This document shows, piece after piece, positions 1 to 40,235 of a stretch of 40,235 nt of DNA. Position numbers and translations under genes: made by a program. The stretch's first letter is position 1. Each line of letters opens with the position of its first letter. The stretch covers positions 23,434-63,668 of the forward strand of contig NZ_JAPYPS010000020.1 in NCBI RefSeq assembly GCF_029937575.1. The letters are read 5' to 3'. Origin of the DNA: Nocardioides sp. GTDB lineage: Bacteria > Actinomycetota > Actinomycetes > Propionibacteriales > Nocardioidaceae. The notes under the pieces were generated by a model. That model searched no databases. It was not told the DNA's origin and worked only from the letters and a program-made list of their open reading frames with translations.

Positions 1-22
1 GACGGGTCGGCGTCGTCACCAT
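1..22 (-). CDS. Possible start of a further minus-strand gene (partial)
   Basis: An ATG on the minus strand at position 22 opens a frame (MVTTPTR) that runs off the window edge. It lies 26 bases downstream of the chelatase-like gene in the same direction, so it could be a co-directional siroheme or cobalamin gene such as a uroporphyrinogen-III methyltransferase. Seven codons cannot identify it, and it may not be a gene. Confidence 0.2.
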
Positions 23-23
23 C

Positions 24-49
24 GACCCGTCACACATGGCGGACGGGTC
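24..49 (-). terminator. Hairpin at the end of the chelatase-like gene
   Basis: Two 8-base arms (gacccgtc at 24-31 and gacgggtc at 42-49) enclose a 10-base loop and begin at the stop codon of the minus-strand chelatase-like gene. A further gacgggtc copy at 1-8 could compete for the same arm. No T-tract follows, which is common for actinobacterial terminators, so this is a possible terminator only. Confidence 0.35.
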
Positions 50-788
50 AGCGTGAGGCGGGGGCGAGCTGCGTGGCGCGCTGGACGACCAGGTCGACGA
101 CCCGCTCGTGAGCTCCCATCACGTCGGCGACGACGACACCGTCGGGAGCCTCGCGGCGCAGCCGGTCGTGGAAGAAGCCCGGCGAGAGCAGGTACGGCGA
201 GACCGCGTCGCCCGGGCGGATGACGTCGACGGGGCGCTCGCCGTGACCGGACAGCGTGGCCAGCTCGACCTGGCCGTCCCAGGCTCGCGCGAGGTGGGCG
301 ACTGCGCACATCTGGTCGCAGGTGGCGCTCTCCTCGCTGGAGCCGGCCGCGACGAGCACGACGCGCTGGCCGGGACGGGCCCCGGCCTCGAGGAGGCGTT
401 CGACCTGGGCCCGGGCGAGCAACGGGTCCGGCCCGAGCTGGCGGCCGAGGCTCACCGGCACCGAGGCGAGCGCAGCCTGCTCGGGCAGGTCGGTACGCAT
501 GTGGAAGCCGGTGGAGAGCAGCAGCGGCACGACGACCGCCGGGTGCTCGGCGTTGGTCATCACGTCGGCGAAGAGCGGCTCGGACAGCTCGACGTACGAC
601 GCCACGGTCGGGCGCCCGAGCCGCTCGCCGGCCGCGGCCGTCAGCCGCCGGGCGACCTCATTGCCCTCGGCCTTGCGGGTGCCGTGCGCCACCGTGACGA
701 GAGTGGTGTCGGGAGGCAATCGCCTCGGCTCCGTCGCCTCAGCCGACACGTCGGCCACGGCGCGGTCAGTCCTGACGGTGTGCCCCAC
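48..788 (-). CDS. Sirohydrochlorin chelatase/cobaltochelatase CbiX-like protein
   Basis: CbiX/SirB-type proteins insert Fe or Co into sirohydrochlorin in the cytoplasm for siroheme or cobalamin. The product shows the N-terminal motif VTVAHGTRK with the candidate catalytic His near residue 35, and a second conserved stretch, LLLSTGFHMRTDLP, that supplies another His. The C-terminal half repeats the fold (VVLVAAGSSEES), giving the two-domain CbiX architecture. The start is uncertain. GTG at 788 is chosen to leave room for the divergent kinase promoter; GTG at 749 or 758 and ATG at 854 are alternatives, and none has a clear ribosome binding site. Siroheme is the cofactor of the NirB nitrite reductase encoded at 23-26 kb, so this gene may serve that enzyme, although it is not in the same operon. 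The family call is firm; the metal is inferred. Confidence 0.82.
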   Translation of the reverse strand: MGHTVRTDRAVADVSAEATEPRRLPPDTTLVTVAHGTRKAEGNEVARRLTAAAGERLGRPTVASYVELSEPLFADVMTNAEHPAVVVPLLLSTGFHMRTDLPEQAALASVPVSLGRQLGPDPLLARAQVERLLEAGARPGQRVVLVAAGSSEESATCDQMCAVAHLARAWDGQVELATLSGHGERPVDVIRPGDAVSPYLLSPGFFHDRLRREAPDGVVVADVMGAHERVVDLVVQRATQLAPASR

Positions 789-829
789 CCGGAGGATGAT
801 CCGCGCACCTGCGCGCCCATGCAAGCCCC

Positions 830-845
830 GGTGACGGCCGTCACG
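830..845. promoter_or_regulatory. Crp/GlxR-type palindrome upstream of the LytS kinase
   Basis: The sequence ggtgacggccgtcacg contains GTGA-N6-TCAC, a perfect palindrome matching the actinobacterial Crp core GTG-N6-GNCAC. It lies 15 bases upstream of the kinase ATG and about 42 bases upstream of the chosen chelatase start. A GATCAT hexamer at 849-854, six bases before the ATG, may be a weak -10. If so, a bound regulator would cover the promoter and repress the kinase operon. Confidence 0.5.
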
Positions 846-860
846 TGTGATCATGGGCGC

Positions 861-1991
861 ATGGTGCGCGTGTGGCGGCGGACTCATCTCGGCACGGAAG
901 CCGACCGCGCGACCTTCCGGACGCTGCACCGGGCGTCCCAGGCGGCCCCCGCGCTGCGCGAGGGACTGACCCGCGACAGCGCCGAGCGGTCGGTCAAGCA
1001 CCTGCGCGCACTCCTCGGCACGTCGGCGCTGGCGATCACCGACACCGCGGGGTGCCTGGCCTGGGACGGATCCGGCGCCCACCACCGCGCGCAGATGAGC
1101 ACTCTCGTGGCCGCGACGCTGGCGCGCGGACGCACGCGCAGCATCGACCGCGGCGACCTGCGGTGCGACGAGGCGGGCTGCCCGGTGCGCACCGCCGTGG
1201 TGAGCCCACTGGTCGTCGACGAGCGCATCGTCGGCACCCTCGCGGCCTTCGCCGCGACCCCGACGGCGGGTCTGGCTCGCGCGACCGAGGAGGTGGCGAC
1301 GTGGGTCTCGGGCCAGCTCGACTTCGCCGAGCTCGAGTCGTCGCGGGCCCGCCTGGCCGAGGCCGAGCTGCGGGCACTGCGCGCCCAGATCAGCCCCCAC
1401 TTCATCTACAACTCCCTCGGCGCGATCGCCAGCTTCGTGCGTACCGACCCCGACCGGGCCCGCGAGCTGCTGCTGGAGTTCGCCGACTTCACCCGCTACT
1501 CCTTCCGGCGCCACGGCGAGTTCACGACCCTGGCCGAGGAGCTGCGCTCCGTCGAGCGCTACCTCCTGCTCGAGCAGGCGCGCTTCGGCGACCGTCTGCT
1601 CGTGACCCTCAGCGTCGCGCCCGAGGTGCTGCCGGTCGCGATCCCGTTCCTCTGCGTGCAGCCGCTGGTGGAGAACGCCGTGCAGCACGGCCTCGCTCGC
1701 AGCGAGGGCCCCGGCCGGATCACCATCACCGCCTACGACCGGGGCCAGGACTGCGTCATCGAGGTCGAGGACGACGGCGCCGGCGAGGAGCCCGAGCGGG
1801 TGCGGCTCGCGCTCGCCGGGGACACCACCCCCGGCTCGGTCGGGCTCGGCTCGGTCGGGCTGGGCAACGTCGACGCACGGTTGCGGGCGACGTACGGCGA
1901 CGACTACGGGCTCGTCGTCGAGACCGCGCCCGGCGCCGGGACCAAGGTCGTCGTCCGGGCTCCGAAGTTCGCGGCTGGGGTGAGCGCGTGA
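861..1991 (+). CDS. LytS/BtsS-type sensor histidine kinase lacking membrane segments
   Basis: This 376-residue kinase belongs to the His_kinase (PF06580)/HATPase family that pairs with LytTR regulators. The H-box is RAQISPHFIYNSLG with phospho-acceptor His180, the N-box is PLVENAVQHG with Asn272, and the glycine box GLGNVDARL lies near residues 333-341. Residues about 40-160 look like a GAF-type sensory domain and hold a Cys-x4-Cys pair (Cys102, Cys107). Unlike E. coli BtsS, YpdA or LytS, no N-terminal transmembrane array is visible, so it probably senses a cytoplasmic signal. The ATG at 861 is the first start after the divergent promoter region. Its stop overlaps the GTG start of the response regulator. 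The operon with a symporter suggests control of carboxylate uptake; the ligand is unknown. Confidence 0.9.
   Translation: MVRVWRRTHLGTEADRATFRTLHRASQAAPALREGLTRDSAERSVKHLRALLGTSALAITDTAGCLAWDGSGAHHRAQMSTLVAATLARGRTRSIDRGDLRCDEAGCPVRTAVVSPLVVDERIVGTLAAFAATPTAGLARATEEVATWVSGQLDFAELESSRARLAEAELRALRAQISPHFIYNSLGAIASFVRTDPDRARELLLEFADFTRYSFRRHGEFTTLAEELRSVERYLLLEQARFGDRLLVTLSVAPEVLPVAIPFLCVQPLVENAVQHGLARSEGPGRITITAYDRGQDCVIEVEDDGAGEEPERVRLALAGDTTPGSVGLGSVGLGNVDARLRATYGDDYGLVVETAPGAGTKVVVRAPKFAAGVSA
1833..1862 (+). repeat. 15-bp tandem duplication inside the kinase glycine box
   Basis: Two adjacent 15-base units, ggctcggtcgggctc and ggctcggtcgggctg, encode GSVGL twice immediately before GNVDARL. 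The copies differ only in the last base, so this is a recent in-frame duplication that lengthens the glycine-rich ATP-lid segment by five residues. Confidence 0.85.
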
Positions 1992-2818
1992 CGCCGGCGT
2001 CGGGCAACGGCCTGCGGGTGCTCGTCGTCGACGACGAACGCCCCTCCCTCGACGAGCTCGCCTTCCTGCTGAGCGCCGACGAGCGGGTCGTCGACGTCGT
2101 CAGCTGCGACTCGGCCACCGAGGGCCTGCGCGTGCTGCGCACCGACGAGGTCGACTGTGTCTTCCTCGACATCCAGATGCCGGGCCTGACCGGGCTCGAG
2201 CTCGCCGACGTCCTGAGGCGCTTCCGCGAGCCGCCGCCGATCGTGTTCGTCACCGCCCACGACGAGCACGCGGTCGAGGCCTTCGACCTGCGCGCGGTCG
2301 ACTACGTCCTCAAGCCGGTGCGCCGCGAACGCCTCGCCGAGGCCGTACGGCGCGTGGTCGACGCGCGCCACCTGGCGCCCGGGCGCGTCGGCGCCCCCGC
2401 GCCCGCCGCCGCATCCACCGCCGCGTCCACGGGCGCGGGAGCCGACGGTGCCCACGACCTGCAGATCCCCGTCGAGCTCGGCGGGGTCACCCGCTTCGTC
2501 GAGCGCTCGACGGTGACCCACGTCGAGGCGCACGGCGACTACGCGCGGCTGCACACGCCGTCCGGCTCCCACCTGATCCGGGTGCCGCTCTCGACGCTGG
2601 AGGAGGAGTGGCGTGCGGCCGGCTTCCTGCGCATCCACCGCTCCTGCCTGGTCGCGATCGCGCACATCAGTGAGGTCCGGATGGACTCCGGACGCTGCAG
2701 CGTGGTGGTCGGACGGCGCGACTCCGGCGGGGCGGGGAGCGGACCGGTCGAGCTGTCGGTCAGCCGTCGCAACACCCGCGAGCTGCGCGAGCGCCTGGTC
2801 AAGCGGGGCGACTCGTGA
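1988..2818 (+). CDS. LytTR-family response regulator
   Basis: This 276-residue regulator starts with a receiver domain (VLVVDDERPS; phospho-acceptor Asp61 in FLDIQMPG; conserved Lys109 in YVLKPV). An Ala/Pro-rich linker covers roughly residues 130-155, and a LytTR DNA-binding domain runs from about residue 160 to the end (FVERSTVTHVEAHGDYARLH, FLRIHRSCLVAIAHI). The GTG start overlaps the kinase TGA as GTGA, indicating translational coupling. LytTR proteins bind pairs of short direct repeats about 21 bp apart; such a pair is present upstream of the second symporter operon at 5364-5391. A role as its transcriptional activator is an inference from that site and from the BtsR/YpdB paradigm. Confidence 0.93.
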   Translation: MTPASGNGLRVLVVDDERPSLDELAFLLSADERVVDVVSCDSATEGLRVLRTDEVDCVFLDIQMPGLTGLELADVLRRFREPPPIVFVTAHDEHAVEAFDLRAVDYVLKPVRRERLAEAVRRVVDARHLAPGRVGAPAPAAASTAASTGAGADGAHDLQIPVELGGVTRFVERSTVTHVEAHGDYARLHTPSGSHLIRVPLSTLEEEWRAAGFLRIHRSCLVAIAHISEVRMDSGRCSVVVGRRDSGGAGSGPVELSVSRRNTRELRERLVKRGDS

Positions 2819-3249
2819 CCGAGCGGGTGCGCGTCACCGGACCGGACCGTCGCTCCCGGCCCTTGGCGCGCACCCATGACATCGACGAGGAGACGTCGCT
2901 CGGCAGCGTCTACGTGCGCTCGCTGATGCGCGCCCAGCTCTCCCTGGCCCTCGGCGTCGTCGCCGTCCTCGCGGTCACCATCGGCGCCCTGCCGCTGCTC
3001 TTCCACCTCGTGCCCGAGGTCGGCAACGCCCAGGTCGCCGGCCTGCCGATCGCCTGGCTGGTCCTCGGGGTGCTCGTCTATCCCTGGCTGCTGCTGCTCG
3101 GCTGGGCCTACGTCCAGCGCGCCGAGCGCAACGAGCAGCACTTCACCGAGCTGCTCGGGCCGCACGAGTCCCGCCCCGAGACCGCAGGCCCAGCAGGCCC
3201 GGCAGGCCCAGCGGGGCCGACGGGGTCGACGGGGCCGACGGGGCCGTGA
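2815..3249 (+). CDS. DUF485-like small membrane protein, symporter partner
   Basis: This 144-residue protein has two hydrophobic segments, about residues 45-65 and 80-100, followed by a charged cytoplasmic stretch (YVQRAERNEQHFTELLG). That topology resembles the DUF485/YjcH proteins encoded next to ActP-type acetate symporters. The GTG start overlaps the regulator stop, and its own stop overlaps the symporter start, both as GTGA. The last 20 or so residues are a collagen-like Gly-Pro-x tail (PAGPAGPAGPTGSTGPTGP) encoded by GC-rich short repeats, probably arisen by slippage. A role as accessory subunit or assembly factor of the symporter is inferred from position only. Confidence 0.8.
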   Translation: MTERVRVTGPDRRSRPLARTHDIDEETSLGSVYVRSLMRAQLSLALGVVAVLAVTIGALPLLFHLVPEVGNAQVAGLPIAWLVLGVLVYPWLLLLGWAYVQRAERNEQHFTELLGPHESRPETAGPAGPAGPAGPTGSTGPTGP

Positions 3250-4763
3250 GCGACCTCACCGCCCTGCCCGGGCTGATCGCGGTCATCCTCGTCTCGCTGC
3301 TGACCCTGCTCGTCGGCACGTGGGGCATGCGGGTCTCGCGCACCACCAGCGATTTCCTCGTCGCCTCGCGCACCGTGCGTCCCACGCTCAACGCCTTCGC
3401 GGTCAGCGGCGAGTACCTCTCGGCCGCCTCCTTCCTCGGCATCGCCGGGCTGCTGCTCGCCTACGGCGCCGACATGCTCTGGTACCCCGTCGGCTGGACG
3501 GCCGGCTACCTGCTGCTCCTCGTGCTCGTGGCCGCGCCGCTGCGCCGCTCCGGCGCCTACACGCTGCCCGACTTCGCCGAGGCGCGGCTCGAGTCCCGCA
3601 CGGTCCGCAGCATCTGCTCGGTCTTCGTGGTCGCGATCGGGTGGCTCTACCTGCTGCCGCAGTTCGAGGGCGCCGGCTTCACCCTGGCCACCGCCCTCGG
3701 GGCCCCGCGCTGGGTCGGGCCGGTCGCCGTCGGACTGGTCGTGCTGATCGGCGTGGGTGGCGGTGGGATGCGGTCGATCACCCTGGTGCAGGCCTTCCAG
3801 TACTGGCTCAAGCTCACCGCCCTGCTCGTCCCCGCGGCCGTCCTGCTGGTCGTGTGGACCCGCGACGAGACCGCGGGGTCGCTGGGCGCCGGTGATCCGT
3901 CGTGGTCGATGCCGCTCGTCGGCAGCGGCGGCGCGGGCCTGTACACGACGTACTCGTTGATCCTGGCGACGTTCCTCGGCACCATGGGACTGCCGCACGT
4001 GGTGGTGCGCTTCTACACCAACCCCGACGGCGGAGCGGCACGCCGTACGACGCTCACCGTGCTGGCCCTGGTGGGCGGCTTCTACCTGATCCCGCCGGTG
4101 TACGCCGCCCTCGGGCACGCCTACGGGGTCGGGTCGGGCGACTCCTCGACGCTGATGCTCGACCTGCCGCGCCTCGCGCTCGACGGGCTCGGCGGCGAGC
4201 TGCTCACCGGGCTGATCACCGCGGGTGCGTTCGCGGCGTTCCTCTCGACGTCGTCGGGCCTGGTGATCGCCGTCGCCGGCGTGCTGTCGCAGGACGTCAC
4301 CTCGCGGCGGCTCCCCGAGATCGCCTCCTTCCGCGTCGCCGCCGCCATCGCGGTGCTGATCCCGATGGGAGCGTCGTTGGCACTGCCCAACTTCGGCGTC
4401 GCCCAGTCCGTCGGGCTCGCCTTCGCCGTCGCCGCCTCGACGTTCTGCCCGTTGCTGCTGCTCGGCATCTGGTGGCGCGGACTGACGCCGACCGGGGCGA
4501 TCGCCGGGATGCTCACCGGCGGCGCCGGCTCGGTCGTCGCGGTCGGCTGGACCCTGTCGCACGGCGCGCTCGACGGCGTCACCGACGGGTGGGCCGACGT
4601 GCTCCTCGGCCAGCCGGCCGCCTGGAGCGTGCCGCTCGCCTTCGCCACGATGATCCTGGTCTCGCGGGCCACCGCGTCCAGCACCCCGAGGCACGCGAAC
4701 CGCTTCCTGGCGAGGCTGCACGCGCCGGAGTCCCTCGACCTCGAGCGGTCGGGAGAGCGGTGA
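3246..4763 (+). CDS. Sodium:solute symporter (SSS), cation/acetate-type
   Basis: This 505-residue polytopic membrane protein of the SSS family (SLC5, LeuT fold) has about 13 transmembrane segments. Family features include TTSDFLVASRTV near residue 35, SGEYLSAASFLGIAG near residues 55-70, YTLPDFAEAR, and the GTMGLPHVVVRFYTNPD segment shared with acetate/pyruvate permeases. The GTG start overlaps the upstream stop as GTGA, so it is the fourth gene of a tightly coupled kinase-regulator-small protein-symporter operon. Likely substrates are short monocarboxylates such as acetate, propionate or pyruvate, taken up with Na+ or H+. The exact substrate cannot be read from the sequence. Confidence 0.9.
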   Translation: MSDLTALPGLIAVILVSLLTLLVGTWGMRVSRTTSDFLVASRTVRPTLNAFAVSGEYLSAASFLGIAGLLLAYGADMLWYPVGWTAGYLLLLVLVAAPLRRSGAYTLPDFAEARLESRTVRSICSVFVVAIGWLYLLPQFEGAGFTLATALGAPRWVGPVAVGLVVLIGVGGGGMRSITLVQAFQYWLKLTALLVPAAVLLVVWTRDETAGSLGAGDPSWSMPLVGSGGAGLYTTYSLILATFLGTMGLPHVVVRFYTNPDGGAARRTTLTVLALVGGFYLIPPVYAALGHAYGVGSGDSSTLMLDLPRLALDGLGGELLTGLITAGAFAAFLSTSSGLVIAVAGVLSQDVTSRRLPEIASFRVAAAIAVLIPMGASLALPNFGVAQSVGLAFAVAASTFCPLLLLGIWWRGLTPTGAIAGMLTGGAGSVVAVGWTLSHGALDGVTDGWADVLLGQPAAWSVPLAFATMILVSRATASSTPRHANRFLARLHAPESLDLERSGER

Positions 4764-4835
4764 TGTTACTGACCGCTGTGACTACTACCTGACCCTTACA
4801 ACCGCTGGGCAGTAGTCACAGCGGTCAGTAACATC
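4762..4835. terminator. Perfect 25-bp inverted repeat between convergent genes
   Basis: Arms at 4762-4786 and 4811-4835 are exact reverse complements over 25 bases, with a 24-base loop. The repeat begins inside the symporter stop codon and ends 9 bases before the stop of the convergent gene, so it is placed as a bidirectional terminator. The arms are only about 48 percent G+C, far below the surrounding DNA. The loop carries a second ACCGCTG (4801-4807) that can pair instead with CAGCGGT in the right arm (4819-4825), giving an alternative smaller hairpin. Confidence 0.7.
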
Positions 4836-4844
4836 CCTCAGATC

Positions 4845-5291
4845 TCAGGCCGCCGACACCCGCAGCATCCGCACCCCCGCGACGCAGGCAAGCACGCCAC
4901 CACCGACGACGAAGACCAGGCCGACGCCCGGCTGCCAGCCGCCGAAGCCGATCAGCTGGACAACGTGCACGACCTGCCAGGCCACCAGGCCGAGGGCGAT
5001 CGCGCCGAAGACCAGGGCGTGCCCGGCGGCCACGCGCAGGCGGCCGGTGCCGGAGATGATGGCGCCGGCGATGCCGACCCAGGCGGCGTAGAAGGTCCAC
5101 AGACCGGCCCCGACGATGCCGGACACGGCCCCGAGGGCGGTGTCGACCCACGGCATGAAGGAGCCGAGGACGACGAGCAGCGACGCGCAGGCGAGGGCCT
5201 TGCGGCCCGGGACGGCAACGCGGGTACGGCGCGCGGTCGCGGCCTTCGAGCCGGCAGCGGTGGTGGCGGGGGCGGGTGTCGTGGTGGCCAT
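4845..5291 (-). CDS. Small four-helix membrane protein of unknown function
   Basis: This 148-residue protein has an Ala/Thr-rich basic N-terminus (MATTTPAPATTAAG, then RRTRVAVPGRK) and four hydrophobic segments spanning about residues 33-50, 60-80, 85-105 and 115-140. I do not recognise a named family. It is convergent with the first symporter and divergent from the second symporter operon. Its start lies about 75-100 bp downstream, on its own strand, of the pair of ACCGCTCG boxes at 5364-5391, so it may share LytTR control with the transporter genes. The ATG at 5291 is the only start that leaves a membrane protein with a normal short N-terminus. Confidence 0.75.
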   Translation of the reverse strand: MATTTPAPATTAAGSKAATARRTRVAVPGRKALACASLLVVLGSFMPWVDTALGAVSGIVGAGLWTFYAAWVGIAGAIISGTGRLRVAAGHALVFGAIALGLVAWQVVHVVQLIGFGGWQPGVGLVFVVGGGVLACVAGVRMLRVSAA

Positions 5292-5336
5292 GCGCCGACT
5301 GTACGAACGCCCATCCGTCCCTCGGGCCAGCCGACG

Positions 5337-5476
5337 ACCGCTCGGCCGGCCGCCCGCCACGACGAGCGGTAGGTCAGCCGCGACGAGCGGTCGCCGTACC
5401 GCTCCGAACGTCAGGACAGACGTCGTCTCCCCCGTCCTGGCGCCGCTGAGCGCGACGACCCCACCGCTCACCGCTT
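5337..5476. promoter_or_regulatory. Cluster of six ACCGCT[C/T] boxes, candidate LytTR operator
   Basis: ACCGCTC or ACCGCTT occurs at 5337-5343, 5398-5404, 5463-5469 and 5470-5476 on the plus strand, and at 5364-5370 and 5385-5391 on the minus strand. Read on the minus strand, the last two form ACCGCTCG-N13-ACCGCTCG. E. coli BtsR (YehT) recognises ACC[G/A]CT[C/T]A repeated with a 13-bp spacer. The copy at 5463-5470 is ACCGCTCA, an exact match to that consensus. The remainder of the 293-bp gap (5292-5584) holds the Crp-type site at 5479-5494 and the ribosome binding site at 5573-5577; I see nothing else in it. Confidence 0.6.
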
Positions 5477-5478
5477 CG

Positions 5479-5494
5479 AGTGACCGGGGTCACA
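5479..5494. promoter_or_regulatory. Crp/GlxR-type palindrome upstream of the DUF4212-symporter operon
   Basis: The sequence agtgaccggggtcaca fits TGTGA-N6-TCACA at all but the first base, and GTG-N6-GNCAC exactly. It begins three bases after the last ACCGCT box and lies about 90 bp upstream of the ATG at 5585. A clear -10 hexamer could not be placed, so activation versus repression is open. Confidence 0.6.
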
Positions 5495-5584
5495 TCTACC
5501 CCTTGTGACCCGTCCCCGCGGGGCGGTTGTCTGCGGCCATCGCACACCCGTCCTGCCCTCTCCCACCTGACTGGAGGCACACCC

Positions 5585-5896
5585 ATGGATGACCAACAGC
5601 GCCAGGAGTACTGGCGCAAGAACCTCCGGCTCCTCGCCGTGCTGCTGTCGATCTGGGCCCTGGTGTCCTTCGGCGCCGGCATCATCTTCGTCGAGCCGCT
5701 CAACAAGATCGAGATCGGTGGGTTCCCGCTGGGCTTCTGGTTCAGCCAGCAGGGCTCGATCATCACGTTCGTCGCGCTGATCGCCTACTACGTGTGGCGG
5801 ATGGACAAGCTCGACGACGAGTACGGCGTCGACGAGCTCGACAGCGCCTCGGCCAACACGACCGGTCACCCGGGCCCGGCAGGGGGCGGTCACTGA
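5585..5896 (+). CDS. DUF4212 family sodium:solute symporter small subunit
   Basis: This 103-residue protein matches the pattern of the putative solute:sodium symporter small subunit family (DUF4212, TIGR03647). It has YWRKNLRLLAVLLSIWALVS near residue 9, FGAGIIFVEPLNKI, then GFPLGFWFSQQGSI and YYVWRMDKLDDEYGVDE. Two transmembrane helices are evident, about residues 15-37 and 50-75. GGAGG at 5573-5577 sits seven bases before the ATG, which fixes the start. Its TGA overlaps the next ATG as TGATG. Members of this family are encoded directly before VC_2705-type symporters, exactly as here. The C-terminal tail is short and Gly/His-rich. Confidence 0.92.
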   Translation: MDDQQRQEYWRKNLRLLAVLLSIWALVSFGAGIIFVEPLNKIEIGGFPLGFWFSQQGSIITFVALIAYYVWRMDKLDDEYGVDELDSASANTTGHPGPAGGGH

Positions 5897-7575
5897 TGAG
5901 CGACATCCAGCTCTGGACGCTGATCTTCGCGATCATCACGTTCAGCGTCTACATCTACATCGCCTACGCCAGCCGGGTCTCCGACACGGCCGGCTTCTAC
6001 ATCGCCGGCGGCGGCATCCCGGCTCCCGCCAACGGCGCGGCCATCGCAGCCGACTGGATGAGCGCGGCGTCGTTCATCTCCCTGGCCGGCATCGTCGGCC
6101 TCTCCTACAACGGGTACGCCGGCGGCGTGTTCCTGATGGGGTGGACCGGCGGCTACGTCCTGCTCGCGCTGCTCCTGGCGCCGTACCTGCGCAAGTTCGG
6201 CAAGTACACGCTGCCCGACTTCGTCGGCGACCGGTACTCCGAGACCGCCCGCCTCGTGGCCGTCCTGGCCGCCATCGTGGTCTCGTTCGTCTACGTCGCC
6301 GGACAGATGGCCGGCGTCGGGCTGGTCTTCACGCGCTTCCTCAACGTCAACACCACCACCGGCGTGATCATCGGCATGACGATCGTCTTCTTCTACGCCG
6401 TGCTCGGTGGGATGAAGGGCATCACCTGGACCCAGGTGGCGCAGTACTCCGTGCTGATCATCGCCTACCTCATCCCGGCGGTCGCGGTCTCCGCGAAGGT
6501 CACCGGCATCCCGCTCCCGCAGATCGGCTTCGGCCGGATCCTGGAGGAGCTCAACGGGCTGCAAGCCGACTTCGGGCTCGCCGAGTACTCCGGCGCCTTC
6601 ACCCAGATCAGCATGCCCAACATGATCCTGATCACCGCCGCCCTGATGTTCGGTACGGCGGGCCTGCCGCACGTGATCGTGCGCTTCTACACGGCCAAGA
6701 GCGTGCGCGCAGCGCGCTACTCGGCGCTGTGGGCGATCTTCTTCATCGCGATCCTCTACACGACGGCGCCGTCGGTCGCGGCCTTCACCAAGCTGCAGAT
6801 CATCAAGGACCTGACCGCGACGTCGCTGGCCGACGTACCGGGGTGGTTCAACACGTGGTCCGACGTCGGACTGATCACCACCTCCGGTGGCGGCCCGGTC
6901 AGCGACCTCGGGACGAGCACGTTCAGCTACTCCGACGTGATGATCAACAACGACATCATCGTCCTGGCCAGCCCCGAGATCGGCGGGCTGCCGGCTCCGA
7001 TCGTCGGACTGGTCGCAGCCGGGGCCCTCGCCGCCGCGCTGTCGACCGCCTCCGGCCTGCTGCTGGTGATCTCGTCCTCGGTCGCCAACGACGTCTACTA
7101 CAAGCGGATCAACCCCGCCGCCACCGAGGCCAAGCAGCTGCTGGTCGGACGGTGCGCGATGGCCGCGGCGATCGTGGTCGCCGGCTACCTCGGCATCAAC
7201 CCTCCCGGATTCGTGGCGCAGGTGGTCGCCTTGGCCTTCGGGCTCGCAGCGGCCAGCTTCTTCCCGATACTGGTGCTCGGCATCTTCTGGAAGAAGGCCA
7301 CCGCTGCGGGCGCAGCCGCCGGCATGATCACCGGCCTCACGGTGACGATGGCCTACATGATCTGGACGATCGACATCTACGGGAACTCCGACGGGCTCTG
7401 GAACATCCCGGAGACCGGTTTCGGGACGATCGGGATGCTGATCAACTTCGCGGTCACGATCGTGGTCTCCCAGTTCACCAAGAAGCCCTCGCCGCAGATG
7501 CAGGAGCTGGTCGAGGAGATCCGCTACCCCGGGCGCACCCAGCTCGTCGCCGCCCACCAGGACGGCGAGGTGTAG
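5896..7575 (+). CDS. VC_2705-type sodium:solute symporter (cation/acetate type)
   Basis: This 559-residue polytopic SSS transporter shows YASRVSDTAGFYIAGG near residue 25, ADWMSAASFISLAGIVG near residue 55, KYTLPDFVGDRYS near residue 108 and GTAGLPHVIVRFYTAK near residue 253. These are typical of the VC_2705 subfamily that works with a DUF4212 small subunit. It is only moderately similar to the first symporter, which lacks the hydrophilic insert near residues 320-350, so the two are distinct types rather than a recent duplication. Acs follows behind a strong terminator, which supports acetate or a related monocarboxylate as substrate. The start overlaps the small-subunit stop. Confidence 0.92.
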   Translation: MSDIQLWTLIFAIITFSVYIYIAYASRVSDTAGFYIAGGGIPAPANGAAIAADWMSAASFISLAGIVGLSYNGYAGGVFLMGWTGGYVLLALLLAPYLRKFGKYTLPDFVGDRYSETARLVAVLAAIVVSFVYVAGQMAGVGLVFTRFLNVNTTTGVIIGMTIVFFYAVLGGMKGITWTQVAQYSVLIIAYLIPAVAVSAKVTGIPLPQIGFGRILEELNGLQADFGLAEYSGAFTQISMPNMILITAALMFGTAGLPHVIVRFYTAKSVRAARYSALWAIFFIAILYTTAPSVAAFTKLQIIKDLTATSLADVPGWFNTWSDVGLITTSGGGPVSDLGTSTFSYSDVMINNDIIVLASPEIGGLPAPIVGLVAAGALAAALSTASGLLLVISSSVANDVYYKRINPAATEAKQLLVGRCAMAAAIVVAGYLGINPPGFVAQVVALAFGLAAASFFPILVLGIFWKKATAAGAAAGMITGLTVTMAYMIWTIDIYGNSDGLWNIPETGFGTIGMLINFAVTIVVSQFTKKPSPQMQELVEEIRYPGRTQLVAAHQDGEV

Positions 7576-7603
7576 CCACCCGGGGCCACGCCCCACCCCA
7601 TAC

Positions 7604-7640
7604 CCACGTGCCCCGGCGAGGACCTCGCCGGGGCACGTGG
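7604..7640 (+). terminator. Strong GC-rich terminator after the second symporter
   Basis: Arms of 17 bases at 7604-7620 and 7624-7640 are perfectly complementary around a 3-base loop, 28 bases past the symporter stop. No T-tract follows. The hairpin should separate the symporter operon from acs and imply a dedicated acs promoter. Confidence 0.85.
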
Positions 7641-7647
7641 CAGCACC

Positions 7648-7683
7648 GGACAACCAGCGGGACAACCAGCGGGACAACCAGCG
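7648..7683 (+). repeat. Three 12-bp tandem repeats downstream of the terminator
   Basis: The unit ggacaaccagcg is repeated three times without a change, and a partial fourth copy follows (ggcaacc). It lies between the terminator and the acs promoter. Perfect copies point to a young slippage array; no function is evident. Confidence 0.8.
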
Positions 7684-7718
7684 GGCAACCCACACACGCC
7701 ACGATGAGCCCACCGTCC

Positions 7719-7737
7719 TACTGTGATCAGAGCCACC
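7719..7737 (+). promoter_or_regulatory. acs promoter -10 overlapped by a Crp-type site
   Basis: TACTGT at 7719-7724 fits the actinobacterial -10 pattern TANNNT. Overlapping it, tgtgatcagagccacc at 7722-7737 fits GTG-N6-GNCAC. A transcript from here would carry a leader of about 40 nt containing AGGAG at 7759-7763, eight bases before the GTG start. Overlap with the -10 suggests repression by a bound Crp-like protein. Confidence 0.45.
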
Positions 7738-7771
7738 GGATCCACCCGAGCAGACATCAGGAGAGCGCACC

Positions 7772-9760
<1,989 letters not shown>

Positions 9761-9777
9761 CCCCGCCCCGCCGACCA

Positions 9778-10893
9778 CTACTTGCCGCGCGAGGCCTTGA
9801 TCAGCTTGGGGACACCCCACCGCAGCGGGTCGTTGAACCACGCCCAGTTGTGCACGCCGCCGGTGGCGACCCGGGCGGTGTAGGGGATCTGGTTCACGGT
9901 CAGCTCGTAGAGGAAGCTGCGCTGGGTGTTCCACAGGGTCTGCTCGAAGGTGCCCGAGTAGATGCCTTCGTCGCTCGAGGCCGCGTAGCCGGTGCCGGAG
10001 GCGATCAGGATGCGCAGGCCTCTCAGCCGAGGGGCCAGGTCCTTGGGGTTGTGGTCCTGCCAGTTGGCGCGGTCGACGATCGGGTCGCCCCAGATGCGCC
10101 GCAGGTCGGGGTCGGCGTACCCGAGGATCGAGCTGATCGCCGGGTGCAGGCCGTACGTCGCCATCGTCGTCGTGTCGAGGGCTCCGGAGATGCTCAGCAC
10201 CCCCTTGAACATGCCGGGGTTGTGCGCGGCGTAGTTCATCACCCCGATCCCGCCCATCGACGCGCCGACCGCCGTGCGGGCGCCCGCGATGGTGCGGAAC
10301 CGCTTGTCGACCCACGGGACGACGACCTTCGTGTGGTAGGTCTCCCAGTCGAACGAGCCGTCGTGCCAGTCCGAGAAGAAGCCGGCGTTCTTGCCGAAGC
10401 CGCCGTCGGGCATGACCAGGATGGCCTTCCAACGACGTGACATCTTGGTGAGCTCGGTCTTGAAGGTCCAGCCGTCGTAGGTGCTCTGGCCACCGTTCCA
10501 GAGGAAGACCACCGGGTAGCGCCTGTCGGCGTTGCGGGCCCTGTCGTACCCCCTGGGCAGCAGCACCCGGGTGGTCGCGCCCTCCGAGACCTTCACTCCG
10601 CGCGGCGCGCGCACCTGGTGGTCGGTGCACCGGCGCGGCGGGCACGCCTCACCGCCACCCTCGCGCGGAGCACGTACGTCGGGGATCTCACCCGTGTCGG
10701 CGGAGGGGGTCGCCATCAGGCGGGCGTAGGCGCCGAGTCGCTGGATCACGCCGGACCCCGGGTGGGTCCGGACGACGACGACCTGGTCGTCGCCGTCGGG
10801 AGCCGCAGCGGCCGTCGCGGACGGGGTCAGGGGGACGGCGGCGAGCGCGGCCGCGAGACCGGTCGCGGCCAGGAGCCGGGTGATGGGGGTCAC
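9778..10893 (-). CDS. Secreted alpha/beta-hydrolase, esterase D/antigen 85 type
   Basis: This 371-residue protein has an Ala-rich signal peptide in residues 1-31 ending near ATAAAA. The mature domain shows the esterase D/antigen 85-like fold. The nucleophile elbow GASMGG contains Ser212, the catalytic His is probably His348 in GGVHNWAW, and the oxyanion region is PVVFLWNGGQS. Cys84 and Cys89 may form a disulfide in the exported protein. Substrates could be acyl esters of wall lipids or carbohydrates; the sequence does not decide. It lies 17 bp from the convergent acs stop and 29 bp downstream of the saccharopine-dehydrogenase-like gene, so it may be the last gene of that transcript. The GTG start is required to include the signal peptide. 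Confidence 0.85.
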   Translation of the reverse strand: MTPITRLLAATGLAAALAAVPLTPSATAAAAPDGDDQVVVVRTHPGSGVIQRLGAYARLMATPSADTGEIPDVRAPREGGGEACPPRRCTDHQVRAPRGVKVSEGATTRVLLPRGYDRARNADRRYPVVFLWNGGQSTYDGWTFKTELTKMSRRWKAILVMPDGGFGKNAGFFSDWHDGSFDWETYHTKVVVPWVDKRFRTIAGARTAVGASMGGIGVMNYAAHNPGMFKGVLSISGALDTTTMATYGLHPAISSILGYADPDLRRIWGDPIVDRANWQDHNPKDLAPRLRGLRILIASGTGYAASSDEGIYSGTFEQTLWNTQRSFLYELTVNQIPYTARVATGGVHNWAWFNDPLRWGVPKLIKASRGK

Positions 10894-10922
10894 GCTGATC
10901 TAACGGCGGACGGGGCGCTGAG

Positions 10923-12164
10923 TTACGAGGGGTCGAGCTCCTGCATCCCCCAGGGGCTGCCGTAGTCGGTCAGCAGCTCCAGGAACGGTACGGCGTCGAA
11001 CGCCTCGGGCCCGAGCACGCCCACTCCGCCCCAGACACCGGTCGCGAGCAGCTCGAGGGCGATGACGGGGTTGATCGCGGTCTGCCAGACGACGCACTGG
11101 TGGCCGTACTCCGCCATCGTCCACGCGTTGTCGACCACGTGGAACAGGTACGTCGAGCGCGGCTCGCCGTCGATGCCGGTGCCGGTCACCCACAGGCCGG
11201 CGCAGGTCTTGCCCGTCATCCGTTCGCCGAGCGTGGCAGGGTCGGGCAGGACGGCGGCGACCACGTCGCGCGGGCTGACCTCGACCCCCTTGACGCGGAC
11301 CTTCTCCGTGCGGTCGAGGCCGAGCGTGTGCAGGACCTTGAGGATGGTGATGAACTCCTCGCCGAGGCCGTACTTGAAGCTCGCCCGCTTGCAGTCGATC
11401 CACCGCGGCATCAGGAGCACCTCCTCGTGCTCGACGTTGACGCACTCGACCGGCCCGATCCCCTCCGGGAAGTCGAAGATCTCCGGCTCGCTGAACGGTG
11501 CGGTGGTGTGCCACTCGCCTGCGCCCGTGCCGTCTCCCGCCCAGATGACCGGTGGGTTGAGGCACTCCTCGATCGTGGTCCACATCGAGAACGACGGCGC
11601 GAAGATCTCCCTGCCTGCCTCGTCCCGGACGACGAGGTCGGCTCCGTCGCGGGTGCCGAGCTCGTCGATCTCGGAGAAGAGGTGGTCGGCGGCGTAGCGC
11701 GCGAAGACGTCCGACAGCCCGGGCTCGACGCCCATCCCCACCAGCGCCAGTCGACCGGCCGCCTCCCACTCGGAGGCGACGGCGAACTGCTCGTCGCCGA
11801 GCTTGACCCCGCACTGCTCGTACGGCGACTCGGCGTGCGGCCGCGACAGGGACATGGCCATGTCGAGGTAGTCGGCACCGGCAGCGAAGGCACCGGCGAA
11901 GATCGCCATGTTGAAGACCGGGTCGACGGCGTTCATCACGTGGGTGATCCGGTGCTCGTGGCACAGCGCGGTGACCGACCCGGCGTCCGAGGCGTCGACC
12001 TGCGCCCCGACGTACCGCTCGTCGACGGCGGCCGCCCGGGTCGCGCGCGCCTCGTCGTAGTCGGCGATCACGACGGTCTCGAAGAAGTCGCGGCGCGCCG
12101 CGATCGCCGCGAAGGCGCCGCCCACGCCGCCGGCGCCCACGAGCAGGATGCGCATCTCACTCAC
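10923..12164 (-). CDS. Saccharopine dehydrogenase-like oxidoreductase
   Basis: This 413-residue protein has an N-terminal Rossmann fold (MRILLVGAGGVGGAFAAIAA) that should bind NAD(P)H, followed by NAVDPVFNMAIFAGAFAAGA and GMGVEPGLSDVFARYAAD. This is the arrangement of saccharopine dehydrogenase/Lys9-type proteins. Carboxy(nor)spermidine dehydrogenase belongs to the same superfamily. Its GTG start overlaps the stop of the aminobutyraldehyde dehydrogenase by 8 bp, so the two are translationally coupled; ATG at 12155 is an alternative start. The coupling suggests a substrate derived from polyamines or from lysine/cadaverine, for example an imine or secondary amine adduct. That is inference, and the reaction is not known. 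Confidence 0.85.
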   Translation of the reverse strand: MSEMRILLVGAGGVGGAFAAIAARRDFFETVVIADYDEARATRAAAVDERYVGAQVDASDAGSVTALCHEHRITHVMNAVDPVFNMAIFAGAFAAGADYLDMAMSLSRPHAESPYEQCGVKLGDEQFAVASEWEAAGRLALVGMGVEPGLSDVFARYAADHLFSEIDELGTRDGADLVVRDEAGREIFAPSFSMWTTIEECLNPPVIWAGDGTGAGEWHTTAPFSEPEIFDFPEGIGPVECVNVEHEEVLLMPRWIDCKRASFKYGLGEEFITILKVLHTLGLDRTEKVRVKGVEVSPRDVVAAVLPDPATLGERMTGKTCAGLWVTGTGIDGEPRSTYLFHVVDNAWTMAEYGHQCVVWQTAINPVIALELLATGVWGGVGVLGPEAFDAVPFLELLTDYGSPWGMQELDPS

Positions 12165-13590
12165 CGATGTACGACATCACGTGCTTGATCCGGGTGTAGT
12201 CCTCCAGGCCGTACATGGAGAGGTCCTTGCCGTAGCCGGAGTGCTTGAACCCGCCGTGCGGCATCTCGGAGACGAAGGGGATGTGGGTGTTGATCCACAC
12301 CACGCCGAAGTCGAGCCGCTTCGACATCCGAAGGGCGCGGGCGTGGTCGGCGGTCCACACGCTGGAGGAGAGCCCGTACTCGACGCCGTTGGCCCAGGCG
12401 AGCGCCTCGGCCTCGTCGCCGAACTTCTGCACCGTCATCACCGGCCCGAAGATCTCCTGCTGCACCTGCTCGTCCTCCTGCCGCAACCCGGAGAGCACCG
12501 TCGGCTCGTAGAAGTAGCCGCGCTCGCCCTTGCGGGCGCCGCCAGTGACCAGCGACGCATGGTCCGGAAGCCGGTCGACCATCCCGGCGACCTTCTCCAG
12601 CTGGGACTGGCTGTTGAGCGGTCCGTAGTACGTCGCCTCGTCGTCCGGCATCCCGGTCGGCATCCCCCGTGACGCCTCGGCCAGCGCCGCGACGAACTCG
12701 TCGTGCACGCCGGACTGCACGAGGACCCGGGTGGCCGCCGTACAGTCCTGGCCGGCGTTGAACAGCCCCGCACCGGCGATCCCCTCGGCCGCCTTGGCGA
12801 TGTCGGCGTCGTCGAAGACCACGACCGGGGCCTTGCCGCCGAGCTCGAGGTGGACCCGCTTGAGATCAGCCGCCGCCGCGCCCGCGACCTCCATGCCCGC
12901 GCGCACCGATCCGGTGATCGCCACCATCTGCGGCGTCTGGTGGGCGACCAGGGCGCGACCGGTGTCGCGGTCGCCGCAGACGACGTTGAGCACGCCCGGC
13001 GGCAGGAACTCCTGGCACAGCTCGGCGAGCAGCGTCGAGCTGGCGGGGGTGGTGTCGCTGGGCTTGAGCACGATCGTGTTGCCGCCCGCCAGGGCCGGTG
13101 CGATCTTCCAGATCATCATCAGCAGCGGGTAGTTCCACGGCGTCACCTGACCCACGACGCCGATCGGCTCCCGGCGGATCCAGGACGTGTGGTCCGCCAT
13201 GTACTCGCCCGCGGAGAGGCCCTGCAGGATCCGCGCCGCGCCCCCGAAGAAGGTGAAGTGGTCCGAGGCGTAGGGCATCTCCTCCGACATCGTCAGGCCG
13301 TGCGGCTTGCCGGTGTCGCGGCACTCGACGGCGTTGATCTCCTCGGCGCGCTCGTCGATGGCGCGCGCGATGGACAGCATCGCCTGGGCCCGGTCCTGCG
13401 GAGTGGTCTCGCCCCACGACTCGAAGGCGGCCGCGGCCGCGCCGTACGCCCGGTCGACGTCCTCGGGCCCCGACAGCGGCGCCCGGGCGTAGACCTCTCC
13501 GGTACTCGGGTCGATGACGTCGTAGGTCTCCCCCGACGCTGCGTCGGTCGACTCGCCGTTGACGACGTTCTTGAACCTCAGGTCTGCCAT
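12157..13590 (-). CDS. Aldehyde dehydrogenase, probable gamma-aminobutyraldehyde dehydrogenase
   Basis: This 477-residue NAD(P)-dependent ALDH has the oxyanion Asn153 in TPWNYP, the general base Glu249 in HLELGGKAP and the catalytic nucleophile Cys283 in NAGQDCTAATR. The sequence pattern and length resemble the PatD/YdcW and betaine-aldehyde group. Its neighbours are a class III aminotransferase and a polyamine importer, which fits oxidation of 4-aminobutanal to GABA after putrescine deamination. TAGTCT six bases upstream of the ATG is a -10-like element that would give a leaderless mRNA. The gene heads a minus-strand transcript that includes the saccharopine-dehydrogenase-like gene. Confidence 0.92.
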   Translation of the reverse strand: MADLRFKNVVNGESTDAASGETYDVIDPSTGEVYARAPLSGPEDVDRAYGAAAAAFESWGETTPQDRAQAMLSIARAIDERAEEINAVECRDTGKPHGLTMSEEMPYASDHFTFFGGAARILQGLSAGEYMADHTSWIRREPIGVVGQVTPWNYPLLMMIWKIAPALAGGNTIVLKPSDTTPASSTLLAELCQEFLPPGVLNVVCGDRDTGRALVAHQTPQMVAITGSVRAGMEVAGAAAADLKRVHLELGGKAPVVVFDDADIAKAAEGIAGAGLFNAGQDCTAATRVLVQSGVHDEFVAALAEASRGMPTGMPDDEATYYGPLNSQSQLEKVAGMVDRLPDHASLVTGGARKGERGYFYEPTVLSGLRQEDEQVQQEIFGPVMTVQKFGDEAEALAWANGVEYGLSSSVWTADHARALRMSKRLDFGVVWINTHIPFVSEMPHGGFKHSGYGKDLSMYGLEDYTRIKHVMSYIGE

Positions 13591-13591
13591 G

Positions 13592-13615
13592 GTCGGAGAC
13601 TACTGATCGTCCGAC
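13592..13615. promoter_or_regulatory. Inverted repeat over the ALDH promoter
   Basis: GTCGGA (13592-13597) and TCCGAC (13610-13615) are separated by 12 bp. The interval covers the presumed -10 of the ALDH gene (agacta on the plus strand, 13597-13602). This spacing suits a dimeric repressor. It lies in the 145-bp divergent region between the ALDH and the aminotransferase; the Lrp/AsnC regulator encoded at 21142 is a candidate. Confidence 0.4.
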
Positions 13616-13735
13616 GGAATCTGTAGGTCTTGGCCCGCTTTGGTCGCGGATTCGGTTGTGACCGACGCCTCGCGCGGATGATCAGCGCAGCCAACCTGCT
13701 TGCCCAGAAGGGGTGCCAACGCGCACCATGGACCC

Positions 13736-15106
13736 ATGCCCATGGACTACGACCACCTGCAGCAGGCCGCCAAGGACCACCTCTGGCTGCACTTCACCCG
13801 CCACGGCGGCTACGAGACCTCCGACGTCCCGATCATCGTCAAGGGCGAAGGGGCCTACATCTACGACGCCCAAGGCAAGCGCTACCTCGACGGTCTGGCC
13901 GGGCTCTTCGTCTCCCAGCTCGGCCACGGACGCACCGAGCTCGCCGACGCAGCAGCCGCCCAGGCCCGCGAGCTCGCGTTCCACCCGCTGTGGTCCTATG
14001 CGCACCCGTCGGCGATCGAGCTCGCCGAGAAGGTCGCCTCCTACGCGCCCGGCTCGCTCAACCGGGTCTTCTTCACCAGCGGCGGCGGCGAGGCGGTCGA
14101 GTCGGCGTGGAAGCTGGCGAAGAACTACTTCAAGCTCACCGGAAAGCCGATGAAGCACAAGGTCATCAGCCGCACCATCGCCTACCACGGCACCACCCAG
14201 GGCGCCCTCTCGATCACCGGCCTCCCCGGCCTCAAGCAGCAGTTCGAGCCGCTGGTGCCCTCGACCTTCCGGGTCCCCAACACCAACTTCTACCGAGCCC
14301 CGCTGCACGCCGACGACGAGGAGGCCTTCGGTCGCTGGGCCGCCGACCAGATCGCGGTCGCGATCGAGAACGAGGGGGCCGACTCGGTGGCCGCCGTCTT
14401 CCTCGAGCCCGTCCAGAACGCCGGCGGTTGCTTCCCGCCGCCCCCCGGCTACTGGCAGCGGGTGCGCGAGATCTGCGACGAGTACGACGTGCTGCTCGTC
14501 TCCGACGAGGTGATCTGCGCCTTCGGCCGGCTCGGCCACATGTTCGGGGCCGAGCGCTTCGACTACCAGCCGGACATCATCACCTGCGCCAAGGGCATCA
14601 CGTCGGGCTATGCCCCGCTGGGCGCGATGATCGCCGACGACCGGCTCATGGAGCCGTTCCTGCAGGGCGCCACGTCGTTCGCCCACGGCTACACCTTCGG
14701 GGGCCACCCCGTCTCCACGGCCGTGGGCCTGCGCAACCTGCAGATCTTCGAGGACGAGAACGTGCTCGAGCACGTCCGCGACAACCGCGACAACTTCCGG
14801 GCGACCCTCGAGCGGCTCAAGGACCTGCCCATCGTCGGCGACGTGCGCGGCGACGGCTACTTCTACGGCATCGAGCTGGTCAAGGACCAGACCACCAAGG
14901 AGTCCTTCACCGCCGAGGAGTGCGAGCGGCTGCTCTTCGGCTTCGTCTCCAAGCAGCTCTACGCCGAGGGCCTCTACTGCCGCGCCGACGACCGCGGGGA
15001 CCCCGTCGTACAGCTCGCGCCTCCGCTCATCTGCGACCAGTCGCACTTCGACGAGATGGAGCAGATCCTTCGCGTCGTGCTCGACAAGGCGTCGTCGATG
15101 ATCTGA
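13736..15106 (+). CDS. Class III PLP aminotransferase, probable putrescine/omega-amino aminotransferase
   Basis: This 456-residue class III aminotransferase has the PLP-binding Lys286 in TCAKGITSGYAPLGA, the aspartate of LLVSDEVICAFGR and the phosphate-binding segment SGGGEAVESAWKLAK. The family transfers terminal amino groups of putrescine, cadaverine, beta-alanine or similar to pyruvate or 2-oxoglutarate. It is divergent from the aminobutyraldehyde dehydrogenase, so together they can convert putrescine to GABA. Two in-frame ATGs (13736 and 13742) are possible starts. Neither has a good ribosome binding site, which suggests a leaderless or weakly translated message. The closest likeness is to SpuC-type enzymes, but the substrate is inferred. 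Confidence 0.9.
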   Translation: MPMDYDHLQQAAKDHLWLHFTRHGGYETSDVPIIVKGEGAYIYDAQGKRYLDGLAGLFVSQLGHGRTELADAAAAQARELAFHPLWSYAHPSAIELAEKVASYAPGSLNRVFFTSGGGEAVESAWKLAKNYFKLTGKPMKHKVISRTIAYHGTTQGALSITGLPGLKQQFEPLVPSTFRVPNTNFYRAPLHADDEEAFGRWAADQIAVAIENEGADSVAAVFLEPVQNAGGCFPPPPGYWQRVREICDEYDVLLVSDEVICAFGRLGHMFGAERFDYQPDIITCAKGITSGYAPLGAMIADDRLMEPFLQGATSFAHGYTFGGHPVSTAVGLRNLQIFEDENVLEHVRDNRDNFRATLERLKDLPIVGDVRGDGYFYGIELVKDQTTKESFTAEECERLLFGFVSKQLYAEGLYCRADDRGDPVVQLAPPLICDQSHFDEMEQILRVVLDKASSMI

Positions 15107-15123
15107 CCCCGCGCTTCGGGGTC
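15105..15123 (+). terminator. Hairpin directly after the aminotransferase
   Basis: Arms gaccccg (15105-15111) and cggggtc (15117-15123) enclose a 5-base loop, cgctt. The hairpin begins within the stop codon and has no T-tract, like other terminators in this genome. Confidence 0.6.
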
Positions 15124-15156
15124 GGTGGTTGGTGGGGACTTCGGGGTCGATGTCGA

Positions 15157-15174
15157 TGGGGCCGCGCGGCCCCA
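15157..15174. terminator. Second GC palindrome after the aminotransferase
   Basis: An 18-bp perfect palindrome with core ggggccgcgcggcccc lies 33 bases after the first hairpin. It could serve as a back-up terminator in both directions, since the next gene converges on it. Confidence 0.5.
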
Positions 15175-15440
15175 CCCGTCCCACGGGTCACATTCGCTCG
15201 TCCGTTGGGTAGAGACGACATGAAAACCGGCCGGAAACCTGCAGTCTCCGCCCAACCGATGAGGCGATGTGAAGGGTGTGACGGGTGTGGCGCCCGCGCA
15301 TGCGGCGGCGTGGGCGGAGCCCTCGCCGTTGAGCGCGCCGTTCAGTCGACCGCGAGACCCGGTCGACGACGCCCCGGGCGCCACACCAACCCCGAACACC
15401 CCACCAGGACCAACTCCGAAGGACAGCCCCCGAAGAACGA
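15175..15440. other. Structured intergenic stretch without a clear gene
   Basis: No convincing coding frame is visible: codon position bias is lost and the frames present are Pro-rich. A 12-base inverted repeat joins 15285-15296 (gtgtggcgcccg) and 15375-15386 (cgggcgccacac). Inside it another hairpin joins 15345-15352 and 15360-15367 (gtcgaccg/cggtcgac). The left part, about 15190-15260, is noticeably less G+C-rich. It lies between two convergent genes and could encode a structured RNA or hold an extended terminator. Confidence 0.35.
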
Positions 15441-16835
15441 TCACGAGTCGAAGCCCAATCCCACCCGGTCCAGCCCCCGCAGCCACAGGTTGCGATGACC
15501 CCCGGAGCGGTCGGCGCGCTCCAGGGACCAGCGGGTCGCGTTGATGCCCAGCGCGCGCAGCGGCTCGGGCGGGAACGGCAACGGCTTGGTGCGCACCATC
15601 TCCAGCTCGGCGCGCTCCGACGCCACCCCGTCGAGGAGGTCGAGCATCACGTCGGCGCCGAAGCGCGTGGCCGCCACCCCGAGCCCCGTGTAGCCCAGGG
15701 CGTACGCCGCGCGCCCGGCGTACGCCGTCCCGAAGAAGGCCGCGAAACGGCTGCAGGTGTCGATCACCCCGCCCCACCGGTGCGTGAACCGCACCCCCTC
15801 GAGCTGGGGGAACGTCTCGAAGAAGTGCGCGGCCAGCAGCCCGTGGGTGCGGTCGGACTGCTCGAGGCCGCGGTCGATCCGGGAGCCGTAGTGGTAGACC
15901 GCGTCGTAGCCGCCCCACAGGATCCGGTGGTCGCGGGTCAGCCGGAAGTAGTGGAACAGGTTGGCGCTGTCCCCGACACCCTCCCGCCCGGCCCAGCCGA
16001 TGGCGGCCCGCTGCTCGGCCGAGAGCGGCTCGGTCATCAGCACGTGGTCGTAGACCGGGACCGTCATCAGCCGCAGTCGACGCAGCAGCGGCGGGAACGC
16101 GTTGGTCGCCAGCGCCACCCGCCTGGCCCGCACCTCGCCACGCGCGGTGCGCGCGACCACGCCCCACCCGTCGGGCTCCACCGACCGCACGGGACTTCCC
16201 TCGTGGATCACCACCCCGAGGTCGAGACAGGCCTGACGCAGACCCCACGCCAGCCGTGCTGGCTCGACCATCGCGGTGCCGGTGCGGTCCAGCAGCCCGG
16301 CGACGTACGTCGGGGAGTCGACGCGGGCGCGCACGCCTGCGGCATCCAGGAGCTCGACGTCGTGGCCGTGCTCGCGCATCAGGTCGCACGCCTCCGCGAG
16401 CTCGGCGGCCTGGTGCGGCGCGGCGGCCACGGCCAGCTCACCGGTCTCCTCCCAGTGACAGTCGATGCCGTGACGGGCGATGGTCTCCCCGATCTCGCGG
16501 AGGTTCTGCGCCCCCATCGCGTCGAGGCGAGACAGCTCGTCAGGCCAGCGCTCGAGGCCGTTGAAGAAGCCGTGCGTGAGGGAGGCTGCGGCGAAGCCGC
16601 CGTTGCGACCGCTCGCCTCGTAGCCGCACGCCCCGGCCTCCAGGACGGCCACCGAGCGGCCCGGGTCGCGCTCGACGGCTCGCAGGGCCGTCCACAGCCT
16701 CGAGTAGCCCCCGCCCACGACGACGAGGTCCGCCGCGGCCCGACCGACCAGCGGTGGCAGCACGTCGGGTCGGGCGGGGTCGTCGAGCCAGTAGACGCCT
16801 CGGCGCGCCCCCGCGAGCGCCCCAGCGGCACTCAC
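15441..16835 (-). CDS. FAD-dependent amine oxidase, PuuB-like (gamma-glutamylputrescine oxidase type)
   Basis: This 464-residue DAO-family (PF01266) oxidoreductase has a short lead (YWLDDPARPD) and then the FAD-binding motif ADLVVVGGGYSRLWTAL. CGYEASGRNGGF and GYTGLGVAATRFGADVMLDL near the C-terminus are typical of PuuB/OrdL-like enzymes that oxidise an amine to an aldehyde with release of ammonia and H2O2. The third glycine of the dinucleotide motif (GxGxxG) is Arg, encoded AGG; most relatives carry Gly there. The GTG start overlaps the PotC stop as GTGA, making this the last gene of the importer operon. Coupling to a polyamine importer supports a polyamine substrate. No glutamylputrescine synthetase is seen in the window. 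Confidence 0.88.
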   Translation of the reverse strand: MSAAGALAGARRGVYWLDDPARPDVLPPLVGRAAADLVVVGGGYSRLWTALRAVERDPGRSVAVLEAGACGYEASGRNGGFAAASLTHGFFNGLERWPDELSRLDAMGAQNLREIGETIARHGIDCHWEETGELAVAAAPHQAAELAEACDLMREHGHDVELLDAAGVRARVDSPTYVAGLLDRTGTAMVEPARLAWGLRQACLDLGVVIHEGSPVRSVEPDGWGVVARTARGEVRARRVALATNAFPPLLRRLRLMTVPVYDHVLMTEPLSAEQRAAIGWAGREGVGDSANLFHYFRLTRDHRILWGGYDAVYHYGSRIDRGLEQSDRTHGLLAAHFFETFPQLEGVRFTHRWGGVIDTCSRFAAFFGTAYAGRAAYALGYTGLGVAATRFGADVMLDLLDGVASERAELEMVRTKPLPFPPEPLRALGINATRWSLERADRSGGHRNLWLRGLDRVGLGFDS

Positions 16836-17755
16836 AGCGACACACGCCGCCGGCGGTTGTTCAGCTCGCCGGCCACGACGATGGCGATCGAGACCACGAT
16901 CATCACGGTCCCGATGACGTTGATCTGCATCGGCACGGTGCGCCTGCTCACGCCGTAGACGTACATCGGGAAGGTCGTGGTGTTCCCGGAGTTGAGGTTG
17001 GTGATGATGAAGTCGTCGAAGGACAGCGAGAAGCTCAGGAGCGCGGCACCCAGGATCCCCGGGAAGACCAGCGGGAAGGTGATCCGCCAGAAGGTCTGGG
17101 CGGGGGTGGCGTAGAGGTCCATCGCGGCCTGCTCGAGGTTGTCGTCCATGCCGGCCAGGCGGGCTCGGACCGTGACGACGACGAAGGACAGGCAGAACAT
17201 GATGTGGGCGACGAGGATCGTCCAGAAGCCCAGCTGGCCGGCGAGACCGGAGGCCACGAACATCGCGAGCAGCGACGAGCCGAGCACGATCTCCGGCGCG
17301 GCCATCGGCAGGAAGATGAGCAGGTTGCTGGTCGAGCGCCCGACGAACTCGTGGCGCACCATCGCGAAGGCGGCCAGGGTGCCGAGGACGGTGGCGACCA
17401 GGGTCGCGAGCAGCCCGATCTCGATGCTGCGCCCGAGCGCCTCGCACATGCTCGGGTCCTCGCAGGGATTCAGCCAGTTGTCGAGGGTGAAGCCCTGGAA
17501 CTGGTAGATCTTCGACTGCTCGCTCAGCGGCTGGTTGAAGCTCATCAGGACCACGACGGCGATGGGCACGAACGTGTAGGCGAGGACGAGCAGGCCGAGG
17601 ATCAGGACCAGGTGGTCCTTGAGCCAGCCCACGAGGTCGCCCCGCGGTGCTCGCGCCGGCGTCGGGGTAGGCGTGGGTCGCGGTGGGCGAGGGGCACCGC
17701 CCTGGGCGACCGGGCGCGCCCTCGCTCCGGGCTGGGGGTCCTGGAGGTCGGTCAC
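16832..17755 (-). CDS. potC: Spermidine/putrescine-type ABC permease, PotC-like
   Basis: This 307-residue inner-membrane permease has six predicted helices after a Pro/Arg-rich N-terminal extension of about 40 residues. The EAA loop that contacts the ATPase reads EQAAMDLYATPAQTFWRITF near residue 215, and the segment LSFDDFIITN is typical of PotC. The GTG start overlaps the PotB stop (GTGA) and its stop overlaps the PuuB-like start (GTGA). The N-terminal extension with TPTPTPARAP is unusual and looks like a slippage-prone low-complexity region. Confidence 0.9.
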   Translation of the reverse strand: MTDLQDPQPGARARPVAQGGAPRPPRPTPTPTPARAPRGDLVGWLKDHLVLILGLLVLAYTFVPIAVVVLMSFNQPLSEQSKIYQFQGFTLDNWLNPCEDPSMCEALGRSIEIGLLATLVATVLGTLAAFAMVRHEFVGRSTSNLLIFLPMAAPEIVLGSSLLAMFVASGLAGQLGFWTILVAHIMFCLSFVVVTVRARLAGMDDNLEQAAMDLYATPAQTFWRITFPLVFPGILGAALLSFSLSFDDFIITNLNSGNTTTFPMYVYGVSRRTVPMQINVIGTVMIVVSIAIVVAGELNNRRRRVSL

Positions 17756-18612
17756 AACAGCTCCTCGGTCCCGGCGCGACGGACGTAGACGATCACCATC
17801 GCCAGGATCATCAGCATCAGGATCACCGACAGCGCCCCGGCGGCGGGGTAGTCGTTGGCGTCGGTGAACAGGCTCTGGATGACGTTGCCGATCATCCGGG
17901 TGTTGGTGTTCCCGAGGATCTCGGCGTTGATGAAGTCGCCCACGGCCGGGATGAAGGTCAGCAGCGTGCCCGACACGACGCCGGGCAGGGACAGCGGCCA
18001 GGTCACCTTGAAGAAGGCGCGCACCGGGTTGGCGTAGAGGTCGCCGGAGGCCTCGATCAGGCGGTAGTCGATCTTGTCGAGGCTGGCGAAGAGCGGCAGC
18101 ACCATGAACGGCAGGAAGTTGTACGTCAGTCCGGCCACGACCGCGAACGGGGTCGCGAGCAGTCGGTCGTCCGCGCCGAGGATGTGCACGAACTGCAACG
18201 TGTCGACGACGAACCCGTCGTCGGCGAGCAGCAGCTTCCACGACAGGGTGCGGATCAGGAAGCTGGTGAAGAACGGGGCGATCACCAGGACCAGGAGCAG
18301 CACCTTCCAGCGCCCCGACTTGAAGGCGATCGCGTAGGCCAGGACGTAGCCGAGCACGAGGCAGAAGAACGTCGCGGTGGCGCCGTACAGCAAGGAGCGC
18401 AGCATCGGCTGCCAGTAGTCCCGGATCACGTCGACGTAGTTGCCGAACGCGTAGGACATCTCGTAGCCGCGGAAGTCCGAGCCGGACGGGTCGTAGAGGC
18501 TGGTCGCGACCAGGGAGTAGAAGGGGAAGGCGAAGAAGAGCAGGAGCCACAGCCCGCCCGGAAGGATCAACAGGTATCCGACGCGGCCCTTGCGCCGGGT
18601 CGTCTCAGCCAT
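17752..18612 (-). CDS. potB: Spermidine/putrescine-type ABC permease, PotB-like
   Basis: This 286-residue permease has six transmembrane helices, the first being GYLLILPGGLWLLLFFAFPF. The EAA loop is LIEASGDLYANPVRAFFKVT near residue 190. SFLIRTLSWKLLL and FIPAVGDFINAEILGN are typical of PotB. The ATG at 18612 overlaps the ATPase stop by 8 bp. With PotC it forms the heterodimeric channel of the importer. Confidence 0.92.
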   Translation of the reverse strand: MAETTRRKGRVGYLLILPGGLWLLLFFAFPFYSLVATSLYDPSGSDFRGYEMSYAFGNYVDVIRDYWQPMLRSLLYGATATFFCLVLGYVLAYAIAFKSGRWKVLLLVLVIAPFFTSFLIRTLSWKLLLADDGFVVDTLQFVHILGADDRLLATPFAVVAGLTYNFLPFMVLPLFASLDKIDYRLIEASGDLYANPVRAFFKVTWPLSLPGVVSGTLLTFIPAVGDFINAEILGNTNTRMIGNVIQSLFTDANDYPAAGALSVILMLMILAMVIVYVRRAGTEELL

Positions 18613-19774
18613 CGACACCGACCTGCTGGGCACCGGCACTGGCGTCCTGCGACTGGTCGAGGACGAAGGCGTACTCCGGTCGCCAGGACAGCTCGACCGA
18701 CTCACCCACCCGGAACATCCGGACCCGGCCGGTGTTCTGCTGGAAGACCTGGAGCTCCTGGCCCCACGGCATCCGGACGAGGTACTGCGTGCTGACCCCG
18801 ACGAAGCTGACGTCGGTGACGACGCCGCCCGGGATGGTGTTGCCGGGGGCGTCCAGCTCCTCACCCGGCTCGCCGATGAGGACCTTCTCCGGACGGATGC
18901 CGACCCACCCGGCGTCGCCGTCGGTGTGCGTGCGACCCGTCGGCACCGACACGGTGATCCCGTGCATGTCGACGGTCACGACGTCGGAGGCGCGGGAGGT
19001 GATCGTGCCGGCGATGAGGTTGGACTGGCCCAGGAAGTTGGCGACGAAGGTGCTGCGCGGGTTCTCGTAGAGCTCGGCCGGGGCGCCCATCTGCTCGATG
19101 AGGCCCTTGTTCATCACCGCGACCGTGTCGGCCATCGTCATGGCCTCCTCCTGGTCGTGGGTGACGTGGATGAAGGTGAGACCGACCTCGGTCTGGATCC
19201 GCTTGAGCTCGATCTGCATGGAGCGGCGCAGCTTGAGGTCCAGCGCTCCGAGGGGCTCGTCGAGCAGCAGCACCTCGGGCTTGTTGATCAGCGCCCGGGC
19301 CAGGGCGACCCGCTGCTGCTGGCCCCCGGAAAGCTGGGCGGGTCGCTTGCGGGCCTGGCTGCCGAGCTCGACGAGGTCCAGCATGTCGGCCACCTGGGTC
19401 TCGACGTCGCGCTGCTTGCGGCGGCGCAGCCCGAAGGCGACGTTCTCGAAGATGTCGAGGTGCGGGAAGAGCGCGTAGCTCTGGAAGACCGTGTTGACCG
19501 GCCGCTGGTAGGGCTTCGAGCGGGTGATGTCCTGGCCCGCCAGCGTGATCGTGCCGGACGTGGGGCTGTCGAGGCCGGCCACCATCCGCAGCGTGGTGGT
19601 CTTGCCGCAGCCCGACGGACCGAGCAGGGCGAAGAACGACCCACGGGGCACGTCGAGGTCGAGGTCGTCGACCGCCGTGAAGGCCGCGAACGACTTGGTG
19701 AGCCCCGCGAGCCGGAGGCCGTCGTACGCCGCGTCCAGCTGCGCTGCCGGATCGATCTCAGCCGCCTGTGACAT
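18605..19774 (-). CDS. potA: Polyamine-type ABC transporter ATPase, PotA-like
   Basis: This 389-residue ATPase has Walker [10 protein letters not shown] at 52-60, Q-loop FQSYALFPH, signature [15 protein letters not shown], Walker [13 protein letters not shown] and the H-loop [13 protein letters not shown]-terminal TOBE_2 domain (WVGIRPEKV to the end) is typical of PotA/CysA-type importers and often regulatory. ATG at 19774 overlaps the binding-protein stop by 17 bp; a longer frame from 19816 exists but lies inside the upstream gene. It energises the PotBC permease. Confidence 0.94.
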
Positions 19775-20951
19775 TGGCCCACTCCCTCTCGTACTCCTGC
19801 GACTGCCGGTCGTCAAGCGGCATGAAGTCGAACGTCTCGGCGAGCACCTGCTCGTCGGGGAAGATCAGCGGGTTGTCGACCAGCGAGGCGTCGACCTTCT
19901 CCATCGCCTGGCGAGCGCCGTCGACGGGGCAGATGTAGTTGACCCACGCGGCGAGCTTCGCGGCCACCTCGGGCTCGTAGTAGTAGTCGATCCAGGCCTC
20001 GGCGTTGGCCTGGTGGGTGGCCAGGTTGGGGACCAGCATGTTGTCGCTCCACAGCGCCAGGCCCTCCTCCGGCACGACCCACTTGATGTCGGGGTTCTCG
20101 AAGGTCGCCTGGATGACGTCTCCGGACCACGCCTCGCACGCCACGACGTTGCCGGCGGCGAGGTCGTTGAGGTAGTCGTTGCCGACGAAGGAGCGGATCT
20201 GACCGTCGGAGACCACCTTGCGGAGCTCCTCGATGGCGTTCTCCCACTCCTCGGGGGTGAAGTCGTCGGGATCGGCGCCCTGCACCTTGAGGACGAAGGC
20301 CATCGTGTCGCGCATCTCCGAGAGCAGCGTCACCCGGCCCTTGAGGTCGGCCCGGTGGAGCAGCTCGTCGAAGGAGCGCACCTCGCCCACCTGGGCGGCG
20401 TTGTAGGCGATGCCGGTCAGCCCGCTCTGCCACGGCGCGTGGTAGCTCAGGTCTGCGTCCCACTGACGCCCACGCAACGGCGCGATCAGGTTGGCGTGCA
20501 GGTTGGGCACCTTCGCCTTGTCCAACGGCTGGATCCAGCCGAGGGAGATCATCCGCGCCGCCATCCAGTCGGTGAGCACGATCAGGTCCCGGTCGATCGG
20601 CTCGCAGGCGCCCAGCTGGTTGCGCACCTTGGCGTAGAACTCGGCGTTGTCGTTGACGTCGTCGGTGTAGGACACCGTGATCTGGCGACTGTCCTCGAAC
20701 TGCTGGAAGGTCCCCTTCTCCTTCTTGCGCGGGTCGATGTAGCCGGTCCAGTTGGAGATGATCAGCGAGGAGTCGCTCGACGAGACGTCGCCCGCCACGC
20801 ACGAGGCCGGATCCTGCTGCGCGCCCGGGGCGTCGAAGAAGGGCAGCTTGAGGGCGCCGGCCCCGATGCCGGCCACGGCGAGTCCGCCGCCTGTCTGCAG
20901 GAGTCGCCTGCGCGTCACCGCGCCGCGACCACTCCCCACGACTGACGACAT
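19758..20951 (-). CDS. potD: Polyamine-type substrate-binding protein, PotD-like, probable Tat substrate
   Basis: This 397-residue extracytoplasmic binding protein has the N-terminus AVTRRRLLQTGGG, a twin-arginine-like motif at residues 13-16, followed by a short hydrophobic stretch. It may therefore be exported folded. Mature features include IISNWTGYIDPRK, typical of PotD/PotF-type proteins, and VVPEEGLALWSDNM. GGAGGAGGTGG upstream of ATG 20951 is a strong ribosome binding site, as expected for the first and most abundant gene of the operon. The ligand is probably putrescine or spermidine, judged by the downstream oxidase and nearby catabolic enzymes. Confidence 0.92.
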   Translation of the reverse strand: MSSVVGSGRGAVTRRRLLQTGGGLAVAGIGAGALKLPFFDAPGAQQDPASCVAGDVSSSDSSLIISNWTGYIDPRKKEKGTFQQFEDSRQITVSYTDDVNDNAEFYAKVRNQLGACEPIDRDLIVLTDWMAARMISLGWIQPLDKAKVPNLHANLIAPLRGRQWDADLSYHAPWQSGLTGIAYNAAQVGEVRSFDELLHRADLKGRVTLLSEMRDTMAFVLKVQGADPDDFTPEEWENAIEELRKVVSDGQIRSFVGNDYLNDLAAGNVVACEAWSGDVIQATFENPDIKWVVPEEGLALWSDNMLVPNLATHQANAEAWIDYYYEPEVAAKLAAWVNYICPVDGARQAMEKVDASLVDNPLIFPDEQVLAETFDFMPLDDRQSQEYEREWANVTGG

Positions 20952-21019
20952 GCGACCACCTCCTCCGCGGACCGGGGCCAGTCTCGGGATCGTGTCATGC
21001 AGACCGGCAGTCGACAAGG

Positions 21020-21060
21020 GATCTAGTCGAGACGAAACACTCTGGCAACGAAATCAGTTG
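21020..21060 (-). promoter_or_regulatory. Candidate potDABC promoter and operator
   Basis: On the minus strand TTGCCA (21048-21043) and TAGATC (21025-21020) are spaced by 17 bp, an acceptable housekeeping promoter. The -35 is overlapped by CAAC-N7-GTTG (21046-21060), a small inverted repeat in an unusually AT-rich patch between the pot operon and the divergent lrp-type gene. Lrp/AsnC regulators commonly bind such shared divergent regions. Confidence 0.4.
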
Positions 21061-21129
21061 TTTGACGTCGCCAGCGGCGACGAGCCGACATGTGGACGGC
21101 CGGATCAGGCACCCACGGGCCAGGTGTCG

Positions 21130-21135
21130 TAGTTT
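21130..21135 (+). promoter_or_regulatory. -10 element for a leaderless lrp-type transcript
   Basis: TAGTTT fits TANNNT and ends six bases before the ATG at 21142. No ribosome binding site is present upstream, so the message should start at or next to the initiation codon. Confidence 0.5.
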
Positions 21136-21141
21136 GCCGCC

Positions 21142-21621
21142 ATGAGCCCCAAGCATTCCCCGGCTGTGCCATCCGCCCTGCTCGACGACGTGTCCAAGGC
21201 GATCATCGAGGAGCTCCAGCACGACGGACGACGCTCGTACGCCGCCATCGGCAAGGTCGTGGGCCTGTCCGAGGCCGCCGTGCGCCAGCGGGTGCAGAAG
21301 CTCACCGAGGCAGGGGTGATGCAGGTCGTGGCCGTGACCGACCCGCTCCAGCTGGGCTTCGCGCGCCAGGCGATGGTCGGGCTGAAGGTCACCGGTCCGC
21401 TCGAGACCGTCGCCGACGCCGTCGCCGAGATCGCCGAGGTCGACTACGTGGTCGTGACCGCCGGGGCCTACGACCTGCTCGTCGAGGTCGTCTGCGAGAG
21501 CGACGACCACCTGCTCGAGGTGCTCTCCTCGCGGATCCGCACGATCCCGGGCGTCGTGGCGACCGAGACGTTCATGTATCTGCAGCTGCGCAAGCAGACC
21601 TACTCGTGGGGCGTGCGGTGA
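21142..21621 (+). CDS. Lrp/AsnC family transcriptional regulator
   Basis: This 159-residue protein has an N-terminal helix-turn-helix (DDVSKAIIEELQHDGRRSYA, then GLSEAAVRQRVQKL) and a C-terminal RAM ligand-binding domain (VGLKVTGPLETVADAVAEI, TAGAYDLLVEVVC, TETFMYLQLRK). It is divergent from the potDABC-oxidase operon, the usual position for its local regulator. It may also control the ALDH and aminotransferase genes. Small amino compounds are the normal effectors of the family; the ligand here is unknown. Confidence 0.92.
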   Translation: MSPKHSPAVPSALLDDVSKAIIEELQHDGRRSYAAIGKVVGLSEAAVRQRVQKLTEAGVMQVVAVTDPLQLGFARQAMVGLKVTGPLETVADAVAEIAEVDYVVVTAGAYDLLVEVVCESDDHLLEVLSSRIRTIPGVVATETFMYLQLRKQTYSWGVR

Positions 21622-21661
21622 CGCGGCCGCGCCGGCGGACGCGTCCTGCGGTGGTCGCGGC

Positions 21662-22783
21662 TCAGCCGCTGACCGCCAGCCGGTAGCCGCGCTTGACGAC
21701 GGTCTGCACCGACCGCGTGCCGATCGCCGAGCGCAGCCGCGCCACGGCCATCTCGACGGCGTGCTCCGAGCCGGCCGTGCCGGACGGCAGGTGGGCGAGC
21801 AGGTCCCCGCGGGAGACCACGTGACCGGGGTTGACCAGCAGGGCGTGCAGCACCGCCAGGGGGGCGGGTGAGAGCTTGACCTCGAGGCCGTCGAGCAGGA
21901 CGTCGTCGCCGTGCAGGAGCAGGGTCCGGCCGACGATCTCGATCGAGGTACCGGCCGAGCGCGAGGGCAGCTCGACCTCGAGCTGCTTGATCATCGCCGC
22001 GAGCCGGGAACGCTCCGGGAAGATCGACGGCACTCCCCACAGCTCGAAGGCTGCTGCGGTGACGGGCCCGACGCAGGAGGCGAGGACGTCGGCCTGGAAG
22101 GCGCTGACGACGTCCTCGCGGCGTCCGGTCGAGCCGGCCGCCTCCATCAGGGCCGCGACCGCCGGGGCTGCGGTGAAGGTGACCGCGTGCACCTCGCGGT
22201 CGGCGATCTGGTCGATCAGGTGGAACATCGGCTCCGGGTCCTCGGCGGCCACGACCCGGTAGACCGCCACCGAGGTCACGTCGGCGCCGCGGCGCCGCAG
22301 GGCGTGGGCGACCATCGAGAGCGACTGGCCGTGCTCCTGCACGACGATCCGCTGGCCGTCGAGGCCGCGGCCGCGCAGGTGCTCCAGCACGTCCTCGAAC
22401 TCCTCGGAGGCCGGCGCCCACAGCTCGCGCAACCCGTGGGCGCGCAGCGCGCCGACGCTCTTCGGTCCGCGAGCCAGGATCTCGGCCTCACCCAGCCGGG
22501 CGAGCAGCTGGTCCTTGAGCCCCCACCGGTCGGCTGCGGCGAACCACGCGCGCAGCCCGATCCCGGTCGTCGCCAGGAACAGGTCGATCGGGCGGCTCAG
22601 CACGTCGTCGGTGGCGCTGCGCAGGTGCGCCTCCTCGACGTGGTTGTCCTCCAGCGACAGGGCGGGCGCCCAGACGACCTCCGCCCCGCGTCGCTCGAGC
22701 AGCCCGACCTGCTCCTCCACCTTGCGTGCCGCCGTCACCCCGACCCGGAACCCCGCGAGGGGCGGATCAGGAATCGGGTTCAT
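21662..22783 (-). CDS. nnaR: HemD-like/OmpR-type winged-helix regulator, NnaR-like
   Basis: This 373-residue protein joins an N-terminal uroporphyrinogen-III synthase fold (about residues 1-260; FRVGVTAARKVEEQVGLLER, VQEHGQSLSMVAHALRRRGA) to a C-terminal OmpR-type winged helix (about 275-371; LSPAPLAVLHALLVNPGHVV, VEMAVARLRSAIGTR, VVKRGYRLAV). That architecture is known from NnaR, a co-activator acting with GlnR on nitrate/nitrite genes in Streptomyces and mycobacteria. As the last gene of the nitrate operon it probably provides positive feedback. ATG 22783 is preferred over the longer form because GAGGAG precedes it. It overlaps nirD by 17 bp. Whether the HemD domain still makes uroporphyrinogen III is doubtful. 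Confidence 0.85.
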   Translation of the reverse strand: MNPIPDPPLAGFRVGVTAARKVEEQVGLLERRGAEVVWAPALSLEDNHVEEAHLRSATDDVLSRPIDLFLATTGIGLRAWFAAADRWGLKDQLLARLGEAEILARGPKSVGALRAHGLRELWAPASEEFEDVLEHLRGRGLDGQRIVVQEHGQSLSMVAHALRRRGADVTSVAVYRVVAAEDPEPMFHLIDQIADREVHAVTFTAAPAVAALMEAAGSTGRREDVVSAFQADVLASCVGPVTAAAFELWGVPSIFPERSRLAAMIKQLEVELPSRSAGTSIEIVGRTLLLHGDDVLLDGLEVKLSPAPLAVLHALLVNPGHVVSRGDLLAHLPSGTAGSEHAVEMAVARLRSAIGTRSVQTVVKRGYRLAVSG

Positions 22784-23207
22784 GCGGCTCCTCGTCTCGG
22801 GACTGCTGGGCACCGACCCACACGGTGCGGTCGGCGCCGACGGTCACGGCGTACGTCGGCACCTGGACTGCTGCATCGACTCCCTTGTCCAGGCAACGAC
22901 CGGTCCGCAGATCGTAGGCCTGTTTGTGCAGGGGCGATGCGACGAAGGGCACATCGACGTCGTCGGCGGTCCGGGTCCCGACGATCCCACGGCTCAGCAC
23001 CGAGGCCCGGCCGATCGGGTCGTAGTTGGCCAGCGCGTAGACCTCGTCGGTGTAGGTCCGGAAGACGGCCACTGCCTCGCCACCCACGAGCGCGACGACA
23101 CCGCCCTCGACCTCGATGTCGTCGAGGCGGCACACGGGGGTGCCGGCAGTGGCAGGGGTGCCCGCACCGTCGGTCGATGCCTGGGTCGGATCGGTCTCGA
23201 CGCTCAC
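22767..23207 (-). CDS. nirD: Nitrite reductase small subunit NirD
   Basis: This 146-residue protein has a Rieske-like fold (CRLDDIEVEGGVVALVGGE, YALANYDPIGRASVLSRGIV, ASPLHKQAYDLRTGRCLD). As in typical NirD, the usual Rieske Cys/His ligand set is not present, so it should carry no iron-sulfur cluster and act as the non-catalytic partner of NirB. An extra N-terminal stretch of about 25 residues is Thr/Ala-rich. The GTG start overlaps the nirB stop (GTGA). Confidence 0.92.
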   Translation of the reverse strand: MSVETDPTQASTDGAGTPATAGTPVCRLDDIEVEGGVVALVGGEAVAVFRTYTDEVYALANYDPIGRASVLSRGIVGTRTADDVDVPFVASPLHKQAYDLRTGRCLDKGVDAAVQVPTYAVTVGADRTVWVGAQQSRDEEPHEPDS

Positions 23208-25822
23208 GAGGCACCCACCGAGCCGACGGGGCCCGCCGGGCCCACCGGAATGGTCGTGCCCAGCGAGACCGGGCCCGCGGAGTCGGCGGGCACCGACTGG
23301 CCGCGCTCCTCGCGGAAGGAGATGTGCGGGTCGGGCACGTCGGGCGCGTTGACGAAGGAGACGAACCGGGCGAGCTTCTCGGGGTCGTCGAGCGTCTCCT
23401 TCCACTCGTCGAAGTAGCCGCCGACGTGGCGGGCCATCGCGGCCTCCAGCTCGGCGCCGAGGCCGAGCGAGTCCTCGACCACGACCTCACGCACCCGCTC
23501 CAGGCCGCCGTCGAGGCTGTCGACCCACGGGGCGGTGCGCTGCAGGCGGTCGGCCGTGCGCACGTAGTACATGAGGAACCGGTCGAGGTAGCGGACCAGC
23601 GTCTCGGTGTCGAGGTCGCCGGCCAGCAGCCGGGCGTGCACGGGGGTGGCCCCGCCGTTGCCGCCGACGTAGAGGTTCCAGCCCTTCTCGGTCGCGATGA
23701 CGCCGAAGTCCTTGCCCCGCGCCTCGGCGCACTCCCGCGCACACCCGCTGACCCCGCCCTTGAGCTTGTGCGGCGAGCGCAGGCCCCGGTAGCGCAGCTC
23801 GAGGTCGATCGCCAGCTGCACCGAGTCCTGCACGCCGTAGCGGCACCAGGTCGAGCCGACGCACGACTTCACCGTGCGCAGCGACTTGCCGTAGGCGTGG
23901 CCGGACTCGAAGCCGGCGTCGACGAGGCGACGCCAGATCGCCGGCAGCTCCTCCATCCGGGCGCCGAAGAGGTCGATCCGCTGACCGCCGGTGATCTTGG
24001 TGTAGAGCCCGAAGTCGCGGGCCACCTCACCGATCACGATCAGCTTCTCGGGCGTGATCTCGCCACCGGGGATCCGCGGCACGACCGAGTAGGTGCCGTT
24101 GCGCTGGATGTTGGCCAGGTAGGCGTCGTTGGTGTCCTGCAGCGTGCGGGTGGCGCCCTCGAGGACGTGACCGTTGAGCTGGGTGGCCAGGATCGAGGCG
24201 ACCACCGGCTTGCAGATGTCGCAGCCGCGACCGCGACCGTGGCGGGTCACGATCTGGTCGAACGACGTGTGCTCGTGGACCGCGACCACGTCGTACAGCT
24301 CCTGGCGGGTCAGTGCGAAGTGCTCGCACAGGGACCGGTCGACGGTCTTGCCCTGCGCGGTGAAGTAGTCCTCCACGATCGACTTCACCAGCGGCTTGCA
24401 CGAGCCACACGTCGAGCCGGCCGCCGTGCACGCGGTGACACAGCTCGGGCTGTCGCAGGTGCCGCCGTCGGCGACGGCCTCGGTGATCTGTCCCTTGGTG
24501 ACGTCGTTGCACGAGCAGACCTGGGCCTCGTCCGGCAGCACCACTCCCCCGCTGCCGCCGCCGCGGGACGCGGGGAGGATGAGCTCCTCGGGGTTCTCGG
24601 GGAGCGGGATGCCGGGGTTGGTGTCGGTCGCGACCATCGGACGCAGCAGGCCGTACGACGTCGCGTCGCCGACGAGGATGCCGCCGAGCAGGCGAGTCCC
24701 GTCCTCGCTGACGACGAGCTTCTTGTAGATCCCCGCGACGGCGTCGGAGAAGACCAGCTCGAGCGCGTCGGGCGTCGTGGCGAAGGCGTCACCGAAGGAG
24801 GCGACGTCGACGCCCATCAGCTTGAGCTTGGTCGACATGTCGGCGCCGGTGAAGGCACCGGGACCGCCGAGCAGCGCGTCGACGGCGACCTCGGCCATCG
24901 TGTAGCCGGGAGCGACCAGGCCGTACATCCTCCCGCCGGGCGCGGCGCACTCGCCGATCGCCCACACCGTCGGGTGGCTGGTGGAGCGGCCCTGCTCGTC
25001 GACCAGGATCCCGCCGCGCTCGGCGAGGTCCAGGCCCGCGGCGCGCGCCAGGCCGTCGCGGGGTCGGATGCCGGCGGAGAAGACCACGACGTCGGCGTCG
25101 ATCGCGTCGGCGTCCTTGAGCCCGAGACCGGTGACCCTGTCGTCGCCGAGCACGGAGGTGGTCATCGCCCCGGTGTGCACGCTCAGGCCGAGCTCCTCGA
25201 TGTGGCGGCGCAGCGTGGCGCCACCGGCGTCGTCGACCTGCACCGCCATCAGGCGCGGCGCCATCTCCACGACGTGCGTCTCCAGTCCGAGGTCGCTCAG
25301 CGCCTTTGCGGCCTCCAGACCCAGCAGTCCCCCGCCGATGACGGCGCCCACGCGCGCGCCGGACGCGGCCTCGCGGATCGCCTCGAGGTCCTCGATGGTG
25401 CGGTAGACGAAGCAGCCCGGCAGGTCGCGGCCCTCGATCGGCGGCACGAACGGTGCGGCGCCGGTCGCCAGCACGAGCTGGTCGTAGGTCAGGACCTCGC
25501 CGTCGGCGAGCGTCAGCGACCCGGCCCCGGCGGTGTCCGGGGCGGCCGAGCCAGTCGGGTCGATCGCGACGACCTCCGCACCCAGGCGCAGCTGGACCCG
25601 CGGGTCGTCGTAGGCCCCCAGCGGCAGCAGGGACAGCGCGTCGGCACCCACCTCGAAGTACGACGTGAGCGCCACGCGGTCGTAGGCCGCCCGGTTCTCC
25701 TCACCGATCACCACGATGTCGTGGGTCTCGGTGAGGCCGCGCTCGATCGCGGCCTGGACGAAGCGGTGGCCGACCATGCCATGGCCGACGACCACGAGAC
25801 GGTGACGAAGATGGGCCATCAT
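23204..25822 (-). CDS. nirB: NAD(P)H-dependent assimilatory nitrite reductase, large subunit NirB
   Basis: This 872-residue cytoplasmic enzyme reduces nitrite to ammonium with six electrons. An FAD/NAD(P)H-binding pyridine nucleotide oxidoreductase domain covers about residues 1-400 (LVVVGHGMVGHRFV, GAVIGGGLLGLEAAKAL). A BFD-like [2Fe-2S] domain follows with Cys436 and Cys438 (CSCNDVTKG) and a cysteine-rich stretch (CDSPSCVTACTAAGSTCGSC). The siroheme/[4Fe-4S] domain has Cys654 and Cys660 in SCVGSTWCRYG, and Cys694 and Cys698 in SGCARECAE, so all ligands are present. The C-terminus ends in a Gly/Pro/Val tail (PVGPAGPVGSVGAS). Two tandem ATGs open the gene; the first, at 25822, overlaps the upstream stop as ATGA. 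Confidence 0.96.
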   Translation of the reverse strand: MMAHLRHRLVVVGHGMVGHRFVQAAIERGLTETHDIVVIGEENRAAYDRVALTSYFEVGADALSLLPLGAYDDPRVQLRLGAEVVAIDPTGSAAPDTAGAGSLTLADGEVLTYDQLVLATGAAPFVPPIEGRDLPGCFVYRTIEDLEAIREAASGARVGAVIGGGLLGLEAAKALSDLGLETHVVEMAPRLMAVQVDDAGGATLRRHIEELGLSVHTGAMTTSVLGDDRVTGLGLKDADAIDADVVVFSAGIRPRDGLARAAGLDLAERGGILVDEQGRSTSHPTVWAIGECAAPGGRMYGLVAPGYTMAEVAVDALLGGPGAFTGADMSTKLKLMGVDVASFGDAFATTPDALELVFSDAVAGIYKKLVVSEDGTRLLGGILVGDATSYGLLRPMVATDTNPGIPLPENPEELILPASRGGGSGGVVLPDEAQVCSCNDVTKGQITEAVADGGTCDSPSCVTACTAAGSTCGSCKPLVKSIVEDYFTAQGKTVDRSLCEHFALTRQELYDVVAVHEHTSFDQIVTRHGRGRGCDICKPVVASILATQLNGHVLEGATRTLQDTNDAYLANIQRNGTYSVVPRIPGGEITPEKLIVIGEVARDFGLYTKITGGQRIDLFGARMEELPAIWRRLVDAGFESGHAYGKSLRTVKSCVGSTWCRYGVQDSVQLAIDLELRYRGLRSPHKLKGGVSGCARECAEARGKDFGVIATEKGWNLYVGGNGGATPVHARLLAGDLDTETLVRYLDRFLMYYVRTADRLQRTAPWVDSLDGGLERVREVVVEDSLGLGAELEAAMARHVGGYFDEWKETLDDPEKLARFVSFVNAPDVPDPHISFREERGQSVPADSAGPVSLGTTIPVGPAGPVGSVGAS

Positions 25823-27393
25823 CGGAGGTTCCCTTCGGTACTTTCGGGGCTTTCGGGGCTTTCGGGGATCTGTTCGGGGCTTTGCCGGGCGCTTGCCGTG
25901 GGTGCTGTGGTGCTGGTGGAGCCGGGGGTGCTGCGCTGGGCGAGCAGCTGGCGGACCGTGGGCGCGCAGCCGCCGCAGCCGGTCGTCGCCCGAGTGGTCT
26001 CGCGGACGGTCTCGAGCGAGGAGCAGGCGCGGATCCGGCCGGCGGTGACGCCGGCGCAGGCACAGACCTCGGCCTCGTCGGTCAGCACGACCGGACGCAC
26101 GGGTGCGTCGCCCAGGAGCAGGTCGCCCGGCTCGTGGGGCGCCAGGACCGTACGGCGGTCGAAGAGCTGGGTGATCAGGCCGATCCGGGACAGGTCGCCG
26201 ACCATGGTGGCGGCCACGATCCGGTGGTCGCGCACGACGAGACGGCGGTGGGTGCCGGCGATCGGGTTGGCGATCTCGACGACCTCCCCACCCGCCGTGA
26301 CCTCGCGCTCGGGCTCGCCGAGGACCGCGACGTCGAGGTCGGTGGCGCGCAACCGGGCGACCACACGGCTGCCGTCGTAGCGGACGTCCTCGCCGGCCAG
26401 ACGGGCCGCGAGGAGCTCGGCCTGCTCCCACGCCGACGGCACGAAGCCCGACGTACGGCCGTCGTGCTCGGCACAGTCGCCGATGGCGCGGACCGCGGGA
26501 TCGCTGGTGGTGAGGGTGTCATCGACGACGAGACCTCGCCGTACGTCGAGCCCGGCGCGGCGAGCGAGGGCGACCGAGGGGCGCACCCCGGCCGTGATCA
26601 CGACGAGGTCGGTCTCGAGGGTGTGGCCGTTGTCGAGCTTGAGGCCGCAGCGCCGGTCGGAGGGGCCGTCCGGCCCCGCCCCACCAGCCCCGTCGGTGAA
26701 CGTCACGGCGCGCGCGCCGGTGTAGACGGGGGTGTCGAGCCGCTTGAGGTTGCGGGCGAGGATCTTGCCCGCAGGCGCGCCGACGTGGCTGCGCAGGAGG
26801 TGCTCGCTGCCCTCGACGACCTCGGTCAGCACGCCGCGGATGCTGAGTGCGCGGGCGACCTGCAGGCCCAGGAGCCCTCCGCCGACGACGACCGCGCGGA
26901 CGTCGCCTCCGGTCGCCTCGGCGCGTGCCAGGCGACCGGCGACGTCGGCGGAGAGCCGCAGGCAGTCGTCGAGGTGGCGGAAGGAGTGCAGCCGGTCGTG
27001 CAGGCGCCCGTCGAGCCGGACGAGTCCGCGGATCGGCGGCAGCGTGGGCAGGGAGCCGGTCGCCAGCACGAGGGTGTCGTAGGGCACGACGGTGCCGTCG
27101 ACGAGCACGACTGCCCGGTCCTCGACGTCGAGCCGGTCGACTCGGGCGTCCAGGCGCAGGTCGACGCCGCGCTCGGCGTACCACTGGGGCGTGCGCAGCG
27201 TGATCGCGTCGACCGAGTGGGTGCCCTCGAGCACGGCCGAGAGCAGGATCCGGTTGTACGGCGCGTGGCGCTCCCCGCCGAGCACGGTGATGTCGTCGAC
27301 GCCGCGGGACACCAGGGACTCGACGAGCCGGTTGGCGGCCATCCCGGAGCCGACGACCACGACCTTGCCCGGGCCGGCGGTGCTCCCGCTCAC
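25819..27393 (-). CDS. FAD/NAD(P)H-binding electron-transfer subunit of assimilatory nitrate reductase, NasB-like
   Basis: This 524-residue protein is organised like the N-terminal half of NirB. It has an FAD/NAD(P) oxidoreductase domain (VVVVGSGMAANRLVESLVSR, AVVVGGGLLGLQVARAL) and a C-terminal BFD-like [2Fe-2S] domain with Cys444, Cys446, Cys473 and Cys476 (EVCACAGVTAG, TTGCGGCAPTV). It has no siroheme domain. Lying between nasA and nirB, it most probably passes NAD(P)H electrons to NasA, as Bacillus NasB does. A stand-alone nitrite reductase role is unlikely. Its last residues, PESPESPEST, are encoded by tandem gaaagcccc units that run into the nirB start. GTG start overlaps the nasA stop (GTGA). 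Confidence 0.85.
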   Translation of the reverse strand: MSGSTAGPGKVVVVGSGMAANRLVESLVSRGVDDITVLGGERHAPYNRILLSAVLEGTHSVDAITLRTPQWYAERGVDLRLDARVDRLDVEDRAVVLVDGTVVPYDTLVLATGSLPTLPPIRGLVRLDGRLHDRLHSFRHLDDCLRLSADVAGRLARAEATGGDVRAVVVGGGLLGLQVARALSIRGVLTEVVEGSEHLLRSHVGAPAGKILARNLKRLDTPVYTGARAVTFTDGAGGAGPDGPSDRRCGLKLDNGHTLETDLVVITAGVRPSVALARRAGLDVRRGLVVDDTLTTSDPAVRAIGDCAEHDGRTSGFVPSAWEQAELLAARLAGEDVRYDGSRVVARLRATDLDVAVLGEPEREVTAGGEVVEIANPIAGTHRRLVVRDHRIVAATMVGDLSRIGLITQLFDRRTVLAPHEPGDLLLGDAPVRPVVLTDEAEVCACAGVTAGRIRACSSLETVRETTRATTGCGGCAPTVRQLLAQRSTPGSTSTTAPTASARQSPEQIPESPESPESTEGNLR

Positions 27394-29477
27394 GAGGCCC
27401 CCACCCGCTGGGCCGACGCGACGTGCCTGATCGCTGCCGCGCAGACCTTGAACTCCGGCATCCGGCTCATCGGGTCGAGTGCGTCGTTGGTGAGCCGGTT
27501 GGCTCCGACCCAGTGGAAGGGCACGAAGATCGTGTCGGGCCGGATGGTCGAGACGACCCTGGCGGGCGCCTTGAGGGCACCGCGGCGGGTGCTGACCTCG
27601 ACCTGGTCCCCGTCGCGTGCCCCGATCCTGCCGGCGAGCATCGGGTGCAGCTCGACGAAGATGCCCTCGTCGACGAGGTCGGTGATCCGACGGGTCTGGG
27701 CCCCGGACTGGTACTGCGCCAGCACCCGACCTGTCGTGAGGTGGACGGGGTAGTCCGCGTCGGGCTGCTCGGCCGCTCCGGCGTGGTCGACCACGAGGGC
27801 GCGCGCCCGTCCGTCGGCGGTGGCGAACGCGTCGGCGAAGAGCCGCGGCGTCCCGGGGTGCGCCGCGTCGGGGCACGGCCAGAACACACCCTGCTCGGCG
27901 CGGATCCGGTCGTAGGTGATGCCGGCGTAGTCGGCGCGACCGCCGGCCGAGGCCAGGGCCAGCTCGGCGAAGGCCTCCTCGGGGTCGAGCGGGAAGGAGG
28001 CCTCGCACCCGAGCCGGGAGGCCAGCCCGGCGATGACGTCGAGGTCGCTGCGCACGCCCTCGGGCGGAGCCACGGCCTGCTCGCGCAGGATGACGCGACC
28101 CTCGAGGTTGGTCATCGTGCCGCTCTCCTCGGCCCACTGGGTGACCGGCAGGACCACGTCGGCCAGGGCAGCGGTCTCCGACATCACGATGTCGGCGACG
28201 ACCAACAGGTCGAGGGCCTCGAGCCGGTCGGTGACCTGGGTGGCGTTGGGCGCGGAGACCACGATGTTGCTGCCGTGCACGAGCAGGGCACGGGGTCCTC
28301 CGTCTGCGCCGAGCGCGTCGAGGAGCTCGTACGCCGAGCGGCCGGGGCCGGGCAGCGAGTCCGGGTCGACGCCCCACACGCCGGCCACGTGGGCGCGCGC
28401 CGCCGGGTCGTCGATCATCCGGTAGCCGGGCAGCTGGTCGGACTTCTGCCCGTGCTCGCGTCCGCCCTGGCCGTTGCCCTGGCCGGTCAGGCAGCCGTAG
28501 CCGGCGAACGGCTTGCCGCACATGCCCAGGCCCAGTGCGAGGTTGATCCAGGCGAGCACCGTCGCGGTGCCCTGGCTGTGCTGCTCGGCGCCGCGGGCGG
28601 TCAGCACCATCACCCGCTCGGAGCCGGCCAGCAGGGCGGCGACCTCACGCAGGTCGTCGGCCGCGATCCCGCTGACCCGCTCGACCCGCTCGGGCCACCA
28701 GCCCGCCACCGAACGCCGTACGTCGTCGAAGCCGGTGGTCCGCTCGGCGAGGTAGTCCTCGTCGAGCGCGCCGGCGGCGTCGAGCAGGTGCAGGAGGCCG
28801 AGCGCCACCGGCAGGTCGGTGCCGGGCACCGGCTGGAGCAGGTGGTCGGCGCGCTCGCCGGTGGTGGTCAGGCGAGGGTCGATGACGACCAGCCGCCCGC
28901 CGCGCTCGCGCAGACGGTCCAGGTGACGCGCCGCGGGCGGCATCGTCTCGGCCAGGTTGGAGCCGACGAGCACCACGACGTCGGCCTGCTCGACGTCGGA
29001 GAGCGGGAACGGCAGTCCGCGGTCGACGCCGAAGGCCTGGTTGCCGGCCGAGGCGGCCGAGCTCATGCACCACCGGCCGTTGTAGTCGATCTGGCTGGTG
29101 CCGAGCGCGACGCGGGCGAACTTGCCGAGGAGGTAGGCCTTCTCGTTGGTCAGCCCACCGCCTCCGAAGACGGCGACGCTGTCGTCCCCGGAGGCGGTGC
29201 GCAGCTCGGTGATCCGCTCGGCGACCAGGTCGAGCGCCTCGTCCCAGCCCACGGCGGAGAGCTCACCGGTCGTCCGGTCGCGCACCAGGGGGGTGGTGAG
29301 TCGCTCCCGGTGCCCCCGCAGCCCGCCGGCGGTCCAGCCCTTGCGGCACAGGGCGCCCTCGTTGACCGGGAAGTCGGGGCGCGCCCGCACCTCCAGCACG
29401 GCGCCACCCCGCGCCCGGCGAGGGGCGAGGGTCATGCCGCACTGGAGGCTGCAGTAGGGACAGTGGGTGTCGGTCAT
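27390..29477 (-). CDS. nasA: Assimilatory nitrate reductase catalytic subunit (molybdopterin, [4Fe-4S])
   Basis: This 695-residue member of the DMSO reductase/NasA family reduces nitrate to nitrite in the cytoplasm. The N-terminal [4Fe-4S] ligands are Cys6, Cys9, Cys13 (HCPYCSLQCGM) and Cys44 (GALCRKGW). Molybdopterin-binding regions include GSNLAETMPPAARHLD, GKPFAGYGCLTGQGNGQGG and the C-terminal VHLTTGRVLAQYQSGAQTRR. There is no twin-arginine signal, so it is cytoplasmic. It lacks the C-terminal [2Fe-2S] extension of longer NasA proteins, which agrees with a separate electron donor encoded next to it. Its ATG lies 18 bp after the narK stop. Confidence 0.94.
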   Translation of the reverse strand: MTDTHCPYCSLQCGMTLAPRRARGGAVLEVRARPDFPVNEGALCRKGWTAGGLRGHRERLTTPLVRDRTTGELSAVGWDEALDLVAERITELRTASGDDSVAVFGGGGLTNEKAYLLGKFARVALGTSQIDYNGRWCMSSAASAGNQAFGVDRGLPFPLSDVEQADVVVLVGSNLAETMPPAARHLDRLRERGGRLVVIDPRLTTTGERADHLLQPVPGTDLPVALGLLHLLDAAGALDEDYLAERTTGFDDVRRSVAGWWPERVERVSGIAADDLREVAALLAGSERVMVLTARGAEQHSQGTATVLAWINLALGLGMCGKPFAGYGCLTGQGNGQGGREHGQKSDQLPGYRMIDDPAARAHVAGVWGVDPDSLPGPGRSAYELLDALGADGGPRALLVHGSNIVVSAPNATQVTDRLEALDLLVVADIVMSETAALADVVLPVTQWAEESGTMTNLEGRVILREQAVAPPEGVRSDLDVIAGLASRLGCEASFPLDPEEAFAELALASAGGRADYAGITYDRIRAEQGVFWPCPDAAHPGTPRLFADAFATADGRARALVVDHAGAAEQPDADYPVHLTTGRVLAQYQSGAQTRRITDLVDEGIFVELHPMLAGRIGARDGDQVEVSTRRGALKAPARVVSTIRPDTIFVPFHWVGANRLTNDALDPMSRMPEFKVCAAAIRHVASAQRVGAS

Positions 29478-29495
29478 CCGGGGCTGACGCGCCTC

Positions 29496-30998
29496 TCAGA
29501 TCCGCACAGCGGCAAGGCTGCTCGCCCGGCTGCTGCTCTTCTTCAGGTAGACCGAGAAGCACACGACCGCGCAGACCACGTAGTAGAGCGTGAAGACGAG
29601 GAACGCTCCCTTGGTGGCCGACAGCGGGTTGTCGACCCACGGCGAGGCGAAGGCCAGGGGGATCAGGAATCCGCCGAGGGCGCCGCACGCTCCGACGACG
29701 CCCAGGGCCGCCGACGCCTCCTTGGTCGCGACGCCGATGGCCCGGGTGCGCTCCGGCGTGCCCGCTGCGGTGGTCACCTCGGCCTCGTTGCGCCAGATCG
29801 CGGGGATCATCTTGTACGCCGACCCGTTGCCGATGCCGGTGGCGGCGAAGACGCACAGGAAGAAGCCGAGGAACCAGGGGAACCACGACTTGTTGTCGAG
29901 GGCGATCGTCGGGTCGGCGGTCGGGTTCGGGGTCAGCTGGGTCAGCGTCCACAGGACGGCGAGGGTGAAGACGATCATCGCGACGAACGAATACAGCGTG
30001 ATCCGGGCGCCGCCGAACCGGTCGGCCAGCCAGCCGCCGAAGGGCCGGGTCGCCGAGCCGATCCCGGCACCGAGGAAGGCGTAGTAGGCGAAGAAGACGC
30101 CGGTGCCGAGAGGGGCCGGCTCCGGGACCCAGAAGTTGAGCTTGATCAGCAGCGGCATCGCGGCCGAGTAGCCGATGAACGAGCCGAAGGTGCCGATGTA
30201 GAGGAACGCCATGATCCAGGTGTGCGGCTTCTTGACGATCTGCAGCTGCTCGCGGGGCTTGGAGACCGCCGAGGTGAGGTTGTTCATGTAGCGCGCGGCG
30301 GCCAGGGTCGCGATCACGGCGAGGGCGGCGTACACGTAGGCGGCGATCTCCAGGTTGATCCCGGAGCCGCGGGCCTTGACCAGACCGAAGATGCCGGCGC
30401 CGCCGACCATCACGGGCAGCAGCAGCTGGATGATCGAGACGCCCAGGTTGCCTCCGGCGGCGTTGAGCCCGAGGGCGGCGCCCTTCTTGGCGGCCGGGTA
30501 GAAGAAGTTGATGTTGGCCATCGAGGAGGCGAAGTTGCCGCCGCCGAAGCCGGCCGTCGCCGCGATCAGGCAGAACGCCCAGTACGGCGTGTTCGGGTTC
30601 TGCACGGCCCAGGCGAAGGTCAGCGTCGGCACCAGGAGCATCGCCGCGCTGATCATCGTCCAGTTGCGCCCGCCGAACTTCGGCACCGCGAACGTGTAGG
30701 GAAGGCGCAGCAGCGCCCCGACGAGGTTGGGGATGGCCACCAGGACGAAGAGCTGCTGGGCGGAGAAGGCGAAGCCCTGGGCGACGAGGAAGGCCGAGCT
30801 CACGCTCCAGATCAGCCAGACGGAGAAGCCGAGGTGCTCGGCGAAGATCGACCAGACGAGGTTGCGGCGGGCGACCTGCTTGCCGCCGTTCTCCCAGAAG
30901 TCCTCCTCCTCGGGACGCCAGTCGTCGATCCAGTACCGGCCGCGGGCCGATCGCTGCTGGGTGGCCGACGTGGTGGTCGGTTCGCTGGTCACGGTCAT
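29496..30998 (-). CDS. narK: Nitrate/nitrite transporter, NarK/NasA-type MFS
   Basis: This 500-residue major facilitator protein with about 12 helices imports nitrate and/or exports nitrite. The nitrate signature GFGGGNFASSMANINFFYP is present in the fifth helix region, and RPFGGWLADRFGGARITL is the loop typical of the C-terminal half. The cytoplasmic N-terminus (RYWIDDWRPEEEDFWENGGK) is conserved in actinobacterial NarK proteins. CAGGAG before ATG 30998 is a good ribosome binding site. As first gene of the operon it sets expression of the whole nitrate pathway; a loop of about 30 residues before the eleventh helix is longer than usual. Confidence 0.95.
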   Translation of the reverse strand: MTVTSEPTTTSATQQRSARGRYWIDDWRPEEEDFWENGGKQVARRNLVWSIFAEHLGFSVWLIWSVSSAFLVAQGFAFSAQQLFVLVAIPNLVGALLRLPYTFAVPKFGGRNWTMISAAMLLVPTLTFAWAVQNPNTPYWAFCLIAATAGFGGGNFASSMANINFFYPAAKKGAALGLNAAGGNLGVSIIQLLLPVMVGGAGIFGLVKARGSGINLEIAAYVYAALAVIATLAAARYMNNLTSAVSKPREQLQIVKKPHTWIMAFLYIGTFGSFIGYSAAMPLLIKLNFWVPEPAPLGTGVFFAYYAFLGAGIGSATRPFGGWLADRFGGARITLYSFVAMIVFTLAVLWTLTQLTPNPTADPTIALDNKSWFPWFLGFFLCVFAATGIGNGSAYKMIPAIWRNEAEVTTAAGTPERTRAIGVATKEASAALGVVGACGALGGFLIPLAFASPWVDNPLSATKGAFLVFTLYYVVCAVVCFSVYLKKSSSRASSLAAVRI

Positions 30999-31080
30999 GA
31001 GTCGCTCCTGGTTCGACGGATCGGGAATAGCCAGTAGTCAAGGCCGCGCAGGTTTCGGGCCCGGGGGGCCAGCCGAGAAC

Positions 31081-31096
31081 GTTGTGTCACCGTCAC
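31081..31096 (-). promoter_or_regulatory. GlnR-like half-site upstream of narK
   Basis: On the minus strand GTGAC-N6-ACAAC matches nine of the ten fixed positions of the GlnR core GTNAC-N6-GNAAC (counting the N as free). It lies about 83 bases upstream of the narK ATG in the 280-bp divergent gap between narK and nhaA. A second half-site at the normal spacing is not evident. Confidence 0.35.
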
Positions 31097-31127
31097 CTCA
31101 CGACCTCACGGACCTCACGGCCTCACG
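31095..31127 (+). repeat. Four tandem acctcacg units in the narK-nhaA gap
   Basis: Copies start at 31095, 31103, 31112 and 31120, with periods of 8, 9 and 9 bases; the last has one change. They adjoin the GlnR-like site. They may be a slippage array or a row of half-sites for a regulator. Confidence 0.6.
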
Positions 31128-31167
31128 GCGGACACGGCTCCCGCACCGATGAGTCGGTGCCGGTCGG

Positions 31168-31173
31168 TAGAGT
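31168..31173 (+). promoter_or_regulatory. Candidate -10 of nhaA
   Basis: TAGAGT fits TANNNT, with no obvious -35. A transcript from about 31180 would carry a leader of about 100 nt with a small hairpin, agtcg/cgact, at 31211-31224. GAGG at 31267-31270 precedes the GTG start. Confidence 0.35.
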
Positions 31174-31278
31174 GGGTGACGGTGAGCCGGGAAGTCTGGT
31201 CGGCAGCGGAAGTCGATGGCGACTCCCGTTCAGTTGTGCGCATGCGCGTTCGTGGATCGACACCTTGAGGACCTCTAA

Positions 31279-32631
31279 GTGACCCAGACGCCCCAGCGGC
31301 CCGTTCGCCTCTTCTCGCGAGGCAGCTTCCTCGAGCACTCGCGGACCGCCGAGATCCTTCGGGCCGAGACCACCGGCGGCATCCTGCTGATCGCGGGCGC
31401 GGTCGCGGCGCTGGTGTGGGCCAACAGCCCGTGGTCGGACGCGTACGCCGACCTGCGCGAGCTCACCGTCGGGCCGTCCGCGATCCACCTCGACCTCAGC
31501 CTCGGCACGTGGGCGGCCGACGGCCTGCTGGCGATCTTCTTCTTCGTCGCCGGGCTCGAGCTCAAGCGCGAGTTCGTGGCCGGCGACCTGCGGGACCCCC
31601 GGCGTGCCGCCCTGCCCGTGGTCGCCGCGGCCGGCGGCATGGCGGTCCCGGCCCTGGTCTTCGTGCTGGTCAACCTCGGGACGGACAACCTGCGCGGCTG
31701 GGCGATCCCGACCGCGACCGACATCGCCTTCGCGGTCGCGATCCTCGCGGTGATCAGCAGCCACCTCCCCAGCGGCCTGCGCACCTTCCTGCTCACCCTG
31801 GCAGTCGTCGACGACCTGCTGGCCATCACGATCATCGCGATCTTCTACACCGACGAGCTGTCCCCGCTCTACCTCCTGCTCGCGGTGCTCCCGATCGCCG
31901 CGTTCGGCTTCCTCGTGCAGAAGCGGATCCGGTCGCCCTGGCTGCTCATCCCCCTCGCCCTGGTGGCCTGGGTGCTGGTGCACGAGTCGGGCGTCCACGC
32001 GACCGTCGCCGGGGTGCTGCTCGCCTTCACCGTGCCTGTCCTGCGCAGCGAGGCCGCCGGCGGGCCGGAGGCCGGACCCGGCCTGGCCGAGCACCTGGAG
32101 CACCTGATCCGCCCGATCTCGGCCGGGTTCGCCGTGCCCGTCTTCGCCTTCTTCGCCGCCGGCGTCACCGTGGGCGGCTTCAGTGGGCTCTTCGACTCCC
32201 TGGGCAGCAAGGTCGCCCTCGGGATCGTCGCCGGCCTGATCATCGGCAAGACGATCGGCATCGCCGGCTCCACCTGGCTGCTCCAGCGTTTCACCAAGGC
32301 CGACCTGGACGACGACCTGTCCTGGGTCGACGTCATCGGCATGTCCATGCTCGCCGGGATCGGCTTCACCGTCTCCCTGCTCATCGGCGAGCTCGCCTTC
32401 GGCACCGACGAGACCCTGGAGGCCGAGGTCAAGGTCGGGGTGCTGGTCGGCTCGCTCGTCGCGGCACTGCTGGCGACCGTGATCCTGCGGGTGCGCAACC
32501 GGGTCTACAAGCGCCTCCACGAGCTCGAGCAGGTCGACGCCGACCAGGACGGCGTCCCCGACGTCTACGACGACGCCCCCTCCCGCGAGGACGGCAGCGG
32601 CACCTCCGGTCCCACGACCGGGCGATCATAG
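31279..32631 (+). CDS. nhaA: Na+/H+ antiporter NhaA
   Basis: This 450-residue NhaA-family antiporter exports Na+ or Li+ in exchange for protons. The paired aspartates Asp178-Asp179 in [10 protein letters not shown] and the unwound-helix motif TATDIAF with Asp148 are present. Also seen are [15 protein letters not shown] and the C-terminal [21 protein letters not shown]. The cytoplasmic tail is extended and contains [13 protein letters not shown], a DxDxDG calcium-loop-like sequence not found in E. coli NhaA. GTG 31279 follows GAGG and an in-frame stop region. It is not obviously linked to the neighbouring clusters. Confidence 0.95.
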
Positions 32632-32632
32632 G

Positions 32633-32638
32633 TAGGGT
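32633..32638 (+). promoter_or_regulatory. -10 element for the Holin-X-like gene
   Basis: TAGGGT fits TANNNT and ends seven bases before ATG 32646, overlapping the end of nhaA. It predicts a leaderless mRNA independent of nhaA. Confidence 0.45.
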
Positions 32639-32645
32639 CGTCCGC

Positions 32646-33053
32646 ATGGCACCCGAGAAGACCGAGGACGAGCCCACCATCGGCCGCCTCGTCAACGACG
32701 CCAGTCGCGACATCTCCACGCTGATCAGCAAGGAGATCCAGCTCGCCAAGTCCGAGCTCAAGCTCAGCATCAAGTTCGGTGTGACCGGCGTGGTCTTCTT
32801 CGCCGCCGCGGCGTTCATCGTGGTGCTGGCCATCATCATGCTCTCGGTGGCGCTGGCCTACTTCATCAACTGGAACGGCGACGGTCTCGCGCTGCACTGG
32901 GCGTTCCTGATCGTCTTCGGGCTCTACCTGGCGCTGGCTGGGCTGCTGGGCTTCCTCGGCATCAAGCAGGTCAAGCAGGCCGGCCCGCCCGAGCAGGCCA
33001 TCGAGCAGGGCAAGCAGATCCCTTCGGCGCTCAAGGGCAGCGGCAAGGACTGA
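32646..33053 (+). CDS. Actinobacterial Holin-X-like membrane protein (PF07332 type)
   Basis: This 135-residue protein has an amphipathic N-terminus (TIGRLVNDASRDISTLISKE, then IQLAKSELKLS), two transmembrane helices (about residues 42-70 and 80-103) and a charged tail. This is the pattern of the putative actinobacterial Holin-X/DUF1469 family. Despite the name, no phage gene is nearby. The position next to marP matches the small membrane protein Rv3669 in M. tuberculosis, so a cell-envelope role is more likely than lysis. Confidence 0.82.
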   Translation: MAPEKTEDEPTIGRLVNDASRDISTLISKEIQLAKSELKLSIKFGVTGVVFFAAAAFIVVLAIIMLSVALAYFINWNGDGLALHWAFLIVFGLYLALAGLLGFLGIKQVKQAGPPEQAIEQGKQIPSALKGSGKD

Positions 33054-33076
33054 CCCGCGCGGGCGGATCCAGCCGA

Positions 33077-34279
33077 TCAGCCCGCCGCGCAGTCCTGGGT
33101 GGAGACCTGCTGCGAGCTCGCCGTGCCGTCGGCGGCTGCGTCGGAGACCTGCTCCCAGGTCAGCGCGTAGCCGGTGTCGCTGTCAGTGACCGACGCCGCG
33201 AAGATGACCCCGGCCACGTCACCCTGGGTGGTCACGATCGGGCCGCCCGAGTTGCCCGGACGGATGAGGCCGCGCAACGAGTAGACGCTGCGCAGGACGG
33301 TGCCGTCACCGTAGATGTTGGGCGACTTCAGCTGGGTCTCGGTACGCACCCGGCCGCGCTGCACGTCGTACGGCCCGTCCTGGGGGTAGCCCAGGATGGC
33401 GACGCCGTCGTCGGCGTCGACGACGAACTGCTGCTCCTCGTCATCGCCGGCGACGAACTCGAGCGCGGGGGTCTCGCCGCTCTCGAAGGCGAGCACGGCG
33501 ATGTCGAGGTCGGGGTTGAAGTAGACGACCGTGCCACGCACGGTGGTCTCACCCAGGAGGATGTCGGGCTCGTCGACTCCGGCGACGACGTGGGCGTTGG
33601 TCATCAGGCGGTCGGGCGCGTAGAGGAAGCCGGTCCCCTCGACCCCGCGCCCGCAGGCGTTGTTGCCGCGGATCTTGAGCACGCTCGCTTGGGCGTTGCG
33701 GATGTCGGGGTCGGTGAGCAGCCGGCGGGCACCGGGGCTGACCTCGACGATGTCCTCGGGGGCGAAGGGCTCGAGGTAGCGCGGGAAGAAGCCGGTGCCG
33801 ACGACGTTGTTGAAGTCCTGCAGGGTGCTGGCCGCGGTGGCGGGCAGGGCACCGTTGACGGCGCGCAGCACGGCTGAGTCGCGCACGAGCGGGGTCAGCG
33901 CGCCGATCCGGGAGCCGGAGATCGCGACGCCGAGGGCCCACGCCACCACGAGGACGGCCAAGGAGCTGAGCAGGGCGCCGCCGATCGCGTCGAGGGCGCG
34001 GGCCGGCTGCCAGGTGATCTTGTCGCGGATCCGCGAGCCGACGTACTGCATCAGCGCCTGGCCGACCGAGGCGAGCACGATCACGATGAACAGCGCACCG
34101 AGCGAGACACCGAGCGACGGGTCGGCGTCGCCGAGGATCTTGGGCGCCAGCAGGACGCCGCTCAGTCCGCCGAGGAGCAGCCCGGAGGTGGCGAAGGCAC
34201 CGGTGACGAAGCCCTGCCAGTAGCCGGAGAGGGCGTAGGCCAGGACGAGCAGGAGCAGGAGGATGTCGAGGAGGTTCAT
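33077..34279 (-). CDS. marP: MarP-like periplasmic serine protease with CvpA-type membrane anchor
   Basis: This 400-residue protein has four N-terminal transmembrane helices of the colicin V production (CvpA) type within residues 1-125, followed by a chymotrypsin-fold protease. The catalytic triad is His230 (MTNAHVVAG), Asp259 (NPDLDIAVL) and Ser344 (RPGNSGGP). Cys209 and Cys397 are placed like the redox-controlled disulfide of M. tuberculosis MarP. That enzyme protects cells from acid stress by processing a peptidoglycan hydrolase. Its ATG overlaps the Nudix stop as ATGA, making it the last gene of the nth-tlpA-nudix-marP operon. Confidence 0.93.
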   Translation of the reverse strand: MNLLDILLLLLVLAYALSGYWQGFVTGAFATSGLLLGGLSGVLLAPKILGDADPSLGVSLGALFIVIVLASVGQALMQYVGSRIRDKITWQPARALDAIGGALLSSLAVLVVAWALGVAISGSRIGALTPLVRDSAVLRAVNGALPATAASTLQDFNNVVGTGFFPRYLEPFAPEDIVEVSPGARRLLTDPDIRNAQASVLKIRGNNACGRGVEGTGFLYAPDRLMTNAHVVAGVDEPDILLGETTVRGTVVYFNPDLDIAVLAFESGETPALEFVAGDDEEQQFVVDADDGVAILGYPQDGPYDVQRGRVRTETQLKSPNIYGDGTVLRSVYSLRGLIRPGNSGGPIVTTQGDVAGVIFAASVTDSDTGYALTWEQVSDAAADGTASSQQVSTQDCAAG

Positions 34280-35028
34280 CGGCGGCGCTCCTCGAAGTCG
34301 GTGTTGGGCTCGATGCGCTGGGCATCGGAGGGACGGCCACCCAGCATGTAGGAGGGGATCTCCCGCTCCGGCGCGTCGGGCAGGTCCTCGAGCCAGCCGA
34401 CGAACTCGAAGAGTCGCGCCACGACCCCGCCCGTGAAGCCCCACAGGATGACGTCGTTGTCGTCGCCGATCAGGAATCCGGGCGAGCGCCAGCCCGACGG
34501 TCCGGTCACCACGATCCGGTGGGCGGGGTCGGCCAGCTCGCTGAGCGGCACCCGGTGGATGGCGTGGACCTCGTCGGGCGACTCCACCCAGATCGGCCCG
34601 GGCTCGCGCCACCAGGCGAGGATCGGGACGACGGCGAAGTTGCTCGGCGGCAGCCACAGCTCGGGCAGCTCGGCGAAGACCTCGACGCCCGTCGGGTCCA
34701 GGCCGATCTCCTCCTGCGCCTCGCGCAGCGCCGTCTCGACGAGGCTCTCGCCCGCCTCGACGCGCCCGCCCGGGAAGGAGACCTGGCCGGGGTGGGAACG
34801 CATCGTGTGGGAGCGCTCGGTCAGCAGCAGGTCGGGTCCGTCGTCGCCCTCGCCGAAGAGCATCAGCACCGCCGAGGGGCTCGCGTCGGCGCCCTCGGGG
34901 ACGCGGAAGCGGGTGAGGTCGTGGACAGTGATGTCGTCGGCAGCCGCAGCGACCGGCCTGAGCCACTCGGGCAGCTGCGCCTGTGACGACTTCGAGGCCT
35001 CCGAAGACGTGCCTGGCGACGTGCTCAC
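34276..35028 (-). CDS. Nudix hydrolase, CoA pyrophosphatase type
   Basis: This 250-residue protein has the Nudix box at residues about 87-110 (GGRVEAGESLVETALREAQE, then EIGL). The preceding LLTERSHTMRSHPGQVSFPG follows the LLTxRSxxxRxHxGxVxFPGG signature of CoA pyrophosphatases, which split CoA into 4-phosphopantetheine and 3,5-ADP. The C-terminal extension beyond residue 215 is specific to actinobacterial relatives. The GTG start overlaps the TlpA-like stop (GTGA). Confidence 0.9.
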   Translation of the reverse strand: MSTSPGTSSEASKSSQAQLPEWLRPVAAAADDITVHDLTRFRVPEGADASPSAVLMLFGEGDDGPDLLLTERSHTMRSHPGQVSFPGGRVEAGESLVETALREAQEEIGLDPTGVEVFAELPELWLPPSNFAVVPILAWWREPGPIWVESPDEVHAIHRVPLSELADPAHRIVVTGPSGWRSPGFLIGDDNDVILWGFTGGVVARLFEFVGWLEDLPDAPEREIPSYMLGGRPSDAQRIEPNTDFEERRR

Positions 35029-35654
35029 AGGGTGACCCCCAGGTGCTCCTCGGCCATCGCGACGACCTCGGCCTCGGTGTCCAGCCCCCCGGCTGCCTGG
35101 TGCACGACCCGGCCGTCGGCGTCGATCACGATGAACTGCGGGAAGCCCTGACCGACCCGGAGGTCGGGCTGGTCGAAGATCTCGCCGCCCGGGTCGGCGA
35201 GCTGGGGGTAGGTGGCCCCGACCATGCCGGCGAAGGAGATCGCCGCCTCGGGGTAGTTCTCGACGTCGATGCCCAGGACGCCGACCTGGTCGCCGTACGC
35301 GGCATAGAAGGACTGCAGAGCCGGCATCTCGTCGCGACACGGACCGCAGCCCGAGAACCACAGGTTGATGATGAGCGGGCCGTCGAGGCTGTCCAGCGCC
35401 ACGTCCGGGCCGCCACCCAGACACGGCAGGGTGAGGTCCGGGAGCTCCCCGGCTCCACTGCCGGGCCGGCAGTCCTCGATGCCGGCCTCCACCTTCATCT
35501 CCCGCAGCGCAGGGGTGTCGACCTCGACGTTCGTGGCGCCCGGGGCGCTGATGGCGTCGCTGCACCCGGCGAGGAGTAGTGCCGCGACGACGACAGCCGC
35601 CGCCACGACCCCGCGTCGCCCGCCGCCGCCTCTGGTGCGCGACCCCGGCCTCAT
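35025..35654 (-). CDS. TlpA/ResA-like thioredoxin lipoprotein
   Basis: This 209-residue exported protein has the lipobox LLLAGC, so Cys31 should be lipidated. The thioredoxin-like domain follows with the active site SGCGPC (Cys103, Cys106) and the cis-Pro segment [12 protein letters not shown]. Two further cysteines (Cys62, Cys78) lie before the domain and could form a structural disulfide. It probably handles disulfide exchange outside the membrane and could act on the MarP disulfide encoded in the same operon; that pairing is inference. Its ATG overlaps the nth stop (ATGA). Confidence 0.9.
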
Positions 35655-36355
35655 GCCGGGCCCTGGGTCTTGACGAGGGCGGCCGCGGCGACCGGGTCGG
35701 TCGGCCCCTCGCCGTACGACGGGCACCAGCGCGCGAGGGGACACGCGCCGCAGGCCGGCTTCTTCGCGTGACAGCGGCGCCGACCGTGCCAGATGACGTG
35801 GTGCGACAGCATGGTCCAGTCGCGCTTCTCGAAGAGCGCCCCGATCGCGTGCTCGGTCTTGACCGGGTCGGTCTCGTCGGTCCAGCCGAAGCGGCGCACG
35901 AGGCGACCGAAGTGGGTGTCGACGGTGATGCCGGGCACGTCGAAGGCGTTGCCGAGCACCACGTTGGCGGTCTTGCGCCCGACGCCGGGGAGCTTGACGA
36001 GGTCGTCGAGCCGCCCGGGCACCTGACCGTCGTGGTCGGCCACCAGTGCGGCGCTGAGCTTGAGCAGGGACTCGGTCTTGGCGCGGAAGAAGCCGAGCGG
36101 ACCGATGATCGTCTCGAGGTCCTCGCGCTCGGCTGCCGCCATGGCCGCGGGGTCCGGGTAGGCGGCGAAGAGGACGGGTCGCACGGCGTTGACACGTCGG
36201 TCGGTGGTCTGCGCGCTGAGCACCGTCACGACGAGGAGCTGGAACGGATCGTCGAAGTCCAGCTCGCAGCCGGCGTCCGGGTAGGTCTCGGCCAGCACCC
36301 GGTTGATCCTGCGAGCGCGGCGCACCAGGCTGGTACGGGACTCGTCGGGCAGCAC
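35651..36355 (-). CDS. nth: Endonuclease III
   Basis: This 234-residue bifunctional DNA glycosylase/AP lyase removes oxidised pyrimidines. The helix-hairpin-helix [15 protein letters not shown] contains the Schiff-base Lys128, and Asp146 (VDTHFGR) completes the active site. The [4Fe-4S] ligands Cys195, Cys202, Cys205 and Cys211 follow the C-x6-C-x2-C-x5-C rule exactly. The GTG start sits six bases after a TAGGCT -10-like element, so the mRNA is probably leaderless. Confidence 0.96.
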
Positions 36356-36361
36356 CGGGAC

Positions 36362-36367
36362 AGCCTA
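36362..36367 (-). promoter_or_regulatory. -10 element of the nth operon
   Basis: On the minus strand TAGGCT (TANNNT) ends six bases before the GTG start of nth. No ribosome binding site is present, consistent with leaderless transcription of the four-gene operon. Confidence 0.45.
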
Positions 36368-36498
36368 CGGCGATGCACCGACGAGCGGCCGACGTGCCCG
36401 GGTGGCGGGTCTCGACGCTGCCTGCGGCAAGCGGCCCACGAGCGGCGGGCAGGCGCCCCGGACGAGGCCGTGAGACCGTGAGGCACCTCGGGTTGCCC

Positions 36499-36523
36499 TG
36501 TGACATCGGCCACCCCCTAGGAT
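36499..36523 (+). promoter_or_regulatory. crp promoter with an overlapping Crp-type site
   Basis: tgtgacatcggccacc at 36499-36514 fits GTG-N6-GNCAC. Four bases downstream, TAGGAT at 36518-36523 fits a -10. The site would lie in the -35/-10 region, the position expected for autorepression. The rest of the 266-bp gap holds the nth promoter at its left end and, on the right, a leader of about 92 nt. That leader contains the hairpin gaggtg/cacctc (36535-36540, 36550-36555). Confidence 0.5.
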
Positions 36524-36621
36524 CAGGGCAGCATGAGGTGTGCGCGTGGCACCTCTCGTCCTGCGCTACCAGCACACACCTGCACACCGGCCCACCACTT
36601 GGCTCACCCGGGAGGTCCTCC

Positions 36622-37299
36622 GTGGACAACGACGTACTCCGTCAAGCACCGCTGTTCAGTGCGCTCGACGACGAAGCGGCCACGGCGCTGCGAGCCTCGA
36701 TGTCCGAGACCCGGTTGCGGCGCGGTGACGTGCTCTTCCGCGAGGGCGACTCCGGCGACAAGCTCTACGTGATCCTCGAGGGCAAGGTGAAGCTCGGGCG
36801 CACGTCCCCCGACGGCCGGGAGAACCTCCTCGCCATCCAGGGCCCCGGGCAGATGTTCGGCGAGCTCTCGCTCTTCGACCCCGGCCCGCGCTCGGCGACG
36901 GTGACCGCCGTGACCGACGCCGCGTTCGCCTCCCTGTCCCACGAGGACCTGCTGCGCTGGCTCGAGGGCCGTCCGGTCGTGGCCCGCGGGCTGCTCAACC
37001 AGCTCGCGGCGCGACTGCGCAAGGCCAACGACGTCGTGGCCGACCTGGTGTTCTCCGACGTCCCCGGTCGGGTGGCCAAGGCACTGCTCGACCTGGCCGA
37101 CCGTTTCGGCCGCACCGCCGACGACGGCGTCCACGTGCACCACGACCTCACCCAGGAGGAGCTCGCCCAGCTGGTCGGCGCCTCCCGCGAGACGGTCAAC
37201 AAGGCCCTGGCCGACTTCGCCTCGCGCGGCTGGCTGCGCCTGGAGCCCCGCTCGGTCGTGATCATGGACGTCGAGCGGCTCTCCAAGCGCGCTCGCTGA
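36622..37299 (+). CDS. crp: Crp/Fnr family regulator, Crp/GlxR type
   Basis: This 225-residue protein has an N-terminal cyclic-nucleotide-binding domain with the phosphate-binding cassette FGELSLFDPGPRSATVTA (residues about 79-96), a dimerisation helix (ARGLLNQLAARLRKAND), and a C-terminal helix-turn-helix near 177-198 (TQEELAQLVGASRETVNKAL). It is close in layout to M. tuberculosis Crp (Rv3676) and Corynebacterium GlxR. GGGAGG at 36610-36615 supports the GTG start at 36622. It is the likely reader of the GTG-N6-GNCAC sites in this window. Confidence 0.95.
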   Translation: MDNDVLRQAPLFSALDDEAATALRASMSETRLRRGDVLFREGDSGDKLYVILEGKVKLGRTSPDGRENLLAIQGPGQMFGELSLFDPGPRSATVTAVTDAAFASLSHEDLLRWLEGRPVVARGLLNQLAARLRKANDVVADLVFSDVPGRVAKALLDLADRFGRTADDGVHVHHDLTQEELAQLVGASRETVNKALADFASRGWLRLEPRSVVIMDVERLSKRAR

Positions 37300-37369
37300 G
37301 ATTTTCTCGCCCGGCTGACCCCCGAACACCTCCCCGCGTGCGTCGTAGGGGGTGAGAGGGGGTTCACCC

Positions 37370-37876
37370 ATGAGGGACGAAGACGACTTCGCGGCGTTCG
37401 TCGCGGCCAGGTCGCCGGCGCTGTCACGCACCGCATACCTGCTGACCGGCGACGTCCACCACGCCGAAGACCTCCTGCAGACCGCGCTGTTCAAGGCGGC
37501 CAAGGCCTGGCACCGGATCGAGGGCGACCCCGAGCCCTACGTGCGTCGGATCCTCTACACGCAGAACATCTCCTGGTGGCGCCGTCGACGGCTCAGGGAG
37601 ACCGCGCTCGGCGGGTACGACGAGGCGCAGTCGCTGCCGGACACCGAGCTGCGGCTGGCGATGATCGACGCACTGGGTCGACTGACCGCGCGTCAGCGCA
37701 CGGTCCTGGTGCTGCGCTACGTCGAGGACCTCACCGAGGTCGAGGCTGCGGCCCAGCTCGGGATCACGGCCGGCTCGGTCAAGTCCATCTCGCGCCAGGC
37801 CCGGGCCCGGCTCCGCACCCTGGCCCCCGAGCTCGCCGAGTTCGTGGGAGCCGAGGCCGAAGGAGGCTCAGCATGA
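37370..37876 (+). CDS. SigE-family RNA polymerase sigma factor (ECF type)
   Basis: This 168-residue sigma-70-like factor has region 2 (FAAFVAARSPALSRTAYLLT, GDVHHAEDLLQTALFKAAKA) and region 4 (LTARQRTVLVLRYVEDLTEV, GITAGSVKSISRQARARLRT). The pattern matches the SigE family (TIGR02983) that is abundant in actinobacteria. GAGAGGGGG upstream supports ATG 37370; a GTG at 37352 would place the ribosome binding site inside the gene. Its TGA overlaps the ATG of the membrane propeller gene as ATGA, the usual arrangement for a sigma factor and its regulator. Confidence 0.92.
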   Translation: MRDEDDFAAFVAARSPALSRTAYLLTGDVHHAEDLLQTALFKAAKAWHRIEGDPEPYVRRILYTQNISWWRRRRLRETALGGYDEAQSLPDTELRLAMIDALGRLTARQRTVLVLRYVEDLTEVEAAAQLGITAGSVKSISRQARARLRTLAPELAEFVGAEAEGGSA

Positions 37877-39129
37877 CCGGACGACTCAGCGAGGAGCTCA
37901 AGCAGGCCGGCGACCTGGCCCCCGTCTTCACGGTCGCGCCCGACACCTACCAGCGAGCCCGGCGTGCCCGGCGGCGCGACCTCGGGCTCGCGGTGGTCTC
38001 GAGCGTTGCGGCGGTCGCGCTGATCGCGGGGATCGTGACGTCGGCCGCTGCGCGGGAGGACGCAGGGCCCCTCCCGGCCGACGGGCAGGGGCCGGTCGGC
38101 GTACCCAGTGTCGTCTACGGCATCCCGAGCGATGCCGACCTGGGGCCGGCCTCCAGCGACCTGGCCGTCGGTCGCAGCGCCGTCAGTCAGCTCACCGACG
38201 ACGAGGAGCCCGTCGTGATCGACGACCGCGGCGGCTACCACCTGCTCGACCTGCCGGGTTTCTCGCGGCCTCTCCACATGCTGTCGCTCTCCCCCGACGG
38301 CCGACAGCTGGCCTGGGGCTGGAGCGAGAGCGCCTCGTCCGCCAAGGGCACGCCCTTCGGGGTGCGCATCGCCGACCTCGACTCGGGAGAAGTGCGGGAG
38401 GTCGCGATCGAGACAGGGACGTCGCCCTACGTCTACGACTTCACCTGGTCACCGGACGGTCGATGGCTGGTGTGGGAGGGCATCGGGGCGGGGCGCATCG
38501 CGCCGGGACAGGTCGTCTCGGAGCCGGTCCCGCGCCCCGGCGATGACAACATCCTGTACGCCGTCGACGACTCCGGCGTCGTCTCCATCGCCACCCTCAA
38601 GGCCCTGCGCGTCTGGGACGGCGAGCTCCTCAGCAACGAGGTACGTGAGACCGGCTGGTATCCCTCGATCTCGACCGTCGCCGACGGGGTGCTGGTCGAG
38701 ACGATCCAGCGCGATCGCGACGACACCTTCACCACCCGCCACCGTCGGCTCGTGGACGGCGAGGTCGTCGAGGCGATCGCGACCCTCGACGACCGCTCGT
38801 TCGTCAGCGACCTGGGGTGGGTGGACGCACGACAAGCGCTCGTGCTGACCGTCGACACGCCCGCCTCCGGCGTCGGCCACCTGGACGTCCTCGACCTCTC
38901 CGACCCCGAGGACACCACGTCGTACCGGGTGGGCGAGGTCCGCGGACAGGGGGTGACCGTCGCCGCGGACCTGGTGGCTGCCGATCGACCCGGCATCGAG
39001 CGACCGGCGCAGGCGTGGGTGGTCGACGAGGACTCCTCGTCCTCCGCCGCGATGCTGGCGATCGGCGGCGCGGGGGGCCTCGTGGTGGTGGCCGGGCTGG
39101 GTTGGTGGATGCGCCGGCGCCGAGCTTGA
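37873..39129 (+). CDS. Bitopic membrane protein with extracytoplasmic beta-propeller, candidate sigma regulator
   Basis: This 418-residue protein has a cytoplasmic N-terminus of about 35 residues (TGRLSEELKQAGDLAPVFTV), a first transmembrane helix near residues 38-60, and a long exported region. That region carries WD40/TolB-like blades (LSLSPDGRQLAWGWSES, DFTWSPDGRWLVWEG). A second helix near 392-412 ends in WMRRRRA. Coupling to the sigma gene and the short cytoplasmic head suggest an anti-sigma or sensory role in which the propeller reads the envelope. No ZAS zinc motif is present, so this role is inferred from context. Confidence 0.8.
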   Translation: MTGRLSEELKQAGDLAPVFTVAPDTYQRARRARRRDLGLAVVSSVAAVALIAGIVTSAAAREDAGPLPADGQGPVGVPSVVYGIPSDADLGPASSDLAVGRSAVSQLTDDEEPVVIDDRGGYHLLDLPGFSRPLHMLSLSPDGRQLAWGWSESASSAKGTPFGVRIADLDSGEVREVAIETGTSPYVYDFTWSPDGRWLVWEGIGAGRIAPGQVVSEPVPRPGDDNILYAVDDSGVVSIATLKALRVWDGELLSNEVRETGWYPSISTVADGVLVETIQRDRDDTFTTRHRRLVDGEVVEAIATLDDRSFVSDLGWVDARQALVLTVDTPASGVGHLDVLDLSDPEDTTSYRVGEVRGQGVTVAADLVAADRPGIERPAQAWVVDEDSSSSAAMLAIGGAGGLVVVAGLGWWMRRRRA

Positions 39130-39145
39130 CCGGATCCACGTCCCG

Positions 39146-39904
39146 GATGCCCTGAAACATCACGACACGCTGCTCGCCCTCTGCTGTTAGGTCGCAAGAC
39201 TTCGGTGACGGTTCTGGATCAGGACATCGGTAACACTGCAAGGGTTCGTGGTGGTGACACTTCTGCCCTGAGTCTCGGGCGGTGGCAGTCAATCAATCCA
39301 TAGATCCTCGTGTCCGTCTCGCGCTCGCGAACTGGTCCGAGGACGCCCCGCGTGGTGCGGTCTCGACGTTCTGCGCCGAGCACGAGATCTCACGCAAGTC
39401 GTTCTACGAGCCACGCAAGCGCGCCAAGTTCGATGAGCCAGCGTCGGTGCTGGAGCCCAGGTCCAGGCGGCCGAGCTCTAGCCCGACGAGGCTGAGCGAG
39501 GAGATCGCGGCGCAGGCCGTCAGGGTCCACGCAGCGTTGGAGGGCCTCGGGGCTGGACCACGGGCCGATCAGTGTTCACGACAAGATGCACGCCATGGGC
39601 CTCGAGGGGGTGCCCTCGATCACGTCGCTGGCTCGGATCTTCCGCCAAGCAGGTGTCGCCAGGCTCGAGCGCAGAAGAAGCCCCGCTCGGCATGGCGCAG
39701 GTTCGTCTACCCCGAACCGAACGCGTGCTGGCAGCTCGACGCCACCGAGTACGTCCTGACCGGAGGGCGCAAGTGCTTCATCGTCAGCAACCGCCCACGC
39801 ACAAGCCCGCCACCGCCCGAGCATGGAACGTCACCGATGTCTTGAGACACCAAGCATCACCGAAGTCCTGATGCAGAACTGTCACCGATGTCCTGAGACA
39901 TCAC
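39146..39904 (+). mobile_element. Degraded IS481-like insertion sequence
   Basis: Imperfect terminal inverted repeats are visible: 39201-39236 and 39854-39889 match at 29 of 36 positions after inversion. The right end carries three copies of a [g/a]tcaccga[t/a]gtc-type unit (starting near 39830, 39856 and 39881), likely transposase-binding sites. Another right-end-like sequence, 16 of 18 identical to 39887-39904, lies at 39146-39163 outside the left repeat, so a second element end or a nested remnant is present. The element is only about 0.7 kb and its transposase is broken. G+C is lower than in the flanking genes. Confidence 0.7.
39282..39845 (+). pseudogene. Broken IS481-family transposase
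   Basis: The frame opens as a normal transposase with an N-terminal helix-turn-helix (RLALANWSEDAPRGAVSTFC, EHEISRKSFYE). Near 39545-39555 it shifts frame: the expected LDHGPISVHDKMHAMGLEGV continues in another frame, then QKKPRSAWRRFVYPEPNACW returns to the first. After ATEYVLTGGRKCFIV the sequence jumps to a Pro-rich end (NRPRTSPPPPEHGTSPMS). Most of the DDE catalytic domain is therefore deleted. At least two frameshifts and one internal deletion make it inactive. The family is assigned from remembered motifs, not a search. Confidence 0.75.
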
Positions 39905-39934
39905 ACGGGAAGATCCTGAGTGTCCACAGATTTA

Positions 39935-39973
39935 TCGAACACACTAGCGATTGTCGGTCGCAGGGAGTAGGAT
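39935..39973 (+). promoter_or_regulatory. LexA-box-like sequence and -10 before the DUF222-type gene
   Basis: tcgaacacactagcga at 39935-39950 matches 12 of 16 positions of an idealised actinobacterial SOS box (TCGAAC-N4-GTTCGA); the left half is perfect. TAGGAT at 39968-39973 fits a -10 and ends six bases before ATG 39980, predicting a leaderless, possibly DNA-damage-controlled transcript. Confidence 0.45.
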
Positions 39974-39979
39974 TGCGGC

Positions 39980-40235
39980 ATGCCGCAGACCACCCCGACC
40001 GCGATCGCCGCGGTCCGCGACGCCCAGGACGCGCGCGCCGCGGCCGAGGTCGCCGAGCTGCAGTCAGTGGTCGCCTGGGCCGCAGCGCACCGGGTCGTGC
40101 TCGACGACGGCACCGGCGTCGTGACCGAGCAGACCTTCGGCGACAACGGCGTCCTCCTCGGTGGCGTCGGGTGCCCGCTGGTCTCCGAGTTCGACGTCTA
40201 CGACCTCGCCGCGACGCTGGGCATGTCATCCGATG
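39980..40235 (+). CDS. N-terminus of a probable DUF222/HNH endonuclease-type protein (partial)
   Basis: 85 codons are present before the window ends. The segments AELQSVVAWAAAHRVV and GGVGCPLVSEFDVYDLAATLG resemble the N-terminus of actinobacterial DUF222 proteins that carry a C-terminal HNH nuclease domain (the 13E12-repeat type). The HNH part lies outside the window, so the nuclease call cannot be verified. Such genes are often multicopy and sit near IS elements, as here. Confidence 0.6.
   Translation, partial: MPQTTPTAIAAVRDAQDARAAAEVAELQSVVAWAAAHRVVLDDGTGVVTEQTFGDNGVLLGGVGCPLVSEFDVYDLAATLGMSSD

Follow-up and report, generated by a model that had tools for sequence, protein, structure and literature searches.

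The BtsS/BtsR-btsT system of Escherichia coli combines a LytS/LytTR pair, whose regulator contains receiver and LytTR domains, with a monocarboxylate importer of the CstA family. The sensor BtsS carries a seven-helix pyruvate receptor, the pyruvate-binding residues being located in its membrane helices, and expression of btsT also needs CRP (passages of PMC10653868). The btsT promoter reads ACCGCTTA-N13-ACCACTCA in the oligonucleotide table of PMC4847170, and we located this string in E. coli K-12 sequence. LytTR sites are described as direct repeats of 9-11 nt with gaps of 11-13 nt (PMC4847170) or of 9 bp with gaps of 10-13 (PMC11347149); for other LytTR regulators, from several phyla, the predicted sites read ACC[GA]CTTA or nearly so and are interrupted by 12-13 bp (PMC6193735). 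LytTR regulatory systems (LRS), Actinobacteria included, have predicted ACCGCTTAG repeats with gaps of 12-13 bp and are described as possessing a membrane inhibitor but lacking a kinase (PMC6193735). In E. coli, the YpdA/YpdB (PyrS/PyrR) pair, likewise of the LytS/LytTR type, governs the OFA-type MFS gene yhjX, and the reported YpdB site is GGCATTTCAT. The CrbS/CrbR (MxtR/ErdR) acetate switch is described as a two-component system that controls acs and whose sensor kinase is fused, through STAC, to an SLC5-type symporter domain. For a system of the kind described below, a search of an open-access library, which lacks most subscription journals, found no actinomycete study. In Streptomyces coelicolor, SCO1217 is listed as an orphan kinase and SCO1220 as an orphan LytTR regulator (table of PMC9739842), and an ArgR probe on SCO1220-SCO1221 reportedly gave an unclear shift or none (PMC3293853).

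The locus described here lies in a 40,235-bp stretch of Nocardioides sp. DNA with a G+C content of 71%, hereafter the window (Table 1). Four plus-strand genes overlapping end to end encode a LytS-type kinase, a LytTR regulator, a DUF485-like protein and a first symporter, SSSa. The second group begins with DUF4212 and a VC_2705-family symporter, SSSb, for which both subunit models (TIGR03647 and TIGR03648) scored above cut-off, and is followed by the acetate-CoA ligase gene, acs. A small membrane protein is encoded divergently and adjoins DUF4212 in the window and in four genus relatives (tblastn, L005-L008). Neither a sigma-70-type promoter nor an intrinsic terminator was called between positions 4700 and 5620. 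The two operons are separated by a hairpin at 4762-4835 with 28-nt arms, 96% complementary and not called as a terminator; this hairpin recurs in L034, a close relative, where other genes follow it and the DUF4212 block is missing.

A first-pass annotation, made from the letters of the window, had pointed to six ACCGCT(C/T) boxes within 140 bp upstream of DUF4212. A word search found all six, at 5337(+), 5364(-), 5385(-), 5398(+), 5463(+) and 5470(+). Over the 40-kb window, ACCGCTY occurs 18 times against 17.07 expected from dinucleotide shuffles; the word is thus not generally enriched, and the cluster is local. The expectation per 140 bp is 0.059 (about 0.05 in the first-pass annotation), and the probability of at least six boxes is 5.8e-11 for one fixed place, uncorrected for scanning. 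Two of the boxes belong to a longer repeat unit, ACCGYTCGTCG, whose same-direction copies start 21 bp apart; with Y at position 5, this unit became apparent only from the promoters of relatives. On the minus strand, two copies form a perfect pair of 11-nt repeats with a gap of 10 nt and a period of 21 bp. The N13-spaced pair reported earlier, ACCGCTCG-N13-ACCGCTCG, occupies 5363-5391 and is nested in this longer pair, while the accompanying ACCGCTCA lies at 5463. The original observation of a box array is correct, even understated. Its interpretation as a BtsR-like operator needs amending: the site is probably of the LytTR type, but what repeats, every 21 bp, is ACCGYTCGTCG, and just two of the six boxes fall in the perfect pair.

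The perfect pair agrees with the LytTR rule of two direct repeats of 9-11 nt placed 10-13 nt apart. When it is compared with two copies of ACC[AG]CT[CT]A at a 13-bp gap (BtsR consensus letters as given in the first-pass annotation, checked on the btsT promoter only), the gap and the first seven bases fit, so that the asserted spacing is right and the core agrees, while position eight in the perfect pair is G, not A. The core is not a mark of BtsR, a similar one being present in other predicted LytTR sites of several phyla (PMC6193735). As annotated, the LytS/LytTR genes lie 2.5 kb upstream, 2545 bp separating the perfect pair from the LytTR match. A tandem repeat overlaps the degenerate proximal pair and is followed by a dyad, which by resemblance we take to be CRP/GlxR-like. 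The Nesterenkonia locus L103 contains, by eye, a similar CRP/GlxR-like dyad.

Table 1. Genes and predicted regulatory features around the box array (positions in the window)
Feature	Position	Strand	Remarks
LytS-type histidine kinase	864-1991	+	Pfam PF06580 (His_kinase), PF02518 (HATPase)
LytTR response regulator	1988-2818	+	receiver PF00072 and DNA-binding PF04397
DUF485-like small membrane protein	2815-3249	+	PF04341 21.8 bits, under the 28-bit cut-off
First sodium:solute symporter, SSSa	3246-4763	+	PF00474
Divergent small membrane protein	4845-5291	-	no Pfam family
Single ACCGCTC box	5337-5343	+	outside any conserved pair
Perfect operator pair (predicted), ACCGCTCGTCG-N10-ACCGCTCGTCG	5360-5391	-	half-sites 5381-5391 and 5360-5370; 0 mismatches
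Single ACCGCTC box	5398-5404	+	opposite strand abuts the weak third box
Weak possible third box	5402-5412	-	keeps the 21-bp phase of the pair; GACGTTCGGAG...ACCGCTCGTCG is a 4-mismatch pair
Degenerate proximal pair facing DUF4212	5442-5473	+	6 mismatches in the window
Tandem ACCGCTCACCGCTT	5463-5476	+	first copy within the second half-site of the degenerate pair
Dyad AGTGACCGGGGTCACAT	5479-5495	+	similar in 5 genus DUF4212 loci (alignment)
DUF4212 small symporter subunit	5585-5896	+	PF13937; TIGR03647 above cut-off
VC_2705-family sodium/solute symporter, SSSb	5896-7575	+	TIGR03648 720.7 bits, cut-off 320.75
Acetate-CoA ligase (acs)	7772-9760	+	TIGR02188 947.1 bits, cut-off 724.95; 196 bp downstream of SSSb

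The locus shares with BtsS/BtsR-btsT the LytS/LytTR pair, the receiver and LytTR domains of the regulator, the ACC[AG]CT[CT] core with its 13-bp gap, a (here predicted) monocarboxylate importer as target, and a CRP-like dyad recalling the CRP requirement of btsT. The LytTR protein is 32% identical to BtsR and finds its best family match in the BtsR family NF008677, although at 133.2 bits against a cut-off of 246. The differences concern the operator, which here extends to ACCGYTCGTCG; the sensor, since LytS has no seven-helix receptor; and the predicted targets, which are SSS, MFS and SatP carriers and acs (in the window a VC_2705-family SSS) instead of the CstA-family BtsT. Because receptor, family cut-off and target type all diverge, the predicted system is BtsSR-like, not BtsSR; what survives of the circuit proposed in the first-pass annotation is a putative LytTR-type operator, tied to the local LytS/LytTR pair, at a predicted carboxylate-symporter promoter. 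The YpdA/YpdB system is similar in that its target is an MFS, YhjX, with which the predicted MFS target in the Nocardioides relative L212 shares 27% identity; the YpdB site is unlike ACCGYTCGTCG. Relative to CrbS/CrbR, SSSa and the soluble kinase are encoded by separate genes of one cluster and the regulator is of the LytTR type. Unlike the LRS regulators, the present one contains a receiver and is partnered by a LytS kinase, and the repeat is ACCGYTCGTCG.

Hydropathy analysis predicted no N-terminal membrane helices in LytS, and a Pfam scan of the protein gave no 5TMR-LYT match. LytS aligns only to residues 223-556 of E. coli BtsS (31% identity), and its N-terminus shows a weak GAF match (PF01590, 21.1 bits, under the 22.4 cut-off). 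Lacking the seven-helix pyruvate receptor, the kinase cannot sense as BtsS does, which raises the question of how a LytS kinase perceives a signal without the LytS membrane receptor. Among 70 loci (L034-L103), 66 have DUF485 and SSSa after LytTR and 68 have LytS nearby; the incomplete loci are L044, L076 and L103, with contig ends nearby, L102, without a DUF485 match, and L100, with none of the three. Since LytS is predicted to lack N-terminal membrane helices and SSSa is usually co-encoded, the DUF485/SSSa symporter is a candidate membrane input to LytS, as in the fused CrbS. The signal might alternatively enter through the GAF-like part.

Close relatives of the DUF4212 symporter (75-90% identity) were found in four of 36 same-genus genomes. 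All four promoters align with that of the window over two 11-base CGACGARCGGT blocks, 21 bp apart (G007 has three, 22 and 21 bp apart), followed by a degenerate pair in the opposite direction and a TGTGACC...CACA-like dyad. The degenerate pair has two mismatches in G013 and G016, four in G020 and six in G007; six or fewer, the level of the window's pair, were reached in 32 of 2000 mononucleotide shuffles. The ACCGYTCGTCG pair also precedes a DUF485-MctC-type symporter in other relatives. Second-symporter promoters were compared in 49 of 58 genomes (all but G004, G006, G023, G024, G027, G040, G045, G050 and G053). Every one of the 39 LytTR-positive genomes examined, our own included, had a pair with at most four mismatches (0, 1, 2, 3 and 4 mismatches in 6, 17, 10, 5 and 1 genomes, respectively), located 443-649 bp before the symporter match in 38 genomes and 980 bp before it in G031. 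The first half-sites are invariant in all 39 at positions 2-3 (CC), 6 (T) and 10-11 (CG), and have C in 19 and T in 20 at position 5. LytTR-negative promoters had six or seven mismatches in nine of ten cases, the level seen at other spacings; the exception is G016, an 87% complete genome in which a perfect pair occurs without any LytTR match. Conservation in relatives, on which the first-pass annotation had staked its reading, was thus observed. The consensus was chosen from the five DUF4212 promoters and from L016, L017, L020, L021, L027 and L065, which are therefore not independent tests. G007 has a second symporter copy, L192, which was left out of the count and shows no pair within two mismatches. 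The short word was rejected as the conserved unit near the relatives' lytTR genes, ACCGCTC pairs at 21 bp occurring in two of 45 sequences, the window included.

Could the boxes reflect chance, base composition or remnants of coding repeats? The window is rich in G+C, overlapping open frames cross the gap, and CGCTCGTCG words recur within lytTR genes at spacings of 18 and 45. These two spacings, high in an initial count, were discarded as operator spacings because the examples inspected fall inside lytTR coding sequence. Against such an origin, the 4.35-Mb genome contains one perfect pair where 1e-5 is expected from base composition, and in the five-genome alignment both 11-mers rank, along with the proximal boxes and the dyad, among the upstream blocks that are conserved best. 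Near the promoters, moreover, the unit is enriched at a spacing of 21 bp alone (36 strand sets, with three or fewer at any other distance up to 60). We consider this explanation extremely improbable; at the level of sequence it is already refuted.

The genome encodes exactly one detectable LytTR-domain protein, the one of the window. LytTR proteins were found in 41 of the 58 genomes, our own included, 40 of them having one and G041 two; 17 had none. Searches with relaxed patterns were less discriminating: our genome yielded four more pairs at three mismatches against seven places for a reversed control, and at two mismatches there were 71 places against 50 in the 58 genomes and 24 against 37 in 17 Streptomyces genomes. 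As the two-mismatch pattern is not clearly above the reversed control genome-wide, weak sites count by their location alone. An independent test was provided by 196 genomes of the class, at least 90% complete, searched at one mismatch or less with the pattern fixed beforehand. A LytTR relative (E <=1e-30) was present in 108. The pair occurred in 42 of these and in two of the 88 LytTR-negative genomes (Fisher p 6e-11, which overstates independence as the genomes are related), while the reversed pattern was found in nine and five, respectively (p 0.58, same related genomes); total places numbered 45 and 15. At this stringency 66 of the 108 LytTR-positive genomes had no pair. By genus, LytTR was present in 40 of the 81 sampled and the site in 19. 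Twenty-seven of the 45 sites lie within 15 kb of the LytTR gene. Thus, as judged from these genomes, the pair recurs before predicted uptake genes in many LytTR-positive actinomycetes and in almost no LytTR-negative ones. At L268, L270, L271 and L276, a protein 32-33% identical to part of LytTR is encoded about 1.3 kb or less from the operator site.

Another transcription factor might bind the repeats, the proximity of LytTR being a coincidence of linkage. G016 is consistent with this, as is G093, a LytTR-negative genome with a one-mismatch pair before acs (L263), which is either a real exception or an assembly gap. The sites follow the LytTR gene across the 81-genus sample, however, including the 16 of 43 sites in LytTR-positive genomes that lie on a different contig or at a distance above 15 kb. 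In Streptomyces, the site precedes a lactate-type MFS gene elsewhere in the genome, and direct repeats of about 9-11 bp with a period of about 21 are the geometry of LytTR sites. A different binding protein therefore appears improbable. We favour the view that the tandem repeat is very probably the operator of the LytTR protein encoded 2.5 kb upstream, which would activate DUF4212/symporter-acs and the divergent gene upon exposure to a monocarboxylate such as acetate or pyruvate. The comparisons themselves establish that the pair exists, that it is unique in the genome, that it co-occurs with LytTR and that, in Actinomycetes, it stands in front of predicted monocarboxylate transporters from several families.

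Genes downstream of the predicted operator were inspected at 30 of the 45 class-wide sites. They comprised 20 DUF485-MctC (tblastn), one MctP, two acs (one of them in LytTR-negative G093), three MHS-type MFS (two of the three scanned, both slightly under the model cut-off) and one AgcS carrier; L261, L275 and L280 had no obvious target. Seventeen additional regions from the genus contributed three lactate-type MFS, seven DUF3311-MctP (family models were run on one; the names of the other six rest on likeness), two acyl-CoA ligases, one region with MctC and acs sites and one SatP, with no obvious target at L207, L211 and L221. L211 and L207 have perfect pairs; one is located between the convergent ends of heme-synthesis-like genes, the other near a phosphodiesterase-like gene. 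Streptomyces genomes were reached via their LytTR loci, 17 of 20 being searched, and in 11 of the 17 a pair with 0-2 mismatches stands shortly before a lactate-type MFS gene. Because whole-genome counts in Streptomyces do not exceed the control, it is this shared location that carries the evidence. The products are 56-59% identical to the lactate-type MFS of L212, whose own model score of 313.9 is just below the cut-off of 320. In our own genome, a three-mismatch pair on contig C117 (L123 4545-4576) lies 30-57 bp, depending on the start codon, before an acyl-CoA ligase gene, and like genes in G013 and G002 have one- and two-mismatch pairs 80-90 bp before their starts. A symporter gene on contig C22 of our genome had no pair within four mismatches in the surrounding 8 kb, and a search run without a positive control found no homologue of the lactate-type MFS in our genome. 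As classified here, the targets are mostly predicted monocarboxylate importers (MctC, MctP, VC_2705, SatP, lactate-type MFS) or acetate-CoA ligase. MctC, MctP and the VC_2705 symporter belong to the SSS superfamily, to which SatP and MFS are unrelated; the occurrence of one operator before importers of like chemistry from three superfamilies suggests that the signal is a monocarboxylate.

The orientation of the pair differs between loci. In the window and the four DUF4212 relatives, the perfect pair points away from the symporter and toward the divergent membrane protein, whose start codon is about 68 bp distant in the window; in the 35 other LytTR-positive promoters, it points toward the transporter. 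In all five DUF4212 loci, a weaker pair also occurs that faces DUF4212. Two readings are conceivable: a single activator site acts on both genes, or the membrane protein is the principal target at these loci. The latter would mean that the symporter is controlled mostly through the CRP-like site and other factors, which fits the direction of the pair in all five loci, G016 included, and the weakness of the symporter-facing pair in the window and G007. That pair is nevertheless good in G013 and G016, MctC-type loci have the same motif before symporters yet no membrane protein detectable by tblastn, and one activator site can serve divergent promoters. On balance, we think it unlikely that the membrane protein is the principal target. 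In the reading that we favour, phosphorylated LytTR dimers would occupy both half-sites, which would lie on the same side of the DNA at a distance of some two helical turns, and control would be positive. The CRP-like site next to the proximal boxes may add control by carbon status, as CRP does at btsT, and acs could be expressed by read-through.

Streptomyces loci have the order LytTR-DUF485-SSSa-LytS on one strand. Together with the locus numbers, this arrangement suggests that SCO1217 and SCO1220 are partners, orthologous to the pair described here. Tentatively, one can go further and imagine an ancient monocarboxylate regulon of actinomycetes, built on a single operator and a single LytTR protein, where a receptor-less BtsS-like kinase reads its substrate via a separate DUF485/SSS symporter (a split transporter-sensor), targets (MctC, MctP, VC_2705, SatP, lactate MFS) have been swapped repeatedly and SCO1217/SCO1220 are this very system; we hold this broader picture to be possible but doubtful. 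One promoter array leads to a testable carbon-uptake regulon across an industrially important class, with a defined DNA address (ACCGYTCGTCG, period 21) and, in 40 of the 41 positive genomes, a single LytTR regulator; the shared chemistry of the predicted targets suggests which class of ligand is likely. Two further observations were made in the window. The gap before the acetate-CoA ligase gene contains about three head-to-tail copies of GGGACAACCAGC (7640-7690). A CbiX-like gene, named by likeness, lies beside LytS at 51-737, and at many Nocardioides loci a relative of it is located no more than 10 kb from lytTR.
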